Below, piece after piece: positions 1 to 64,000 of a stretch of DNA of 64,000 bases. Location: assembly GCF_016278365.1 (NCBI RefSeq), contig NZ_JADQBZ010000005.1, positions 1 through 64,000 on the forward strand, written 5' to 3'. Position 1 is the first letter of the stretch. The number at the start of each line of letters is the position of its first letter. The notes under the pieces were generated by a model. That model did not search any database, was not told the origin of the DNA, and worked only from the letters and a program-made list of their open reading frames with translations. Source of the stretch: Methanolobus sp. (GTDB taxonomy: Archaea; Halobacteriota; Methanosarcinia; Methanosarcinales; Methanosarcinaceae). The position numbers and the translations under genes are program-made.

Positions 1-61
1 TGCCGGGGTTATTGTCAACATTGCGATTATAGTCAGTCCCTCCGTTTCGGGGAAATACAGG

Positions 62-81
62 GTGGTAATCTCAATTACCAC
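62..81 (-). terminator. Hairpin at the end of the long TPR gene
   Basis: A perfect 8-bp inverted repeat (GTGGTAAT / ATTACCAC, loop CTCA) overlaps the stop codon of the TPR gene read from the minus strand. A hairpin exactly at a gene end suggests a transcript end or mRNA-stability element, but there is no strong T-tract after it. The first 61 bases of the window hold no gene I can support. Confidence 0.4.
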
Positions 82-2722
82 TCAGTTCCCTTGCTTTTTC
101 GTACATCCAGAGTGCATCCTCTTCTTTTCCGATGTTTTCAAGTATGTAACCAAGATTGTTCAGGGTACATGCTGCACTTTCCCTGTATGAGAGGTTATCA
201 GGCTCCTCTTCAAGGATCATGGCATATCTTTTGAGCGCATTCTCATACAAGGGTTTTGCCCTCTCCAGCTCTCCTTCTTCAAGTAAGAAATACCCCAGGT
301 TGTTAAGTATATACGCTACGTTCTGATGATATCCTATATTGTGGCTGTCCTCTCCGAGAAGTGTCTGGTATTCCATAAAAGATGCTTCAAACAACCCTCT
401 TGCCTCTTCCACATGTCCCATGTCCGTCAGTAAGGCTCCTAGTTTGCATCTTATAGATGCTGTCCTTTCCAGGTAGAAAATATTCGAAGTGTCCTCTGCA
501 GCCAGTTCTCCATAGGAGGACAGTGCGCTTTCATAGTACTTCTTCGCCTCGTCCATGTACCCGTTCTCATCAAGCAGGAGCGCCATATTTTCTAGTATCA
601 TAGCGCTGTCTTTCCCAATGTATGCATTGCCGGGATCCATTTCTGCAAGTTTTTCATACAACCTGAGCAACATGTCGTATCCTTTGATCCTCTGCTCAAA
701 ATCCTCAATCTCCGGAACGGATATCTTCAAGTTTTCCAGCATGCGCGCGACTTTTAAGCGATATTGTGAATTCTTACCTTCCCCCAAAAGAAGTTTCAGA
801 TAGATTTCCATCCCTTCTGCGACCTGACCTTCATCGATCATCAGATTTGCTATCTCTTCCCTGAGGCTTCGTATGTTCTGGAAGTATCGCAGGTTATCTG
901 GTTCTATGGCAAGTAGTTTTTCACGCATTGCAAGTATCTTCTCATATTCAGCGATCAGCGTCCCCCTGTTGCCGGCATCAAGGGGAGTTCTCTCCATGTT
1001 CAGGAGGATGCTGTCAATTTCATCTCTATGACTTTTAACAGAAGGCTCCAGATCACAGAGCTTGAAATATATATCAAGAGCTTTGTCATTTTCTTTCAGC
1101 CCTATCAGGACACTGCCGAAAGATTCAAGAGCAGAAACAAGCTTTTCACTGTATTCTTCGTTGCTACTTTCTATGGATAGCAATGACCCATACATTGCAG
1201 AAGCCTTCTCAAAATGTTCCGCAGCTTCCGTGTGCATTCCCATGTCCAGCATAAGTTTTCCGGTCTCACTCTGCAAGCCTGCAATATCCTTTTTAATTCC
1301 GGCATCATCTGGCATGATCTCCCCAAGTCTTGTAAGCTTGTCAAGTGTTGCACTGCAGGCTCTGATCTTTTCCGTACTGTCATGTATCCTGTCTGTGAGC
1401 TTGTGCAGGTGATCGACGATGGATATGGCGCCCGACTGGAACATCTCATCCGATGCTTCCGCCTCAAGAGCTTCCAGTGCAATGTCAGAAGCCCGGACAA
1501 GGTCCTGCAGAGCCACGCTTTCTTCATGAAGTTCCTCAAAGATCGTTCCACGGATGTCCAGAGCAAAAGCAACATTCAGCCGATAGGACATGTTGGAAGG
1601 ATCGATGTCCTGTAGCAGCTCGCATGTTGTGAGTATTAGTTCATGGTCCCGCAGTTTTTCCTGTGAGCTCTCTTCCGGGTCTATCATCTCATTAAGTTCT
1701 CTGAGCGCAGAGATGATCCCTGAGCGGTATTCCTGATTCTCAGGGTCTTTTTCAAGTAACTCCCGGAGGGACTGCAAAGAATTGATGAGCTTCTCTCTTC
1801 CACTTTCCAGATCATTTGATTCTGCAAAAGGTTCTTGATTTTGTTCTTGATTTATATCTTCTGATGGTGTCCCTGCAGTGCTAGTTGAGCCACCATCATT
1901 CCTTTCTGCAGCAAGGCGTTCCTCTATTGACTGTGCCTCCCCGTACAGGGCTTCTGCATCACTGGTTTTACCGGCAGACATAAGCATATCTGCATAGCCC
2001 TTCAGGGCAAAGGCGAGCCTCTCGACATAAAGTGCTGTGGGATCCATTTCGATAATTTTGCGGTAGGTATCCACTAGTTGCCGGTACTTCTCCTCCGAAA
2101 GATTCCCCGATGAGCTGTCTGTTTCGAGGTTGAGAAGATTTTCAAGGATAGTTGCCATCTTGAATTGCATGGTTGTAGCCCTCATAGCTTCCTCCGGGCT
2201 TTCCCTGAGTATGCGTAAAGCCTTTTCAAAGCTTTTTTGTGCAGCTTCCTCTTCCCCCTCTTCTGCCAGCAGGGCACCAAGGTTATTCAGCGTTGAAGCA
2301 GCATTTGACCTGTAAGTCATGTTGTTACTGTCACTTCCCAGAAGTTTATCATAAGCATGTATAGATATATCATAATTTTTTCTCGCCTCTTCGCTGTATC
2401 CCTTATTTTCCAGGATACCGGCCAGATTACTGAAAATACCTGCCCTCTGTTCATTGTTCACATAGCCCTTGTCCGAAAGTTCATTGCTGATATCGACAGC
2501 ACTCCTGTATCTTTCAAAAGCATCATCCTCATGACCTGTGGAAAGCAAAAGATCTGCGTATGTCTGCAATACAGTGGCATGGATATCGGGCGATTCAGCC
2601 TCTATTACATTGTATTCTGCCAGCTCCAGGGCATGAAGCGCATCTGCATATAGCCCTTTCTCTATGAGGGACACCCCTTTGTTCAGGTGTCTGACTGCTA
2701 TATCTCTTGATCGTGTGGACAT
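71..2722 (-). CDS. Large cytosolic tetratricopeptide repeat protein (883 aa)
   Basis: The protein is built almost entirely of TPR-like helical repeats, with recurring patterns such as NNLGxLLxExGxxExAxxxYExAL, dense at both ends (about residues 50-230 and 640-880) and more diverged in the middle. It starts with a hydrophilic stretch, has no signal peptide or membrane segment, and is very acidic. A Ser/Thr/Gln/Glu-rich linker near residues 280-310 splits it into two arrays. TPR arrays are protein-binding scaffolds; no partner can be named. A minus-strand TATA-like stretch lies near 2815-2832, so it is probably monocistronic. Long TPR proteins of this kind are common in Methanosarcinaceae, and the gene next door at 4534-7737 is an exported relative. 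Confidence 0.9.
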   Translation of the reverse strand: MSTRSRDIAVRHLNKGVSLIEKGLYADALHALELAEYNVIEAESPDIHATVLQTYADLLLSTGHEDDAFERYRSAVDISNELSDKGYVNNEQRAGIFSNLAGILENKGYSEEARKNYDISIHAYDKLLGSDSNNMTYRSNAASTLNNLGALLAEEGEEEAAQKSFEKALRILRESPEEAMRATTMQFKMATILENLLNLETDSSSGNLSEEKYRQLVDTYRKIIEMDPTALYVERLAFALKGYADMLMSAGKTSDAEALYGEAQSIEERLAAERNDGGSTSTAGTPSEDINQEQNQEPFAESNDLESGREKLINSLQSLRELLEKDPENQEYRSGIISALRELNEMIDPEESSQEKLRDHELILTTCELLQDIDPSNMSYRLNVAFALDIRGTIFEELHEESVALQDLVRASDIALEALEAEASDEMFQSGAISIVDHLHKLTDRIHDSTEKIRACSATLDKLTRLGEIMPDDAGIKKDIAGLQSETGKLMLDMGMHTEAAEHFEKASAMYGSLLSIESSNEEYSEKLVSALESFGSVLIGLKENDKALDIYFKLCDLEPSVKSHRDEIDSILLNMERTPLDAGNRGTLIAEYEKILAMREKLLAIEPDNLRYFQNIRSLREEIANLMIDEGQVAEGMEIYLKLLLGEGKNSQYRLKVARMLENLKISVPEIEDFEQRIKGYDMLLRLYEKLAEMDPGNAYIGKDSAMILENMALLLDENGYMDEAKKYYESALSSYGELAAEDTSNIFYLERTASIRCKLGALLTDMGHVEEARGLFEASFMEYQTLLGEDSHNIGYHQNVAYILNNLGYFLLEEGELERAKPLYENALKRYAMILEEEPDNLSYRESAACTLNNLGYILENIGKEEDALWMYEKARELSGN

Positions 2723-2970
2723 AGGTGGTATTTCTCTGGATAGTCAGTTATGATAGTGAGGGTTGGTACTGATTGCTAGTCAATTGATTCTATAATCCAA
2801 AGCAACAGTTAACATAGTATTATATTTTTCTGCCGGAATGTTGCTAGTTGCATTACATTATTTAAAAATGCACCTATGGGGCAGGTATAAGCAAAAACAG
2901 CTTTTGGGAAGGATGGGTCACGCATCCTGTCCTGTGGAGTTCTATCTTCTATCGATCATTTCATCTATGT

Positions 2971-3627
2971 TCACTTCAAGCTCTCTGTGAACCATTCTCC
3001 TGCGATTGCGGCAACTTCTTCCAGTTTGCCCGGTTCCTCGAACAGGTGTGTTGCCCCCGGAACTATTTTCATTTCCTTTTGTACGTTCAACCTGTCCAGA
3101 GCCCACCTGTTCATCTCTATGACAGGCGTGTCCCTGCCTCCCACAATGAGCAGCGTGGGAGCTTTTACATTTGCCAGGGACTCCTTTGCAAGGTCTGGCC
3201 TGCCTCCCCTGGAAACCACGCTCATGACAGCTTCAGGCTTGCGGGCAGCAGCTATAAGAGCTGCAGCGGCGCCTGTACTAGCTCCAAAGTAACCTATCTG
3301 GAGATCTTTCGTAGCCGGCTGTTGTAACAGCCAGGCCGTGGCCGCGACAAGACGGGTGGCAAGCATTTCTATATCAAAGCGAAGATGTGCGGTCACTGCG
3401 TCCATCTCCTCTTCCTCCGGAGTCAGCAGGTCAAACAGCAATGTTGCAAGTCCTCTTCCCTGGAGGTGTTGTGCGACAAACCTGTTCCTCGGGCTGTGCC
3501 TGCTACTACCGCTGCCGTGAGCGAACACCACAATGCCTGTCGCACCTTCAGGTATGCTCAAATCTCCTTCAAGAGTGATCGGACCCATCGGGATGTTGAC
3601 AGGCTCTTCAAGCATTGGCACCTTCAT
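2971..3627 (-). CDS. Alpha/beta hydrolase, dienelactone hydrolase-like
   Basis: A 218-residue single-domain alpha/beta hydrolase. The nucleophile elbow G-A-S-T-G puts the catalytic serine at about residue 117; a plausible Asp lies in GGRDTP (about 166) and His in GATHLFEE (about 194). HGSGSS near residue 37 is the oxyanion-hole loop typical of the family. No signal peptide, so cytosolic. It starts 2 nt after the stop of the phosphoribosyltransferase gene upstream, so the two are almost certainly co-transcribed. The same two families are found adjacent or fused in many bacteria, which implies a shared but undefined role, often in stress-linked gene sets. The substrate is unknown. Confidence 0.85.
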   Translation of the reverse strand: MKVPMLEEPVNIPMGPITLEGDLSIPEGATGIVVFAHGSGSSRHSPRNRFVAQHLQGRGLATLLFDLLTPEEEEMDAVTAHLRFDIEMLATRLVAATAWLLQQPATKDLQIGYFGASTGAAAALIAAARKPEAVMSVVSRGGRPDLAKESLANVKAPTLLIVGGRDTPVIEMNRWALDRLNVQKEMKIVPGATHLFEEPGKLEEVAAIAGEWFTESLK

Positions 3628-3629
3628 CT

Positions 3630-4292
3630 CTAATCCTCATCCTTTCGATTCATTCCTGCAGCTTCCTCAAGTAAGTTGCAAACCTCTTTGTCACTAGTCT
3701 GAGAAAAATCCACATACCAGGCACCCACTCCATAGAAAGGTTCAGGGGTTGTCAGGCATATTGCTTCATCAACTTCTTCTTCAAAACCTTCGCATGTATC
3801 TTTTGCAGCAGTGGGAACTGCCACTATCAGATGTGCAGGTTTCTGGGTCCTCACAGCTTTTACTGTCGCATTCATAGTAGCACCTGTAGCTAATCCGTCG
3901 TCTACCAGGATAACTGTCCTGCCTTCTATGCGCGGCTCCTCTTTTCCTTTACGATATAACTGTTCTCTTCTCTCCAGTTCCACCTGCTCCGCAGCAGCGA
4001 CAGCAGCGATTGTATCATCGGAAATTCCCAATGATCTGACCACATCCATATTCAGCACACGGATGCCTCCACTGGCAATGGCTCCCATCGCAAATTCCTC
4101 ATGTCCCGGAACTCCCAGTTTCCTGACAATGAAGACATCAAGCTGTGCTCCCAGTTTCTTTGCAACCTCAAAAGCTACCGGCACTCCTCCTCTTGGCAGT
4201 GCAAGCACAAGCAGGTCCCTATTCCCTGAATACTTGGAAAGCCTCTCTGCAAGCTTTTGACCTGCATCAATTCTGTCACTGAATAAACTCAT
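3630..4292 (-). CDS. Phosphoribosyltransferase family protein
   Basis: A 220-residue type I PRTase. The PRPP-binding signature VILVDDGLATGAT lies at residues 127-139, and the N-terminal ALPRGGVPVA segment (31-40) matches the COG1926 group of predicted phosphoribosyltransferases. The start is an ATG preceded by a good Shine-Dalgarno (GGGGAAGGA). It is the first gene of a two-gene operon with the hydrolase at 2971-3627. The nucleobase accepted is not known for this group and may not be a purine or pyrimidine. Family assignment is firm; function is open. Confidence 0.88.
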   Translation of the reverse strand: MSLFSDRIDAGQKLAERLSKYSGNRDLLVLALPRGGVPVAFEVAKKLGAQLDVFIVRKLGVPGHEEFAMGAIASGGIRVLNMDVVRSLGISDDTIAAVAAAEQVELERREQLYRKGKEEPRIEGRTVILVDDGLATGATMNATVKAVRTQKPAHLIVAVPTAAKDTCEGFEEEVDEAICLTTPEPFYGVGAWYVDFSQTSDKEVCNLLEEAAGMNRKDED

Positions 4293-4485
4293 TGTTCCTT
4301 CCCCTGTTTTATAATGTCCTTAATTACTATTTTACTTATGCGCATGAGAGTACTGCAAGTACCAATGTCACTCGAATCTCCTGGGAAGGATAATCAGTAG
4401 CTGTATTGTGTTTCCTGTAGCTGGGATTACAGTAGAATACTTATATTTGATAAGGATGATAATTAATTAACTAACATTCGTTATC

Positions 4486-4495
4486 GGTATATATC
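4486..4495 (+). promoter_or_regulatory. TATA box of the exported TPR gene
   Basis: The sequence GGTATATATC lies about 40 nt before the ATG at 4534, which places transcription start near 4517 and leaves a short leader. The surrounding 241-nt spacer between the two divergent genes is AT-rich and holds no other gene. Confidence 0.5.
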
Positions 4496-4533
4496 TTCAA
4501 ATCTATCCTCGAGTAACTACATCCCGCTAAAAA

Positions 4534-7500
4534 ATGATTCCCATGAAAACGAAAAGATATGTGCTTCCTTTTATATTCATGCTTATTGCAACATCTCTTT
4601 TTAGCCCTCTGGCTGTCAGTGCCGCTACTGACGCAAAGGATTTCAATTCACATGCTGTTGCTCTCACAAAAGATGGAACTTACGACCAGGCACTTGAATA
4701 TTATAACAAGGCCCTTGCTCTTGACTCCTCAAATACCGAAACACTGGATAATAAGGTCTCAACTCTGTTCCTCTCAGGGCAGTATCAGGAAGCTTATGAC
4801 GTAAACAAAGTTCTGCTTAACAGATATCCAGGCTCTCCTACTGCACATTTCAAGAAGGGACTTATCCTTTCTGCGACAGGGAATTATGAGGATGCTATAA
4901 GTTCCTATGACACATCCCTGAACATGCTTACAAAAAGCGGTTCTGATTACGATAATGGCTTTGACATCGGTAGCATTATGCTGTCACAGGGAAACGATAT
5001 ATCACAATTGACGGAGTTTGACTCACGGGCCGCTACCATATTGTATCACAAGGGCAAAGCACTTGAGAAGGCTGGCAGATACGAAGAAGCTTTGGTGTGC
5101 TATGAGAATGCCACTGCACTCACATCGTTCTATGCAGATTCATTGCATAAAAAGGCCCTCCGGTCTTATAGCTCCGGAGAGAATGACAAGGCTGTTCAAC
5201 TGTTAGACACTGTCCTCTTAATCGAACCTTACAATGCCGTAGTATGGTATGAAAAAGGACTTGCACTTGATGCAATGGGGAATCCCGGAGATGCTATTGG
5301 TTGCTACAGTCAGGCGATAGAGCTTGATCCTTCATATGAGGACGCTCTTTTAGAGAGAGCAAAGGCATGGGAGAAAGCAGGTGATATCGGATCAGCAATA
5401 GAGGATTATAATCTTCTGCTTTTGGCTAACCCTTCCAGTTCAGAAGCCTGGTATGGCCTGGGGCGCAACTATGAAGGACAAGGAAATTACGAGTATGCTT
5501 TAAGGGCATATGAGCAGATTCTTACCTATGACCCCTCCAATAAGGAGATCTGGTCAAAGAAAGGCTTCCTGCTGGATTCCCTGGGTATGTACGATGAAGC
5601 TATACTGGCATATGATATGGCCCTTCAGCTTCAGAACCAGCGCAGGCCTTCAGTTTCAAACGAGGTTACTGCATCGGATATATTCGCATCAGATGTCGAT
5701 ATGATGGCTTCCTATGATGAACAACCTGCGTTCACATCGGATACCGCCGGGATATGGTATAATAAAGGACTGGCCTATGACAGGCTTGACAGGCACAAGG
5801 AGGCTGTCGACGCCTATGACCGGGTGCTGGCCCAAGAAAAAGGTTTTGCCGTCGTGTGGTATAAGAAGGCTGTTGCGCTGGACAGTTTGCAACAATACGA
5901 GAAAGCCATTGATTGCTATTCTCATGCCCTCAAAATTGATTCATCCTATCCCCGGGTATGGTATGAGCTAGGTCAGGACTATGACCGGCTTGGAAAAAGC
6001 AGTATGGCGCTGAAATCTTATTCAAGTGCTCTCAGTCTGGACCCGTATTTTGCAGCTGCGTGGTATGCAAGTGCTGCAGATCTCTCACGGCTCGGAAAAC
6101 ACAGCGATGCGATTGAGTATTATGATGGGGTTCTCGAACTTGAACCCGGCTTCGTAGATGCCTGGTTTAAAAAAGGCAGTTCTCTTGACAGTCTGGGGAG
6201 ATATGAGGAAGCTATCGTTTGCTATGAACAGGTGCTTGAGCTGCAGCCCTCACATCCTGATGCGACAGAGAAGATGAATGCCGGAATGCAGAGACAGAAC
6301 GGTACTTCAAACACTCTCATAGGGTCGATGACCGTTACGAACAATAGCAGGCTGGCAGGGAACGCAGCTAATGACATGCTGTTACCTAATGCTTTTGTCC
6401 TGTACAACAGCTTTTCACCTGCACCCGCATACAGTGCAAGGAAAGCGGCTGGTATTTCTGAGATGCTTGGCATGCCCGTAAACCTTGATCAGCTATGGGT
6501 TAGCAAAGGCGATGCTCTCAATGGCATGAACATGCCCGAAGATGCCATGGCCTGCTATGATAAGGCATTGATGTTAAACAGTGATTCAACTGCTGCATGG
6601 TCCGGCAAAGGCTTCTCTTTCGACCTGTTAGGTATGCATGAGGAAGCACTTGGACTTCATGAAAAGGCTCTTCTGGCACAGCCTAATGATCCTGAAGCCC
6701 TTTTAAGAACAGGGATCTCACATTATAGGAATATGGATGAATGGACCGCACTTGAATATTTTGAGAGAGTGCTGCAACAGGAACCTGGCAACCAGGAAGC
6801 TCTATCCTATAAGGCATCTGTCAGTGAGAGCCTTTCACTGTATTCTTACGCCATAGAATGTTATGATGCCATGCTCGCAGAAGATCCTCAGAACACCGAA
6901 GTATTGTATAAGCTGGGACTAGCGCAGTACCAGGCCTACAGGTATGATGATTCACTGAAATCCTTTGATAAGGTTCTGGAGCATGATAATTCAAATGTGA
7001 CTGTACTTATGTACCAGAGTATGTCCTCCGCGCAGATGGGCAACTATGACAAAGCTATCCGCTACCATGAACTTATACTTGAGATACATCCGGATGACAC
7101 TGGGGTACTTTTCACCATGGGAGCAACCTACGAGAAAGCCGGCCAGTACTCAATGGCTATTGGGACATACGATCGGATACTTGAACTTGAGCCTGAGAAT
7201 ACCCGGGCATGGAACCAGAAGGGATTTGCCTACTATCTCATGGATGACCCTGCAACAGCAGCAGATATGTTTGACAAGTCAATATCAATTGATCCGGGGA
7301 ATCCATCTGCCTGGTATCACAGAGGTATGCTGGCTTATATGCTCAGTAGTCCAAAAGGTGCTGTATATTATTACGACAAGGCACTGGAGCTGGATCCTGC
7401 CTGTATAACTGCATGGTACAACAAGGGATTTGTCCAGAATGTCCGGGGAGATACGGAAGGTGCAATTGTGAGTTATGACAGGGTACTGGAATTGGATCCC

Positions 7501-7737
7501 GCTTCCGTCTCAGCTATGTACAACAAGGAATTTGCCCTGTATCGTCTGGGTAAGTCCTCGGAAGGCGCTCAGTTACACGAAGTGATAGGGCTCATAGATC
7601 CTGAGTTTGTTGCCTCTTTGCAGGACCGGGGCACAGCTTTCTTCCTGCCGACAGCCTATAGTGACACACTTGACTATGAGCTGCCGGTAAGATGGTACAA
7701 TGGCACCACCGAGTATATCCAGGTGAGTGAGAAGTAA
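4534..7737 (+). CDS. Exported giant TPR protein (1067 aa)
   Basis: The N-terminus is a clear Sec signal peptide: basic MKTKR, a hydrophobic core and cleavage around VSAATDA (residues 28-33); an alternative start at 4543 would shorten it by three residues. The rest is roughly twenty TPR units of the type AWYxKGxxLxxLGxYxEAIxCYDxxLxLxP, interrupted by two non-repeat linkers (about residues 370-400 and 590-660). No C-terminal anchor or sorting motif is visible. The exported array probably works as a scaffold at the outer face of the cytoplasmic membrane or the S-layer. It differs from the neighbouring minus-strand TPR protein, which lacks a signal peptide. Partners are unknown. Confidence 0.9.
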   Translation: MIPMKTKRYVLPFIFMLIATSLFSPLAVSAATDAKDFNSHAVALTKDGTYDQALEYYNKALALDSSNTETLDNKVSTLFLSGQYQEAYDVNKVLLNRYPGSPTAHFKKGLILSATGNYEDAISSYDTSLNMLTKSGSDYDNGFDIGSIMLSQGNDISQLTEFDSRAATILYHKGKALEKAGRYEEALVCYENATALTSFYADSLHKKALRSYSSGENDKAVQLLDTVLLIEPYNAVVWYEKGLALDAMGNPGDAIGCYSQAIELDPSYEDALLERAKAWEKAGDIGSAIEDYNLLLLANPSSSEAWYGLGRNYEGQGNYEYALRAYEQILTYDPSNKEIWSKKGFLLDSLGMYDEAILAYDMALQLQNQRRPSVSNEVTASDIFASDVDMMASYDEQPAFTSDTAGIWYNKGLAYDRLDRHKEAVDAYDRVLAQEKGFAVVWYKKAVALDSLQQYEKAIDCYSHALKIDSSYPRVWYELGQDYDRLGKSSMALKSYSSALSLDPYFAAAWYASAADLSRLGKHSDAIEYYDGVLELEPGFVDAWFKKGSSLDSLGRYEEAIVCYEQVLELQPSHPDATEKMNAGMQRQNGTSNTLIGSMTVTNNSRLAGNAANDMLLPNAFVLYNSFSPAPAYSARKAAGISEMLGMPVNLDQLWVSKGDALNGMNMPEDAMACYDKALMLNSDSTAAWSGKGFSFDLLGMHEEALGLHEKALLAQPNDPEALLRTGISHYRNMDEWTALEYFERVLQQEPGNQEALSYKASVSESLSLYSYAIECYDAMLAEDPQNTEVLYKLGLAQYQAYRYDDSLKSFDKVLEHDNSNVTVLMYQSMSSAQMGNYDKAIRYHELILEIHPDDTGVLFTMGATYEKAGQYSMAIGTYDRILELEPENTRAWNQKGFAYYLMDDPATAADMFDKSISIDPGNPSAWYHRGMLAYMLSSPKGAVYYYDKALELDPACITAWYNKGFVQNVRGDTEGAIVSYDRVLELDPASVSAMYNKEFALYRLGKSSEGAQLHEVIGLIDPEFVASLQDRGTAFFLPTAYSDTLDYELPVRWYNGTTEYIQVSEK

Positions 7738-7790
7738 GTTGCAGGGGTGGATATCACAAACTTTATCGTGCATATCCTCCTTTTCTTACC

Positions 7791-8462
7791 ATGCTAAAAT
7801 CCCTTATTTTTGATATGGATGGCGTGCTGCTGGACTCTATGCAGTCCCATGCCGATGCATGGATACAGGTTTCCCGTGAATGGGGAGTTCATGTCAGCAG
7901 GGATGATATCTACGAGATAGAAGGAGCTAATCACGTACTGGGTCTGCAGTGGCTTTTCCAGAAAGCTGGACGGGATCTGGCTCCCGAGCATTACGGCCCA
8001 ATTCTTGCCAGAAAAGTGGAGATATTTTCCAGCATGGCTCAGGTGAGGCCTTTTGAAGGAATCCACGGTTGCCTTGAAAAACTCGGCAAGTTGTTCGATC
8101 TTGCCGTTGTGACAGGCTCCGAGAGAGTAACAGTCATGCGATTACTGGATGAGTTCTTTCCGGGCACATTCGATGTGGTCGTATGCGGGGATGATGTGCA
8201 GCGAGGAAAACCCTTTCCTGATCCATACCTGAAAGCTGTGGAAATGCTTAGTGTCCTGAAGGAAGAATGCATCGTCATCGAGAATGCTCCTATGGGAGTT
8301 GAGGCTGCAAAGAGTGCGGGGCTTTTTTGCGTGGGTGTTCCAACTTACGTTGCTGCCGATAAGTTATCAAAGGCTGATATTGTTCTGGACAACCATTCAT
8401 CTCTCTCCGACTACCTGTTGCGGATGGTGCCAGACCATCTTTCGGAAGGTTTTAAAGCGTAA
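7791..8462 (+). CDS. HAD superfamily phosphatase, beta-phosphoglucomutase-like
   Basis: A 223-residue HAD hydrolase with all four motifs: FDMDGVLLDS (nucleophile D8, acid D10), the threonine/serine motif VVTGSE (about 103-108), the lysine in GKPFPDPY (about 143) and VIENAPMGVEAA for the acidic motif IV. A helical cap between motifs I and II (about 15-85) places it in the phosphoglycolate phosphatase / beta-phosphoglucomutase subgroup. A TATA-like AACTTTATCG about 27 nt before the ATG suggests a leaderless transcript. It is followed after 17 nt by a small TPR gene that probably shares the transcript. Substrate cannot be read from sequence; a sugar phosphate or phosphoglycolate is typical. Confidence 0.85.
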   Translation: MLKSLIFDMDGVLLDSMQSHADAWIQVSREWGVHVSRDDIYEIEGANHVLGLQWLFQKAGRDLAPEHYGPILARKVEIFSSMAQVRPFEGIHGCLEKLGKLFDLAVVTGSERVTVMRLLDEFFPGTFDVVVCGDDVQRGKPFPDPYLKAVEMLSVLKEECIVIENAPMGVEAAKSAGLFCVGVPTYVAADKLSKADIVLDNHSSLSDYLLRMVPDHLSEGFKA

Positions 8463-8479
8463 TTTCCTAATATGTAACT

Positions 8480-9211
8480 ATGGACAATACGGCAGATAAC
8501 ACAGATCCAAGAGAACAACTTCAGGAAGACCTGAAAAACCTGAAACAGGATTTCAGCAAAAATCCCGGCATGGACAACCTGTTCCAGATTGTCGTTATCT
8601 ATGACGCACTTGGGCAGACCGAACGCGGCATAGGTTTTGCAGAGGCTTTCCTCATGCAGATAGAAGATGAAATGGAAAGGCTCGTAATGAGTACAATGGT
8701 CCTTAGCATGGTGGATAGGGATGATGAGGCAGTTAAACTCCTGGGAGAAGCAGAGGAAAAGTTCCCGGAGGACATCCGGCTGAAAAGATACCGGGGCATG
8801 CTACTTAACAAGCAAAGAAAGTTCCCGGAAGCTGTTGATGCATTTAAGGTCTTGCTGGAAAAAGATCCGGGTGACCTTGAAGCGGTATCAGGGGAGATCA
8901 TAGCTCTCCTTGGCCTAAAAAAGCATGAACTAGCTATGAAAGCATACCAGAGCTCCATCAATATAACCCCCCGGGAAGCTCCGCAATGGCATTTCAAGGG
9001 CATGCTTGATGGCCTGATGAGTGAGCATCTTTCTAAAATGCAGCAGGACAGTCCGAATGAAGACCGTGATAAGAAGCTTTCTGAGAGCTTCATGCGCATC
9101 AGTAGCCTGATTGATAGTTTCGGCCCGGATGTCCGTAACTTTTACAGGATGGGACAAGTTGCAGGGAAGGAGGCTTACCATCTGACAATGGATGATGCAG
9201 AGAAAGAATAA
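8480..9211 (+). CDS. Small TPR-containing protein (243 aa)
   Basis: A soluble, acidic helical protein with about four TPR-like units (residues 30-170, for example KRYRGMLLNKQRKFPEAVDAF), followed by a C-terminal helical part that does not match the repeat. No signal peptide or membrane segment. It begins 17 nt after the HAD gene and probably belongs to the same transcript. Its repeat units resemble those of the two large TPR genes in this window only at the family level. Role unknown; likely a protein-protein interaction module. Confidence 0.8.
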   Translation: MDNTADNTDPREQLQEDLKNLKQDFSKNPGMDNLFQIVVIYDALGQTERGIGFAEAFLMQIEDEMERLVMSTMVLSMVDRDDEAVKLLGEAEEKFPEDIRLKRYRGMLLNKQRKFPEAVDAFKVLLEKDPGDLEAVSGEIIALLGLKKHELAMKAYQSSINITPREAPQWHFKGMLDGLMSEHLSKMQQDSPNEDRDKKLSESFMRISSLIDSFGPDVRNFYRMGQVAGKEAYHLTMDDAEKE

Positions 9212-9388
9212 GTTACTTTAACAGGAAACATTCTCTTTCCTTCTCTTTTTCATTTCCTGATTCCCGTTCATCTTTTTGGATTTGCAGGTAACACCATCTA
9301 TTTACATCTCCTCATTATATGTCCTATGCAGGCATATATCTCTTCTATATTTGTCCTATTAAGGTAAAATATGCTCAAATCAGGGATA

Positions 9389-9398
9389 GTTTTATAAC
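9389..9398 (+). promoter_or_regulatory. TATA box of the coenzyme M operon
   Basis: GTTTTATAAC is centred about 28 nt before the ATG at 9422, so transcription should begin at or next to the start codon, giving a leaderless first cistron. No Shine-Dalgarno precedes that ATG, which fits. The 210-nt gap before it (9212-9421) holds nothing else that I can support. Confidence 0.55.
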
Positions 9399-9421
9399 TT
9401 ATTTTTGTCCACTTTGAGTTA

Positions 9422-10678
9422 ATGAATAAGTACACTGTCAGATGCTTGCACTGTGGAGAGGCCCATGAACCATATTCACTGAACTGCAGGAATGGTGACG
9501 ACGCTCTCCTGCGTGTCGAGTATTCAGCCAGGCAGCTTCATCCTGCGGACATGCCCGGTATATGGCGGTATAAGGAATGGCTGCCTGTACAAGGCATCAT
9601 CGAAGAAGGTTCGGGAAAGACTGTCACTTACAAAAGTGAAAAGCTTGCCTCGGAATTGGGGCTTAATGACCTGTGGATCGCCTTCAATGGTTACTGGCCT
9701 CAAAGAGATGCCAGGATGATGACCTGCACATTCAAGGACCTGGAATCATTCCCGACCATGCAGCGACTGAAGGAACAGGATGAGGTAAGGATAATGGTGG
9801 TTGCATCTGCAGGCAACACCGCAAGAGCCTTTTCCCATGTGTGCAGCATCACCGGCCAGCCTTTGCTTCTGGTTGTTCCGCAGGAGAGCTCACACAGGTT
9901 ATGGACGACTCATGAAGACACCTCCGCGGTCTTCCTGGCTACAGTGGAAGGTGATTACTTTGATGCTATTTCCCTTGCAGGCAAGATTGCCTCAAGAGAA
10001 GGGTTTGTAAATGAAGGCGGGGCCAGGAACGTCGCCAGGAGGGATGGCATGGGGACTGTTATGCTTGATGCCGTCCTCACGGCAGGTTCACTTCCCGACC
10101 ATTATTTCCAGGCGGTGGGAAGCGGTACAGGCGGAATATCTGCATGGGAGGCATCCATGCGGCTGATAGAGGATGGCAGATTCGGCTCAAAGCTCCCGCG
10201 GCTTCATCTGGCACAGAGCCTCCCCTGTGCTCCGCTGTACTCTCTTAAGTATGGAACTGATGCTGTTGCACCAGAATGCCCCGGGGGGATGTATGATGAC
10301 GTGCTGTTCAACCGGAAACCCCCGTATGCGATAAAAGGGGGCGTCAGGGACGCGCTCGAAGCTACAGGCGGAACTGTATATGCAATAAGGAATAAGGAAG
10401 CGGCTGAATCACAGTCAGTATTTGAAAAAGAAGAAGGCATAGACATAAATCCTGCTGCTGCGGTGGCTGTTGCAGCGCTGGTGAAAGCAGTACAGGAAGG
10501 CAATGTCCAGCCCGACGACCGGATAGTCCTGAACATAACCGGCGGCGGTCAGAAGAGGCTGATGCAGGACTATCCCGTAAAGATAATTGAGCCATCTGTA
10601 AAGGTATCTGCAAAGGACCCCAATGCAGAGGATATGATTGTAACTATGGTACAAAATGTGTTTGGTGTATATAAATGA
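9422..10678 (+). CDS. Cysteate synthase (threonine synthase-like, PLP)
   Basis: A 418-residue fold-type II PLP enzyme. The PLP lysine is probably K105 in TFKDLE, and GSGTGG (about 237-242) is the phosphate-binding loop. An N-terminal CxxC followed by a third Cys (C8, C11, C22) resembles the zinc-like knuckle of this threonine-synthase subgroup. In Methanosarcinales cysteate synthase converts O-phosphoserine and sulfite to cysteate, the first committed step of coenzyme M synthesis in these organisms. The assignment rests on this subgroup and on ComDE four genes downstream in the same operon. It overlaps the next gene by ATGA. Ordinary threonine synthase is the main alternative, made unlikely by the context. 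Confidence 0.85.
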
Positions 10679-11439
10679 ATGAAGAACTGACTCTAACAAT
10701 ACTTGGCGGTGTCGATAAGGACGGGGTACCGGAACCTGTGAAATTCCTGGAAGTAAGCAAAGGCGAGATCATAGGAATTGTGGGGCCAACCGGTTCGGGC
10801 AAGAGCACCCTCATAGATGATATAGAACAGCTTGCCCAGGGAGACACGCCTACCGGCAGGTCCATACTTATCAACGGTAAAAGACCGGATGCTGGTATCC
10901 GTGTAGACCCGCGGAAAAAACTTGTGGCACAGTTGTCCCAGAAGATGCATTTCCTGGCAGACATGACAGTTGTGGATTTCCTTCACATGCATGCGCGCAG
11001 CAGGGGTAAGGGGCCTGAGCTCGTAGACAGGGTCATCGAACTTGCCAACACACTGACAGGAGAGCCGATATCCCCTGACCATTACCTGACAGTTCTCAGC
11101 GGAGGCCAGTCACGGTCCCTGATGACAGCAGACATTGCGGTCATAAGTGATTCTCCTGTAGTCCTGATAGACGAGATCGAGAATGCAGGTATTAAGAAAC
11201 AAGAGGCTCTCCGGCTGCTTTCGGGTGAGGGGAAGATCGTTGTTGTAGTCACTCATGATCCTGTCCTGGCACTGATGGCATCCCGCAGGATAGTTATCCG
11301 CAACGGTGCAATGATGGACATTATCACTACCAGCAGGGAGGAGCAGGATGTGTGTGGCAGGATCACTCAGGTGGACAACTGGCTCATGTCCCTGAGGGAT
11401 ACCATTCGCAGGGGAGAGATCGTAGAGGAGCTGGCATGA
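10675..11439 (+). CDS. Soluble ABC-type ATPase in the coenzyme M operon
   Basis: A 254-residue single ABC ATPase domain with Walker [10 protein letters not shown] (37-45), signature LSGGQ (141-145), Walker B VVLIDE (161-166) and H-loop H194. No permease or binding protein is encoded nearby and there is no membrane segment, so it is not an obvious transporter subunit. The domain is joined to its neighbours by 4-nt ATGA overlaps at both ends, which implies coupled translation. Methanogens use a soluble ABC protein (component A2) to activate methyl-CoM reductase; by analogy this one may drive ATP-dependent reduction or assembly of a metal centre needed for CoM synthesis. That role is inference. 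Confidence 0.85.
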
Positions 11440-12134
11440 AGCTGGTGGTACTTGCGGGTACTCCCGGTTCAGGTAAAACCTCCGTGCTGCTCCATACCAT
11501 CAGGTCGCTTATTAAAAGCGGAAAGAAACCGGCTGTCGTTAAGGTCGATTGCCTGTGGACAGATGACGATCAGCGCTTCAGCAAGCTTGGCATCCCGGTA
11601 CATGTGGGTCTTGCAAAGGACATGTGCCCCGATCATTTCACTATCTATAACACCGATGCAATGCTGGATTGGGGGGCATCAAATGGCGCTGACATCGTTT
11701 TGAACGAGACTGCAGGACTGTGCCTTCGATGTGCGCCATACCCGGACGAATGCCTGGCCATTTGCGTAATCGATGTCACAACCGGACCTAACACGCCCCT
11801 GAAAGTAGGCCCCCTGCTCACAACTGCGGATATAGTCGTTATGACAAAAGGCGACCTGGTTTCCCAGGCTGAGAGGGAGGTATTCAGGGAGAGGGTGCTT
11901 GATGTCAATCCTGGGTGTATCATAGTTGAGGCGAACGGCCTTACCGGAAAAGGGGCTTTCGAACTTGCTGAAATGGTCACCGAAGGTCCGGATGTGTGTG
12001 ACAACATGGTGTTGCGATACAATCCGCCGCTTGCCATATGCTCGCTGTGTACAGGAGAGACCCGTGTGGCGCGCAAGCATCACATGGGAGTGCTGAGACA
12101 GCTTGATGGTTTCATGGAGTACAGGGGTGAGTGA
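11436..12134 (+). CDS. HypB/UreG-like P-loop GTPase, possible metallochaperone
   Basis: A 232-residue SIMIBI-class P-loop protein: Walker [10 protein letters not shown] (7-15), a conserved Asp loop VKVDC near 42, a switch-like NETAGLC, and TKGD (in place of NKxD) for the guanine base. It resembles HypB/UreG/CobW-type G3E proteins that deliver metals. Cysteines cluster in [17 protein letters not shown], where HypB proteins have a metal-binding CP loop, and another CSLC pair lies near residue 197. ATG start overlaps the ABC gene stop (ATGA) and the stop lies 3 nt before the next start. A role in Fe-S or metal insertion for the CoM pathway is inferred, not shown. Confidence 0.8.
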
Positions 12135-12137
12135 ACA

Positions 12138-12770
12138 TTGACCGATATCCTGTCACTCCTGCCTGGGTATAATTGCGGAAGTTGTGGCTTCAGGCAGTGC
12201 AGGGATTTTGCTGCGCAGCTGAAAAGCTCGGAGGATCTCCAGCGATGTCCTTTCCTCGAGAGGGATACTTTCCGGGAAAATCTCGAAAAACTGACGGCTC
12301 TTGTAGGTATCGACACATCTCAGGAAGAAAAGATAATAGGCATTATCGACGGGCTTGAAGCGGATTTCATGCTGGCTCCTCTCAGGGACGAATGCTCCTG
12401 CAGGGAGTTCATCCATCCCTTTGATGGCTCAGTTGAGGTACAGGTCGGTGATTTCATCAGATACAGGCCACTTGCCTGTCCAGTCACTCATTTTGCAAAA
12501 GTGATCGATATAGATCCTGGCATATACACTATACACCTTGTGGGCCCCTTGCACCGTTTGGGCAGGGAGGACTTCAAGTTCAAGGATCTTGGTCTTTGCA
12601 TGATACTTGCCTTTGAGGGCAAAATTTCCAGAGGGCAGCTTCCAAAGGTCGGCCAGACAGTCAAATTCATCCCGGAATACTGTATGATGCAGAAAGTCCA
12701 CTCCGGCATGGTCGTGGGTGTAGAGGGTAAGGATATACGTATAGAGGGTATAGACCTGAAGGTATGGTGA
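12138..12770 (+). CDS. Fe-S (PF04060-like) protein in the coenzyme M operon
   Basis: A 210-residue protein with a TTG start 3 nt after the GTPase stop. The N-terminus carries CGSCGFRQC followed by CPF (Cys at about 13, 16, 21 and 36), the four-cysteine [4Fe-4S] motif found in corrinoid Fe-S proteins and RnfB. A second CSC pair sits near residue 84, followed by a beta-rich region (about 95-210) without a recognised fold. It is translationally linked to ComD (7-nt overlap). A one-electron carrier that works with the ATPase and GTPase upstream is the simplest reading, but no homologue of known function comes to mind. Confidence 0.8.
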
Positions 12771-13282
12771 AACCTTTGCCGGTGGATGTAACCTCTCCGG
12801 AGGCTGTGTACCAGGGTATGAAGAGAGCAGGCATTGACTTTGTAGTCAGTGTGCCCTGCCTTAACCTGAAGGAAGTTATCCCAATGGTGGATCGGGACCC
12901 TGATATCATCCATGTGCCTGTGACCAGGGAGGAAGAGGGTGTCGGAGTATGTGCAGGCGCCTATATGGGAGGCAAAAGGCCTGCCATGCTGATGCAAAAC
13001 TCGGGGCTTGGGAATTCTGTCAATGCGCTTGCCTCTTTGAATCAATTGTACGGCATTCCTCTTGTAATGATAATAAGCCACCGCGGGGTTGAAGGTGAGC
13101 CTATATGTGCCCAGGTGCCCATGGGGGAGCTGACTACGCAGTTGCTGGAAATACTCGAAATCCCTTATTTTATTCCGGATTCAAAGGCTGATGCAATAGA
13201 GAAGATACAGGTAGCCTGGAAAACCGCACTTGAGGGAAGGAGACCTTCTGCAGTGCTTTTGCCAATCCCTTTCTGGAGGTAA
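12764..13282 (+). CDS. comD: Sulfopyruvate decarboxylase subunit alpha
   Basis: A 172-residue pyrimidine-binding half of a ThDP enzyme. [10 protein letters not shown] (about 54-63) carries the glutamate that activates ThDP, and the [13 protein letters not shown] segment is typical of ComD and phosphonopyruvate decarboxylase. With ComE it converts sulfopyruvate to sulfoacetaldehyde, the penultimate step of coenzyme M synthesis. ATG overlaps the previous stop by 7 nt; a GTG three bases later is an alternative start. ComE follows after 7 nt. In Methanosarcina the two subunits are fused; here they are separate genes. Confidence 0.93.
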
Positions 13283-13289
13283 TATAAGT

Positions 13290-13853
13290 ATGCAACGTAT
13301 CGACGCTATCAGGGACATAGCCCGAAAAGCAGGGCAAGATGATGCTCTCCTTGTATGTAATATCGGTATACCCTGCAAGGAACTCTACAGCGTATGCGAT
13401 ACTCCTGGCAATTTCTACATGCTCGGTTCCATGGGCCTGGCCTCGTCCATCGGTCTTGGCCTTGCACTTTCCCTTCCCCGGAGGATGATCATAGCCATTG
13501 ATGGCGACGGCTCTGTACTCATGAATCTTGGGAGCCTGGCAACCATAGCCACACAGGCCCCGGAAAATTATCTTCTTGTCATAATTGATAACGGCTCTTA
13601 CGGTTCCACAGGCGATCAGCCTACAGCAACATCAAAAGGAGCTGATCTGGCAGAGATTGCAAAGGGAGCCGGCAATAGCAGGGTCTGCCGGACCGACAGT
13701 CATGAGAAACTGAAACATATCCTGCAGGGTAATGATCACGGTATTGTCGTTGTGAAAGTGGATCCCGGGAATGCAGATGTTCCAAATATCAGCATGTGTC
13801 CGGGAGATATAATGCGCAGGTTCATGGCCGGATCGTATCAACCATCTGACTAA
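13290..13853 (+). CDS. comE: Sulfopyruvate decarboxylase subunit beta
   Basis: A 187-residue ThDP-binding half. IDGDGSVLMN followed some 20 residues later by IIDNGSYGSTG is the GDG...N diphosphate/metal motif. The ATG at 13290 is chosen because a strong GGAGGT (13275-13280) precedes it and it falls just after the comD stop; an in-frame extension back to 13230 would run inside comD. It pairs with ComD to make sulfoacetaldehyde. The last 32 nt overlap, tail to tail, with the DUF39-ferredoxin gene on the other strand. Confidence 0.93.
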   Translation: MQRIDAIRDIARKAGQDDALLVCNIGIPCKELYSVCDTPGNFYMLGSMGLASSIGLGLALSLPRRMIIAIDGDGSVLMNLGSLATIATQAPENYLLVIIDNGSYGSTGDQPTATSKGADLAEIAKGAGNSRVCRTDSHEKLKHILQGNDHGIVVVKVDPGNADVPNISMCPGDIMRRFMAGSYQPSD

Positions 13854-15117
13854 TCCTAAAAGAGCCTTCAAGTATCATTCTTTTGAGCTTTTCCTCAAGC
13901 TCCAACGCTCTTTTCCGGTCAGACTGCCTCAGCACTATTGGAACCTCGTGTATCCTGCCTTCCATCTCGAACCTGATGCTCCCAAGCTCTGCGCGGAATA
14001 CATTTCCGGGACATTGGGTAGTACACAGGCCACAGTTGAAACACTGTTTCATGTTCATGACCGGCCTGTCATTATTGTAATGTATCGCATCCATAGGGCA
14101 GCACTCTGCAGCACTGCATTCTTCGCATTGGATACATGATGAAGGCCTGAACTCCACGGAGATGTCGGTGCCCCTCCAGCCGTCTGCATAACTGGTACTG
14201 CCAATCGTCACGCGCCTGTCCACGTCCATTACGGGCATCGGTACATCCGTATCTGTCACAATGATAGCATCAAGCACTGACTGGCTGACAACGGGGATAG
14301 GTATCGCCCATGAGACTATGCACTCGGGCCCGGCAGAAGTGGAGAACCCTCCCATGAGTGAGGGGTCCATATCGTGCATATCTGCAAATCCGGTGAGGTT
14401 TGGCCTTGCCGGACTGCTGCGTGTCCCTTCTCCGATGACAAAACCCTGTGCACCGTTCATGAGCATCCGTGTGCCTATTCCGATTGTTTCAAGCTGCGGG
14501 TCATTCTTCAGAGGATTGATCTGGCCGCATCCTGAAAATGTCGCAGTCTTCATATCGGGCTCGAGTTCCGTGGCGTGGAATATCGTGCCTACAGGTTCCC
14601 CGGAACAGTTAACGAATGCGGCATAGTTCTTGAATGTGTGCCTGGTGGCAAACAGTTTTGCATGTGGTATCCCATCCAGTGTGATTTTTGTGTGGAAAGT
14701 CTCGTTTCCTTCAGTGGTTACTGCAACATCTATTGGCTTCTTCTCTGCCATCTCCCGGAAAAGATGGCCTGCGCCGTATCCGGGAATCGTGTGTGAATGT
14801 GCTGTTCCGAAAACCACCAGATCGAGCATGCTGAGGCTTTCGTTCGGACAGGGTCCTACATGTGCGGTTACTCCGTTAAGGAAAACCTTTGACGCTCTCT
14901 TGAAGGGAAAAGGAGATTCTACCGGGAAGGAAAACACGGCATAGGTCCCGCTCATTACCGCTCGTGTAGCGGTGGTCACCACATCAACATCTCTTATGGT
15001 GATATTCTCCCCTTTGTCCACAAGTTCGCAGATCTCCTGCGAGGTCATCACTACTGCATCGTTACTGCTGATCTTCCTTTTAATATCTTCAATTGAACGC
15101 TCCACGATATTACCCAT
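13822..15117 (-). CDS. DUF39-ferredoxin protein (methanogenesis marker 16 type)
   Basis: A 431-residue protein: an N-terminal DUF39/COG1900 domain (about 1-320) and a C-terminal dicluster ferredoxin (about 328-374) with two CxxCxxC...C(P) motifs. Members with this layout are the methanogenesis marker 16 metalloproteins. The COG1900 relative MA1821 of Methanosarcina acetivorans, with a ferredoxin partner, makes homocysteine from aspartate semialdehyde and sulfide. Placed tail to tail with comE, this paralogue is a good candidate for the equivalent step on sulfoacetaldehyde that makes coenzyme M, an inference. ATG 15117 is preferred (GGTGAG just upstream) over a GTG at 15129. Confidence 0.85.
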   Translation of the reverse strand: MGNIVERSIEDIKRKISSNDAVVMTSQEICELVDKGENITIRDVDVVTTATRAVMSGTYAVFSFPVESPFPFKRASKVFLNGVTAHVGPCPNESLSMLDLVVFGTAHSHTIPGYGAGHLFREMAEKKPIDVAVTTEGNETFHTKITLDGIPHAKLFATRHTFKNYAAFVNCSGEPVGTIFHATELEPDMKTATFSGCGQINPLKNDPQLETIGIGTRMLMNGAQGFVIGEGTRSSPARPNLTGFADMHDMDPSLMGGFSTSAGPECIVSWAIPIPVVSQSVLDAIIVTDTDVPMPVMDVDRRVTIGSTSYADGWRGTDISVEFRPSSCIQCEECSAAECCPMDAIHYNNDRPVMNMKQCFNCGLCTTQCPGNVFRAELGSIRFEMEGRIHEVPIVLRQSDRKRALELEEKLKRMILEGSFRISQMVDTIRP

Positions 15118-15179
15118 GTATCCACTCACCGGATGTTCTAAAAGAAGATAGGTAACGGTATTTAATTTAAGTTTTGCTA

Positions 15180-16313
15180 TCAGTCCAGACCGAGGATACT
15201 TGCCAGCTCAAGCCCTTCGCTTCCGATCTCGGAAAGCCTGTCAAAGGCCTCTTGCTTGGTTATGTATTTCTCGGTACGTGTGCCATCGGAAGATTCTACC
15301 TTGATGGTAATCTCGTTCTTGACATAACCGCGCTCGAAGGATTCCCTGACAATTTCCCCATACTGCTGAGCTATCAGCTTGAGGCAGTCGAAAATCTCAT
15401 TATTGCGAACAGCATCTCTTCCGTCAAGCATTACCTGGGTAAGGGTCTGTGATCGTATGAACAATTCTACATATTTACGCAGTTCGCTCATAAGGTCCTC
15501 GATACTTTCCAGCTTAACTGACTTTATGAGGGTCTCATCAGCTGTTATATCTGTTTCGCCTAAGTTGATCTGGCAGTTACCTGCATTGCAGCTGATCCTG
15601 AACTGATGTTCTTTCTTCTTTGTCTCGAATGTAGCATCGATATAGTCAACGCCGTCATAATTCACAGAGGCGATAAGATATTCGGATACATCGATCATCT
15701 TGACCTTGTTTTCCTTGTGGATCAGGCCGGATTTTGTCCATGTAGGCAGGAACAGGTCTCCATATGCTTCTTTGATGGTAAGTGTCTCATGGGAATAAGT
15801 TAATTCGGATGTATATTCCATACCAGAGAAAACGGCTTTCATTGTGCCACTGAGGACACCTTCCTTCATGGAAACATGATACTGGTTAGTTGTCCCGTAT
15901 ATGCCTGATCTGAAAAGAGGATTCAGAGTGGCAAGGATCTCTTTCTCCAGTTTATACAATCCGCTTTCAGAATCGTTCCTTATAATGTCCAGTCTTTGGT
16001 TGAGACTCTTGAGCCCTTTTGTGGAGCTAGTGATACAGGCATCCATAACAGCGTTACGGCATTCCAGTATTTCTTTTTCCCTTGCATCCCTGGAAAGGTG
16101 ATCTACATAAGCCTGGACATCCTTACTGAATTTATCCAGCTCCATTATCCTTGATTCGAGGGAGGATATCTCCTCGGATTCATCTTCGCTAAGCTCAATG
16201 GCAGAATTTTCCAGGGGAATGACTTTCTTGGCAGTTCCTATAAAGTCATTCAGGTCCTGAATAAAATCCCTTTGCAATGGTAATGCAGTTGAGTCCTGGA
16301 ATGTGTATTTCAT
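15180..16313 (-). CDS. Hypothetical protein with coiled-coil N-terminal half (377 aa)
   Basis: No family recognised. Residues 40-130 are acidic and heptad-like (EDESEEISSLESRIMELDKF and onwards), suggesting a coiled coil; the middle (about 135-260) is beta-rich with alternating hydrophobics; the C-terminus is helical again. No signal peptide, membrane segment or catalytic motif stands out. It has its own strong TATA box (16364-16376) and a GGGAT Shine-Dalgarno, so it is transcribed separately from tyrS upstream. The next gene downstream, the DUF39-ferredoxin protein, starts 62 nt after its stop and may share the transcript. Confidence 0.75.
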   Translation of the reverse strand: MKYTFQDSTALPLQRDFIQDLNDFIGTAKKVIPLENSAIELSEDESEEISSLESRIMELDKFSKDVQAYVDHLSRDAREKEILECRNAVMDACITSSTKGLKSLNQRLDIIRNDSESGLYKLEKEILATLNPLFRSGIYGTTNQYHVSMKEGVLSGTMKAVFSGMEYTSELTYSHETLTIKEAYGDLFLPTWTKSGLIHKENKVKMIDVSEYLIASVNYDGVDYIDATFETKKKEHQFRISCNAGNCQINLGETDITADETLIKSVKLESIEDLMSELRKYVELFIRSQTLTQVMLDGRDAVRNNEIFDCLKLIAQQYGEIVRESFERGYVKNEITIKVESSDGTRTEKYITKQEAFDRLSEIGSEGLELASILGLD

Positions 16314-16363
16314 CCAAATCCCTTTTTGAAATATACTTCTGTTAGTATTATGCCCTCATTTCG

Positions 16364-16376
16364 ATTATATATATTT
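16364..16376 (-). promoter_or_regulatory. TATA box for the coiled-coil hypothetical gene
   Basis: On the minus strand the 92-nt gap between tyrS and the next gene contains AAATATATATAAT flanked by TCGAA. The ATG lies about 57 nt downstream, leaving a leader of roughly 30 nt that ends in a GGGAT ribosome-binding site. Confidence 0.55.
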
Positions 16377-16404
16377 CGATTTAAGGGTCTGGTAGTTTCC
16401 GTGA

Positions 16405-17355
16405 TTATATCACGGATCTTACGCTTTCCAATATCATGTTCATATAGCGTGCAGCGCCGTTCTTCAGATCCATAGGGTGAAGCTGGCCGCTTGCATAAAT
16501 TTCCTGAAGTCCCTCATAACCTTTACACTTGAGGTCCCCTCCGAATTTTTCAGGCCGCTCAAACACGATCTCTTCATAACGCGGAGAAATATGATACCTG
16601 AATAGTTCCAGCACAGGGTTGTTCTCAACTTCTCCCGCTGGACAGAATGCTTTTTTCATCTTGGCATTGATCTCTGCCTCGGAATCATCAACAGAAATGA
16701 AATTGTCATTTGATGAGGACATCTTATTGCCGTCGAATCCGAGTATGATGGGTGTGTGTATGCACAGCGGGGCTTTAAAACCCAGTGCAGGAAGTCCCTC
16801 TCTTGCAAGCATGTGGATCTTGCGCTGGTCGATACCACCAACAGCAACATCCACTCCCAACATTGCAATATCTATTGCCTGCATGATGGGATAGACCATC
16901 TGGGATACCTTTGGGTCATCCATCTGCCGCCCTACCTCGTCCATGCTCCTCCTGGCCCGGTTCAGGGATGTGAGGCGTGTAAGTCTGAGAACGTTAAGCA
17001 TGTAATCCGGCTTGAGCTGGTAATCTGACCCGTAGACGAAGTTCGTCTCTTCAGGGTCCAGCCCCAGGGCAATGAAACAACGCTTGTTGTAGTCAGCGGT
17101 CTCGCGAACCTGTTCAAGCGTTCCCTTCTGGTTAAGATATGCGTGGACATCTGCCAGCAAGACGGTTATCTTGAAGCCCGCTTTCTGCAGGTCAAGGAGC
17201 TTGTTGACAGTCAGCACGTGGCCCATATGGATCTTGCCGCTAGGTTCGTACCCGACATAAGCAGTCGGATGCTCTTTTGTTTCCAGGAGTTTCGTCAGCT
17301 CTTCTTCTGTTACTATTTCCTGTACGTTCCTTTTTATAAGTTCAAGTCTGTCCAT
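16405..17355 (-). CDS. tyrS: Tyrosyl-tRNA synthetase
   Basis: A 316-residue class Ic synthetase of the short archaeal type, charging tRNA-Tyr. The HIGH motif appears as HMGH in YEPSGKIHMGH (about 35-45) and the second signature as KMSSS (about 211-215). Length fits archaeal TyrRS, which lacks the bacterial C-terminal S4 domain. The start codon is 78 nt after the thg1 stop, both on the minus strand, so the order PRC-thg1-tyrS may be one transcript devoted partly to tRNA. TyrRS rather than TrpRS is supported by close overall similarity to the archaeal TyrRS pattern. Confidence 0.93.
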   Translation of the reverse strand: MDRLELIKRNVQEIVTEEELTKLLETKEHPTAYVGYEPSGKIHMGHVLTVNKLLDLQKAGFKITVLLADVHAYLNQKGTLEQVRETADYNKRCFIALGLDPEETNFVYGSDYQLKPDYMLNVLRLTRLTSLNRARRSMDEVGRQMDDPKVSQMVYPIMQAIDIAMLGVDVAVGGIDQRKIHMLAREGLPALGFKAPLCIHTPIILGFDGNKMSSSNDNFISVDDSEAEINAKMKKAFCPAGEVENNPVLELFRYHISPRYEEIVFERPEKFGGDLKCKGYEGLQEIYASGQLHPMDLKNGAARYMNMILESVRSVI

Positions 17356-17433
17356 AGGTTCACCGTTGCAATCGTGTGCTGTATAATTGCCTATCTCCTT
17401 AAATGCTTTTTCTTACAGGCCGTTCTGGTCATT

Positions 17434-18159
17434 TCAGCCAAGCAGTTCATCAATAAGATCCGATCCATCTTCAGATTTGAAAAGTGGCAGCTCCCAGTCC
17501 TGTTTTACCCGCGTGCGAATGGCGAGCGTTTCCTCCTGCATGTATGGGTTAAAGCCCTCAACTTCGTATTTCTCCCGGAGTACCATTATTCCACGCCTCT
17601 GCCAGGAGGGCACAGCCGCTATATTTATACCCCGCTGAAAAAGCAGTTCATGCATCTGGCCTGATTTTTTACTTCTCAGAAGTTCTGAAACACCTTTTTC
17701 GTCTATTCCTTCTCTAAGGAGTGTATAATATGCATGGGAGTTGATACAGTTACGCCATGCTTCAGCCTGCCTCCACACCAGGTATTCCCCAATGAGGTTT
17801 TCATTTACGGGTATGATCCTTGAATCAAAGGAGAGGGGCTCTCCCGGCTTGAGGAGTAATGTAAGCGCACTGCTGATGAATGAAGCTATCACGGAATCAA
17901 GTTTCTCTATCCTGCCGTCAAAGGGTAATTCATTGAAATATAGACTAATCTCGTCAGAAAATGTGTAAGCAAACACCGGACTCAGGCCACTATGCCTGAA
18001 AAAGAGCTCAACAGCATCTGCCATTGCAGATGCGAACACCATATCATATGGTTTTTCAAATCCCATGCGAGACAGCACATGCCTGAAGTTGCGGCCATCA
18101 ACGCGTACAATAACAGGCGGTACACAGTAAAGATCTGAGTAGATCTCTCGCCTTTTCAT
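17434..18159 (-). CDS. thg1: tRNA-His guanylyltransferase (Thg1)
   Basis: A 241-residue member of the Thg1 family, which adds G-1 to tRNA-His or performs 3'-5' end repair. The metal-binding residues of the palm-like domain are visible: D21 in RVDGRNF and D69-E70 in FSDEISLYF. The ATG at 18159, 7 nt after the stop of the PRC-barrel gene, matches the usual N-terminus (MKRREIYSDLY); an upstream in-frame extension overlaps that gene and is rejected. In M. acetivorans thg1 contains an in-frame UAG read as pyrrolysine; this copy is open throughout and ends with TGA. Confidence 0.9.
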   Translation of the reverse strand: MKRREIYSDLYCVPPVIVRVDGRNFRHVLSRMGFEKPYDMVFASAMADAVELFFRHSGLSPVFAYTFSDEISLYFNELPFDGRIEKLDSVIASFISSALTLLLKPGEPLSFDSRIIPVNENLIGEYLVWRQAEAWRNCINSHAYYTLLREGIDEKGVSELLRSKKSGQMHELLFQRGINIAAVPSWQRRGIMVLREKYEVEGFNPYMQEETLAIRTRVKQDWELPLFKSEDGSDLIDELLG

Positions 18160-18166
18160 AGGCAAT

Positions 18167-18436
18167 TCATTCTTCAGGCTCTTGCTTGGCTGGCTTTCTG
18201 AACCTGTCAACAATGTTCCTGATAAGAACTATGTCGCCTGTTGTGACTACCCATCTGTAGGGTATTATGACACCTTTTGAAGTGACGTCGAATATGTCCT
18301 TGTTTATGGAGGAAACTGCTATTCCTTTTACGGTCCTTTCATCAATGTCCAACACAAGATCGGCAACCTTGCCTACATATGTGCCTGTATCGGTGTAAAT
18401 GTTCAATCCGAAGAGTGAGGTTATGTCTGCACGCAT
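18167..18436 (-). CDS. PRC-barrel domain protein
   Basis: An 89-residue single PRC-barrel protein. The pattern TDTGTYVGKVADLVLDIDERTVKGIAVS with the following VIPYRWVVTTGDIVLI is typical of small archaeal PRC-barrel proteins, beta-barrels related to RimM and photosynthetic reaction-centre H subunit. The usual role is RNA or protein binding; in archaea it remains undefined, although links to cell division proteins have been reported for this family. A TATA box (18462-18471) lies about 30 nt before the ATG, so the leader is only a few nt. thg1 follows 7 nt downstream. Confidence 0.85.
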   Translation of the reverse strand: MRADITSLFGLNIYTDTGTYVGKVADLVLDIDERTVKGIAVSSINKDIFDVTSKGVIIPYRWVVTTGDIVLIRNIVDRFRKPAKQEPEE

Positions 18437-18541
18437 GGTATCCCTTCTTACTTAGATTTTACTTATATATCAATATTTGTATGTAAGTGCCGGTGCCTTA
18501 TTTACCGCTTTTGCTAATACCTAATACCGACATCATCATAT

Positions 18542-19456
18542 TTATATTTTTAATATGCTCTGGTGCACATCCTCTGCAGATTGCTTCAATGCCTGCTCCT
18601 GCTCCTTAGTAAGTTTAAGCTCGATGATTTCTTCCGCACCATTTTTCCCTATCTTTACGGGGACTCCCAGACAAATGTCCCTGAGGCCGTACTCACCATC
18701 AAGATAGACGGAGGCCGGTACGATCTTCTTTGTATCCTTGAGAATTGCTTCGGTCATTATCGCAATCGCTGCAGATGGTGCATAGAATGCACTGCCTGTC
18801 TTCAGGTAACCTACTATCTCCGCCCCGGCATTGACCGTCCTTTGTACCAAGCGGTCAATAGTTTCTTTTTCCATCATTTTGGTTAGCGGTATTCCTGAAA
18901 CGGTAGTATACTCCGGCAAGGGTATCATTGAATCTCCATGACCTCCAAGGACCATCGCATTGACATCCCTCACGTTGCATCCGATCTCTTTTGCGATGAA
19001 GGTCGCAAACCGGCTGGAGTCCAGGAGTCCGCTCATTCCGAAAACTCTTCCCCTTTCCTGCTGCATGCACTTTACAGCCGCATATGTTGTCACATCAAGG
19101 GGGTTTGTAACTGTCATGATGATAGCATCGGGTGTCTGCTCCTGTATATGGCTGCAAACTTCCCTGGTTATCTTTATGTTCGTTGCAAGCAGGTCATCCC
19201 TGTCCATCCCGGGTTTTCGGGCGATACCCGCAGTTACAATAACAATGTCAGAACTACTGATGTCCCTGTAATCATTAGTGCCTGCAACATCCACATTATA
19301 TCCCATGACAGGTGCTGCCTGGGCGATATCCAGTGCTTTGCCCTGTGCCAGGCCTTCCACTACATCCAGCATCATGACATCCGCAATATCAAGTTCTGCA
19401 AGACGCTGCGCTGTCGTGGCTCCCACATTTCCGGCTCCAATTATTGAGACTTTCAT
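18542..19456 (-). CDS. mdh: Malate dehydrogenase (LDH-like, NAD-type)
   Basis: A 304-residue enzyme of the lactate/malate dehydrogenase family. GAGNVGATTAQ (7-17) is the dinucleotide loop and the acidic residue at the end of the second strand (MLDVVEG) points to NAD. RKPGMDRDD holds the substrate-loop arginines of malate dehydrogenases, and GGHGDSMIPL contains the catalytic His. It interconverts malate and oxaloacetate, most likely for biosynthesis because methylotrophic methanogens have an incomplete citric acid cycle. Single gene with its own upstream gap. Confidence 0.92.
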   Translation of the reverse strand: MKVSIIGAGNVGATTAQRLAELDIADVMMLDVVEGLAQGKALDIAQAAPVMGYNVDVAGTNDYRDISSSDIVIVTAGIARKPGMDRDDLLATNIKITREVCSHIQEQTPDAIIMTVTNPLDVTTYAAVKCMQQERGRVFGMSGLLDSSRFATFIAKEIGCNVRDVNAMVLGGHGDSMIPLPEYTTVSGIPLTKMMEKETIDRLVQRTVNAGAEIVGYLKTGSAFYAPSAAIAIMTEAILKDTKKIVPASVYLDGEYGLRDICLGVPVKIGKNGAEEIIELKLTKEQEQALKQSAEDVHQSILKI

Positions 19457-19595
19457 AAATTATCCCTGTTTAATTATCAAGTCATACCCTTAAGCCTTTA
19501 TCCATGGCCGGGGTGCATTATATAAAGAATGATCGTATTTGTAAATTTCCCGGTGGAACGTTATGATTTATCATATATCAGACCTAACAGGTTAA

Positions 19596-20360
19596 GTGAA
19601 ACAAATGCTTACCAGTACATACATTCATATTCCCCGGGTAGGGACCACGGTGGAGAAAAAGATATGGTCAAGTGGCATCAGGACCTGGGATGAGTTCCTG
19701 GATAAAAAGAGCGACCTTCACATACCACGTTCCAAGATGGAGCTTATTATTCCCGGAATAGAGGAATCCCGCGAACGGTTGATGTCCCGTGACTGTGAGT
19801 TCTTTGCAAGATCACTCCCAAGTGCGGAACACTGGCGGGCTTTCCCTGAGCTAGGTGATAAAGTGGCTTATGTTGACATTGAGACCACAGGTCTTTCACC
19901 CTGTCATTCGCACATAACAGTCATCGGTATATATGATGGAAAAGAGGCAAAGACGTTTGTCCGGGGCATAGATATGGACGACATAGTGGAGGAGTTTGAG
20001 AAATACGATTTCCTTGTAACCTTCAATGGTGCAAGGTTCGATCTTCCATTTATCAAGCGCGAGTTCCCTCAGGTTGACCTGAATAAACTTCATGCAGACC
20101 TGATGTATCCTCTGAGGCGCGTATCTCTTACAGGCGGCCTTAAAAAGATCGAAGTGGAACTTGGCATCACCAGAAGCGAGGATGTTGCGGGAATCTCCGG
20201 TTTTGACGCAGTGCGCCTGTGGCATCAATACGAAAGAGGTGATGAGGAGGCACTTGAACTACTCCTTGAGTATAACAGAGCCGATATAGTCAACCTCGAA
20301 ACGATAATGCAGATGACCCTTCCAAGATTTATTGATAACAAGTTTGCAGAATGCAGATGA
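19596..20360 (+). CDS. RNase H-fold 3'-5' exonuclease-like protein (YprB type)
   Basis: A 254-residue protein with a DEDD exonuclease signature: YVDIETTGLS (about residues 92-101) provides D and E, FNGARFDLPF (about 149-158) the second Asp, and YNRADIVNL the last Asp near residue 233. This matches the YprB_RNaseH-like family. The N-terminal 80 residues resemble a helix-hairpin-helix or SAM-like region. GTG 19596 or ATG 19605 may be the start; a TATA-like stretch near 19567-19578 favours the latter as leaderless. The stop lies 1 nt before the uvrC start, so the two are coupled, which suggests a DNA repair role. Confidence 0.82.
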   Translation: MKQMLTSTYIHIPRVGTTVEKKIWSSGIRTWDEFLDKKSDLHIPRSKMELIIPGIEESRERLMSRDCEFFARSLPSAEHWRAFPELGDKVAYVDIETTGLSPCHSHITVIGIYDGKEAKTFVRGIDMDDIVEEFEKYDFLVTFNGARFDLPFIKREFPQVDLNKLHADLMYPLRRVSLTGGLKKIEVELGITRSEDVAGISGFDAVRLWHQYERGDEEALELLLEYNRADIVNLETIMQMTLPRFIDNKFAECR

Positions 20361-20361
20361 T

Positions 20362-22164
20362 ATGGTTCCTGATCTAAGCAAGATACCTGATTCTCCCGGT
20401 GTATATCTCATGAAAGATGTATCCGGGGATATCATCTATGTCGGAAAGGCGAAATCCCTTTCCAGAAGAGTGCGTTCTTATTTCCAATCATCTGCCGGTC
20501 ATACGCCCAAGACAAAGGTGCTTGTCAGGCATATAGAGGACATCGAGTTCATACTGACAGCTACTGAAATAGATGCTCTTGTACTTGAGGCCAACCTTAT
20601 CAAAAAGTACAAGCCTCGCTATAACGTGCGGCTGAAAGATGACAAACGTTATCCTTATGTCAAAGTCACTGTAAATGAAAAATATCCGCGCATATTCCTT
20701 ACACGCAGAAGGTTGATGGATAATGCTCTCTATTTTGGCCCTTACACTAATTCCAGGGCTATTCGCAGTACTCTGGAACTTATATCGAGAATATTCCAGT
20801 TGCGCAAATGCCGAAAACCCATCGTGGCAGGAAGGACAAGACCCTGCCTCAACTACCACATAAAGTTATGTACTGCTCCGTGCAGGGGCGCAATGGAAGA
20901 GAGTGAGTACAGGGCACGTATCATGGAGGCTGTGCGCTTTTTGAAAGGTGATACCTCCGGCCTGCTGAGACAACTGGAAGAGAGAATGCATCTGCTTGCA
21001 CAGCAACAGGATTATGAATCCGCTGCAGAGGTGCGTGACCAGATAGAGGGAGTGAGATGCCTCAGCCAGCAACAGATAGCAACCTCGGGCACAGACGACA
21101 GGGATGTCATTGCAGCGGTATCTGACGAGACCGTGGTATTCCTCCAGATATTCTACATAAGGCATGGAAGCATGGTAGGGAAGGCCGATTTCTCTCTTGT
21201 CGGGGCTGAAGGCTCCAAAGAGATACCCGAAGCCCTTGCCACATTTATCAAACAGTATTATCAGGACTCTCCCATCCCTCCTGAGATACTTGTACAATAT
21301 GAGGTGCCTGAGAAAGAACTTATCATGACATGGCTTAGCGGCAGGTCCGGCAGGGAAGTCAAATTGCATGTGCCCCAAAAAGGTGATAAGAAGAAGATGC
21401 TTGAAATGGCTGTCCGTAATGCGGAAATGGCTATGAGGGTGGCTGAGCTGAGACCCAGTCCGTCTGTTGCTGCACAGGCTGCGCTTAAAGAGCTTCAGGA
21501 AGTGCTGTCGCTTGAGAAACTGCCTCAGCATATAGAGGGCTTTGACATATCCAATATCTCAGGTACCAATGCAGTGGGATCGATGGTGGTATTTGAGAAT
21601 GGCCTGCCTTCAAACAGCAAATACCGCCAGCATAATATCAGGACAGTAAAGGGAATAGATGATTTTGCAATGATGGCCGAGGTGGTTGCCCGCAGGTACA
21701 CACGCCTGATAAAGGAAAATGCACCTCTGCCGGACCTTGTTCTTATAGACGGGGGGCCGGGTCAGGTAAGTGCGGCAAAGTCTTCTCTGGATTCCCTAGG
21801 GCTTGATATTTCTATTATAGGACTTGCAAAACGCTTTGAGCATATCATAACTCCCAGGAAAGGTCCTGAGGAAGTGATCATCCTTCCCAAGACCTCTTCC
21901 GCGCTCAAGCTCTTGATGCATATCAGGGATGAAGCCCATCGTTTTGCTGTCACATCCCATCGTCGCAGGAGATCCGCGACACTGACTCATTCCGAGATCG
22001 ATGCAATACCTGGAATCGGTCCCGGTAAAAAGAAACTATTGCTCGAACACTTTGGTTCGGTGGATAACATAAGGTCTGCATCCGTCCAGGCCCTGACAGA
22101 GGTCAAAGGGATAAACAAGAAGATTGCAGAGTCTATTCATGCATATCTTAAGACCCAAAATTAA
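20362..22164 (+). CDS. uvrC: Excinuclease ABC subunit C
   Basis: A 600-residue UvrC with every domain: GIY-YIG nuclease (about 11-95, PGVYLMKD...IIYVGKA), cysteine-rich middle segment, UVR motif (about 195-235, QQDYESAAEVRDQI), the RNase H-like nuclease (FDISNISG, VLIDGGPGQ) and tandem helix-hairpin-helix motifs at the C-terminus (IPGIGPGKKKLLLEHFG). It makes the two incisions in nucleotide excision repair with UvrA and UvrB. Archaeal copies were acquired from bacteria. The ATG at 20362 follows the upstream stop by 1 nt; an in-frame ATG at 20332 would overlap the previous gene and add a poorly conserved stretch. Confidence 0.95.
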   Translation: MVPDLSKIPDSPGVYLMKDVSGDIIYVGKAKSLSRRVRSYFQSSAGHTPKTKVLVRHIEDIEFILTATEIDALVLEANLIKKYKPRYNVRLKDDKRYPYVKVTVNEKYPRIFLTRRRLMDNALYFGPYTNSRAIRSTLELISRIFQLRKCRKPIVAGRTRPCLNYHIKLCTAPCRGAMEESEYRARIMEAVRFLKGDTSGLLRQLEERMHLLAQQQDYESAAEVRDQIEGVRCLSQQQIATSGTDDRDVIAAVSDETVVFLQIFYIRHGSMVGKADFSLVGAEGSKEIPEALATFIKQYYQDSPIPPEILVQYEVPEKELIMTWLSGRSGREVKLHVPQKGDKKKMLEMAVRNAEMAMRVAELRPSPSVAAQAALKELQEVLSLEKLPQHIEGFDISNISGTNAVGSMVVFENGLPSNSKYRQHNIRTVKGIDDFAMMAEVVARRYTRLIKENAPLPDLVLIDGGPGQVSAAKSSLDSLGLDISIIGLAKRFEHIITPRKGPEEVIILPKTSSALKLLMHIRDEAHRFAVTSHRRRRSATLTHSEIDAIPGIGPGKKKLLLEHFGSVDNIRSASVQALTEVKGINKKIAESIHAYLKTQN

Positions 22165-22239
22165 AATATCTTGTGTCCCTACCTTCTTATAGGAAGTTTG
22201 AAAGTTAATCTGAGTTAGTGTTTTAAGGGTGAGTTGAAA

Positions 22240-22974
22240 ATGGGAAATGAACTTGATTTTTATGGCAACATCAGGACTCCTGATGTCAGGATGCTTTACG
22301 ATATGTCCGAGGTTCTCTTTGACAGGGAATGGCTCATGTCCGCTGAAAATATGGAGTTGTACTACATGTACAGGAACCTTTACAGGAACAACTCCGAGCA
22401 TGAGCTCATAAGCAGGCACAACCTAAGATATGATATCACGATAATACCTCCCCGGATGCTGGGAAGGGAATATATAAAGACCGCCGGTCATTATCATCCC
22501 CATGTTCCGGGAACTGAGCTTTCATACACTGAAGTTTACCAGGTGCTTGAGGGTAAAGCTACTTACCTGCTGCAGAAGCAGGAAGGTGACATGATAACTG
22601 ATGTAATGGTCTACAACGCAAAGAAGGGAGATTGTGTGCTCATACCTCCGGGATACGGGCATATAACCATCAACGCTACAGGTGAGATCCTGAAGATGGC
22701 AAATTGGGTGTACAGGGATTTTTCCTCTATATATGGGACTATCAAGGAACTTTCAGGAGGGGCTTATTACCTGCTTGTGGAAGGATTCGTCAAGAACTCT
22801 CAATACAAGGATGTTCCGCCCATTCGGTTCATGGATGTCAGGGATTATCCGGAACTGGGACTTTTTGCAGGGAAAGATATGTATGAACTTGTAAATGATA
22901 TATCCCGACTGGGATTCCTGGGAAATCCGCAGGATTACTCGTCGGTATTTGAGAAAGCTATTGCAGGAAAGTAA
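22240..22974 (+). CDS. pgi: Glucose-6-phosphate isomerase, cupin type
   Basis: A 244-residue archaeal cupin PGI. The metal-binding cupin motif GHYHPHVPGTELSYTE (about 83-98) gives the His, His and Glu ligands, and PPGYGHITIN the last His. Interconverts glucose-6-phosphate and fructose-6-phosphate in gluconeogenesis and glycogen metabolism. ATG 22240 is preferred to an in-frame TTG six bases earlier because GGTGAG lies 7 nt upstream of it. Unrelated to the bacterial two-domain PGI. Monocistronic by spacing. Confidence 0.93.
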   Translation: MGNELDFYGNIRTPDVRMLYDMSEVLFDREWLMSAENMELYYMYRNLYRNNSEHELISRHNLRYDITIIPPRMLGREYIKTAGHYHPHVPGTELSYTEVYQVLEGKATYLLQKQEGDMITDVMVYNAKKGDCVLIPPGYGHITINATGEILKMANWVYRDFSSIYGTIKELSGGAYYLLVEGFVKNSQYKDVPPIRFMDVRDYPELGLFAGKDMYELVNDISRLGFLGNPQDYSSVFEKAIAGK

Positions 22975-22987
22975 CTTTTCTGTGCGA

Positions 22988-22997
22988 ACATATAAAT
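22988..22997 (+). promoter_or_regulatory. TATA box deciding the nrpR start
   Basis: ACATATAAAT sits directly on top of an in-frame ATG at 22996. Transcription would start about 25 nt downstream (near 23018), so that ATG cannot be in the mRNA; the TTG at 23032, preceded by GAGGTG at 23021-23026, is the better start. Confidence 0.5.
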
Positions 22998-23031
22998 GGT
23001 CCAAGCTATTAGAACGGTTAGAGGTGTGTCA

Positions 23032-23784
23032 TTGCAAAAAAATAGTCGTATCCAGTTTACTTCTGCCAAGATAGAGGACCTGATGTTCAGGACTACATTT
23101 GACCCCAGGACCCGTCAGGGGGATGTGATAATTAATCTTTCCCTTATCAGCAGCAAAGATTATGATGATGTTATCAAGATATTCAGTATGGCGATGAATA
23201 GCGGCCTCACGGTGAGCCCTATGATAAAGGTCTTCCGTGAAGGAGATGCTATAGGGAACATAATCATAGGGAAGAACGAAGTCGGTTTTGCAACGGTATG
23301 CAGTATAACTATCGACGGCATCCTCCTTAAATCCGGTGTGATGATAAAACCTAAATTTGGCGGTCTGGTGGAGATCAGGGAAGGCCTGCCTGTACGCTTT
23401 ACCAATGTGCTCACCTATCAAAGCACTACAATAGACCCTCTGGAAGTACTGATGTCACAGGAACTCACATCTGTCATGGAAATGCTCAGGACCGGGACGG
23501 GCAAGATACTTGCGAACTTAAGGGAAGCCCCCATGATTGCACGGGACATCATCGACAGCACTCTTTCCGATATGGTCGAGGCAGGCATAACAGGCATACT
23601 TGAGGTGGGCGAGCCCAATACGAGGATACTGGATATACCTGTGGAAAGGGACCATCTGGGAATCGTGGTCATAGGGGGCACGAATCCCATGGCTATTGTC
23701 CAGGAGCACGGTATTCCCATCAGGACCAATGCAATGTCCACTCTGATGAGCTTCAGTGAAATGAAACATATAAGGGAACTGTAA
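23032..23784 (+). CDS. nrpR2: NrpR-domain regulator lacking an HTH (NrpRII type)
   Basis: A 250-residue protein that is a single NrpR regulatory domain (DUF128). NrpR represses nitrogen-assimilation genes and releases DNA when 2-oxoglutarate is bound. In Methanosarcina the repressor is split: NrpRI has the DNA-binding winged helix plus this domain, and NrpRII is the domain alone and bridges NrpRI to the basal machinery. This copy has no helix-turn-helix, so it is the NrpRII type. The TTG start is chosen from the TATA box and GAGGTG positions. NrpRI is not in this window. Confidence 0.85.
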
Positions 23785-23831
23785 GCATCTAAGCGATGCA
23801 ATGTATATTTTTCCAATGCGCCTTGGAAATA

Positions 23832-25214
23832 TCAGGTGCGACCTGCTATCTGTCTGGCTATGAGCTCATTCAGCCTCTCAATGAATTCCTCTTTTTTACC
23901 ATAGGGCACTGTTGCACCCGCAGCAATATCATGTCCTCCCCCGGCGCCTCCGACCACCTGGCACACCTGGCTGATAGCTTCTGAAAGATTGAGCCCTTTG
24001 TTTACCAGTTCCTGTGTGCCTCGTGCAGATACCTTATGGCCATCTTCCTTGTCGGCAAATGCTACAATGGGGAGATGCCGGTTGCTGGATGCATGGCTCA
24101 TGCCTGCAACGATTCCCACAATAGTTTCCGGTATGGAACCGCCTGCATCGAAGTATTGGAGATTCGATAACTGGGTTACTCCTTTTTCCCTGACAAAGTT
24201 AAGCCCTTCCACAAGGTTCTTACGGTGCTCGCCCAGGAGTCTCTTAGAATCCTCATATGCTTCTTCCCTGTCCCCCATGCAGACAGCCATTCCGATATCT
24301 GCTTTCATATATCGGCCTGTGGCATTGAGGAGAGTGGCATACTCGCTGGCATCTCTCATCTCTGTCCCTTCCTTCTCCCGGAGGAGTATGTAGCACTCGC
24401 TCACCAGGCGGTTGAGACTGTATGATGAAAGACCGTTCTGCACAGAATATTGCAGAAGGGAAGAAGTCACCTTTATTTTCTCTTCTTCTGTAAGGTCTAT
24501 CCACCTGCGCCATCGTTCATCTTCCGCACAGCGAAATCCTATCTTCCGGAGAAAATCTATGCAAGCATCTTCATTGCCTGTAAGCCCTGGCAGGTAAGGA
24601 TCTGAAGAGTACTGCAGCATTTTGTAAACAGGCCTTGTCTGCTTACCGAAGAGGGATATATCTGTCTTTGCTGCTATTGTGTCCGGATTGTTGTCAAGTA
24701 TCTCCCGGTTGAGACTTACGAGTTTGCCATATTTGCGGTATTGCATATCTCCAATGCACCCTACGATGGCAAGGTCTGCAAGATCCCTGTTACTTCCCAG
24801 CTCTTCCGCAAGCAGGAATGCAGTTCCTGAACCGCTGATCTCAAAGGAACCATTGGCCCCGAAAAGATGAGGGTTGAGGTGCATTTCCAGGTCTCCCTGC
24901 GGACGATGATGGTCAGCAATTACTGCATGCAGTCCGTAATTGTTAATATGTTCTATCTGCCCGCTGCCAAGGTCTGTAAATATCACAAGTTCGGGGTTCT
25001 CGTTTGCAAGCTCCCTGACAATCTCCTCATCAAGCTGTTTCACAAAGAGCATCTCGTACTCGATACCCGCTCTCTCCATCGATCTGGCAATGATGGCCGC
25101 AGAACTTATCCCATCGGCATCTATATGTGACACCAATTGTACTTCCTTGTACTTCTTTATCTCCTCTGCGCACTTTCTGGCACGCTGAGCCATTTGTATC
25201 ATGGTTTCTGACAT
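23832..25214 (-). CDS. RecJ-like DHH/DHHA1 phosphoesterase
   Basis: A 460-residue protein with the DHH motifs SHIDADGISS (D32, D34), TDLGSG (about 77-82) and IADHHRP (about 94-100), and at the C-terminus the DHHA1 glycine motif GGAGGGHDIAAGA. Archaeal members of this size are RecJ-like single-strand exonucleases or the GINS-associated nuclease GAN associated with the replicative helicase. No membrane or extra RNA-binding domain is seen. AGGA lies upstream of the ATG. The nuclease gene at 25236-25721 ends 21 nt before it, so the pair is probably one DNA-processing operon. Confidence 0.88.
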   Translation of the reverse strand: MSETMIQMAQRARKCAEEIKKYKEVQLVSHIDADGISSAAIIARSMERAGIEYEMLFVKQLDEEIVRELANENPELVIFTDLGSGQIEHINNYGLHAVIADHHRPQGDLEMHLNPHLFGANGSFEISGSGTAFLLAEELGSNRDLADLAIVGCIGDMQYRKYGKLVSLNREILDNNPDTIAAKTDISLFGKQTRPVYKMLQYSSDPYLPGLTGNEDACIDFLRKIGFRCAEDERWRRWIDLTEEEKIKVTSSLLQYSVQNGLSSYSLNRLVSECYILLREKEGTEMRDASEYATLLNATGRYMKADIGMAVCMGDREEAYEDSKRLLGEHRKNLVEGLNFVREKGVTQLSNLQYFDAGGSIPETIVGIVAGMSHASSNRHLPIVAFADKEDGHKVSARGTQELVNKGLNLSEAISQVCQVVGGAGGGHDIAAGATVPYGKKEEFIERLNELIARQIAGRT

Positions 25215-25235
25215 TTTTCCTCATCATATTGCCCT

Positions 25236-25721
25236 TTAATTCCTCTTCCATCCATGTGGGTCAATAACGTATTTGTTTCCTGCTCTTTCCATCCTGCAGA
25301 ACTCCTGGATCTCTTCTATTGTGAATTTGGTCATATCGTCCTGGTGGAACCTGGCATCAAGCACGTCCCAGGGAAGAATATAAGCTTCCCTTGAATGTCC
25401 GACCCCCATTTTCAGTTCCACAGCAAGAAATCCTGTTCTTCCGGAGCGTTTCAGGAAATCTGATATCCTGTCTATCTGGTGTGAACCGTTCTTGTCTGTA
25501 GTGAAGTGCTGAGTGAAATACAGCGCTTTTGCCCCTTTATCGACAGAGATACTCTTGCACTCTATGCCCAGGTAGTAGTCCGGATTGAGTGAATCTACAA
25601 GCACATCAAGGAACTGCGCAGTGAATCTGTGCTGTTTCAGGCGGTGAGCGATGCCTTTAATATTTTTTTCTTCAAAATATTTATTGAATGATTGGACAAG
25701 TACTCTTTCGAACTCTGTCAT
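25236..25721 (-). CDS. PD-(D/E)XK nuclease, Holliday-junction-resolvase-like
   Basis: A 161-residue protein with a restriction-endonuclease-like core: an N-terminal Glu (E4), an Asp in LDVLVDS (about 39) and IECKS (about 54-58) as the E-x-K motif. Size and spacing resemble small archaeal resolvases such as Hjc, but it lacks the typical basic N-terminus (GSxxER), so it may be a relative rather than Hjc itself. It starts a likely operon with the RecJ-like gene. Cytosolic, no other domain. DNA repair or recombination is the natural role. Confidence 0.65.
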   Translation of the reverse strand: MTEFERVLVQSFNKYFEEKNIKGIAHRLKQHRFTAQFLDVLVDSLNPDYYLGIECKSISVDKGAKALYFTQHFTTDKNGSHQIDRISDFLKRSGRTGFLAVELKMGVGHSREAYILPWDVLDARFHQDDMTKFTIEEIQEFCRMERAGNKYVIDPHGWKRN

Positions 25722-25818
25722 ACAAAACCTGCTTTTTAGGGATAAGATAATCCTTATATCTTAAAAATACTGTGTCCCTGCGTTAACTTGATGTAGTTTA
25801 TGCTTCAATTATCCCGGG

Positions 25819-25998
25819 ATGAATAAGAGAAACATGGAAATACTATCCTCGGTAGGCTCTGTGATCCTGCTGGCAATCCTTTTCATTCTGGTCCACCAGA
25901 ATATCCCGCAGTCCCAGGAATATGGTTTTGTTGCTGCGCTTGTTGTCTTTATAGTAGTTGTTTCCTTGATGGGTCTTAAACTGACCAGGATGGAATGA
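25819..25998 (+). CDS. Small two-helix membrane protein (59 aa)
   Basis: A complete small frame: MNKRNMEILSSVGSV, then a hydrophobic helix (about 11-27), a polar turn HQNIPQSQEYG, a second helix (about 37-51) and a basic tail LKLTRME. It overlaps the YjbQ start by ATGA, so the two would be translated together; this coupling is the main reason to call it real. There is no strong Shine-Dalgarno (CGGGATG is adjacent) and a TATA-like stretch lies near 25750-25765. Function unknown; both termini are predicted on the same side of the membrane. Confidence 0.6.
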   Translation: MNKRNMEILSSVGSVILLAILFILVHQNIPQSQEYGFVAALVVFIVVVSLMGLKLTRME

Positions 25999-26438
25999 AG
26001 CCGGGATGTGTAATGGCGGTATTTACTGGCTATCTGGATTTCGATACTAAAGGGAACACTGATATCATAGATGTAACTTCCCGTGTCGCAGGGATTGTTG
26101 CCTCATCCTCTATCACTGATGGTATTGTTCTGGTATTTGCACCTGGTTCCACAGCTGCAATAACCACACTTGAATATGAGTCGGGTCTTGTTTCTGATCT
26201 TCGGGAAGCTCTGGACCGCCTTATTCCTCCGGATATGTACTATAAACATCATGAAAAGTGGCACGACGGGAACGGACATTCACATATAAGAGCTTCACTG
26301 CTTGGGCAAAGCAGATCTTTCCCTGTGATCGAGGGGAACATATTACTTGGTACGTGGCAGCAGATTATTTTTATCGATCTTGACAATCGTCCTCGCTCAA
26401 GAAGAGTAATAGTTCAGGTATGCGGGGAAAGGGCATAG
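25995..26438 (+). CDS. YjbQ/UPF0047 family protein
   Basis: A 147-residue single-domain protein matching YjbQ/UPF0047: IIDVTSRVAGIVASS near the N-terminus and the conserved HEKWHDGNGHSHIRASLLGQS block (about 86-106), whose histidines and Asp form the putative active site, then GTWQQIIFIDLDNRPRSR. Some members have weak thiamine-phosphate synthase activity, but the natural role is unsettled. Translationally coupled to the small membrane protein. The stop is TAG, with a bidirectional-looking hairpin 38 nt downstream. Confidence 0.9.
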   Translation: MKPGCVMAVFTGYLDFDTKGNTDIIDVTSRVAGIVASSSITDGIVLVFAPGSTAAITTLEYESGLVSDLREALDRLIPPDMYYKHHEKWHDGNGHSHIRASLLGQSRSFPVIEGNILLGTWQQIIFIDLDNRPRSRRVIVQVCGERA

Positions 26439-26475
26439 ATACCGGAAGATAAAAAGTTTATAATATAATAGAAAC

Positions 26476-26494
26476 CCTGATTCCGGAAATCAGG
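26476..26494. terminator. Hairpin between convergent genes
   Basis: CCTGATT and AATCAGG form a 7-bp stem with a 5-nt loop between the ends of the yjbQ-like and DUF1699 genes. T-rich tracts follow on both strands (for plus, 26496-26516), so it may terminate both transcripts. Confidence 0.55.
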
Positions 26495-26516
26495 ATTTCT
26501 TTTGTGGATACTTTTT

Positions 26517-26918
26517 TCAGTTATTCTGCTTGACAAGGAATTTAACAAAATCCGGGCTAAGCCTTGTTTCCCTGACCATCTTGTCCTCGATCTCATCGTC
26601 TGAGAGTCCGTCTGCCCTGTACTGGTCAATGCGGTCATAGACACTCTGTGAGACCTCGGAGTATTCATTGATATCTTTGCGGTGTCCCCATACATCGCCT
26701 TCAAGAAGGTCGATTCCCTGCATTTCCAGGTACATCCTGGCTGAGTTTGAGATGGTCCTCTTGTATGAGCTTGGTATGTGCAATGCCTTTACGTTGGGGC
26801 ATTTCATGACAAGGGAAAATATATCAGTGTTAGATGGCCTGAATGCAAGGTGTACGATTTCTTCATTCGGTCCAAGCGTGTTAATCTCATCTTTTGAACT
26901 TACAACTCTTATTTTCAT
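26517..26918 (-). CDS. DUF1699 family protein
   Basis: A 133-residue soluble protein of a family (DUF1699) that I know mainly from Methanosarcinales. It starts with MKIRVVSSKDEINTL, has a beta-alpha repeat region through about residue 75 and an acidic, helical C-terminus ending FVKFLVKQNN. No catalytic motif or cysteines. Good Shine-Dalgarno (AAGGTGATT) before the ATG. Monocistronic, with a long AT-rich upstream region. Function unknown. Confidence 0.8.
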   Translation of the reverse strand: MKIRVVSSKDEINTLGPNEEIVHLAFRPSNTDIFSLVMKCPNVKALHIPSSYKRTISNSARMYLEMQGIDLLEGDVWGHRKDINEYSEVSQSVYDRIDQYRADGLSDDEIEDKMVRETRLSPDFVKFLVKQNN

Positions 26919-27403
26919 TTTTAATCACCTTATTTTAATATGAACATATTATTTTACCAAAAACTGTGCAGCATTTTACCCAGTAATAAATTAGTGTATA
27001 TACAAAGTTTTATTTAAAGGTTCCTAAACATATAAGATTATACTCATAGTATAAATTAGTTTAATCGTATAATCTCTCTTTTTATTTAGACTGACTTTGC
27101 TTTATAAATAGCCGTTGGGGACAGTGCCCTTAATAAGTTTGTGTAAATCTAATGAAATGCACAATTTTTAATATCCATCGTTTTATATTCTAATTGAAGC
27201 TTTATTGTATGTTGATCCTATTATTTATTGCTTGACCCTAATTTTTATTTATTGAACGCCAAATATAATCAAAGTATTGTATACACATAAAGTAATTTGT
27301 ATTTAAATTTTCTCATTTTAGATAAAAAGTATATATCATCTTTCGCAGGATACATTTCTTATGTAAATCTATTTATAAATAAACTGATATCTCCTCTTTT
27401 GTT
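26919..27403. other. 485-nt AT-rich spacer
   Basis: No coding frame worth calling. It contains the leader and promoter of the DUF1699 gene (minus) and of the membrane-protein gene (plus). A strong TATA-like CTTTATAAATAG near 27099-27110 points to the right well away from any gene and is followed by GGGGACAGTGCCC, which could start an unannotated RNA, but no structure is clear enough to name one. Confidence 0.4.
27372..27382 (+). promoter_or_regulatory. TATA box of the 27404 membrane-protein gene
   Basis: TTTATAAATAA is centred 27 nt before the ATG at 27404, which predicts a leaderless message and supports that ATG over the internal one at 27437. Confidence 0.55.
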
Positions 27404-28216
27404 ATGCCTCCACACACAGCAAACCTCTGGACTAAAATGAATATTCGATTAAGCTATCTTTTTTTCGGTGTGGCCCTTACTTATTTTTCAAGTTACCTGC
27501 CTGATATGTCCGGGGTGGTGGGCATAGAAGGAACGAGAATAAGCTCCCTGGTTGCATTTGGCTCATTGAATGGAATGCTTTTCGGCCCTTTCTGGGGCTC
27601 TATTGTTTCAGGTACTGGTATGTTCCTTCATGAGCTCAACACTCCTGGCTATCTTAGCAAGAACGCTTTTAGTATGCTCTCCCTGTTCTTTGTAATGCTA
27701 TGTTCCTTGGTTTCAGGCCTGATAATTCAAAGGCAGCACCGGTTGGCTATTGGCATCTATGGATTCCTGTTACTGCTGTGGTACTCTATGGATGTCGGCA
27801 GGGAAGCTTACTATTACCCCTGGTTCCATATAATTGCATTAATAGCGTTCCTGATAGTCGGCAAATATGTTGTAGAGTCTATCCACTCAAAAGCGTTTAT
27901 TTTTATATATTTGTTCTTTGCAGCCCTGTTAGGTGTCCTGTCAGATCATATCGCAGGCTCCATTGCCTATTCTTATATTTATGGCCTGCAAGCATCTGCA
28001 TTTTCTTCCGTAGTGCTGCTCTATCCCCTGGAACGCATCATACTGGCAGTGAGTGCCACTCTCATTGCGTTTTTCATTCTGGCTATCTACAGGGATGTGG
28101 TCCTGTCTTCCAATAACTTTAAAGAAGATGTTGACAGGCTCAAATCACAGGAACTGGAAGAGTATTTGAACCGCGATGTAATGCAGATAATTGAAAACGA
28201 GGGGCACGGACGCTGA
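27404..28216 (+). CDS. Polytopic membrane protein, unknown (270 aa)
   Basis: About seven hydrophobic helices between residues 12 and 230, with a charged cytosolic tail (KEDVDRLKSQELEEYLNRD). The glycine-rich FGSLNGMLFGPFWGSIVSGTGMFLHEL segment near residues 48-75 recalls substrate-binding (S) subunits of ECF-type vitamin transporters, but the match is by eye and no energising ATPase is nearby. Start chosen from the TATA position (leaderless). It ends 25 nt from the convergent MinD-like gene. An S-component or a sensor-like membrane protein are both possible. Confidence 0.7.
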   Translation: MPPHTANLWTKMNIRLSYLFFGVALTYFSSYLPDMSGVVGIEGTRISSLVAFGSLNGMLFGPFWGSIVSGTGMFLHELNTPGYLSKNAFSMLSLFFVMLCSLVSGLIIQRQHRLAIGIYGFLLLLWYSMDVGREAYYYPWFHIIALIAFLIVGKYVVESIHSKAFIFIYLFFAALLGVLSDHIAGSIAYSYIYGLQASAFSSVVLLYPLERIILAVSATLIAFFILAIYRDVVLSSNNFKEDVDRLKSQELEEYLNRDVMQIIENEGHGR

Positions 28217-28241
28217 TAAGACTGCTTTTCCGGCCAATGGT

Positions 28242-28997
28242 CTATTGAAAACGTTCCAGTTTATGCTTCATGCAGGAGATGGCCCTGGAAAATTCATGTT
28301 CACGATCTGAAAGGACCAGTATATCCTGGCTCCTTGTCGCAATATTGCACATACACGGTATTGTCACAAGCACAGGTATATCGTAACGCTTTTGCTCCAG
28401 AACATTCCCATCAACAGAGCAGTGGTGCATATTGTCGACTATGGCGCATTTCTTGTTAAGGGACTTGTAAACACCATTAACAAGCTGTTCAGTACAATCA
28501 GAGCAGGCTTTAGTAGGGCTCTGCACTATCAGGACAACGTCAGAGGCTGCAACAGCATTGATCGACTCGTACTCTACCCCGGGGCCCGTATCAAATATTA
28601 TTACATCTGCCCCGCTACTTATAAGTTCTTTTTTCCCAATGATGATATTCTTCAGTGCATTGGACTGCCATTTCCTGTCTTTGCTCGCAAGCTCTCGTAT
28701 CTCATTTATGTCTGCCTTGGAATAGCCAACAAGGAACTTTCCCTGAGTTCCAAGTTCCCCACTTACGTCCAATATCACTTCATCTATACCCCTTTTCCCG
28801 GAAAGCAGGTCATTGACCCAGTAGGGTATGCCTGATATGTCATGTTTGAAGAATGTACGCAGAGATGGCCCTCTTACATCCATATCCAACAGGCATACAT
28901 TATTTCCATCGAGAGCGTAGGCTGCGGCAAGATTTACTGCGATACTGGTTTTCCCTGTTCCGCCTTTTGCTGAATGTACTGCTATTGTGAATGTCAT
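28242..28997 (-). CDS. MinD/ParA-family ATPase with many cysteines
   Basis: A 251-residue deviant-Walker ATPase: SAKGGTGKTS (K11 signature lysine, K16), LLDMDVRGPS (about 36-45) and IIFDTGPG (about 132-139). It lacks the C-terminal amphipathic helix of cell-division MinD. Unusual cysteines: CSDC, HHCS, PCMC and ISC in the second half, which could bind a Fe-S cluster as in Mrp/NBP35, although the spacing is not the classic CPxC. No ParB, ferredoxin or other partner is adjacent. A TATA box near 29049-29056 fits a short leader. Confidence 0.85.
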   Translation of the reverse strand: MTFTIAVHSAKGGTGKTSIAVNLAAAYALDGNNVCLLDMDVRGPSLRTFFKHDISGIPYWVNDLLSGKRGIDEVILDVSGELGTQGKFLVGYSKADINEIRELASKDRKWQSNALKNIIIGKKELISSGADVIIFDTGPGVEYESINAVAASDVVLIVQSPTKACSDCTEQLVNGVYKSLNKKCAIVDNMHHCSVDGNVLEQKRYDIPVLVTIPCMCNIATRSQDILVLSDREHEFSRAISCMKHKLERFQ

Positions 28998-29110
28998 GGT
29001 AACTCAATGTTCCTAAAAACCTTAGAGTAATTGAACTTTATTACAAGAAATATATATCCTTTCCAATGTGGATAATGAGCAACAATGGCATGTTATAACA
29101 TTTCAGGGTA

Positions 29111-29461
29111 TCAACACATATTGTTGTTGATATGAAAATACACTTTCCTTCCTTCCCTGTACTTCTCAACATGTTCCATTCGTACAAGCTGATTGAGGTA
29201 ATTGCTTTCAACAGCTCTTTCCTTTCGGGTTATTTCCGCAATATCTTCAGCAGTTGCGGGTCCGATCTCAAAAAGAGTGGTTGCTGTAGTGCGTAAATGA
29301 TCAGGTAGGGAAAGCAGCATCATAACATCCAGTGAAGTATTCATATTCATATTTTCACTTGGAAAAGGGGATACCTCTCCTTTTGACAACAGTCTGTCTA
29401 ATTTGACATTAATCTCTCTAAGATTATACAGTATCTCCTCAAGGATTTCGTTTTCAAGCAT
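29111..29461 (-). CDS. Winged-helix DNA-binding protein (116 aa)
   Basis: An N-terminal amphipathic helix (LEEILYNLREINVKLDRLL) precedes an ArsR/MarR-like winged helix at about residues 45-112 (TATTLFEIGPATAEDIAEITRKERAVESNYLNQLVRM...YREGRKVYFHI). No effector domain or cysteine sensor is present. Probably a small homodimeric transcription regulator. AAAAGGT precedes the ATG. Its target is unknown; elp3 lies upstream on the same strand, separated by 65 nt. Confidence 0.8.
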   Translation of the reverse strand: MLENEILEEILYNLREINVKLDRLLSKGEVSPFPSENMNMNTSLDVMMLLSLPDHLRTTATTLFEIGPATAEDIAEITRKERAVESNYLNQLVRMEHVEKYREGRKVYFHINNNMC

Positions 29462-29526
29462 TATGTTACCTTTTGTTTTTATCTGCTATTTAGCATGCTT
29501 ATCCAGTATTGATCAAGTTTATCGGT

Positions 29527-31200
29527 TTAATCAAAATAAATGTTTTCATTTCTATCCTGATCAAGTTTCCTCGACATATATACCCCATCGCGTTCATAGC
29601 CAAGCTTACGATAATATCCTCTCACACCTATGCCACTAAGGATTGCCAGCTTGCTATAACCTGCATTAAGTGATATCTCCTCTGCACATGCAACCAGTTC
29701 CCTTCCATATCCCCGATGCTGCCAGTCGCACTTTCCGGCCCTATCACCGACAGCTACCATGGAACCATATACATGCAGCTCTCTTCCCAAGGCAGCATTT
29801 CCAAGTTCTTCCCGATGCGGCATGTCGGGAAAGCGCAGCCTCATAAAGCCTATGAGTATGTCCTGAACGGTGTCCTCAAAAGCAATAAAATGCTCTTTTC
29901 CTCCGCAACACTCATAGCTTTCAACTGTGAGTTCGATATGTTCCTCATCAGGCTCTCTTCCCTTAAGGATATTGTGTCCTACTTCGCGGCACCTGATACA
30001 TCGGCATCTGCCTCCATGCCGCTCCAGATAGTCCTGTGCAAGCTGCCTTACATTGCTTTTCCTGACGCCTGAAAGTATCTGGGGGGCAGGGATGTCTCTC
30101 TGTATACGCTGCAAGCGGACCCATTTTGGTACAAATGATTTGATCTGTGCCAAAAGCCCCACTGCGTCTTCATCGGTTATCGCGCTATAATCTCCGCTTT
30201 CCCACATTTTATGCAGTTCTGTGCCTTCTGTGACAAGTGTGGGGTATATCTTAAGATAATCCGGCATGAACTTCGGGTCAGTGAACAGTCTCTTGAAATT
30301 CCTTATTTCTCTCTCCCCATCCATGCCCGGTAGTCCTGGCATCATGTGGAATCCCACTTTAAGGGCGCTGTCTCTCAGCACCCGGTTGGCCTCAATGCTG
30401 TCTGCAACGGTATGTCCCCTGCGCATTCTGGAAAGCACGAAATCATAGGTGCTCTGGACGCCTATTTCCACCTTGGTGGCTCCAAGTTCCAGCATCCTGT
30501 CAACATGTTCAGGTTTTGTCCAGTCCGGTCTGGTCTCAAAGGTAATACCTGTATTCCTGACATCTGCGGTCTCATTGGCTTTATGCACATCTTCCAGAGT
30601 GACATAAGGGTAAGCTTCTCCAATTGTACTTACATCATTACGCCAATCACTGCCATAAAAATCATTCATTGCCTCAATGCAACGTTTTGCATACCATTCC
30701 TGGTAGTCTATAGACCTTGCGGAAAAAGTGCCACCCATAATGATGAGTTCAGCTTTCTTAATCTCATGTCCTATATCCTTAAGTTGCCCAAGCCTTGCCG
30801 TGACTATCCTGTAGGGGTCGTATTCGTACTGTATCGCACGCATGGTGGAAGGTTCCCTGCCCATATAACTCTGGGGAGAATTGAACTGCGAATCCGGCCC
30901 CCCAGGGCAGGGCAAGCATATCCCGTGAGGGCAGGGGGCAGGTGATGTCATGGCTGCTATGACTGCGACTCCTGATATGGTACGCACCGGTTTACGCTGA
31001 AGCAGATCCATCGCCTTCTTCTCTTCCTCGTTACCTGCCCTGATAATGTCTGCATTTCTTGGAAGACTGGCAAGCCTGTAGCTCTTTGCTGTTCTTTTCT
31101 TTGCCTGGTTCAATTGGCGCAGATCGGTGATCTCACCGTCGATGACCATCTCAAGGATCTCTCTGCATGCTTTATTATAATCAATATCTTCCACTGTCAT
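29527..31200 (-). CDS. elp3: Elp3 family tRNA U34 modification enzyme
   Basis: A 557-residue radical SAM plus GNAT fusion. The 4Fe-4S cysteines are C90, C95 and C98 (CPHGICLPC), in the radical SAM domain (about 75-340); the acetyltransferase domain occupies about 400-545 with the acetyl-CoA loop QHRGYGRE and the RGYYRKLGY motif. A CxxC pair (CRCIRC, about 404-409) is the usual zinc site between them. It makes the cm5U-type modification at the wobble position of tRNA. It follows rfcS by 31 nt and probably belongs to the secF-secD-rfcS-elp3 transcript. Confidence 0.93.
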   Translation of the reverse strand: MTVEDIDYNKACREILEMVIDGEITDLRQLNQAKKRTAKSYRLASLPRNADIIRAGNEEEKKAMDLLQRKPVRTISGVAVIAAMTSPAPCPHGICLPCPGGPDSQFNSPQSYMGREPSTMRAIQYEYDPYRIVTARLGQLKDIGHEIKKAELIIMGGTFSARSIDYQEWYAKRCIEAMNDFYGSDWRNDVSTIGEAYPYVTLEDVHKANETADVRNTGITFETRPDWTKPEHVDRMLELGATKVEIGVQSTYDFVLSRMRRGHTVADSIEANRVLRDSALKVGFHMMPGLPGMDGEREIRNFKRLFTDPKFMPDYLKIYPTLVTEGTELHKMWESGDYSAITDEDAVGLLAQIKSFVPKWVRLQRIQRDIPAPQILSGVRKSNVRQLAQDYLERHGGRCRCIRCREVGHNILKGREPDEEHIELTVESYECCGGKEHFIAFEDTVQDILIGFMRLRFPDMPHREELGNAALGRELHVYGSMVAVGDRAGKCDWQHRGYGRELVACAEEISLNAGYSKLAILSGIGVRGYYRKLGYERDGVYMSRKLDQDRNENIYFD

Positions 31201-31231
31201 TTTTCTAAGCCGTATTCTTTCTGGCCTTGCA

Positions 31232-32260
31232 TTACTGGCAAAAACCTGCTACAAGAGCTTCCAGTTGTATTCGCTCATTGGATGCGTCTGTCATGCAGAG
31301 ATCGGCATCAGATATCTTTATTATCCAGCCTGCAATAGTTGCATCACTCTCGTTGCAGGATGCTGTCATTGCATGTAACTGCAAGAGGATCTCCTGGCCC
31401 GACATTCCATCTTCCAGGATAAGATCATCTATAGCCTTACGGGCTTCAATGATATCTTTTGATATGGCAGCCTGTAGCAAGTGTGTAATGTTCTCTGATC
31501 TTTCCTTCAGAGTGCAGTCGTATATTTCCTGTGCTCCTATGACGGAATCCTGGAATTGCAGGGAAACCATCTGCAGGGTATGAAGCGCCTTGGCAACGTT
31601 CCCGTTTGCGTGATAGCCAAGTGCGTCAATCCCGTCATCTGCTATTGACAGATTTTCATTGTCAGCAACCTGTCTGATAAAAACTGCAAGCTTGTCTACC
31701 GACACATGCCTGAAGAACAGCTGAAGGCCCCTTGACCTCAGGGGTGCTATAAGTTTTGAAGGCTGTGTCGTGGAAAGTACAAACCTGCAGGTATTTGTGT
31801 ATTTTTCCATTATCCTTCTCAGGGCGTGCTGGGAATCGGAGTTGAATGCTTCTACGTTATCAATGAATATTATTTTAAAGTCCGCATCTATGGGCCCCAT
31901 ACTGGCATACTCATTAATGATCTCCTTAAAGATGGAAATAACACTTTTTGTTATCTTTGAAGGGTCATCAGTGCCTATGATGCGTAAGAATCTCTTGTCT
32001 CGCACAAGGTAACGCTTTCCCTGCTCAAAGAAATCCGATGCGTTAAAGTAAGTAAAGTTGCGCTGGTAGTCCTCTCCGTATATCTCGTGCGCCATTGCAA
32101 AGGCCGTCGAAGATTTGCCTGTGTTCTCAGGCCCGTGGAGGACCAGATGAGGAAGATTCCTGGAGCGGACCAGCCTGCGAATCATATCTATGGATTCTTC
32201 GTTGCCCAGCACTTCATCCAGATTCGAAGGTCTGTATTTTACCGTCCAGAGATCTTTCAT
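31232..32260 (-). CDS. Replication factor C small subunit, degenerate ATPase type
   Basis: A 342-residue AAA+ clamp-loader subunit. Walker A is GPENTGKS (43-50), but Walker B reads IIFIDNVE (131-137) with Asn135 where RFC has the catalytic Glu of DEAD, sensor 1 reads STT (163-165) rather than SCN, and the SRC motif is SRG (176-178), keeping the arginine finger. It should help load PCNA, perhaps giving the finger without hydrolysing ATP itself. Methanosarcinales have two different small subunits; this is probably the second. ATG 32260 has GGTGAGG immediately upstream, better than the in-frame GTG inside that site. Confidence 0.85.
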   Translation of the reverse strand: MKDLWTVKYRPSNLDEVLGNEESIDMIRRLVRSRNLPHLVLHGPENTGKSSTAFAMAHEIYGEDYQRNFTYFNASDFFEQGKRYLVRDKRFLRIIGTDDPSKITKSVISIFKEIINEYASMGPIDADFKIIFIDNVEAFNSDSQHALRRIMEKYTNTCRFVLSTTQPSKLIAPLRSRGLQLFFRHVSVDKLAVFIRQVADNENLSIADDGIDALGYHANGNVAKALHTLQMVSLQFQDSVIGAQEIYDCTLKERSENITHLLQAAISKDIIEARKAIDDLILEDGMSGQEILLQLHAMTASCNESDATIAGWIIKISDADLCMTDASNERIQLEALVAGFCQ

Positions 32261-32291
32261 TTTCCTCACCTGATCATATGTTTATTTTTGT

Positions 32292-34001
32292 TCACTCTGC
32301 CTTCTTGGCAGCTTTTTCCGCACTTGCCTCAAGTACGCTGTGGATGACCCTGCCATAAACTGGCCTGGCTATCAATATGCCTATCAGGACACCTACGATG
32401 GTTGTTATTGCGAACCCTTTGAGGGCACCGAATCCCATCACCACCAGCGGGGACATTGCTATCACGGTTGTCGCTGCAGCAGCGAATATGATGGCAAATG
32501 CTTTTGTTATCCTGGCCAGATATACTTTTCTTGGAGGAAGCTTGCCTTCATACAATACCTCATCAGTGATAATCACGAGATGATCTATACCAGTCCCCAT
32601 GACAGCTATGATACCTGCAATACTTGGAAGGTCGAGCTGCCAGCCAATGGCACCGGCGAAACCAAGGATCATTATTACCTCACTGACAGAGGTGCCTATC
32701 ATTGGCAGGAGTATTTCCGGTTTCCTGTACCTTCTGTAAACGACTGCTGCAACAGCAAGAAGGGTCAGCAGTCCGGCAAAGATGGCCTGGCTCCTGAACT
32801 GCTCACCCAGGGAAGCATCTACCTGCCCTGAGCCTATTATCTCCACTTTGACAGGAAGTGCCCCGGCGCGCAGGTGTATCTGCAGTTGCTCAGCCTTCGC
32901 CCTGCTCTCTTCATCTCCTCCTGTGGATGCCTGCCAGGAGTATATCGGATACTGAGATAGTGTTGCTGCCGCAGAAGAACTTAGGGGTGCACTGTATACC
33001 TCGCTCTCATCGAGGTACATTATCAGGTTATGGGACATAGGGTCAGTTGTTGCCCCCGTTTCAATGGCTGCTCTCTGCAGTGCAAGTGCTCCGGCATCGG
33101 TCAGGGTAAATGGGGTGTACCATTGCCCGTCTCTGTCATTGTACCCTGCTATTCCTACATTCTGGATCTCATCACCATAGAGCACATGTCTGCTGGCATT
33201 GCCCTGTGTCGCTATTCTGATCTCGAATTTTCCTGGTTTTGATGCAATATCCTGAGCAGTGGCAAGATCCATTCCAGCAAAATCGATAAGGATGTAATCA
33301 TCACCTACCACTCTCACGGGTATGTCCTTGAGTCCGAGGGTGTTCAGTTTCTCACTCAGGATGTCCTTTGTCAGGTCCCTTGTTTCTTCCCTTACACCTT
33401 CACGGTAGATGGGTGTGCCATCACTGTCGCGGACTATGTACCCGCCCACATTGGACGTGATCCTTTCCAGATCTTCCTGGGATACAGCAGTCCTTATCTC
33501 ATATTCAATGCTGCCTGAGTCGGTCCTTTCGGGGATGACTTCTGCTTTGAGGGTGTTACTGAGGTAAGATGTGATCAGCGTTGATTTGGACGTATAGAAA
33601 ACAACTTCTGTTAAGTTATTCTCCCGGGTAACAGTCGACTGCCCCAATCCCAGCTGGTCCATTCTGGTAGTGGTAAGCTGCTCGGTAGTTGTAAAGGTGA
33701 CAACAAGCTGCTCGTTATCCGTATTAACACTCACGATATTGATACTATCGCCGATCTCATTCCTGAGTACTGCGGCGGACAGTGCTTCGGCATCAGCGTC
33801 AAGCTGCGCCACAGCTCCCTGGAGCTTGACCTGCAGCCACGAACCTCCTTCAAGGTCAAGTCCGTAATTGAGTCCGGTAGTGAAACCTTCTTCAGAGGAG
33901 TATCCTGGCTGGATGAAGATAATCGAGGCAAGTATGGCAATTATGAAAACTATTACCCTGAAGTCCCTGAATAGACTTTGCTGTTCTTCATCTTCTCTCA
34001 T
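32292..34001 (-). CDS. secD: Protein-export membrane protein SecD
   Basis: A 569-residue SecD: one N-terminal transmembrane helix (about 15-33), a long external domain containing the P1-like head, then five helices in the last 190 residues with GTGIDHLVIITDEV and VYLARITKAFAIIFAAAATT, conserved in archaeal SecD. With SecF it uses the proton gradient to assist Sec-dependent export. ATG 34001 overlaps the secF stop by ATGA; an in-frame upstream extension would lie inside secF. Confidence 0.93.
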   Translation of the reverse strand: MREDEEQQSLFRDFRVIVFIIAILASIIFIQPGYSSEEGFTTGLNYGLDLEGGSWLQVKLQGAVAQLDADAEALSAAVLRNEIGDSINIVSVNTDNEQLVVTFTTTEQLTTTRMDQLGLGQSTVTRENNLTEVVFYTSKSTLITSYLSNTLKAEVIPERTDSGSIEYEIRTAVSQEDLERITSNVGGYIVRDSDGTPIYREGVREETRDLTKDILSEKLNTLGLKDIPVRVVGDDYILIDFAGMDLATAQDIASKPGKFEIRIATQGNASRHVLYGDEIQNVGIAGYNDRDGQWYTPFTLTDAGALALQRAAIETGATTDPMSHNLIMYLDESEVYSAPLSSSAAATLSQYPIYSWQASTGGDEESRAKAEQLQIHLRAGALPVKVEIIGSGQVDASLGEQFRSQAIFAGLLTLLAVAAVVYRRYRKPEILLPMIGTSVSEVIMILGFAGAIGWQLDLPSIAGIIAVMGTGIDHLVIITDEVLYEGKLPPRKVYLARITKAFAIIFAAAATTVIAMSPLVVMGFGALKGFAITTIVGVLIGILIARPVYGRVIHSVLEASAEKAAKKAE

Positions 34002-34900
34002 GCTTTTCTCCTCCTCTGGCCTGAGCCGGCTACATACCATCTGAGGATCGATGTGTTAAGCAGCCATGTGTTTATCATGTCAGCTATCAGTCCGAATATC
34101 AGTACTATAGAGATGTCTGAAAGCAGTGTTATCTGTGAAAATGACGGGATGACAAGGTATGAATATGTTGAGACCACGTACATCACAACAAGTGCTGCAA
34201 GTGTTGTTGTTGTCATTGTTATGCCTGTCGGCATTGCATTGGATATGTTCTCCTGGACCGTGCCACGCCTTTTAAGCACTCTTGTTGTGAGCAGGATGTC
34301 ACTGTCCACTGAATAACCTATAAGCATCAGCAGGGCGGCAACCGTGCCGAGTGAAAGCTCGATACCTGCCACATTCATGAATGCGGCAGCTATCAGGATG
34401 TCTGACATGGCTGAGAGCACTACGGCCCCGGATGGCACAAAGGTCTTGAATATCAGGAATACGACTGCAGCCATTCCTATAAATGAAAGGAGCACTGCTG
34501 TCAGTGCTTGTTTCTGAAGGCTCTCTCCGTATACAGGTCCTATCTGTTTTATCTCCACGCCCGTGTATGCAGATGTCACTTCCCTTGTGAGCTGGCTCTG
34601 TTCTTCATTGCTCATAGGCCCGAATTGCATCACAATGCGTGAACCCGTTTCGCGGGCATCGATGATGGGATAGCTGGAAAACTGATCCTCAAAAGACTCC
34701 GCACTCTGAGTGGTCGCTACTGAGATTAATGTTCCGCCCTTGAATTCCATTCCAAGTTGCACAGGTGAGCCCGTGCTTGCAAAAGTAATTCCCAGTACGA
34801 TAATAGATACGAGGAAAAGGGCAAGGGGTATTGCCGCAAGCTGGCGGTTACTGTGGCTTTTAACAAATGAATCTAAACGTTCGGTTAAACCGACTTCCAT
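33998..34900 (-). CDS. secF: Protein-export membrane protein SecF
   Basis: A 300-residue six-helix protein. TM1 (about 22-42) is followed by the external ELGMEFKGGTLISV-type segment, then five helices with ALLMLIGYSVDSDILLTTRVL, the hallmark of SecF. It is first in the order secF-secD, the usual archaeal arrangement. GGAG lies 10 nt before the ATG, and a TATA box at 34971-34984 would leave a leader of about 50 nt. Confidence 0.93.
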   Translation of the reverse strand: MEVGLTERLDSFVKSHSNRQLAAIPLALFLVSIIVLGITFASTGSPVQLGMEFKGGTLISVATTQSAESFEDQFSSYPIIDARETGSRIVMQFGPMSNEEQSQLTREVTSAYTGVEIKQIGPVYGESLQKQALTAVLLSFIGMAAVVFLIFKTFVPSGAVVLSAMSDILIAAAFMNVAGIELSLGTVAALLMLIGYSVDSDILLTTRVLKRRGTVQENISNAMPTGITMTTTTLAALVVMYVVSTYSYLVIPSFSQITLLSDISIVLIFGLIADMINTWLLNTSILRWYVAGSGQRRRKA

Positions 34901-34970
34901 GTTTTATACTCCAAAAAACTTTTTTAGCCCTCTTGGTGCTAACAAAGTAGTTGCTATTCATACACTACAA

Positions 34971-34984
34971 CTTATATATACTAC
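34971..34984. promoter_or_regulatory. Shared TATA element between secF and the deaminase gene
   Basis: CTTATATATACTAC can be read as a TATA box on both strands. Rightward it predicts transcription start next to the ATG at 35005 (leaderless); leftward it predicts start near 34950, about 50 nt before secF. The 104-nt gap holds no other TATA element of equal strength. Confidence 0.5.
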
Positions 34985-35004
34985 TTGCCATTTCTTCTAA
35001 ACGA

Positions 35005-35454
35005 ATGACAGACAGACCAAGCGTTGATGAGTATTTTCTTGAGATTGCTACTGTAGTTGCCAAACGTTCCACTTGTCTGAGGAACAAGGTTGGTGCTGTT
35101 ATTGCCAGGGACAAAAGGATACTATCCACAGGTTACAACGGTGCGCCGCGCAACATGCAGCATTGCCTCGATATCGGCTGTATAAGGGAACAGAACAATA
35201 TCGAATCAGGCACTCGTCATGAGAAGTGCAGGGCCGTTCACGCAGAACAGAATGCCATACTTCAGGCTGCGCTCCATGGTGTGAGTACCGATTCGGCGAC
35301 TATCTACTGCACACACCAGCCATGTATCTTATGTGCCAAGATGATTATAAACGCTAATATCAAAAGAGTGGTCTATATTCAGCCCTATCCTGACACTGAT
35401 GCACTGAGCTTCTTTTCAGACGCCGGTGTAGAGGTCGTGATCATGCCCTTTTAG
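35005..35454 (+). CDS. Deoxycytidylate (dCMP) deaminase family protein
   Basis: A 149-residue zinc deaminase: HAEQNAI (His ligand and catalytic Glu) and CTHQPCILC (Cys ligands). Extra ligand-like residues in [10 protein letters not shown] match the dCMP deaminase / ComEB branch. It makes dUMP for dTMP synthesis. The ATG at 35005 is favoured by the TATA box 28 nt upstream; an in-frame start at 34951 would lie upstream of the predicted transcript. The stop is TAG and overlaps the cofE stop by 4 nt, tail to tail. Confidence 0.9.
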
Positions 35455-36212
35455 GCATGTCTGAGACTACAAAGCCCTTTCCTGATAATGTCCTGACTGC
35501 TGTTCCGATACATCTCTTTCACAGATGCTTTGTCATCGGAGCGTAGTTCCATACCCCTTATGATCACTATCGGGTATCCGCTACCTCCTTCTCCCATTAG
35601 CAGATTTGCTGTTCCTGCTATCTCGTCAGCAATCGATTCCTCGGTGATCTGTAGTATGTTACCGAAAAGGTCCTTTTCTCCTTTCCAGTCCTTGATCGGG
35701 TGGATACGATAGAGGCCAACAGCAACCCCGGTTTGCCCTATCTTGAACGCACGGCCATTGGTATCGGTTATGATAACACTGATCTTCCTGCCTGTGATGT
35801 CCTCGATTCTCTGTCCTATATTCTCAGCACTTGCATCAGGGTCTGCAGGGAGATCTACAAGGAATCCCCTGTCTACATTCGATGCGTCAATACCTGCTTT
35901 TATACATACGTGCCCGTTGTTTGTCTCCACAAGAAATATGGGTGATTCGAGCAATATGTCGCGGCTCCTGTCAAGCACTGCCTGTACAAATAGGGGATCT
36001 GCCTGCTGTTTCTGTGCTATCCTGGCAGCTTCCTCGCTTGCTTCGATTTCCTCAAGCCTGAACATCCTGCCTTCGGCTTTAGATACTATTGTTGAAGCAA
36101 TGATAATAATGTCATTATCCATGACATCTGCATTCTGGCAGATGATAGATGCGATGTCATCCCCCGCTTTGATCAGCGGTACGTTCTCGACAGTAAATGC
36201 TTCCATTTTCAC
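35451..36212 (-). CDS. cofE: Coenzyme F420:L-glutamate ligase
   Basis: A 253-residue CofE. It uses GTP to add glutamates to F420-0. The family blocks [36 protein letters not shown] and a C-terminal [11 protein letters not shown] are all present. A GTG at 36212 with GAGG 8 nt upstream is the likely start; an ATG two codons later is the alternative. Its promoter must lie downstream of the hsp20 terminator, in the ~140 nt gap, where TTTTATACGA (minus, near 36254-36263) is a fair TATA box. Confidence 0.93.
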
Positions 36213-36354
36213 AGGCTATTCCTCAGGTGAGTAACAGGAGTAGGCATAAATAATAGTATCGTATAAAAGGAAATCGCGGCGATGATGATAGTTACCCCCA
36301 CTGAGCAAAGGATGATGATTACTCTAACTGATGCCGCTCTAACACTGTATTTTT

Positions 36355-36398
36355 GAAAAAGGTGAAAACAGGAAAATGTCCACTTCCCCGTGGACATT
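36355..36398 (-). terminator. Terminator of the hsp20 gene
   Basis: A perfect 9-bp stem (AATGTCCAC / GTGGACATT, six-base loop) lies 35 nt after the hsp20 stop, followed on the minus strand by T-rich runs (TTTTCC, TTTTC, TTTTTC). It is one of the clearest terminators in the window. Confidence 0.65.
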
Positions 36399-36432
36399 CA
36401 GATAACACTGCAGAATACTCTGGCTGCAGGTT

Positions 36433-36894
36433 TTATTCGATCATTATCTTGTGCTTTTCTTCCTCTTCTGCCTTGGGAAGTGTAATAGTGAGCACGCCAT
36501 CTTCCATTTTGGCCGTTGATCCCTGTTCGGTTACAGAAGCAGGCAGGTTTAAGGATCGTGCAAACTTCTTGAATGAGCGCTCTTTCATCAGATAGCCTTC
36601 TTTTTCCTCCTCATTCTCTCTCTGTGTATTTGCGCTGATCCACAGCCTGTTCCCCTTGACATCAATATTCACATCTTTCTTCTCGATGCCGGGAAGGTCG
36701 GTGGTGACGATTATATTGTTATCCTTCTCTTTGATATCTGCAAGAGGGCGGAATGTGTCGAGGTCCATCCAACTTCCTCCGGTTTCGCTCTCCCCGAACA
36801 GTTGGTTCAGGCGGTCTTGCATACTTCTCATTTCTTCGAACGGGTCCACTCTCTCCACGGCAGAAGGGCTCCATCTTGTAAGTCCAAATCTCAT
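36433..36894 (-). CDS. Small heat shock protein, Hsp20/alpha-crystallin family
   Basis: A 153-residue chaperone. The alpha-crystallin domain spans about residues 48-145, ending in the GVLTITLPKAE motif; an I-x-I-like tail (KIMIE) is the oligomer contact. The N-terminal part has DPFEEMRSMQDRLNQLF, common in methanogen Hsp20. It binds unfolded proteins without ATP. ATG 36894 has GAGGAG 8 nt upstream, better than the GTG at 36903. A strong terminator follows. Confidence 0.92.
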   Translation of the reverse strand: MRFGLTRWSPSAVERVDPFEEMRSMQDRLNQLFGESETGGSWMDLDTFRPLADIKEKDNNIIVTTDLPGIEKKDVNIDVKGNRLWISANTQRENEEEKEGYLMKERSFKKFARSLNLPASVTEQGSTAKMEDGVLTITLPKAEEEEKHKIMIE

Positions 36895-37062
36895 TATGTC
36901 CACTCCTCATCCCTATTTCTATATTCACACGGAAACGCTTGCTTCCGGCGTCTCCACTACCTATATTTGAAGATGGTCCTATTTAAACTTGATTAAAGGA
37001 GAAAGTCAATAGTAACTGAATTTAGAATGAATAAGGAGGGGGATGCCTACTCCTTTTCCATG

Positions 37063-38265
37063 TTACTGTTGACCAGACCTGATCAACATTCCCACAAGAT
37101 CTGCAGCGTATACTGTTCCAAAAGAGCCCTTCTTTACTGACTCCTCATCGAAGGCCTGAGCATCATCCGGCTTATCTCCGGCGGTTGAATAAACCGCAAA
37201 GGGTATTGGCACTGAAGTGTGCGTCCTGCGCGCTACAGGAGTTGGATGGTCCGGCAGTACCATTATAGTAACAGCTTCGCTATATTCCATGGCTGCTTTC
37301 AGGACTGTGCCGACAACCTTCTCATCGAAGTCCTCTATGGCCTGTATCTTGGCTTTCAGGTTACCCATGTGTCCTGCCTCGTCAGGTGCTTCCACATGCA
37401 CGAATACGAAGTCATGGTCATCAAGGGCTTGAATCGCGTATTCTCCCTTCCCTTTATAATTGGTATCAAGATAACCTGTGGCTCCGGGAACCTGTATGAC
37501 ATCCAGCCCGGCATATATGCCGATACCGTTCACAAGGTCCACGGCTGATATTATGGCTCCCTTAAGCCCGTAGAGCTCACTAAAAAGCGGGAATGCAGGT
37601 GCGAAACCCTGACCCCAGAGCCAGATGGAGTTTCCGGGGTTCTTGCCTTCCTTTATTCTTTTCTCATTGACAGGATGGTTTTCCAGTATTGGCATCGAAG
37701 CCTCGATGAGTTCGCTCAGTACTTCGCTGTCCTTTCCCTTAGGCATGTGAAGAAGCCGATCCTGGTCTATAACGTCGTGTGGAGGCGTGCATTGGGTCTC
37801 AGCTCCAAGCGCTCCCTTGCTAACCAGCAGATGGCGATAGCTGATTCCCGGATAAAAACTGAAGGTTTCGTTGCCCAGCTTCGCATCCACGGCCTCGATA
37901 AGACCCTTAGCCTCGGCGTTTGTGATATGGCCTGAGCTATAATCCGTTATGAGCCCGTCATTTATAGTAATGAGGTTACATCTAAAGGCCACATCATCTC
38001 CAGCTATCTTGATTCCCATGCTTGCAGCTTCAAGCGGCGCCCTGCCGGAGTAGTACTTCTTCGGGTCATACCCTATAATGGACATATTTGCAACATCACT
38101 ACCTGGATGCATGCCTTCAGGCACTGTCCGGGCAAGTCCCGCGCGTCCGTTTCTTGCTATATGATCCATGTTTGGTGTGTTGGCTTTCTGAAGGACTGTC
38201 TTTCCTTCCAGTTCCTCAAGGGGCTCATCAGCCATACCGTCTCCGATAAGTACTACATATTTCAT
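37063..38265 (-). CDS. apgM: Archaeal cofactor-independent phosphoglycerate mutase
   Basis: A 400-residue alkaline-phosphatase-superfamily mutase of the short archaeal ApgM type. IGDGMAD near residue 7 supplies the first metal Asp, and [21 protein letters not shown] near residue 335 the later metal His/Asp. The [10 protein letters not shown] motif (about 59-68) contains the serine nucleophile. It interconverts 3- and 2-phosphoglycerate. GAGG precedes the ATG by 10 nt. Confidence 0.93.
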
Positions 38266-38652
38266 GTTTTAACCTCAGTAAGACTCCAATAAACAGGAAT
38301 TAATTAGTAACGTTCCCTCAAGTATGTTTACTTTGCCGTTGTGGTCATAACCTGAAATAAGCATATATCAAAAAATGCTTTGAATCACACCGTTACTCCT
38401 TTGTATTCTTGCATAATGGCAGATTCTCAGAAAACTGTATCCGGGCATTACAAATTCTTTTCCCGGCCAAGGTTACAATACCGGGATAATGTACGCTGCT
38501 TCGACAAAATAGTATCTCCCAGGGTTACTTTCTTAGGAGATTGGTCAGGAGGTTATTTAATCATTCTTTATCATTTTTGGTGCTCATAATCTTTATATCA
38601 GTCCATCTCTTTATACTGGCAAAAGCGGTATTGATCAAAACGTGGTTTAACT
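38266..38652. other. 387-nt spacer between apgM and aspartate kinase
   Basis: Divergent intergenic region. A 69-codon open frame on the plus strand (38380-38589) has no ribosome-binding site, family resemblance or codon pattern like its neighbours, so I do not call it. Two TATA-like sites (38591-38600 and 38609-38618) precede the aspartate kinase gene. No RNA gene recognised. Confidence 0.4.
38591..38600 (+). promoter_or_regulatory. TATA box of the aspartate kinase-purM transcript
   Basis: CTTTATATCA is about 57 nt before the ATG at 38653 and predicts a short leader of around 30 nt. A weaker CTTTATACTG 18 nt further on may be used instead. Confidence 0.45.
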
Positions 38653-40059
38653 ATGAGAATCGTAATGAAATTCGGCGGTACGTCGGTGGCCAACGGCGAA
38701 AAGATCCGTCATGTTGCAGAACTCCTAAAGAAGTATTATCAGGGCGGCAACGAAGTTATAGCAGTGACCTCCGCGCTTGGCGGTGTCACAGATGGCCTGC
38801 TCAGCACAGCAAATGAGGTATCTGTCAGTGGAAAGGTAACGCATGTAAAAGAATTCATAGCCGATCTGACAAAGAAACATTACGATGCTATTCATGCAGC
38901 TGTCGATGATGAAGCTTTCCAGGCGAAGTGCATAGGATCACTTGACTGTCGGCTGGATGAACTTGAAAAGGCTCTTATCGGTATATGTTATCTAGGTGAG
39001 CTGACACCACGCTCTATTGATTACATCTCATCCTACGGTGAGCGCCTTGCAGCTCCCATCATCAGCGCCTCTATACGTTCCCTGGGCATAATGTCCAGTT
39101 CATTTACAGGTGGTGAGGCGGGTATTGTAACAGATTCCAATTACGGTGATGCGAAACCTCTTGAACAGAGTTATTCCCAGGTAAAAGAAAGACTATGTCC
39201 TCTTCTGGCAGATTCCATATCAGTGGTCACTGGTTTTATTGCCCAGAACCAGCAGGAGATAATTACTACATTGGGACGCAGTGGTTCTGACTTCTCCGCG
39301 TCCATCCTCGGAGCTGCAGTGGGTGCAGGCGAGATATGGCTCTGGAAGGAGGTCGATGGGATAATGACAACAGACCCCAAGATAGTTCCGGAAGCGCAGT
39401 CGATTCCCCTTATTTCCTATATTGAAGCAATGGAGCTTTCTTATTTCGGCGCCAAAGTCCTCCATCCTCGTACAATAGAGCCTGCTATCAGGCACAAGAT
39501 ACCTGTTCGTGTGAAGAACACCTTCGCTCCTGAATTTGAAGGCACCCTCATAGTCGCCGAGCAGAAGCAGAAAGAGGATGTCGTAAAAGCTGTAACACTT
39601 ATCAAGAAAGTTGCTCTTATAAATATCTCGGGTGCCGGTATGATGGGTACCATAGGTACTGCAGCAAGGGTATTTTCCTCACTGGCCAGCGAAGGGGTCA
39701 ATATTATTATGATAAGTCAGGGCTCCTCTGAGGCCAACATGACCCTTATAGTTAATGAAGATCATCTTGAGAAGGCAGTGACTGCCATCAGGCGTGAGTT
39801 CAGCAACAATGTAGTCGGGGATGTGGCCTATGACCGGAGCGTGTGTGCTGTAGCTGTCGTAGGTGCAGGTATGGATGGCATTCCGGGTGTCGCAGGTAAG
39901 GTATTCAATGCCCTTGGGAAGGCAGGCATCAATATTATTATGATAAGCCAGGGCTCTTCACAGCACAACATATCATTTGTTGTCAGCTCGGAGGACGCCA
40001 TTGAGGCTGTAAGGGTCCTACACAAGGAATTTGAACTGGACCGCCAATGCAGGGATTAA
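38653..40059 (+). CDS. Aspartate kinase
   Basis: A 468-residue aspartokinase: kinase domain with KFGGTSVANG at residues 5-14 and tandem ACT domains in the last 150 residues (INISGAGMMGTIGTAARVF and VAVVGAGMDGIPGVAGKVF), the regulatory pair that binds amino-acid end products. It phosphorylates aspartate towards lysine, threonine, methionine and homocysteine, the last by the DUF39 pathway in methanogens. It is followed by purM after 2 nt, a link without an obvious metabolic reason. The symbol (lysC or other) is not assignable from sequence. Confidence 0.93.
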   Translation: MRIVMKFGGTSVANGEKIRHVAELLKKYYQGGNEVIAVTSALGGVTDGLLSTANEVSVSGKVTHVKEFIADLTKKHYDAIHAAVDDEAFQAKCIGSLDCRLDELEKALIGICYLGELTPRSIDYISSYGERLAAPIISASIRSLGIMSSSFTGGEAGIVTDSNYGDAKPLEQSYSQVKERLCPLLADSISVVTGFIAQNQQEIITTLGRSGSDFSASILGAAVGAGEIWLWKEVDGIMTTDPKIVPEAQSIPLISYIEAMELSYFGAKVLHPRTIEPAIRHKIPVRVKNTFAPEFEGTLIVAEQKQKEDVVKAVTLIKKVALINISGAGMMGTIGTAARVFSSLASEGVNIIMISQGSSEANMTLIVNEDHLEKAVTAIRREFSNNVVGDVAYDRSVCAVAVVGAGMDGIPGVAGKVFNALGKAGINIIMISQGSSQHNISFVVSSEDAIEAVRVLHKEFELDRQCRD

Positions 40060-40061
40060 CA

Positions 40062-41063
40062 ATGAGTTACAAGCACCTAACCTATGCAGAGTCAGGAGTA
40101 GACATCGAAGAGGAAGAGAAGACCATAAAAGCTCTCACGAAGGGTATGACCTATAAGCGCACGGGGCTCGGTGCGCCGCTGACTGACATAGGTCATTATG
40201 CCGGTCTTATAGACTTCGGGGAATATGCACTGGCTCTAGCCACCGATGGGGTGGGTTCCAAGGTTCTTATAGCGAATGAGATGAAACGCTGGAACACAGT
40301 TGGCATCGATTGCATAGCAATGAACGTCAACGACCTGCTGGCAATAGGCGCAGAGCCCATATCATTCGTTGATTATCTTGCACTGGAAGAGCATGATGAG
40401 AATTTCGCCTCCCAGATAGGCGAAGGTCTCAGGAAGGGAGCAGAGTTCTCCCGCATGTCTATTGCGGGAGGGGAGACTGCCACTCTGCCCGATATAATCA
40501 ACGGTTTTGACCTTGCAGGCACATGTCTGGGGATGGTCAGGAAAGAAGATATTATCAGCGGTGAAAAGGTTCGGCTCGGGGATGCCATTGTAGGCATACC
40601 CAGTGCAGGCGTCCACAGTAACGGGTACACTCTTGTCAGGAAGATCATTGAGAGCTCCTCATACTCATATCATGATCCTTTCCCCTTCAACCCGTCAACC
40701 ACAATAGGTGATGAACTGCTTACACCTACTCGTATTTATATGGAGATCCTTGATGTCATAAAGGAGTGCGATGTTCACGGGCTTGCCCATATAACAGGCA
40801 GTGGTCTTTTGAAGCTGAAGCGTGTGACAAATCTGGGATTTGACTTCTACGACCCCATTGAACCCCATGACATCTTCAAGCTACTCCAGAAGGAGGGTAA
40901 CGTTGATACCCTTGAAATGTACAGGACATTCAATATGGGTATGGGTTTTGTCATCATCCTCCCGCCAGAGCAGGCAGAGAAAGCGGCTTCCATGACTGGT
41001 GGCAAAGTCGTTGGCAAAATAGTGGAAAGTGGTATAAAGGTTTCCGGCATAGTTATTGTATAA
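40062..41063 (+). CDS. purM: Phosphoribosylformylglycinamidine cyclo-ligase (AIR synthetase)
   Basis: A 333-residue PurM. DIGHYAGLIDFGEYALALATDGVGSK is the conserved N-terminal metal/ATP segment, and IAGGETATLPDII and SAGVHSNGYTLVRKI the central motifs. It closes the imidazole ring in purine synthesis. ATG 40062 comes right after the aspartate kinase stop. The next small gene begins 15 nt after the stop and is likely co-transcribed. Confidence 0.95.
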   Translation: MSYKHLTYAESGVDIEEEEKTIKALTKGMTYKRTGLGAPLTDIGHYAGLIDFGEYALALATDGVGSKVLIANEMKRWNTVGIDCIAMNVNDLLAIGAEPISFVDYLALEEHDENFASQIGEGLRKGAEFSRMSIAGGETATLPDIINGFDLAGTCLGMVRKEDIISGEKVRLGDAIVGIPSAGVHSNGYTLVRKIIESSSYSYHDPFPFNPSTTIGDELLTPTRIYMEILDVIKECDVHGLAHITGSGLLKLKRVTNLGFDFYDPIEPHDIFKLLQKEGNVDTLEMYRTFNMGMGFVIILPPEQAEKAASMTGGKVVGKIVESGIKVSGIVIV

Positions 41064-41078
41064 TTAACGAGGAAAACT

Positions 41079-41360
41079 ATGGCCTGTATTGATGATATTC
41101 CCTACGAGATAATGCTTAAAGGCACCACGCCTGCGGAAAGTGAAGCCTTCATCCGGGAGAGATGTGACGAGGTCTACCATGTTGAAGGAGGATACACTAT
41201 TCATGGCGTCATGCTCAAAGGTGCCTCTCTCCCGATAGGTGTTAAAGGAGATGAGATATTTTTTGTGTACATAAAACCCTGCTTTGGGCTCTTTGTCCTC
41301 AGGCTTCCCGATGCTGCTGATGAGATTGCGAAGCTGCGCTCTAAGTTCAAGAAGAAGTAA
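41079..41360 (+). CDS. Small hypothetical protein after purM (93 aa)
   Basis: A compact mixed alpha/beta protein (MACIDDIPYEIML...) with a basic C-terminal tail (KLRSKFKKK). A GAGG lies 7 nt before the ATG and it follows purM by 15 nt. It looks like one of the short conserved methanogen proteins of unknown function; no motif suggests an activity. It ends 25 nt before the convergent gene. Confidence 0.75.
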   Translation: MACIDDIPYEIMLKGTTPAESEAFIRERCDEVYHVEGGYTIHGVMLKGASLPIGVKGDEIFFVYIKPCFGLFVLRLPDAADEIAKLRSKFKKK

Positions 41361-41385
41361 TCTCCTGACATGTCGCATGCAACTC

Positions 41386-41949
41386 TCAGAGCCTTGTGCT
41401 TTTTGATCTTTCTACCATCCATTTCAGAAAATTTCCTGAAGGAAATTCGTGAATGGTTGTTGCAATGATCATTCCTTCTCCTATTTTTTTGGATACCATC
41501 AAAGCATTCCTGTCTTTGTCCGTGAGAAGTATTTCTCCCTGCACATCAATGAAATAACCGTCAAACTCTACTTGCTCCAACTCATCCATTATACATTGGA
41601 TATTATGCTCATCAGTTTTACATACATCCGCAGACATCTGTTTTTGCACATATTTGAGTCTCACGGGGAGCCAGCTGAAATCATGTCCGTCCGCCATTGG
41701 GCCGAATACCAGCAGAGTCCCACCTTTCTCCACGAATTTCTCTATCTGCTTTTTGTTGCGTAAGAGACCTTTCAGAATTTTTGTATAAGCCGGATTTGCA
41801 AAACCCGTAGGAATGACCAGGCATCTGCATGGTGGCAGAAAAGGGGTGCCGATGCTTTCTGCGCTTATTCTCTGGCATTTTATACCATGTTCAGTGAACA
41901 GTTTCTCAAAAAGCAGGGGACTATCCCATAGCAGCATCACATCTGTCAT
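41386..41949 (-). CDS. Class I glutamine amidotransferase-like protein
   Basis: A 187-residue alpha/beta protein with a GATase1-like layout: LLWDSPLLFEKLF strand and helix, CRCLVIPTGFANP, then FVEKGGTLLVFGPMADG and a late IATTIHEFPSGNFLKWM. It lacks a clear Cys-His-Glu triad in the classic GxCxG form, so it is likely a non-catalytic or differently active member (ThuA/BPL_N-type folds are alternatives). No membrane segment. Its role is unknown; it lies in tail-to-tail orientation to the purM operon and just after the mtr terminator. Confidence 0.55.
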   Translation of the reverse strand: MTDVMLLWDSPLLFEKLFTEHGIKCQRISAESIGTPFLPPCRCLVIPTGFANPAYTKILKGLLRNKKQIEKFVEKGGTLLVFGPMADGHDFSWLPVRLKYVQKQMSADVCKTDEHNIQCIMDELEQVEFDGYFIDVQGEILLTDKDRNALMVSKKIGEGMIIATTIHEFPSGNFLKWMVERSKSTRL

Positions 41950-42010
41950 GATGTGGGAATACTACCTTTAAATTTAATTGTCTTTCCGGTACTTGGGTAA
42001 AGACTTCAGG

Positions 42011-42053
42011 GAAATAAAAAAAGAAAAAGGAAGCTGGTGATTTAAACCAGCTT
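42011..42053 (-). terminator. Terminator of the mtr operon
   Basis: AAGCTGGT / ACCAGCTT form an 8-bp stem with a 7-nt loop that includes the mtrH stop codon; on the minus strand it is followed by CCTTTTTCTTTTTTTATTTC. Stem plus U-tract at the end of the operon make this the most convincing terminator here. Confidence 0.7.
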
Positions 42054-42998
42054 GAAGATGGGGTGGTTCGGGTCCTGTATCTCGATGCCAAGTTCCTTTG
42101 CGGTCTCAGCCATCATGATATCGACCATTGCTGTTGCAGGGAACACCTTGTCAGTGTTCTCTATAGGCCCGAAGAGCTGGAAGTTTGAACCGAGTACCTG
42201 TGGTACAAGGTTTGTTCCTATGTCTGCAGGCATATAGATTGCTTGTCTCTCTTCCTTTGTCTCAAACTTCTTCTTGTAGTTTTTCATCCAGTCCCATGCG
42301 GATGCCATGTTGTGGTATCCTCCGCCAACAGGCAGGCCAAGATGACCCTTGATGGCGATGACTGACCTCATGGATGCGCCTGAACCAGCTCCAAGGGGAG
42401 TTGCTGCAACATCTACAAGGGGCTTTGTGATGCCACATTCCCTTGCGATCTCAAGCATACCCTTGCTCTGTCCGGTACCGCCTGTCTCGAGGATTTCCAG
42501 TTTTCCTTTTACACTTGGGTCGGTTGCATTGAAAGCGAGGACGATGGAGCAGTTGATGTCACTGTTCGTGATGGCCTCTATCTCATCTGCGTGTACACTG
42601 GCGTTGATGGAGTTGTAGATAGCCCTGTTGGCTACACCGATCTCGGTCACGTACTCCGCTGCAGCTGCGCGTACTTCACCGGCTGAGGAGTCAATAAGGA
42701 ATGGTGTTTTGTCATCAAGCTCGACGAACCAGTCAATATAGTTCTTGATAGCTTCCGGTGTCTCGCCCACTATCTGGTTAACATAAGGATTACCTGTGAT
42801 GCTTCCCATCTCGACGATACCGTTCCAGAGCTTTTCTGCCGCAGCCTTGTCAAAAATACCTTTGTCTTCATCAGTCACGATCTTATGCCTGTTATAGAAC
42901 ATTGTTCCTACAAGCACTGTCGGATATTCGCCGGGCTGTCCACCGAACTTGACGCCTCCAACTTCGAATACTTCTTGCTTCTTATCATATCTGAACAT
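42042..42998 (-). CDS. mtrH: Methyl-H4SPT:CoM methyltransferase subunit H
   Basis: A 318-residue TIM-barrel methyltransferase, soluble. It moves the methyl group from methyl-tetrahydrosarcinapterin to the cobalt of the corrinoid on MtrA. The N-terminus (MFRYDKKQEVFEVGGVKFGGQPGEYPT) and the central GTGQSKGMLEIARECGITKP are diagnostic. Last gene of mtrEDCBAFGH, after a 19-nt gap from mtrG. Confidence 0.97.
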   Translation of the reverse strand: MFRYDKKQEVFEVGGVKFGGQPGEYPTVLVGTMFYNRHKIVTDEDKGIFDKAAAEKLWNGIVEMGSITGNPYVNQIVGETPEAIKNYIDWFVELDDKTPFLIDSSAGEVRAAAAEYVTEIGVANRAIYNSINASVHADEIEAITNSDINCSIVLAFNATDPSVKGKLEILETGGTGQSKGMLEIARECGITKPLVDVAATPLGAGSGASMRSVIAIKGHLGLPVGGGYHNMASAWDWMKNYKKKFETKEERQAIYMPADIGTNLVPQVLGSNFQLFGPIENTDKVFPATAMVDIMMAETAKELGIEIQDPNHPIFKLV

Positions 42999-43017
42999 AT
43001 GAATAACCTCTTATCAC

Positions 43018-43266
43018 TTAGATTATGATTCCTAGACTTGCCAGGTATGGTGCTATGAACAGGACGTATAACAGGAATATGATTATCCCGGTCACTGCTC
43101 CGTACAATATACCTATGTCTCTGCCTACTTTCTTACCAATGCGCTGTGAGATTTCACTGTTTACGAACTCAACCTTTTCATCTATTATGTTAAGTTTTTC
43201 GAGAACAGCGTTGAAATCTGTAGGATCAACGACCACACTTGGTATTTTGTCACTTTCATTGCTCAT
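43018..43266 (-). CDS. mtrG: Methyl-H4SPT:CoM methyltransferase subunit G
   Basis: An 82-residue subunit with a charged N-terminal half and one C-terminal transmembrane helix (about 55-78). It is a small stalk-forming component of the sodium-pumping complex. One nt separates it from mtrF. Recognised by size, order and the VVDPTDFNAVLEKLNIIDEKVEF region. Confidence 0.93.
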   Translation of the reverse strand: MSNESDKIPSVVVDPTDFNAVLEKLNIIDEKVEFVNSEISQRIGKKVGRDIGILYGAVTGIIIFLLYVLFIAPYLASLGIII

Positions 43267-43267
43267 C

Positions 43268-43495
43268 TCAGATCACCTGCCAGATAAACATTGGAAGTAT
43301 GATTGCCATGAACAATACAAAGACAAAACCGGCGATAAATCCGGAAACGCCTGTTGCGGAAACTCCTGAATCCAGCTTCTGGTTCCTTGCGATAAGCTGA
43401 GCTCTGTAGCGGATATCCTCTATAACTGCTTCGATGGATCCCATCTGTGGGTTGATGACCGTCGGAACTCCTTTTCCATTTTCTTCTTCTGCCAT
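43268..43495 (-). CDS. mtrF: Methyl-H4SPT:CoM methyltransferase subunit F
   Basis: A 75-residue subunit with one C-terminal transmembrane helix (about 48-72). The [34 protein letters not shown] segment is the typical MtrF N-terminal part and resembles the C-terminal region of MtrA, with which it shares ancestry. Lies 5 nt after mtrA and 1 nt before mtrG. Confidence 0.93.
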
Positions 43496-43500
43496 GTCAA

Positions 43501-44226
43501 TTACCTCCCGAACAATAACATTCCAAGCAGTGTAAGAGTGATGGCAAGACCTATCATTATTCCTTCAACTTTGCCTGCATGTATGCCAGAGTGGAACTTG
43601 TTCAGGTTACCAATGTACATCATTTCCCTGTCGATGTCCAGTATTCTGTTCCTGATGGTAGCCATCTCGGCTGCCATGGGTTTAAGCCCGCCGACCTCTG
43701 CGCTTTCCTCTTCACTGCCTCCGCCAACTTCAACGACCATTGGATCCGCATCAAAGGCTCCAGGGTCCTTTGCCGCATATTCCTTGATCTTGGCAACTAT
43801 GGCATTCATATCTTCAGTACCGATGAAATCTATACATTCCACCTGTTCCTGGAATCTTTTAATGATCGCCTCTGTCAGGTTCTCAATATATGGGATTGCA
43901 CCAGTTGCGCCAACGATCCTGTTGTCCTTGACACCACCGCGGTGCAGTGCTATCATTGCCTGTCCGGTGATGTGTCCCTTTACTTCAGCTCCGGTAACGA
44001 TCAGGAACCTTATGTTAGGGTTTGAGATTATGTGTGCAACTACTTTCTCAATACCCAGGTTCTCTGTCTTACAGGGGCCTGAAATGGCGGCACCTGCCTC
44101 CAATTGGGGTCCGGATGCAAGGTGTGAGCCACAGGTAATTACAGCTACACAGTTCTTGATATCACCGACGTCATACTCTCCTTTGAGTATTGGCCAGTCA
44201 GGAGCTGCTTCTCTTTTTGTAACCAT
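43501..44226 (-). CDS. mtrA: Methyl-H4SPT:CoM methyltransferase subunit A (corrinoid)
   Basis: A 241-residue subunit with a cytosolic corrinoid-binding domain (about 1-170), a linker and one C-terminal membrane helix (about 219-239). It carries the 5-hydroxybenzimidazolyl cobamide that shuttles the methyl group and drives sodium export during methyl transfer to coenzyme [15 protein letters not shown]-type N-terminus, [26 protein letters not shown] and [22 protein letters not shown] are diagnostic. It starts 1 nt after mtrB. Confidence 0.97.
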
Positions 44227-44227
44227 T

Positions 44228-44542
44228 TTATATGCCTCCGAGTGCGCTCATCACAAGCAGCAGCAGTCCGGCGACTCCCAGGCCAACTACGATCCCATAG
44301 AAGGCATTGCCATAGAAACCTGCTTGCATGGAAGTATTTTCACGTCCTGCGAATGAGCTGAGCAATGGCTTGTCTGGCGAGAGAGAATTTACAAGATCGT
44401 CTGCTATCTTATCCAGTTCATCAAGCTGTACCATGATCGGATCCATGGAATATGCTATGATATCCTCTCTCTCTGCAGCGAGCAAAGATGTGAGGGGATC
44501 CAATACAAGATGTGCCTCTGGGGCTACGTGAATCATGCTCAT
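44228..44542 (-). CDS. mtrB: Methyl-H4SPT:CoM methyltransferase subunit B
   Basis: A 104-residue subunit with a soluble N-terminal segment and one transmembrane helix near residues 80-100 ([19 protein letters not shown]). It forms part of the small-subunit stalk. ATG overlaps the mtrC stop by 4 nt. Confidence 0.93.
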
Positions 44543-45384
44543 TCCAGTTCCTCCTTGGAAGGCAGAAGCCCTGAACCTGCTATCCTGTAAGCATCTCTCT
44601 TTACAAGCTTGTAGAATCCGCTAAAGGAAACGTACCATATAGCAACTCCTATCAGGATTGTAAGTGATCCGGACGCAAATGGGGTAATGGTAGCGACTAT
44701 TCCTGCAACTATCATTGCAATAGCACCTTTCTCGAAAGCACATGCAAGTGTACGGTCCTGTTTCTCATCAGGTCCGAGATTTGCATTGTATGGGTGCAGA
44801 ATTGCAAGACCGCCTGCAATGAAGATAACTGCTATGTATCCTGTTGTCATGACCCCGGTTGCGACTCCCTGGGCGACGACCACGCCGTTGACTACTTCGT
44901 CAAAGAACATGAATGTCCCGATCATAGAAGTGCTGAGGCCTACAATTGTTATGGCACCTGCAGCTGCAATTTCGGTCATTGACTGCACCATGATAGGTAT
45001 TCCCATGTTGAGTACCTTATTTGCCAGGACACCTACTACGAGTCCTATCAGGGAAGCAAAGACAATTGCAATCACAGGTCCGGCTATTCCGCCTATGGCA
45101 AGTCCAAATGTCGATGCAATTATACCAATACCAAGAGCGAGCATGCCTATTGAAGGTACTCCCGTACCCAGACCGTAGTTTGCAACCCTTCTGACTGCTG
45201 CAGCGCCCCATACGATACCGCATATCGCACCAAGGGCACCTAAGAATGACATGTACGGTCCTACAATGTCAACAAGGAAATAAGCTCCATATATTCCTAA
45301 AAGGCCTCCTACTATTCCGAAGGCGATTATGTTATTCTGGGGAATTGCCGCATGGGCTCCTCCTCCTCCTCCTCCAGCTGACAT
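44539..45384 (-). CDS. mtrC: Methyl-H4SPT:CoM methyltransferase subunit C
   Basis: A 281-residue membrane protein with about seven or eight helices; one of the three multi-spanning subunits (C, D, E) that form the sodium channel. The N-terminal [12 protein letters not shown] stretch and the following transmembrane series are typical of Methanosarcinales MtrC. It begins 1 nt after the mtrD stop, whose end supplies a GGAGGT. Confidence 0.95.
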
Positions 45385-45385
45385 T

Positions 45386-46105
45386 TTACATACCTCCGAT
45401 TGCTACTACGCCCATGATGGCAGCTAAGAATGTTGTAACAAAGGATGCGACCACAGCTTTTGGGAATCTCTTGAACTTGGGGTCATGGAAACCTTCGATG
45501 GTTCCTCCTATGTTATATGAGGGTATGACCGCATTAACAAAGAAAAGACCAATTGCAAAAATGCTTGCAATACCTATGAAGTCTACTTCAGGAAGACCAT
45601 TCTCAATGCTGAGCAAGGAATAATATATCAAAGACCCGCCAAATCCTCCAAGTCCGGCACCTATGATGCCGCTTATGAAAGATGCTGTCGGTATTGCGTG
45701 ACCCTCTGTACCCTGTGATACATAGAGGTCCTGCCTGTCCTTGGTTATCGGATCATACTTGACCTTTGCAGATGCTGCCGGGCAACCAACTCCATAAACA
45801 TAAATCCACTGTCCTACTAACATTGTGACTGATATCATTATCATGGCACCAACAGTTCCGGATGCTATGATAAGTCCCATGCTGTCAGTGACATTCATCA
45901 TGAAGCCTGCTGTTACAAGACCTGTGAGGCCTGCTCCAGCAGCAAGTTGAACTGTACCGGTGCCCACTCCTGTTGCCTGTGCCATAGCTGCCGGGGCTCC
46001 ACCCACAGGTATTAAGTGGACACCTAACGAAATAAGTACACCACCGAGGGTAATTAGAAGTATATTAAGAATATCCTCTGTTATGATTCCTACAATATCT
46101 ATCAA
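45386..46105 (-). CDS. mtrD: Methyl-H4SPT:CoM methyltransferase subunit D
   Basis: A 239-residue membrane protein with about six helices; sodium-channel subunit. Its start is TTG, overlapping the mtrE stop as TTGA, with GAGGTGG inside the mtrE end as ribosome-binding site. The non-ATG start in an overlap suggests expression by translational coupling to mtrE. Confidence 0.95.
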   Translation of the reverse strand: MIDIVGIITEDILNILLITLGGVLISLGVHLIPVGGAPAAMAQATGVGTGTVQLAAGAGLTGLVTAGFMMNVTDSMGLIIASGTVGAMIMISVTMLVGQWIYVYGVGCPAASAKVKYDPITKDRQDLYVSQGTEGHAIPTASFISGIIGAGLGGFGGSLIYYSLLSIENGLPEVDFIGIASIFAIGLFFVNAVIPSYNIGGTIEGFHDPKFKRFPKAVVASFVTTFLAAIMGVVAIGGM

Positions 46106-47013
46106 GCTGCCACCTCTGCTTCCTCATCTTTTTTATAAGGCCCATATGCATTACGAGCAGCCACTTCGATCTTCCTGTTCCATATAGCCAGCAACAGTAC
46201 AATGACAACACCTGCTATGATGGATTCCCATCCAAGGGATTCATTGATCGAAGGATCGAATACTGCAGTTATCCATCCGCTGAGGAAAACAACCATACCG
46301 AAGGCGATCCCTGTGGCAGGTCCTCCGAACTTAGCACAGAACCATGAGTTGTCGATACCGTTCCTTATGCCGGATTCTGCTTTCCTTACGATGTTTCCGG
46401 AGTTGGCAGCGTTCAGGCCTGATCCGAATTCTACGTTCTGGAATTCACGCTCTGCACCATAGTGGACGTCACCTGTGGAAGAGCCTATCGAACCGACAGT
46501 GATTCCCCAAATGAATGCCATCAGTGGCAGTGAGAACGGGTGTCCCATAACCGTTGTCATAAGATACGATACAACAAGTATACAGAAAGTGGTAATGAAT
46601 GCGTATCCCATAATTACAGGGGTGTGTGATTGTACGATGTCCAGATAAAGTGGCTGTTTGAAACGTTTTTGGCTTGCTACTCTACCAAAATAACCTGTGA
46701 CTGAATAAGTACCGTGTACAGCTGCTCCGACAATGGCTCCTATGGCCAGTGCCAGAATAACAGATGCGCCGGTGCTCATCAGAACAGCAGCAACAGTTCC
46801 ACCGATAGCACACATAAGTGCATTCGATGGTGGTTCGCCAGAAATAGCTTTGTTATAGATCCTGTGTGGATACATCATCTGGGGCGCTAATTGCACTTGG
46901 GAGTTCGGGTTACTCTGGGACCCTACATCAGATTCAAGGTCCTCTGAGGCACCAGCAATAGTTGCTGCAGCTCCGATCAGTGCCATTACGCCCATACTTG
47001 TGAGCGGTTCCAT
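46102..47013 (-). CDS. mtrE: Methyl-H4SPT:CoM methyltransferase subunit E
   Basis: A 303-residue membrane subunit with about six helices; first gene of the operon. MEPLTSMGVMALIGAAATIAGASEDLESDVGSQSNPNSQVQLAPQMM-type N-terminus and the DVHYGAEREFQN segment are diagnostic. A near-perfect Shine-Dalgarno AAAAGGAGGA (minus, 47021-47030) sits 7 nt before the ATG, as expected for one of the most highly expressed operons. Confidence 0.96.
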   Translation of the reverse strand: MEPLTSMGVMALIGAAATIAGASEDLESDVGSQSNPNSQVQLAPQMMYPHRIYNKAISGEPPSNALMCAIGGTVAAVLMSTGASVILALAIGAIVGAAVHGTYSVTGYFGRVASQKRFKQPLYLDIVQSHTPVIMGYAFITTFCILVVSYLMTTVMGHPFSLPLMAFIWGITVGSIGSSTGDVHYGAEREFQNVEFGSGLNAANSGNIVRKAESGIRNGIDNSWFCAKFGGPATGIAFGMVVFLSGWITAVFDPSINESLGWESIIAGVVIVLLLAIWNRKIEVAARNAYGPYKKDEEAEVAA

Positions 47014-47137
47014 TCACATTTCCTCCTTTTTATTTATCATTCTTATAGGGTAAGTCGCACCAGAAATACAACAATATCTGTTCTATCTCCTATCATAATT
47101 GATATGGCGTAAACTAACGTCAGGTGCTTTGCATTAT

Positions 47138-47161
47138 CTTAAATACTTATTAAACCTTTCG
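47138..47161 (-). promoter_or_regulatory. Promoter of the mtr operon
   Basis: On the minus strand CGAAAGG (BRE-like) is followed by TTTAATAAGTATTTAAG. Transcription would start near 47120, giving a leader of about 105 nt before mtrE. The rest of the 245-nt gap is AT-rich and shows no other gene. Confidence 0.6.
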
Positions 47162-47258
47162 AATGAAATCCGATGAAAAACCCTTGGAACCTATCAAAAG
47201 CACGTATTAATGAGTATACAAAAAATATAATTTCTCATCGATATAATATTTTGATTAC

Positions 47259-47654
47259 TTAACTCGTGCATTCCCGCCGGTCAAAGTTAAGTATATATAT
47301 GTCTGGCCTGGGCATTTTACCGCTGCCTCTGGCAAAATCCATGTAACATCTGCTGCATAGCAGGCGGGAGTTAAGGGAAGCTATCTCTGCGGTGCCGGGC
47401 ACAAGTCTTGCAAAAAGGAATGATGGTTCTACTTCAAGATCTAAAGATGCGGCTTTAAGGTACTCTGTTATGTGCTCCTCGAATATCTCGAGGTCGTCCG
47501 CCTGGAGTCCTCTTGTATTAATAGTAACACCGCAGCAACCGCAGGGAAGTGCAAAGATATCCTCCTCGATGAGGAATACAGGCTTGGCAAGGATATTCCT
47601 TAATTTGTTCTCAAGCTGCCCACGGTTCTTTGATAGTCTGTCTGTTATTCTCAT
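47259..47654 (-). CDS. Cysteine-rich small protein coupled to the U32 gene (131 aa)
   Basis: A soluble protein with two cysteine clusters, LPCGCCGV (about 57-64) and LCSRCYMDFARG (about 99-110), a likely zinc or Fe-S site. A helical middle (LEIFEEHITEYLKAASLDLEVEPSFLFARLV) separates them. Family not recognised. Its ATG overlaps the U32 stop by 4 nt, so the two are translated together. It lies immediately upstream of the mtr promoter on the same strand. Confidence 0.78.
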   Translation of the reverse strand: MRITDRLSKNRGQLENKLRNILAKPVFLIEEDIFALPCGCCGVTINTRGLQADDLEIFEEHITEYLKAASLDLEVEPSFLFARLVPGTAEIASLNSRLLCSRCYMDFARGSGKMPRPDIYILNFDRRECTS

Positions 47655-48682
47655 GTCCGTTTCTCCGTATTCAGGGGCTGAAGCATCTGTTGCGCACCCT
47701 CGGAAGAGTATACCTGAACAACTTTTTCCGTGAGCCTTTTACAATATCCGCACCTAATGCAGACCTTATCACAACGCTTCCATTGAGATATAGCGCCTTC
47801 AAGTTCCTTGTTAGGTATGTAAAACAGGTCCCTTATGTCCTTAGGGCAGTCAAGCAGGTCCATCAGATTGCCATCGTAGTGCTGTTCTGCATATGCTTTG
47901 ACGTTGTTTAGTATCCAGTTTGGGAAATGCGTCCTACCGCCAATCTTGAATGTATCCGTTATATGCTCGTACTCCTTGAGGTCCTCAGGCCTTATCCAGG
48001 GTGATTTTATGAGCTGCTGCGGGTCGTTGACCCTGATAGAGAGGCACTTGTAATAATAGTAATCGTCAAGGACGTTCAGTTTTGGTCCCGGACCATTGGC
48101 ATGTGAAAAGAAGTTGAAGTGTGCGTACCTGAAAGGGCACTGGTAGAGGCAACCCTCATTAACTAACAACTTGAGTCCGCAGGAAACTGATTCCTTGATG
48201 GCTTCAAGCTTTGGGAAATCCCTGTTGACCGCAGGATCTATAACAATAGTGTCTGCTCCCAGTTCCTCGTAGAATACTGCCTTTTGCGGTGAGTCCACAA
48301 AGGAAAGCACTGACACGACCACTTCCATATCGTACTCTCTTGAGAGCATTTCTACAAAATAAGGCTCGGCAACTGTAATGGAGTCAATACCTGATTTATT
48401 CAGCTGGTCAAAATACCAGTTGATCTTGTTGAAACCCTGAGGAGTCAGGTGCTGTCCACCCATACATGAGCTGTTTAGAACCACTTCCATCTTCACGCCC
48501 CTTTCGTGCGCATACTCGGTCTGCTCGCGTATTTCCTCAAGCCCGGGCGCGCTTAGATTTGTCCGCCCGGTTCCAACATAGTCGGGAGTTCCCGCCATAT
48601 ATACTGCATAAATGTCCTCCGGGCAAGCTAACAGGTCCTGCAGTCCTTCCATATGCCCGGCATGCGGTACGTAAAGTTTCAT
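47651..48682 (-). CDS. U32 peptidase-family Fe-S protein
   Basis: A 343-residue member of the U32 family (relatives: UbiU/UbiV, RlhA, TrhP), which are Fe-S TIM-barrel-like proteins that act mostly in hydroxylation or RNA modification rather than proteolysis. Cysteines in NEGCLYQCPFRYAHF (about 190-205) and the C-terminal CDKVCIRCGYC can ligate a cluster. ATG 48682 (MKLYVPHAGH) is chosen since the in-frame extension beyond it would run into the divergent gene at 48768. Function unknown here; coupled to the cysteine-rich protein. Confidence 0.85.
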   Translation of the reverse strand: MKLYVPHAGHMEGLQDLLACPEDIYAVYMAGTPDYVGTGRTNLSAPGLEEIREQTEYAHERGVKMEVVLNSSCMGGQHLTPQGFNKINWYFDQLNKSGIDSITVAEPYFVEMLSREYDMEVVVSVLSFVDSPQKAVFYEELGADTIVIDPAVNRDFPKLEAIKESVSCGLKLLVNEGCLYQCPFRYAHFNFFSHANGPGPKLNVLDDYYYYKCLSIRVNDPQQLIKSPWIRPEDLKEYEHITDTFKIGGRTHFPNWILNNVKAYAEQHYDGNLMDLLDCPKDIRDLFYIPNKELEGAISQWKRCDKVCIRCGYCKRLTEKVVQVYSSEGAQQMLQPLNTEKRT

Positions 48683-48767
48683 TGCTTGCTGGTAAGCCTG
48701 AATTAAGATAAGTATTTTGGTGTGTGAAGCCAAAAGTATATCATGTTTCAACCATTTTTTATAATCT

Positions 48768-49580
48768 ATGATACTGGGAGCTTCCTCCTTTGCAGGCAGT
48801 TTTTCGCAGATAGCATCAGAAGTGGAATCCATAGAACTCTACATTCCCAAGATGGGACTTTACGACAATGCGATGCTCCGGAAGGATCTCCTTAACAGAA
48901 TGATCGATGAGCTATCCACATTTGACCTGTATACTTCTTTGCATGCGCCTTATTTTGCCGTTTCACACACTTATCCGCGAGATGTGCTGGTGGATACCGG
49001 GAACATGGACGATGTCGCTTTCCGGCTTATAAGGGAGTCCATAGAGATTGCAGCCAGCCTCAGCTCGCGTGTTGTAGTGCTGCATCCGGGGAGAATAAAT
49101 GGTGACAGGGATAAGGCTTTCTCCTCAATGGTAAGCAATCTCGGGTTACTTGCCCAAACAGCAGGAGAACATGGTGTGATCCTGGGTCTTGAGAACAAAG
49201 AAGGCACGGATCAGGGTAATTTATGCACCGGCTCCGCAGAGTTGATAAGGGCAATAGAGGAAGTCAATTCCGACAACCTGGGAATAACCTTCGATATAGG
49301 GCACGCCAATCTTACATGTGGGGGCAATATGGTGAAACTGCGCGAGTTCGCAGCCGCAATAGCTCCGTATGTAGTTCATGTGCATGTACACGATAACAGA
49401 GGCATATGGCTGGAGCACTACGATGGTGACGAGCACCTCGCACCCGGGGATGGTATAATAGACTATAGTGTCCTCAATGAACTGACAGGTTACAGAGGCA
49501 TCTATAACATGGAAGTGTTTTCCATGGAAGATGTCGTGAAAGGAAAGGGTACTATCCTTAATGCTATTCGTATCCCTTAG
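48768..49580 (+). CDS. Xylose isomerase-like TIM-barrel protein (AP endonuclease family 2 fold)
   Basis: A 270-residue sugar phosphate isomerase/epimerase-like TIM barrel. Metal-ligand motifs are visible: SLHAPYF, VVVLHPGR, LGLENKEG, ITFDIGHANL, VVHVHVHDNRG and the late NMEVFS. Either a sugar isomerase or an endonuclease IV-like enzyme; no extra zinc-triad pattern typical of Nfo is obvious, so isomerase is favoured. AAGTATATC near 48735 is its TATA box, likely giving a leaderless or short-leader message. TAG stop, overlapping the usp stop tail to tail. Confidence 0.8.
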   Translation: MILGASSFAGSFSQIASEVESIELYIPKMGLYDNAMLRKDLLNRMIDELSTFDLYTSLHAPYFAVSHTYPRDVLVDTGNMDDVAFRLIRESIEIAASLSSRVVVLHPGRINGDRDKAFSSMVSNLGLLAQTAGEHGVILGLENKEGTDQGNLCTGSAELIRAIEEVNSDNLGITFDIGHANLTCGGNMVKLREFAAAIAPYVVHVHVHDNRGIWLEHYDGDEHLAPGDGIIDYSVLNELTGYRGIYNMEVFSMEDVVKGKGTILNAIRIP

Positions 49581-49999
49581 GGATCTGTGGGCACATTGTA
49601 GTTGGGAGGGACCACGAGAACCAGCACATCGGATGACTGTAATACTTTTTCAGTTACAGTACCGACAAATTTCTTGATCCCGCTCTTTCCCTGCGTACCC
49701 ATTACTATCCTGTCCACGTTAAGCTCTTTTGCTATCTCTACTATCTTTTCAGGGGCGTTACCATCTGCTATTAGCGTTTCGATGAATTCCTCCTTGCATC
49801 CCATTTTCATAAGTGTGTCTTTGATGGCCTGAAGTGCGTTTTCAGCACCTTCCTTACGCCACGTCTTCCTGGTGATTCCCTTGTCGGGTACCACATGAAG
49901 CACTATTAACTGGTAGTCGTGTTTTATTGCGATCTTAGCTGCAACCTTTGCAGCATTCTCCGCATATGCCGAACCGTCTGTTGGGATTAAAATTTTCAT
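49577..49999 (-). CDS. Universal stress protein (UspA family)
   Basis: A 140-residue Usp monomer. MKILIPTDGSAYAENAAKVA at the N-terminus and MGTQGKSGIKKFVGTVTEKVLQ near the C-terminus match the ATP-binding Usp signature (G-x2-G-x9-G-S/T). Leaderless by the TATA position (50020-50034). A 12-bp palindrome sits between that TATA and the start codon, a possible operator. Confidence 0.92.
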   Translation of the reverse strand: MKILIPTDGSAYAENAAKVAAKIAIKHDYQLIVLHVVPDKGITRKTWRKEGAENALQAIKDTLMKMGCKEEFIETLIADGNAPEKIVEIAKELNVDRIVMGTQGKSGIKKFVGTVTEKVLQSSDVLVLVVPPNYNVPTDP

Positions 50000-50005
50000 T
50001 ATTTT

Positions 50006-50034
50006 GCGATATGTCGCGCAAATATTAAATATTT
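50006..50034. promoter_or_regulatory. Palindromic divergent promoter/operator (usp and 50096 gene)
   Basis: Two perfect palindromes lie side by side: GCGATATGTCGC (50006-50017) and AAATATTAAATATTT (50020-50034). The second is a symmetric TATA element for both directions; the first falls between TATA and start codon of usp, where a repressor would block initiation. Confidence 0.45.
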
Positions 50035-50095
50035 GGGTTTGTAATGTATGTATTACAATGGCTGCAATACTATTTTGGATAAAGGAAGTGTACAG

Positions 50096-50560
50096 GTGAA
50101 CAAATACCAGAAATTCAAGAAAATGGATACTAAGAGTTATTCAGATGTGACCCGCTTCCTTAAGCAGACAACGCATCTGACAGCAAGGGAATGGGTGACT
50201 GCCCGCCTATGTGCTGATTTCAAGAACCTTTCCAACCAGTCAGAAATGACTTGGATCGGCGAAAAACTTCCAGAGCTTGTCCCTTTTATGGAAGAGACAT
50301 ACACCCGGCAGGAAGTTTCCAATGCGCGTGCAACCTTCAAGAAGAAAGTCCAACGAAGCGGAACTACTTTTTTCTATGCATACTATGCAGGCCTGATCAC
50401 CCAGGAAGAGATGCTTGGAATTATTCATCATATCGTCATAGATATCAAAAAGCTCATGGTTACAGAAGGCAGCGAAGTCCCTGAAGAACATGCAACTGAG
50501 GTCCAGTTATTGATCGCTGAGGTGCTTCGCAGAATAAATGAGTCCCTGGACGAAGATTAA
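50096..50560 (+). CDS. Hypothetical helical protein (154 aa)
   Basis: An all-helical soluble protein with a WIGEKLPELVPFMEETYTRQEVSNARATFKKKV region and an acidic tail. GTG 50096 is preferred to the upstream ATG at 50048 because AAGGA lies 9 nt before it and the TATA at 50020-50034 would place the transcript start near 50053. Similar short proteins occur in methanogens and haloarchaea (possibly DUF5806), function unknown. Confidence 0.7.
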   Translation: MNKYQKFKKMDTKSYSDVTRFLKQTTHLTAREWVTARLCADFKNLSNQSEMTWIGEKLPELVPFMEETYTRQEVSNARATFKKKVQRSGTTFFYAYYAGLITQEEMLGIIHHIVIDIKKLMVTEGSEVPEEHATEVQLLIAEVLRRINESLDED

Positions 50561-50599
50561 TTGGAAGACATGGGTTTGTTTGTTTAAGACAGGATTTGT

Positions 50600-50860
50600 T
50601 TATACTTGCCGTAGTGACCGGCGATACCTTTCGATCATCCTCATCTCTATCTGTCTCAGATACCTTGCCTGCACCCCTGATATGTACAGAGTGCTGTCAC
50701 CCATTTTCACAACTATGTCCGACTCCTTCGGAGCGCTGAACTCTACAGGGTATATGGCAGGTCCTCCGCATGTCGTGCATAACCTGAAGTCCTTGCCAGA
50801 CTTTTTTATAAATTCTTCCACTTCTTTCTCTATCCGGATTTGTATTGGATTGTCTGTCAT
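50600..50860 (-). CDS. Small hypothetical protein with CTTC zinc pair (86 aa)
   Basis: A short protein: an acidic N-terminal helix (IRIEKEVEEFIKKSGKDFRL), a CTTCGGPA knuckle (about 28-35), a beta-stretch and a basic C-terminal helix (YLRQIEMRMIERYRRSL). A single CxxC suggests metal binding as a dimer or with other residues. It diverges from srp19 across a symmetric AT element. No family recognised. Confidence 0.65.
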   Translation of the reverse strand: MTDNPIQIRIEKEVEEFIKKSGKDFRLCTTCGGPAIYPVEFSAPKESDIVVKMGDSTLYISGVQARYLRQIEMRMIERYRRSLRQV

Positions 50861-50959
50861 TGGACTAAACCCGTCTTTTCACTACTTAAGTTTTATTCTC
50901 CTTCCGGCAGCAGGCTTTCCCGGGCAAATTTAAATTTAATGAGTTCCAATGTATGCTCC

Positions 50960-51262
50960 ATGTTAATGAAGGATAAGGGAAAACTCGTTATCTGGCCTGC
51001 GTATATCGACAAGACCAGATCAAGAAGTAATGGTCGTATTATCTCTCGGAAGTCCTCTGTGAACGAACCCAGCATCCAGGAAATAGGCCTTGCAGCCCAA
51101 AAGCTGGGATTGACCCCGGAAATTGAGGCTGATAAAGCTTATCCGAAGTCCTGGTGGGAGTCTAAAGGCAGGGTCCTGATAGACAATACTGCGCCCAAGA
51201 CCGCGCTAGCCAGAAAGATAGCTTCAACTATCAAGGATATGCGTTCCGGCCAGACAAAATAA
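50960..51262 (+). CDS. srp19: Signal recognition particle 19-kDa protein
   Basis: About 100 residues. KLVIWPAYID followed by RSRSNGRIISRKSSVNEPSIQEIGLAAQKLGL and the WWESKGRV motif are the SRP19 signature. It binds 7S RNA helices 6/8 and promotes SRP54 binding. A symmetric AT-rich TATA (50926-50938) places the transcript start at the ATG 50960; ATG 50966 is the alternative. It faces sec61beta at its 3' side. Confidence 0.92.
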   Translation: MLMKDKGKLVIWPAYIDKTRSRSNGRIISRKSSVNEPSIQEIGLAAQKLGLTPEIEADKAYPKSWWESKGRVLIDNTAPKTALARKIASTIKDMRSGQTK

Positions 51263-51331
51263 CCTATACCGAGCAATTCTTGCTGGAAAACCAATCAAGA
51301 AGTTGGGAAAATAATAATCTCTGGATGAAAT

Positions 51332-51357
51332 ATATAAAGTAAAAATATAAAGTAAAA
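51332..51357 (-). repeat. Two 13-bp tandem repeats in the sec61beta trailer
   Basis: ATATAAAGTAAAA occurs twice in tandem (51332-51344, 51345-51357), in the 128-nt gap between srp19 and sec61beta. On the minus strand it forms T-rich runs after the hairpin at the end of sec61beta and may be part of a multi-T archaeal terminator. Confidence 0.5.
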
Positions 51358-51379
51358 ATATTAATAAAAATATCCTGCT

Positions 51380-51396
51380 CCCTGAGGTTCTCAGGG
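51380..51396 (-). terminator. Hairpin at the sec61beta stop
   Basis: CCCTGAG / CTCAGGG form a 7-bp stem with a tight 3-nt loop across the stop codon; T-rich sequence follows on the minus strand. Probable terminator. Confidence 0.5.
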
Positions 51397-51570
51397 AAGA
51401 GGCCATATTCCAAAGCTGGCATCCAGTATCATTATTATCAGGCCTATTACTATGCCCGTGGCAACAACTGTCTTTGGATCGACGTGTATTGCTCTCTTGT
51501 CAGCCTCGTAATAGCGCATGAGGCCGGCGGATGACATCAGCCCGCTGCCGCTAGATTTCTTTTTTGTCAT
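51391..51570 (-). CDS. Preprotein translocase subunit Sec61 beta
   Basis: A complete 59-residue protein. The N-terminal KKKSSGSGLMSSAGLMRYYE, the KAIHVDPKTV-like segment (here RAIHVDPKTV) and one C-terminal transmembrane helix (about 35-52) ending in WPLP match archaeal Sec61beta/SecG. It is the small auxiliary subunit of the SecYE channel. GGAG lies 7 nt before the ATG, and a TATA (51595-51608) gives a leader of only a few nt. With srp19 adjacent and secDF 17 kb away, this window carries several protein-export genes. Confidence 0.9.
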   Translation of the reverse strand: MTKKKSSGSGLMSSAGLMRYYEADKRAIHVDPKTVVATGIVIGLIIMILDASFGIWPLP

Positions 51571-51664
51571 TATTATCTCCGTATGCTTTTATGCAGTAAT
51601 ATATAGGTTATTATATTAGTTATTTGCCGTTACTGATGTACTTATTGATTTAAAAGATTGTGCC

Positions 51665-52684
51665 TCAGGAAAGGACTTCTTCCAGCAGGAAAGGCGGGTG
51701 GAACACACCATTCTCAGTGATTATGCCGCTGATGTTTTCCATTGGGGTCGCGTCAAAAGCGGGGTTGTACACCTTTACATCTGCCGGCGCAGTCTGGGCT
51801 CCTCTGCAGAATCTGAGTTCATCTTCATCCCGCAGCTCTATGGTAACAGTATCTTCCCAGCCCTCAAAGTCAAATGTCGAGACCGGGGCCGCAACGTAGA
51901 ATGGTATTCCGTGTTCTTTTGCCAGCACCGACAGGGAGTAGGTTCCGATCTTATTGAACACAGCATCCCCAGTTATCCTGTCTGCTCCGACTATTATTTT
52001 ATCTACCATACCTTTTCTCATCACATGCCCGGCCATAGAATCGGTAATAAGCGTCACCGGAATATTGTCCTGCATTAATTCCCATGTGGTGATCCTGCTG
52101 CCCTGATTAAGAGGACGGGTCTCGCAGGCCATCACATTGATCATTTTTCCCGCTTCCACTGCCGAGCGCACCACACCAAGAGCGGTTCCCCAGTCCACAC
52201 ATGCCATCCTTCCGGCGTTGCAATATGTCATAACAGTATCGCCATCCTTGAGCAGTTTTGCCCCATGCTTGCCTATCATCTTATTAGTAGCCACATCTTC
52301 ATCTGCGATGTTCTTTGCTTCTGAAAGGACAATGTCCCTGATGCCTTGCACATCGTAGGCATCTGATGTTGCATCGATGACCCTGTCAACTCCCCATGCC
52401 AGGTTCACTGCGGTAGGACGTGTGGCCTTGATGGTCTTTGCAGCTATGTCTATGTCCCTTATCAACGCATCCATGGTGCCGGCACTGCTCAGCATGGCTG
52501 AAAGCGCTACTCCGAAACCACCGGCTGCACCAAGGGCCGGCGCTCCCCTTACCCGAAGGGACCTGATGGCCTCGCAGAGGGAGCTCAGAGTGTTGCACTC
52601 AATGACTTTATATTCCACAGGAAGAAAGGTCTGGTCAATTATTACAATAGAATTTGATTCATCATTCCAGTCTATAGTTCTCAT
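51665..52684 (-). CDS. mtnA: Methylthioribose-1-phosphate isomerase
   Basis: A 339-residue MtnA of the eIF2B-like superfamily. The catalytic Cys is in YCNAGRMACVDWGTALGV (about 150-167) and the Asp in GADRITGDAVFNKIGTY. It converts 5-methylthioribose-1-P to the ribulose form; in methanogens the related reaction on 5-deoxyribose-1-P may feed 5'-deoxyadenosine salvage. ATG 52684 (MRTIDWN) is chosen over an in-frame start 24 nt upstream. The 240 nt beyond it are non-coding as far as I can tell. Confidence 0.9.
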   Translation of the reverse strand: MRTIDWNDESNSIVIIDQTFLPVEYKVIECNTLSSLCEAIRSLRVRGAPALGAAGGFGVALSAMLSSAGTMDALIRDIDIAAKTIKATRPTAVNLAWGVDRVIDATSDAYDVQGIRDIVLSEAKNIADEDVATNKMIGKHGAKLLKDGDTVMTYCNAGRMACVDWGTALGVVRSAVEAGKMINVMACETRPLNQGSRITTWELMQDNIPVTLITDSMAGHVMRKGMVDKIIVGADRITGDAVFNKIGTYSLSVLAKEHGIPFYVAAPVSTFDFEGWEDTVTIELRDEDELRFCRGAQTAPADVKVYNPAFDATPMENISGIITENGVFHPPFLLEEVLS

Positions 52685-52924
52685 AATATCTATCCGAATA
52701 AAAGACAAGCCTTAGATAAAAATGTGAAGGTTGATTCATGTGTGTACGGACATCTGCTTGGTATGAGGTGCTTTCAACGCAAGGCCGCCAAGACTTGGAG
52801 AATCCCGGTCTTGTATTTTTATAGCACGATGCCTTTGCTTTTTTTGTAAAGTGCCGGCAGATCTTTAGAAATAAGGTGTTGCCACAGAAAAAAAAGATAT
52901 GGAATTTGGATCTCCCTTAAAAAA

Positions 52925-53479
52925 TTATGCCCTCGAGTGAGTTCCTCGGGAGACTACTTCTTTACCCTTATATGCCCAATATATACCGGTGATCCCGGAG
53001 ATAATCATCAGGAGGGCTATTCCCCACACCAGTACCTGAGCACCTACCCAGGCGTTGAAGATGAACATCAGGCCGATGAGGATACTGACAATTCCCAATA
53101 TCCCGGTCCCCCAGCCATCGCCTGCGAAGGCAGCGATGACAGCTATAATCCCCATGCTCATGCCCAGGATCCCAAGAATCAGCGCGAGGGTAGCTGGTAC
53201 TATCACGGCTGCCTGAAGCGGATGCTGTAGTACAATGATGCCTGCGATTATACCAATAATACCGCCCAACAGTTTCCAGATCCAACCTGATCGGTCCAGA
53301 AAAATGGAGAATATCATGGCTATTCCCTGGATCAGCCACCAGAGGCCGACCAGCAGCATGATCACGGACAGTGTAGCTCCAGGCCAGCTAAGCAAAAGTA
53401 TGCCGAAAATGATAGAAGCAATTCCCCCCAGCAACAGTGACTGGCTGTTTACTGTGTCTAGATAGTTTGTATTTACCAT
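52925..53479 (-). CDS. HdeD/DUF308 membrane protein, copy 1
   Basis: A 184-residue protein with about six transmembrane helices and the DUF308 pattern GLWWLIQGIAMIF...RSGWIWKLLGGIIGIIAGIIVLQHPL. HdeD relatives are linked to acid and envelope stress. It is a clear paralogue of the gene at 60613-61128, with near-identical LGLWWLIQG and GIxVLQHPLQxA cores. GGGGGAAAG precedes the ATG and TGATATAAG is a fair TATA box. Confidence 0.88.
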   Translation of the reverse strand: MVNTNYLDTVNSQSLLLGGIASIIFGILLLSWPGATLSVIMLLVGLWWLIQGIAMIFSIFLDRSGWIWKLLGGIIGIIAGIIVLQHPLQAAVIVPATLALILGILGMSMGIIAVIAAFAGDGWGTGILGIVSILIGLMFIFNAWVGAQVLVWGIALLMIISGITGIYWAYKGKEVVSRGTHSRA

Positions 53480-53670
53480 TTCTTTCCCCCTTACTTTGAT
53501 CCACTTATATCAGCATCTCACAAATGCCCTTGCCGGAAAAATCAAAAAAGGGATAAAAAAGCTTTGGCAGGGCGCTCTATCAATATGTTTCCTGCCCAAG
53601 CCGGTTCCCTGTTATATGTAAGAAAGCGGACCCGAACCAAGTAATAACAATGTTTAAATTTTCTACCCGA

Positions 53671-54165
53671 TCACTCCTCTGCAAAGGCCTCGCGTAATTT
53701 CTCTTCCTGCTCCTTTGTAAGGTTGGAAGCAATGATCTCGAACTTGAAGTCTTTCATGGTTTCCACAACCTTGTCCATCACCGCACCGCTGGTCATAAGG
53801 AACAGCGCGGAAGTGCCTTCTGTCACCTTGCTTCTGACCGATTTTATGAATTCATCACTGATTCCCACATCTGCCATGGAACCTGCCAGTGCACCCATAG
53901 CTGCTCCGACCGCCATGCCTAAGAACGGGACGAAGAACAACAATCCAAAAAGTATTCCCCAGAAAGCACCACCCAATGCACCCGCGCCAGTCATACTGGT
54001 AAGCTGTCTCGTCTTTGGTTTCTTTTTTCCTTCCGGCCATGTAACGATTGCTGCATCGTGCAAAGTGATCAGTTGTTTCTTGTTCAGGTCTTCGATAACC
54101 CCAAGAGCTCTTTCGGCATCGTACGCGTTTTCGAATTTCAGTACGGTCAAAGTAGTCATTGCCAT
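53671..54165 (-). CDS. DUF1269 family protein with glycine-zipper membrane hairpin
   Basis: A 164-residue protein: an N-terminal ferredoxin-like beta-alpha region (TTLTVLKFENAYDAERALGVIEDLN), a hydrophobic hairpin rich in Gly/Ala (about 60-95, GGAFWGILFGLLFFVPFLGMAVGAAMGALAGS), and a C-terminal domain. Matches DUF1269, common in stress-linked gene sets. ATG 54165 follows AAGGGGAATT. It probably shares a transcript with the two genes upstream (54222-55648). Exact role unknown. Confidence 0.85.
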   Translation of the reverse strand: MAMTTLTVLKFENAYDAERALGVIEDLNKKQLITLHDAAIVTWPEGKKKPKTRQLTSMTGAGALGGAFWGILFGLLFFVPFLGMAVGAAMGALAGSMADVGISDEFIKSVRSKVTEGTSALFLMTSGAVMDKVVETMKDFKFEIIASNLTKEQEEKLREAFAEE

Positions 54166-54221
54166 ATTCAATTCCCCTTAAAATCTCCCCATTCTACTAT
54201 CGATCTATAATTGTTGTTTGA

Positions 54222-55022
54222 TTAGGCTTCAGCAGTCTCTTTCTCAGCTACCTTCAGTGCAGCACTCTCTACCAGCCCGGCCTGGACCAAGGCATCTATC
54301 GCTTCCCTAGTAGCTGCTTCTTCTATCAGGCCCGCGACAACCAAGGTCCTCACAGCCTCGGCCACTGCTGCAGTCCTGACCAGATCCATCTCTACTACTG
54401 TTTCAGCGGCTTCTTCAATGGCAGCCTCTTTAAGCTCTTCGGCCGTATCGATAGTTGACAGCACATCAAGCAAGGCAGCACCTTTGATGGCCTCGGATAC
54501 CTCAATGGCTGCTTCGGCCTCGGCAATGGCTTCAGTTTCTTTACCGATCATCAGCATTGCTTCGGGTGTAAGGAAACCCTGTGCAATGGGATGCCCTCCC
54601 GCTTCCCGGATAGCCTGTTTCAGGCCGGCGGCCCATACATGCTCAATGAGAAGCAGAGCGGCTGATGTACCGGGTTCTATTCTGTCAACAACTTCCAGAA
54701 TGTCCTTTATAGCGAGACCATAACTGTTCTCAGTACCTGTGGGAATATCTGCAGATGCTTCCTGTGAAGAGCTTAATGCTTCACTTTCCTTCATACCCAA
54801 CATCTTTTCAATCACTTTGCCTAATTCCACTTCCTCATCAGATGTAAGGTCTGTGTCTTCGATAGAAAAGATGTTCCCTTCCTCGTCCTTCATCACAAAA
54901 AGCATATCAAGCAGTCTTATTACTCCCCTGCTGCGTACCTCGTTCAATTCCCTCAGGCTGTCACCTTTGAACCTTTCGTTCGTTTCAAAGCCTATAGCCA
55001 GTAATTGTATCGGGCCTAACAT
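54222..55022 (-). CDS. DUF6325-like protein with Ala-rich C-terminal repeats
   Basis: A 266-residue acidic protein. Residues 1-130 start MLGPIQLLAIGF and have RLLDMLFVMKDEEGN, the DUF6325/DUF1269-like domain. Residues 170-260 are Ala/Glu-rich helical repeats in which units such as AVRTLVVAGLIEEAAT and AIDALVQAGLVESAAL recur. Its ATG overlaps the upstream stop by one nt (TAATG). Part of a three-gene operon with the LURP-one-like and DUF1269 genes. Confidence 0.75.
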   Translation of the reverse strand: MLGPIQLLAIGFETNERFKGDSLRELNEVRSRGVIRLLDMLFVMKDEEGNIFSIEDTDLTSDEEVELGKVIEKMLGMKESEALSSSQEASADIPTGTENSYGLAIKDILEVVDRIEPGTSAALLLIEHVWAAGLKQAIREAGGHPIAQGFLTPEAMLMIGKETEAIAEAEAAIEVSEAIKGAALLDVLSTIDTAEELKEAAIEEAAETVVEMDLVRTAAVAEAVRTLVVAGLIEEAATREAIDALVQAGLVESAALKVAEKETAEA

Positions 55023-55648
55023 TACTCCCCACTCCCTTCTAATCCCTTTGTTTCTCTTTTAACGACCTTCGTACGACATAGTATCAATAACAACGGTAAT
55101 GGCCAATACAGTAAGGCATCTTCGCCTTCACGCACGTCCACACCGTAGGTGTCCCGGACCCTAAACCAATTTTTAGAGACATTTCCAATTACCTGGTCGC
55201 CTCTGAATATCTTATATTCATGGTTCAGGATATTGCCCTTGGCAGTCAGGTCCTCGCCGTCGGGAACATCGATACTCCAGCGGTCGCGTAATGGAGTTAT
55301 CAGAGCGTTGTGGACCTTAGCAACAGTGTGGCCATCTTTTTCTATCTCCATAGTGTCACGTACGCGTGCCACTTTTTCTTGGATCTTGTATATGTCATTC
55401 CCCTGCAGATCCTGGAAAAGCAGCGTTTTTCGCACACGAATTACTTTGTTCTCTATCTGGAATGCCTTATCTCCTTTCTCGTTCTCTATAAAGAAACGGT
55501 CTCCGATAGTGAAGAAACGCTGGCGCATTTTGAACCGGGTCCCCAGACTTTCTCCTTCTCCAGTGGCTGCAGGTGTACCAGTTGCAGGCGAACCTTCGCT
55601 CCGGCGTCCTTCGGAACCTCCTAAAACTTCCCCTCTTCTCCTTAACAT
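55022..55648 (-). CDS. LURP-one-related (YxjI/DUF567) protein
   Basis: A 208-residue protein, first of a three-gene operon. After a Gly/Ser-rich disordered N-terminus (about 1-38), residues 40-195 form the LURP-one beta-barrel pattern: FFTIGDRFFIENEKGDKAFQI, KTLLFQDLQGNDIYKI and FRVRDTYGVDV. In plants and bacteria this tubby-like fold binds membranes or acts in stress. No membrane segment except a hydrophobic patch at the tail (WPLPLLLIL). Function unsettled. Confidence 0.82.
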   Translation of the reverse strand: MLRRRGEVLGGSEGRRSEGSPATGTPAATGEGESLGTRFKMRQRFFTIGDRFFIENEKGDKAFQIENKVIRVRKTLLFQDLQGNDIYKIQEKVARVRDTMEIEKDGHTVAKVHNALITPLRDRWSIDVPDGEDLTAKGNILNHEYKIFRGDQVIGNVSKNWFRVRDTYGVDVREGEDALLYWPLPLLLILCRTKVVKRETKGLEGSGE

Positions 55649-56066
55649 TGAAACCCCCCTAGGTCAGATTAATGGAACACTGTTCCCTCAGTGCTCTTCT
55701 GTTTCTAATACAAAACAGCATCTCTCATCAATCTGCTGTAGATTGCAGTATCTTTCAGCAATTTGTTGTACATTGATAATCTCCCTAAATCAATATAAAT
55801 TCTTATGAAACTAAAAAACCAATGAATTTATATCAACTACTTAAGTATGATTCCAGCATTTCAAAAGACTGCTATCTGTAAGTAATCCCGTCTGAACAAC
55901 TTTTTGTGAATTATACCTTGAGAAGGATGTTTTTCTTACTTTTTATCCTGAAAATTCCTTTTCTTTTGAAGGAAAAACGGCAATAGTATTCAACCCGGAT
56001 AATCCCTGCTACTCTTGCATCCCTGAAGTCTCAATGGCTCACAGAAGTTACTATTAAAGTTTCCTA
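55649..56066. other. 418-nt spacer with a possible small ORF
   Basis: AT-rich region between divergent operons. It contains the likely leader of the LURP-one operon, a possible 22-codon ORF (listed separately), a symmetric TATA-rich area near 55790-55836 and, on the right, the start region of the frameshifted WHy gene. No other gene supported. Confidence 0.4.
55705..55773 (-). CDS. Possible 22-residue leader peptide
   Basis: MYNKLLKDTAIYSRL... ends with TAG. GGGAG lies 8 nt before the ATG, and TATA-like sequences lie 20-60 nt upstream on the minus strand. The frame is followed by the LURP-one gene 56 nt downstream. It may be an upstream peptide or chance; too short to be sure. In a pyrrolysine-using archaeon the TAG could be read through for another 12 codons. 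Confidence 0.25.
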   Translation of the reverse strand: MYNKLLKDTAIYSRLMRDAVLY

Positions 56067-56598
56067 TTGAGTTTTAAGCGGAATAATCAATTTCTTTATA
56101 ATAAGGGGTTTAAGGGGGAGTCGGGGTTCCGCATTAACAAACTTTGGATAGCTGCAGGGGTGTTCGTTCTCCTATTTATTGCAGGCTGGAGCTTCTTTGA
56201 AACAAGGATAGGCCTTAAGATATACAGAGATCTCACTAAGTGGTATCGAGGTGAACGGGATCAGTTCGGAAGCGATCGATCTGAATCTCACTCTGGATAT
56301 CTATAATCCCAATGACGTTACCGCCAGGCTTGAGCGAATGGACTATACTGTCTATGCGAACGATGTACGTCTTGGTGGCGGCAGCTTTGAAGAATCTGTC
56401 GAGATCCCTCCGAACGAGAGAAGAAGGACATCGACAAACTTTGTAGCACAACCGACCTCCGTACCTTCTGCCGTCCTTAACGCTCTTGTGACCGGTGAAG
56501 CCCTGTGGAGCATTGAAGGGGTGGTGTACTTTGATACACCTTTGGGAGCGATCGAGCAGTCGTTCGCTGTAAACAGCTCTGAAGAGAGTGATCCATGA
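56067..56598 (+). pseudogene. WHy/LEA14-like membrane-anchored protein, frameshifted
   Basis: The 5' part encodes a basic N-terminus and one transmembrane helix (LWIAAGVFVLLFIAGWSFF) in one frame; the WHy domain (LSGIEVNGISSEAIDLNLTLDIYNP..., to 56598) is in the +1 frame, which is open only from 56212. The neighbour gene at 56695-57228 has the same domain intact (VTGIEVNEASSDV...YNP), so homology crosses the break. A one-base indel at about 56212-56250 explains it. It could be a true lesion, a programmed +1 shift or a sequence error. The 5' start is unsure (TTG 56067 or later). Confidence 0.75.
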
Positions 56599-56694
56599 CA
56601 GAGGTTCAGCAGAGACCGAGAAAAACAGTTATTGTTTACAAAAGAACATGATGGTTTCAACTGAAAAACAAACCGGACAAGTGAGGGTTGATTT

Positions 56695-57228
56695 ATGGGA
56701 AAGCAACTGATTATATTTACGGGAAAGCAATTGATGATATTGTTCACAGTGTTGTTAGCTGTATTCATGGCCATAGGGTGTACAGCACCAGATACTGGAG
56801 TAGTTGAAGAAGAAAATGTGACTGTAGAAGAAAGTGCTCAGGCGGTAAGGGACACAGATCTCAGGGTAACCGGCATTGAGGTAAATGAAGCTAGCTCGGA
56901 TGTGGTCGATGTGACTTTTACCATGACAGTCTATAATCCTAGTGATACCACAGTAGAGCTTGAGAGAATGGAGTATGAGGTCTTTGCGAACGATGTGAGG
57001 CTGGGGAGCGGAAGTTTCGAGGAACCTCTCGAGATACCATCCAATCAGCAAATAGAGACGTCGACCAACTTCGTCGCACAGGTATCAACAGTCCCTCCGG
57101 CAATTATCAATGCTATATCTGAAGGGGAGGTAACCTGGAACTTAGAAGGGACGATGTTCTTTGATACGCCGTCAGGAACTGTCGAACAACCCTTTTCCAG
57201 GGAGCTAGAGAGAGAAGAGGGGCAGTGA
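56695..57228 (+). CDS. WHy/LEA14-like lipoprotein
   Basis: A 177-residue protein with a hydrophobic leader ending in FMAIGC, a lipobox-like cysteine (about residue 29), a Glu/Val-rich linker, and one WHy (LEA type 2) domain (about 55-170): LRVTGIEVNEASSDVVDV, MTVYNPSDTTVELERMEYEVFAND, and a last strand FFDTPSGTVEQPF. LEA14-like domains are stress-related and occur in many archaea. It is an intact paralogue of the broken gene just upstream. Probably anchored outside the membrane. Confidence 0.8.
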   Translation: MGKQLIIFTGKQLMILFTVLLAVFMAIGCTAPDTGVVEEENVTVEESAQAVRDTDLRVTGIEVNEASSDVVDVTFTMTVYNPSDTTVELERMEYEVFANDVRLGSGSFEEPLEIPSNQQIETSTNFVAQVSTVPPAIINAISEGEVTWNLEGTMFFDTPSGTVEQPFSRELEREEGQ

Positions 57229-57276
57229 GGTTTTTATTTTTGGAGTAACAAGTGCTAATAAGGGAGTGAAGTAAAT

Positions 57277-57657
57277 ATGGAAAGACCGATAGGTGTAACG
57301 CTCCTGGCAATCCTGGCCGGGATTTTATTTTTGTTGAATCTGATCATAACTCTCCGGTTCCTGGGTTTTTTGCCTTTTATAGGTCCCCTCGACATCCGTG
57401 TTTTCAATTTGTGGTACGCTCTGCTCTACGGGCTGCTGGCCTACATCTGGTTCTGGGTGGCCAGGATGCTCTGGCAGGTGGAACGTGAGGCATGGACATT
57501 CCTGCTATTTATAACGGTCCTGAACCTGAGCTTCGCTTTCATTACAATGATAACAGGCGGTTCATGGTATGACAACAGCGCCGCCGTGTTGCTCAATGTA
57601 CTAGTCCTCGTCTACATCATGCTGCCCGGAACCAGGGAAGCCTTCGGAACAGACTGA
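57277..57657 (+). CDS. Four-helix membrane protein (126 aa)
   Basis: A small membrane protein with about four helices (MERPIGVTLLAILAGILFLLNLIITL, FNLWYALLYGLLAYIWFWVARM, AWTFLLFITVLNLSFAFITMI, and AAVLLNVLVLVYIML). It begins 48 nt after the WHy lipoprotein gene and likely shares its transcript. Resembles small DUF2127-like or polyketide-cyclase-unrelated membrane proteins only in size. No motif gives a function. Confidence 0.72.
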   Translation: MERPIGVTLLAILAGILFLLNLIITLRFLGFLPFIGPLDIRVFNLWYALLYGLLAYIWFWVARMLWQVEREAWTFLLFITVLNLSFAFITMITGGSWYDNSAAVLLNVLVLVYIMLPGTREAFGTD

Positions 57658-57707
57658 TATCTTTGTAGGACTAATGAGTTACGAACTTCAGGCATTCATC
57701 TTTAAAT

Positions 57708-57858
57708 AACAATGTATCGGAAAGCCTTAAGTCATAGATTACAGACGAATCGGGGTATGGTTTTGGGTTGCACTCATAGGAACAATGTCTCCTGGGACTT
57801 CAGTCCTTGTTTACGTGCAGGCCAGGGTTGAAGAGGTCAGGTATTATGAGTAAATGGA
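57708..57858 (+). repeat. Leader region of the MFS gene, copy A of a diverged repeat
   Basis: The bases from 57708 through the first codons of the MFS gene are readily alignable, with small gaps, to 61400-61558. Shared blocks include GACTTCAGT, TTAC.TGCAGGCCA, GGTCAGGTA and ATGA..AAATGGA. In this copy the ATG opens a full-length transporter. A TATA-like TTTAAATAAC lies at its left end. Confidence 0.6.
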
Positions 57859-59432
57859 CGGCGCTGATCGCCCTTTCAATGGCTATGTTCATCATAGTCA
57901 TTGACACGACGATAATGAATGTGTCAATATCAGCTTTGATCGTCGATCTGGACACCAACGTGAGCGGTATCCAGAGCGCCATCTCGATCTATGCCCTGGT
58001 TATGGCTTCCTTTATACTCATAGGCGGTAAGCTGGGAGACATCCTGGGCAAGAAAAAAACTTTTATGATAGGCTCAGTTCTCTTTGGTATAGGTACTTTT
58101 ACGGCTTCCATAAGCCCTAGCCTGGGTGTTCTGGTCCTGGGATGGTCTATCGTCGAGGGCCTGGGTTCGGCGCTGATGCTTCCCAATATCCAGACACTGC
58201 TGAGAGACGAGTATCAGGGTAAAGACCTGGCTTTTGCCTATAGCATAGTCAGCGCCATCGGTGCAGTAGCAGCGGCCGTAGGACCCATTGTAGGTGGTTT
58301 TCTGACGACTTTCTATACATGGCGCTTGGCTTTCCTTGGGGAAGTGTTGATAGTGATTACAGTGCTGGTTCTCAGTCGCAGCATCAAAGCCGATGTGCCC
58401 CTTCCAAGCAAGCCGAAGTTCGATTTTGCAGGGGCATTTCTATCAGTTCTGGGCTTGTTTTCCATTGTCATGGGTATTTTGCTGGGACAGACATACGGAT
58501 TCTGGCTGGCCAAGCAGCCGCTGATGATCGGATCATGGGAAATAGCTCCCTTCGGTCTCTCCGTAACCCCTGTCCTGATAGGGCTGGGTGCGCTATTGAT
58601 AATGTTGTTGTTCAGATGGGAAAAGAGGCAGGAAGAAACAGGCGGCGATGGACTGTTCAAACCATCGCTCTTCAGCACTCCGGGACTTATGTCGGGATTC
58701 ATTGTCCGTAATCTCCATATGGCCATTATGGCAGCCTTCCTTTTTACATTCCCGCTGTTACTGCAGCTGACATTCGAGTTCTCTGCCTTACAGACAGGGT
58801 TTGCCCTTCTTCCCTTCTCGATAGTTGTACTGATATCTGCCATAATCGGAGCCAAACTGACAGGCCGGTTCATTGCAAAGCGTATTATCCAGGCAGGATT
58901 CCTGCTGGTCATCCTAGGCCTGGGAATAGTTGCATGGGCGGTTAAGCCTGATGTGCAACCCTCCGATATGAGCCTGGGGGTGGTATTCGGCGCAGGCGTG
59001 GGATTGATAGCTTCCCAGATACTGAACCTTATTTTCTCCTCGGTAGATGAGAAGGACACTCCTGAGACCTCAGGTCTGAACGGCACCTTCGAGCAGCTTG
59101 GTAATTCAATAGGTGTGGCCCTGGTGGGTACTATTATGCTGAGCACACTGCTTATCGGTTTGCAGATGAGCATTGAGGAAAGCACTGAGATTCCTGAGGA
59201 ATATAAGCCTGAACTGCTTGCGGCTGTGGAAAGTAGTGTGGAGCTGGTTTCGGACACCCAGCTACAGTCGATGCTGGAAGCATCAGGTACTGATACTGCA
59301 ATGCAGGCAGAGCTCATGGATATTTATGCTCAGAGCCGAACGAAGGCCTTTAAAATAGGGATTGTTTTCCTGATCTTCCTGGCTATGGTGGGCCTGGTGT
59401 CCACCGTCGGGTTATCGAATAGGAAGCTCTGA
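57846..59432 (+). CDS. MFS multidrug transporter, DHA2 (14-TM) family
   Basis: A 528-residue transporter with 14 predicted helices. Motif A-like GGKLGDILGKKKTF (between TM2 and TM3), VIDTTIMNVSISAL in TM1 (motif D1) and the motif-C-like GAVAAAVGPIVGGFLTTFYTWRLAFL in TM5 define the DHA2 proton-antiporter group. A long external loop lies near the end (about 445-500), as in EmrB-type proteins. Start ATG 57846 follows GAGGTC; an in-frame extension to 57807 overlaps the duplicated leader. Likely exports drugs or toxic metabolites; substrate unknown. Confidence 0.9.
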   Translation: MSKWTALIALSMAMFIIVIDTTIMNVSISALIVDLDTNVSGIQSAISIYALVMASFILIGGKLGDILGKKKTFMIGSVLFGIGTFTASISPSLGVLVLGWSIVEGLGSALMLPNIQTLLRDEYQGKDLAFAYSIVSAIGAVAAAVGPIVGGFLTTFYTWRLAFLGEVLIVITVLVLSRSIKADVPLPSKPKFDFAGAFLSVLGLFSIVMGILLGQTYGFWLAKQPLMIGSWEIAPFGLSVTPVLIGLGALLIMLLFRWEKRQEETGGDGLFKPSLFSTPGLMSGFIVRNLHMAIMAAFLFTFPLLLQLTFEFSALQTGFALLPFSIVVLISAIIGAKLTGRFIAKRIIQAGFLLVILGLGIVAWAVKPDVQPSDMSLGVVFGAGVGLIASQILNLIFSSVDEKDTPETSGLNGTFEQLGNSIGVALVGTIMLSTLLIGLQMSIEESTEIPEEYKPELLAAVESSVELVSDTQLQSMLEASGTDTAMQAELMDIYAQSRTKAFKIGIVFLIFLAMVGLVSTVGLSNRKL

Positions 59433-59469
59433 GGATTAAATATGAGGATGCCCAGGAAGAAAGGCATCA

Positions 59470-60510
59470 TCATTTGTTTTTGCTCTCTCCCATAAGCTCA
59501 GCTATCCAGTGTGTATCTTCAAAACTTCCCAGGACAGTCCTCACCACCATTGTGAGAGGAGTGCTGATGAGCGCTCCTGCCGGTCCTAATACAAAACCCC
59601 AGTATATGAGGGACAGGAATACGACGGATGGCGATATTTCCAGTCCCTTCCCTGCAAGTGAAGGGAACAGGAGATTCTCAGAAAGACCGTTTATGATCAA
59701 TATGGCCACTACAATAGCCAGGGCGCCCAAGGGGCCGTACTGCAACAGCGCAAGGATCGCCGGAGGGATAACGGCCAGTGTCAGGCCTATATATGGGATG
59801 TAGCCTAGCAGGAATGCTAAAAAACCCCAAAGGAAGGCAAATTCAATATTTGCGATGAGCAGAATGATAGTAGTTCCAACGCCCATCACAAGATTTGTTT
59901 CTGTACGTATCAACGCATAGTCCATTACCTGGCCGCCTAAATTCTTGATGTTTACTGCAAGTGCGAAACGCTCTTCTACTTCTCTTTGAACCTTCTTGGA
60001 AAGTCCTACTGCGTCTAACAACAGGAATGCAGTTGTGATTATTATGAGCCCGACTGTTGTCGCAGCACTCACAGTTCCTGAAAATATTGATGCCAGAGAA
60101 GCCAGCAGGAAAACTCCCACATCGCGGGCGATAGACCCCAGGGAGATATCGAGATTCTCTATAGGTGGAATATATTCCATAAGGCTGTCAACTCTCGTTG
60201 CCAGATTGCTCTGGTAGACAGGGGTCAGTTCATTGAACTGCAGTATAGCACTGACTGTGAGGATGCTGACAACCACAACGATCAACAGGAATAGCAGGAT
60301 GACAAGGGCGATACTGATCACGGGGTGTACTCCTCTTTTCTGGAGTTTGTATATCAAGGGAGCAAATATGAGTGTTGCAAAGAGTGAGAACAGGATGGGT
60401 ATCAATATTGATGCGATTGTCCGCATTCCAATTGTCAGAAGTACCAAGGCAACGATAATGAATAGAAGCTTTGCGGGCGCGGAAAATGTGTCAGTTTGTA
60501 AATTTCTCAT
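59470..60510 (-). CDS. AI-2E family transporter (PerM-like)
   Basis: A 346-residue membrane protein with about eight helices: three N-terminal, a periplasmic-type domain (about 100-135), and a C-terminal group with ENLLFPSLAGKGLEISPSVVFLSLIYWGFVLGPAGALISTPL, conserved in PerM/YdiK proteins. Some act as sodium-proton or peptide-like exporters; the AI-2 export label is historical. ATG 60510 is chosen since GAGAGGT lies 7 nt before it. Convergent with the MFS gene. Confidence 0.88.
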   Translation of the reverse strand: MRNLQTDTFSAPAKLLFIIVALVLLTIGMRTIASILIPILFSLFATLIFAPLIYKLQKRGVHPVISIALVILLFLLIVVVVSILTVSAILQFNELTPVYQSNLATRVDSLMEYIPPIENLDISLGSIARDVGVFLLASLASIFSGTVSAATTVGLIIITTAFLLLDAVGLSKKVQREVEERFALAVNIKNLGGQVMDYALIRTETNLVMGVGTTIILLIANIEFAFLWGFLAFLLGYIPYIGLTLAVIPPAILALLQYGPLGALAIVVAILIINGLSENLLFPSLAGKGLEISPSVVFLSLIYWGFVLGPAGALISTPLTMVVRTVLGSFEDTHWIAELMGESKNK

Positions 60511-60612
60511 GCACAGTACCTCTCGGATATTCATCAATATCTATTATCCATATCTTTCATTATATAAGTCCTAATCTGCCTGTTTTCTATCCATTTTGCA
60601 AGAACCTGCACA

Positions 60613-61128
60613 TCATTTGTAAGCCATGTAGATTGCCACCACTCCCTCCAGAATAAGCAAACCAGCTGTGATCCATAACAAAAATTGAGCACCTATTATT
60701 ACATTCGTTGCCAGGGTTACCCCTATTATTATACTGATGATTCCGAAAGCTCCGATGCCCCAGCCCTCACCGCCAAAAGCAGCTATCAGGGATGTGATGC
60801 CTATGACTATACCCATGATCCCAAGAATGAACACAAGGGTCGCAGGCAGGATGATAGCGCTCTGCAAAGGGTGCTGCAAAACCAGGATGCCTGCAAGCAC
60901 ACCAATAATACCACTAAGGAGCTTCCATATCCATTGAGATCTGTCCTGGAAAACATTAAGTATAAGGAATAGTCCCTGTATAAGCCACCAGAGACCAATA
61001 AGCAATGTGATCACGGTCAGGGTGGCTCCTGTCCACGTCAGCAACAGTACTCCAAATATGAGGGAGGTTATACCTCCCAATAGCACTGCTTGATTGTTAA
61101 CATTATATTCATCGATTGTAGTTTCCAT
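60613..61128 (-). CDS. HdeD/DUF308 membrane protein, copy 2
   Basis: A 171-residue paralogue of 52925-53479, with six transmembrane helices and the same GLWWLIQG and GILVLQHPLQSA cores. The two copies keep near-identical length and helix pattern, so they arose by duplication with the intervening genes or by later movement. GGGGGAG-like purines precede the ATG. The 442-nt gap to its right (61129-61570) holds the relic leader repeat. Confidence 0.88.
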   Translation of the reverse strand: METTIDEYNVNNQAVLLGGITSLIFGVLLLTWTGATLTVITLLIGLWWLIQGLFLILNVFQDRSQWIWKLLSGIIGVLAGILVLQHPLQSAIILPATLVFILGIMGIVIGITSLIAAFGGEGWGIGAFGIISIIIGVTLATNVIIGAQFLLWITAGLLILEGVVAIYMAYK

Positions 61129-61570
61129 TCCACTCCCCCTAAAAAACTCGATTTAATCCCTTTTTGATAATCTTTATATATGTTCTTCTTATTCTTTCTC
61201 AAGAAAATCGAGATAGTCTGTCACTTATCTTCGATAGCAAATCCTGTTTTTATCCTCTTCTTCTCTGCTTCTATATCTCTTTTAAAAGAATTATAAATTA
61301 TTTGAACCTATGTGCAGAAACAGAGTTCCATAAGCTTCTGAAGGCATATATCCGTTAAGAAGAACCGACTTTAGTAAGTCCCATGATCTATCACTATGTA
61401 ACATTGTGTCGAAAAGTCTAAATCATACGATGCAAACAAGGTTATGGGGATTTGTTTTTGACTTGTATGTTGCATTCATTGTCGGCGTGACTTCAGTTTG
61501 TTTTGTTCTTGCTTACATGCAGGCCATCTCATGAGGGTCAGGTACATGAAGAAATGGATGGGAGTTATAA
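61129..61570. other. 442-nt spacer with relic repeat
   Basis: The left half (61129-61380) is AT-rich and shows a 64-codon low-complexity frame with no ribosome-binding site, not called. The right half is the copy B leader repeat, including a 34-codon frame (61430-61534) that would encode a hydrophobic peptide and a 10-codon frame at 61546. No RNA gene seen. Confidence 0.4.
61400..61558 (+). repeat. Relic copy B of the MFS leader and first codons
   Basis: Alignable to 57708-57858. The counterpart of the MFS start reads ATGAAGAAATGGATGGGAG (MKKWMG..., 61546) and stops after ten codons, while the ribosome-binding site of the next gene (GGGAG, 61559-61563) begins in the same place. A 34-codon hydrophobic frame (61430-61534) is open only in this copy. 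Looks like the leftover of a duplicated gene start. Confidence 0.6.
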
Positions 61571-62179
61571 ATGTTTGAAATACCAATAGAAAAAAAGATT
61601 AAGATTCTTTACGCGGTCACGCTCATCAGAGCAGGTCTCGCACTTACCCTGGGTCTTGCAGTGATATTCATTTTCCTTCCCGGGGAACAGGTGCCAATGT
61701 TGGTCGACTTTATGGGGATATTCTGGCTAATGAATGGTATTATCATACTGCGTTGGGGGCTGCGCATGAGAAAAAGAAATATAATTCCGATGTTAGCTGG
61801 AATCTGTGGTATCCTGACAGGTTCTCTTGTATTGATCGGCTGGCCATTTCCCAGAGCATTGGGTATGTTTGTACTGGGAACCGTAATCCTGATGACCGGC
61901 TTTTTACGTGTGATTGGTGGTTTTTCCATGAAAGAGGAAGAATTCCTTGAAACGTCAAAGAGTATCATATCCTTGGGCCTCTTCGAGATTGTTCTGGGTA
62001 TATTGCTGATGTATATACGTGCCAAGTACGATTACAGATTATATCTGGTGGCAGGCCTGTGGGCCATGTTTGGCTGTATTGTCCTTTTCAATGATGCGAT
62101 GAAGCTGCGCCAGCAGCTTCGACAGCAGGAAACCAGTAACATCAATGCAGGACCTGACCAGATGACAGGTCACGAATGA
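61571..62179 (+). CDS. DUF308-like membrane protein, copy 3 (202 aa)
   Basis: A 202-residue protein with about six helices and a more distant DUF308 pattern (VDFMGIFWLMNGIIILRWGLR, GFLRVIGGF). Charged tail rich in Gln (RQQLRQQETSN). It is longer and less similar than the other two DUF308 proteins. GGGAG lies 7 nt before the ATG, at the end of the relic repeat. Six nt separate its stop from the convergent mscS stop. Confidence 0.78.
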   Translation: MFEIPIEKKIKILYAVTLIRAGLALTLGLAVIFIFLPGEQVPMLVDFMGIFWLMNGIIILRWGLRMRKRNIIPMLAGICGILTGSLVLIGWPFPRALGMFVLGTVILMTGFLRVIGGFSMKEEEFLETSKSIISLGLFEIVLGILLMYIRAKYDYRLYLVAGLWAMFGCIVLFNDAMKLRQQLRQQETSNINAGPDQMTGHE

Positions 62180-62184
62180 TTCAC

Positions 62185-63279
62185 TCACTCCTTCCTGGGA
62201 ATTGTCCTGTTATCTTGATGATCGGCGAAATAGACGACAAGATCCGAGGACGGCATAGCGATCCTTTTGTTTATAAGAGCTTTGTAGATGGCAGTATTGA
62301 GCCTGTCTTCCGAGATGCGGATTTCCACATAGTCCTCTATCCAGCACCTGACCCTGAACTTAACCCCCGATTCGGTGAATTCAAGCAGTAATGCCTGTAC
62401 AGGTTTATCCTGCATGATCCATTTCTCTTTTTTCAGGGCACTCAGGATAAGACCTCTTATGTACTCTATGTCCGGTCCATAGGAAACAACCACATCGCTC
62501 TCTACACGAAACATCTTTTCAGGTATTGAGTAGTTTGTAATCATGTCTGTGCCGATAATCGAGTTGGGGATTACTACAAGCCGGTTATCCCTGGTCAGAA
62601 TGCGTGTTGATCTCCAGCCGATCTCTATCACATCTCCCCAGGTGTCAAGTTGTTCGATGCGGATGCGGTCCCCTATCCTAAAAGGACGGTCTATAAGAAG
62701 CACTACTCCGGTAATGATGTTGCTGATGGTGTTCTGGGCAGCCAAACCTACAATTATTCCTCCAATTCCCAGTGCAGCAAGCATTGCAGTCAATGTAGTC
62801 CCGGTGATCTCGAAATAGTCCAGGAGTACAAGAAGAGCAAAAAAAGATACTGTAACCATAAGGATATTTCTTATGGAGTAAATCAAACGCTTGTCAATGG
62901 TTCCACGGCCCCTTAGGGGTACTTTGGAGAGATACCAGTTCGAAACGATCGATATTATCCGGAAGCTGATAAAGATGCCAATGGTCCAGTATATCAGGAA
63001 GAAAATATCATCCGTGAATCCCTCATAGATTCCAATGTATTCTTCCAGCAACCGGATCATCGCCTGAGTACCAAGAAGGATGATAGTTATCAGCAGGAAA
63101 CTCTCAAAAAGGTGAAGGAGCCTGTCATCAAGCTCTGTTCCGGTCTTTCGGACCCTGGGCCATAATAAGCGCTTCATTATTAGCCTGCTTACAAGTATAG
63201 CACTCACTGAGAGTGCGATAATACCGACAATCCTTATGAGGACATTGCCGTTTGTCATCACGGTATCAGTAGTTATCAC
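62185..63279 (-). CDS. MscS-family mechanosensitive channel
   Basis: A 364-residue protein with about four or five N-terminal helices and the MscS core: pore-helix LAALGIGGIIVGLAAQNTISNIITGVVLLIDRPFRIGDRI (about 165-205), the beta domain RILTRDNRLVVIPNSIIGTDMITNYS and a C-terminal alpha-beta domain. It opens under membrane tension to release solutes on osmotic downshock. Fits an envelope-stress neighbourhood. ATG starts 42 nt after the antiporter gene's stop. Confidence 0.92.
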   Translation of the reverse strand: MITTDTVMTNGNVLIRIVGIIALSVSAILVSRLIMKRLLWPRVRKTGTELDDRLLHLFESFLLITIILLGTQAMIRLLEEYIGIYEGFTDDIFFLIYWTIGIFISFRIISIVSNWYLSKVPLRGRGTIDKRLIYSIRNILMVTVSFFALLVLLDYFEITGTTLTAMLAALGIGGIIVGLAAQNTISNIITGVVLLIDRPFRIGDRIRIEQLDTWGDVIEIGWRSTRILTRDNRLVVIPNSIIGTDMITNYSIPEKMFRVESDVVVSYGPDIEYIRGLILSALKKEKWIMQDKPVQALLLEFTESGVKFRVRCWIEDYVEIRISEDRLNTAIYKALINKRIAMPSSDLVVYFADHQDNRTIPRKE

Positions 63280-63321
63280 CAGATCTTTCCTCTCTTCATT
63301 TTAAATATACTTTTGAGCTTT

Positions 63322-64000
63322 TCAATAAGACTTCTCACGAATATTCTCAGTAGTCTCAGTGCCGTGAAATACCGTCAATTCCTCCACACTCTCCTTTTCA
63401 GGAGCATCAGGCGGGAGCGCTGCTACTATCCCGGCATACCAGTTGCTTGCAGGACCCGAAGTGATCCCGTGCGCAAATACGCTTATAATAACGGTTGTTA
63501 TTACAACCAAGCCTATGGTTCCAGAAACATTTATCCATTCCAGTCTTTCGATGGCGATGACCATAAGGACAACAGATGCAAGACCCCTTGGACCAAACCA
63601 GCCCATGAATAGGCTGGTCACAATGTTAAAATGACTGCCAATAAGTGAGACAGCCACAGGAATCATACGGAATACCGTAAGGCTGAGAATTGCATATGCA
63701 AGTATCTTCAAGTCTACAAGGGGAAGATACTCTACAGACATGACACCCAGAGTAAATAAGACCGCAAGATTCAGTGTATTCCCCTCAGCTCTTGGAAGGA
63801 TCATTTCCTCTTCGGTGATTTTCCTTCCTGTCGTCCTGGTGGCAAGGCCTGCAAAGAACGCTGCAACGAATCCGTTTCCTCCCATCTCTTCTGCCACGAT
63901 CCATGATATCAGGGCCAGTGTTACAAATCCAGTCCTATAGTAGACATTTGACATAGACCCGGTCATAAAGGCCCTGCTTAATAACCACCCTCCTGCAAGG
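63322..64000 (-). CDS. Cation:proton antiporter (CPA type), cut by the window edge
   Basis: The frame is open to the right edge (64000), so the true N-terminus is outside. About 225 residues are visible with five or six helices: LALISWIVAEEMGGNGFVAAFFAGLA, a loop RTTGRKITEEE, and LFMGWFGPRGLASVVLMVIAIE, with the GPRG motif typical of NhaP/CPA1-type antiporters. The ion-binding TD/ND motif would be in the missing half. An internal ATG at 63966 is not the start. Ends 42 nt before mscS, same strand. Confidence 0.85.
   Translation of the reverse strand, partial: LAGGWLLSRAFMTGSMSNVYYRTGFVTLALISWIVAEEMGGNGFVAAFFAGLATRTTGRKITEEEMILPRAEGNTLNLAVLFTLGVMSVEYLPLVDLKILAYAILSLTVFRMIPVAVSLIGSHFNIVTSLFMGWFGPRGLASVVLMVIAIERLEWINVSGTIGLVVITTVIISVFAHGITSGPASNWYAGIVAALPPDAPEKESVEELTVFHGTETTENIREKSY

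Follow-up and report, generated by a model that had tools for sequence, protein, structure and literature searches.

A predicted coenzyme M synthase of the methanogenesis marker 16 family beside comDE in a Methanolobus-like methanogen

Described enzymes of the COG1900 type

The HcyBio domain (PF01837), formerly called DUF39, is the domain of the COG1900 proteins. One described type is methanogenesis marker 16 (MMP16), or ComF, represented by MA3299 and MJ1681 (TIGR03287, COG1900d). White's work of 2019 with MJ1681 in E. coli is said to be the basis for proposing this family as the enzyme that forms coenzyme M (CoM). Chadwick et al. 2025 cite the earlier report of CoM formation from sulfoacetaldehyde by MJ1681 in E. 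coli. In M. acetivorans they made deletions of MA3297, which is cysteate synthase, of MA3298, which is comDE, and of MA3299, which is MMP16 (PMC12068725). Without CoM the MMP16 deletion strain grew at about 70% of the parental rate, and without sulfide it was a CoM auxotroph whose growth was restored by either the gene or CoM, while mutants supplied with sulfide were not absolute CoM auxotrophs (PMC12068725). The deletion strain also showed the transcriptome of CoM starvation, while the study does not settle which compound donates the sulfur, how many electrons are needed and which residues are catalytic (PMC12068725). In the papers that we consulted we found no account of in vitro activity of purified MMP16.

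The second type is the homocysteine-forming L-aspartate semialdehyde sulfurtransferase, or L-ASST (MA1821-MA1822, COG1900a). It shares with the protein analysed here the COG1900 domain, an analogous aldehyde-to-thiol chemistry and the involvement of a ferredoxin. It differs in belonging to a clade of its own, in its catalytic Cys54, in a C-terminal extension (for which we take the name CBS from PMC12068725) and in having its ferredoxin as a separate subunit.

Family and residues of the window protein

The stretch of DNA that we analysed, here called the window, is 64,000 nucleotides long. It contains on the reverse strand an intact open reading frame that encodes 435 amino acids when read from a GTG (13822-15129) and 431 amino acids when read from an ATG (13822-15117). 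The open reading frame, its profile matches and its position in a tree indicate that the 431-residue protein is very probably ComF, the coenzyme M synthase of this Methanolobus-like methanogen. NCBIfam TIGR03287 (methanogenesis marker 16 metalloprotein) matches residues 23-422 over the full model, positions 1-391 of 391, with 513.7 bits and thus above the curated cut-off of 363.95. The closest named match, from a Methanolobus MAG, is 95% identical.

A preliminary description of this DNA had seen a DUF39 domain and a two-cluster ferredoxin in one protein, and both are indeed found in a single chain. The HcyBio match covers residues 21-422 with 338.4 bits (cut-off 26.2), and there are eight cluster cysteines, C328, C331, C334 and C340 followed by C359, C362, C365 and C369; the Fer4 Pfam models alone score slightly below their own cut-offs. 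The ferredoxin part, at about residues 323-374, is an internal insert within the HcyBio region and not a simple C-terminal fusion. An AlphaFold model of the protein (mean pLDDT 87.3, pTM 0.88) gave no Foldseek match at E <= 0.001, so no function can be taken from the fold. In the sequence comparison with PDB chains only the ferredoxin part found matches, and no solved structure resembling the COG1900 part was found.

The host genome encodes two COG1900 proteins. The other one, on a different contig (G000:C6:80615-81625, reverse strand), has 500 residues, carries a C-terminal extension of the COG1900a type and is directly followed by a 130-residue two-cluster ferredoxin, which is the layout of MA1821-MA1822. 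In a tree of 30 sequences a branch with a support of 100/100 divides the MMP16 group, which includes the window protein, from the COG1900a group, which includes the second copy. The residues point the same way. Methanosarcina MMP16 sequences have cysteines at positions 95, 200 and 202 (numbering as in PMC12068725). In the window protein C90 corresponds to position 95 and C197 to position 202, while Ser195 takes the place of the non-essential C200. A further difference from known MMP16 proteins is that the first cluster motif contains an additional cysteine, C339; the full-length family match, the domain layout and the conserved cysteines are shared with them. The Cys54 position of COG1900a is missing in the MMP16 rows of the alignment, which have MSG where COG1900a has MCS.

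These observations bear on whether the window protein could be a second homocysteine-forming aspartate semialdehyde sulfurtransferase that lies near comDE by coincidence. Such a role would fit the common superfamily, the analogous chemistry and the roughly 30% identity to COG1900a proteins, and L-ASST may act as a backup for MMP16 in the cell (PMC12068725). However, the window protein falls in the other, fully supported clade, lacks the essential Cys54 position and the C-terminal extension, and has an internal ferredoxin instead of a separate subunit, and the genome already has its COG1900a and ferredoxin pair, which covers the homocysteine role. We consider this explanation extremely improbable, and reject a COG1900a-type identity on the grounds of clade, cysteines, domains and the separate genomic copy. 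Judged by sequence, the window paralogue is of the MMP16/ComF type and the COG1900a type is encoded separately in the genome.

For the reaction of ComF we suggest the following course. ComDE makes sulfoacetaldehyde, and ComF would replace its aldehyde oxygen by a thiol to give HS-CoM. The aldehyde would be bound by the COG1900 domain, sulfide or donated sulfur would add to it with loss of water, and the resulting thiocarbonyl would be reduced by electrons that the internal ferredoxin relays via its two [4Fe-4S] clusters. Whereas the identity of the protein is based on family membership, gene neighbourhood and the published in vivo role of the M. acetivorans orthologue, the individual steps of the reaction, the source of the sulfur and the path of the electrons are what we infer. 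The mechanism of COG1900a is not simply transferable, since its essential Cys54 is missing from MMP16 and the core cysteines C200/C202 of MMP16 are dispensable in vivo (PMC12068725). The dispensable cysteines could also mean that CoM arises in vivo mainly from an uncatalysed reaction of sulfoacetaldehyde with sulfide, with the protein merely delivering sulfur or electrons. Such an abiotic reaction is on record, and at high sulfide the phenotype of the mutant is hidden (PMC12068725). But the strong auxotrophy without sulfide and the conservation of the protein together with the pathway genes make this very unlikely.

The coenzyme M gene neighbourhood

Together with the predicted ComF gene, its neighbours provide a complete route to CoM. 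Cysteate synthase, the first step of the Methanosarcina-type pathway, is encoded at 9422-10678 on the forward strand (TIGR03844, 595.9 bits, cut-off 324.9). It is followed on the same strand by an ABC-type ATPase at 10675-11439 (PF00005, 57.6 bits), a HypB/CobW-like GTPase at 11352-12134 (PF02492, 46.6 bits; TIGR00073, 52.5 bits, which is below the cut-off) whose true start is probably near 11430, and an Fe-S protein at 12138-12770 (PF04060). Then come, also on the forward strand, the two subunits of sulfopyruvate decarboxylase, alpha (comD, 12764-13282; TIGR03845, 228.6 bits) and beta (comE, 13290-13853; TIGR03846, 233.1 bits). The likely ATG of comE at 13290 is preceded by GGAGG. Cysteate synthase, comD, comE and MMP16 lie within 5.7 kb. 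All these neighbours, including the ATPase, the GTPase and the Fe-S protein, also occur at published ComF loci.

The preliminary description placed the gene tail to tail with comE, which is confirmed, as the stop ends of the two genes share 32 bases (13822-13853). Because MMP16 lies on the opposite strand, it is convergent with comDE and belongs to a separate transcript. On its other side MMP16 adjoins a gene for a 377-residue protein (15180-16313, reverse strand) that had no Pfam or NCBIfam match; of the 80 loci compared below, 23 carry a homologue of it close to MMP16. No RNA families were found in the window.

We compared the neighbourhood with the best-scoring 80 of 263 relatives, a sample that for this reason leans to Methanosarcinales and Methanothrix. 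Close relatives share the gene order of the window. In 66 of the 80 named MMP16 loci comE is found downstream of MMP16 on the opposite strand, with the genes often almost touching, so this arrangement is far from chance. At one locus (L154, JACIVP010000022.1), from a MAG that carries the label Methanosuratincola (Thermoproteota), MMP16 occurs with comDE and groups with Methanothrix sequences; this is either a misbinned contig or a transfer.

The trio of ABC ATPase, HypB-like GTPase and Fe-S protein (10675-12770 in the window) is complete in 17 of the 80 loci and otherwise wholly absent; unlike the window, the Methanosarcina loci that we fetched do not have it beside their MMP16 genes. The same gene clusters, with an ATPase, a Ni-binding GTPase and a COG2000 Fe-S protein, are described without an assigned role in PMC12068725, and our PF04060 protein is probably the one called COG2000 Fe-S protein in the legend of Fig 2 there. 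The trio might be a dedicated module that delivers metal or sulfur for CoM synthesis, a suggestion we regard as rather unlikely. Since it also adjoins comDE in two loci (L076 and L080) of a family without MMP16, such a module would serve earlier steps or the whole pathway and not ComF alone.

The conserved neighbours are also relevant to the question whether ComF additionally or partly serves another thiol cofactor, for example coenzyme B, jointly with the COG1900a protein. This would be consistent with the failure to obtain an M. acetivorans strain lacking both MMP16 and L-ASST, even when CoM and methionine were supplied (PMC12068725). However, CoM alone corrects the growth defect of the MMP16 deletion, and the conserved neighbours are CoM genes, so that we find a second cofactor unlikely.

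The reading of the window protein as ComF thus draws on the TIGR03287 score, the clean split from COG1900a and the cysteines C90 and C197, on the pathway genes and the conserved position of comE, on the separate COG1900a and ferredoxin pair, and on the published MA3299 genetics and the CoM formation by MJ1681 in E. coli (PMC12068725). The preliminary description had proposed that the paralogue beside comDE may form CoM, and the MMP16/ComF type of the protein and the deletion phenotype of its orthologue agree with this; the idea is correct yet not new, as it was already published (PMC12068725). The accompanying view that the enzyme was unsettled is largely outdated, given the proposal of 2019 and the genetics of 2025, and holds for the chemistry alone (PMC12068725). 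The locus is an ordinary, textbook MMP16 copy at its usual site beside the CoM genes.

Lineages without MMP16

We surveyed 60 genomes of the order, among them those of the host's family (f1) and of families f2, f3 and f5. MMP16 scores above the cut-off in all 14 f1 genomes and in 11 of 14 f3 genomes. One locus (L087, G014:C1:838699-839891) has cysteate synthase as two overlapping reading frames (model positions 184-395 and 1-194), either by a frameshift or by a sequencing error. None of the 14 f2 genomes (for example those with L074-L080) has MMP16, yet cysteate synthase and comDE occur in the majority, and COG1900a is found in 12 of the 14; there COG1900a may do both jobs.

In family f5 we found cysteate synthase, a mostly full-length McrA and ComDE, the latter as a fused comDE, for example at L062 (G007:C15:164301-166654). 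A nitrate reductase alpha chain above the family cut-off in one f5 genome suggests that this is a Methanoperedens-like group. In a wider set of f5 genomes PF01837 was found in none of 34 and ComD in 31 of 34. With no COG1900 protein, the last step of CoM synthesis has no known enzyme in f5 and must involve a different enzyme, an uncatalysed reaction or imported CoM. Among the recurrent neighbours of comDE, which we judged by eye, we saw no sulfurtransferase candidate for a replacement CoM synthase in f5 or f2; they include a cobyrinate diamide synthase-type protein in f5, and a geranylgeranyl reductase-type and a radical SAM-type protein in f2. As f2 and f5 have the enzymes for sulfoacetaldehyde without MMP16, MMP16 is not the sole way to take the last step.

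Coenzyme M is required for biological methane formation and for anaerobic methane oxidation, which made the last step of its synthesis important as long as no enzyme had been assigned to it. By now the enzyme has a name and has been tested genetically, and the window locus is one further clean example. What remains of value lies in the unsolved chemistry and in the lineages that make do without MMP16.
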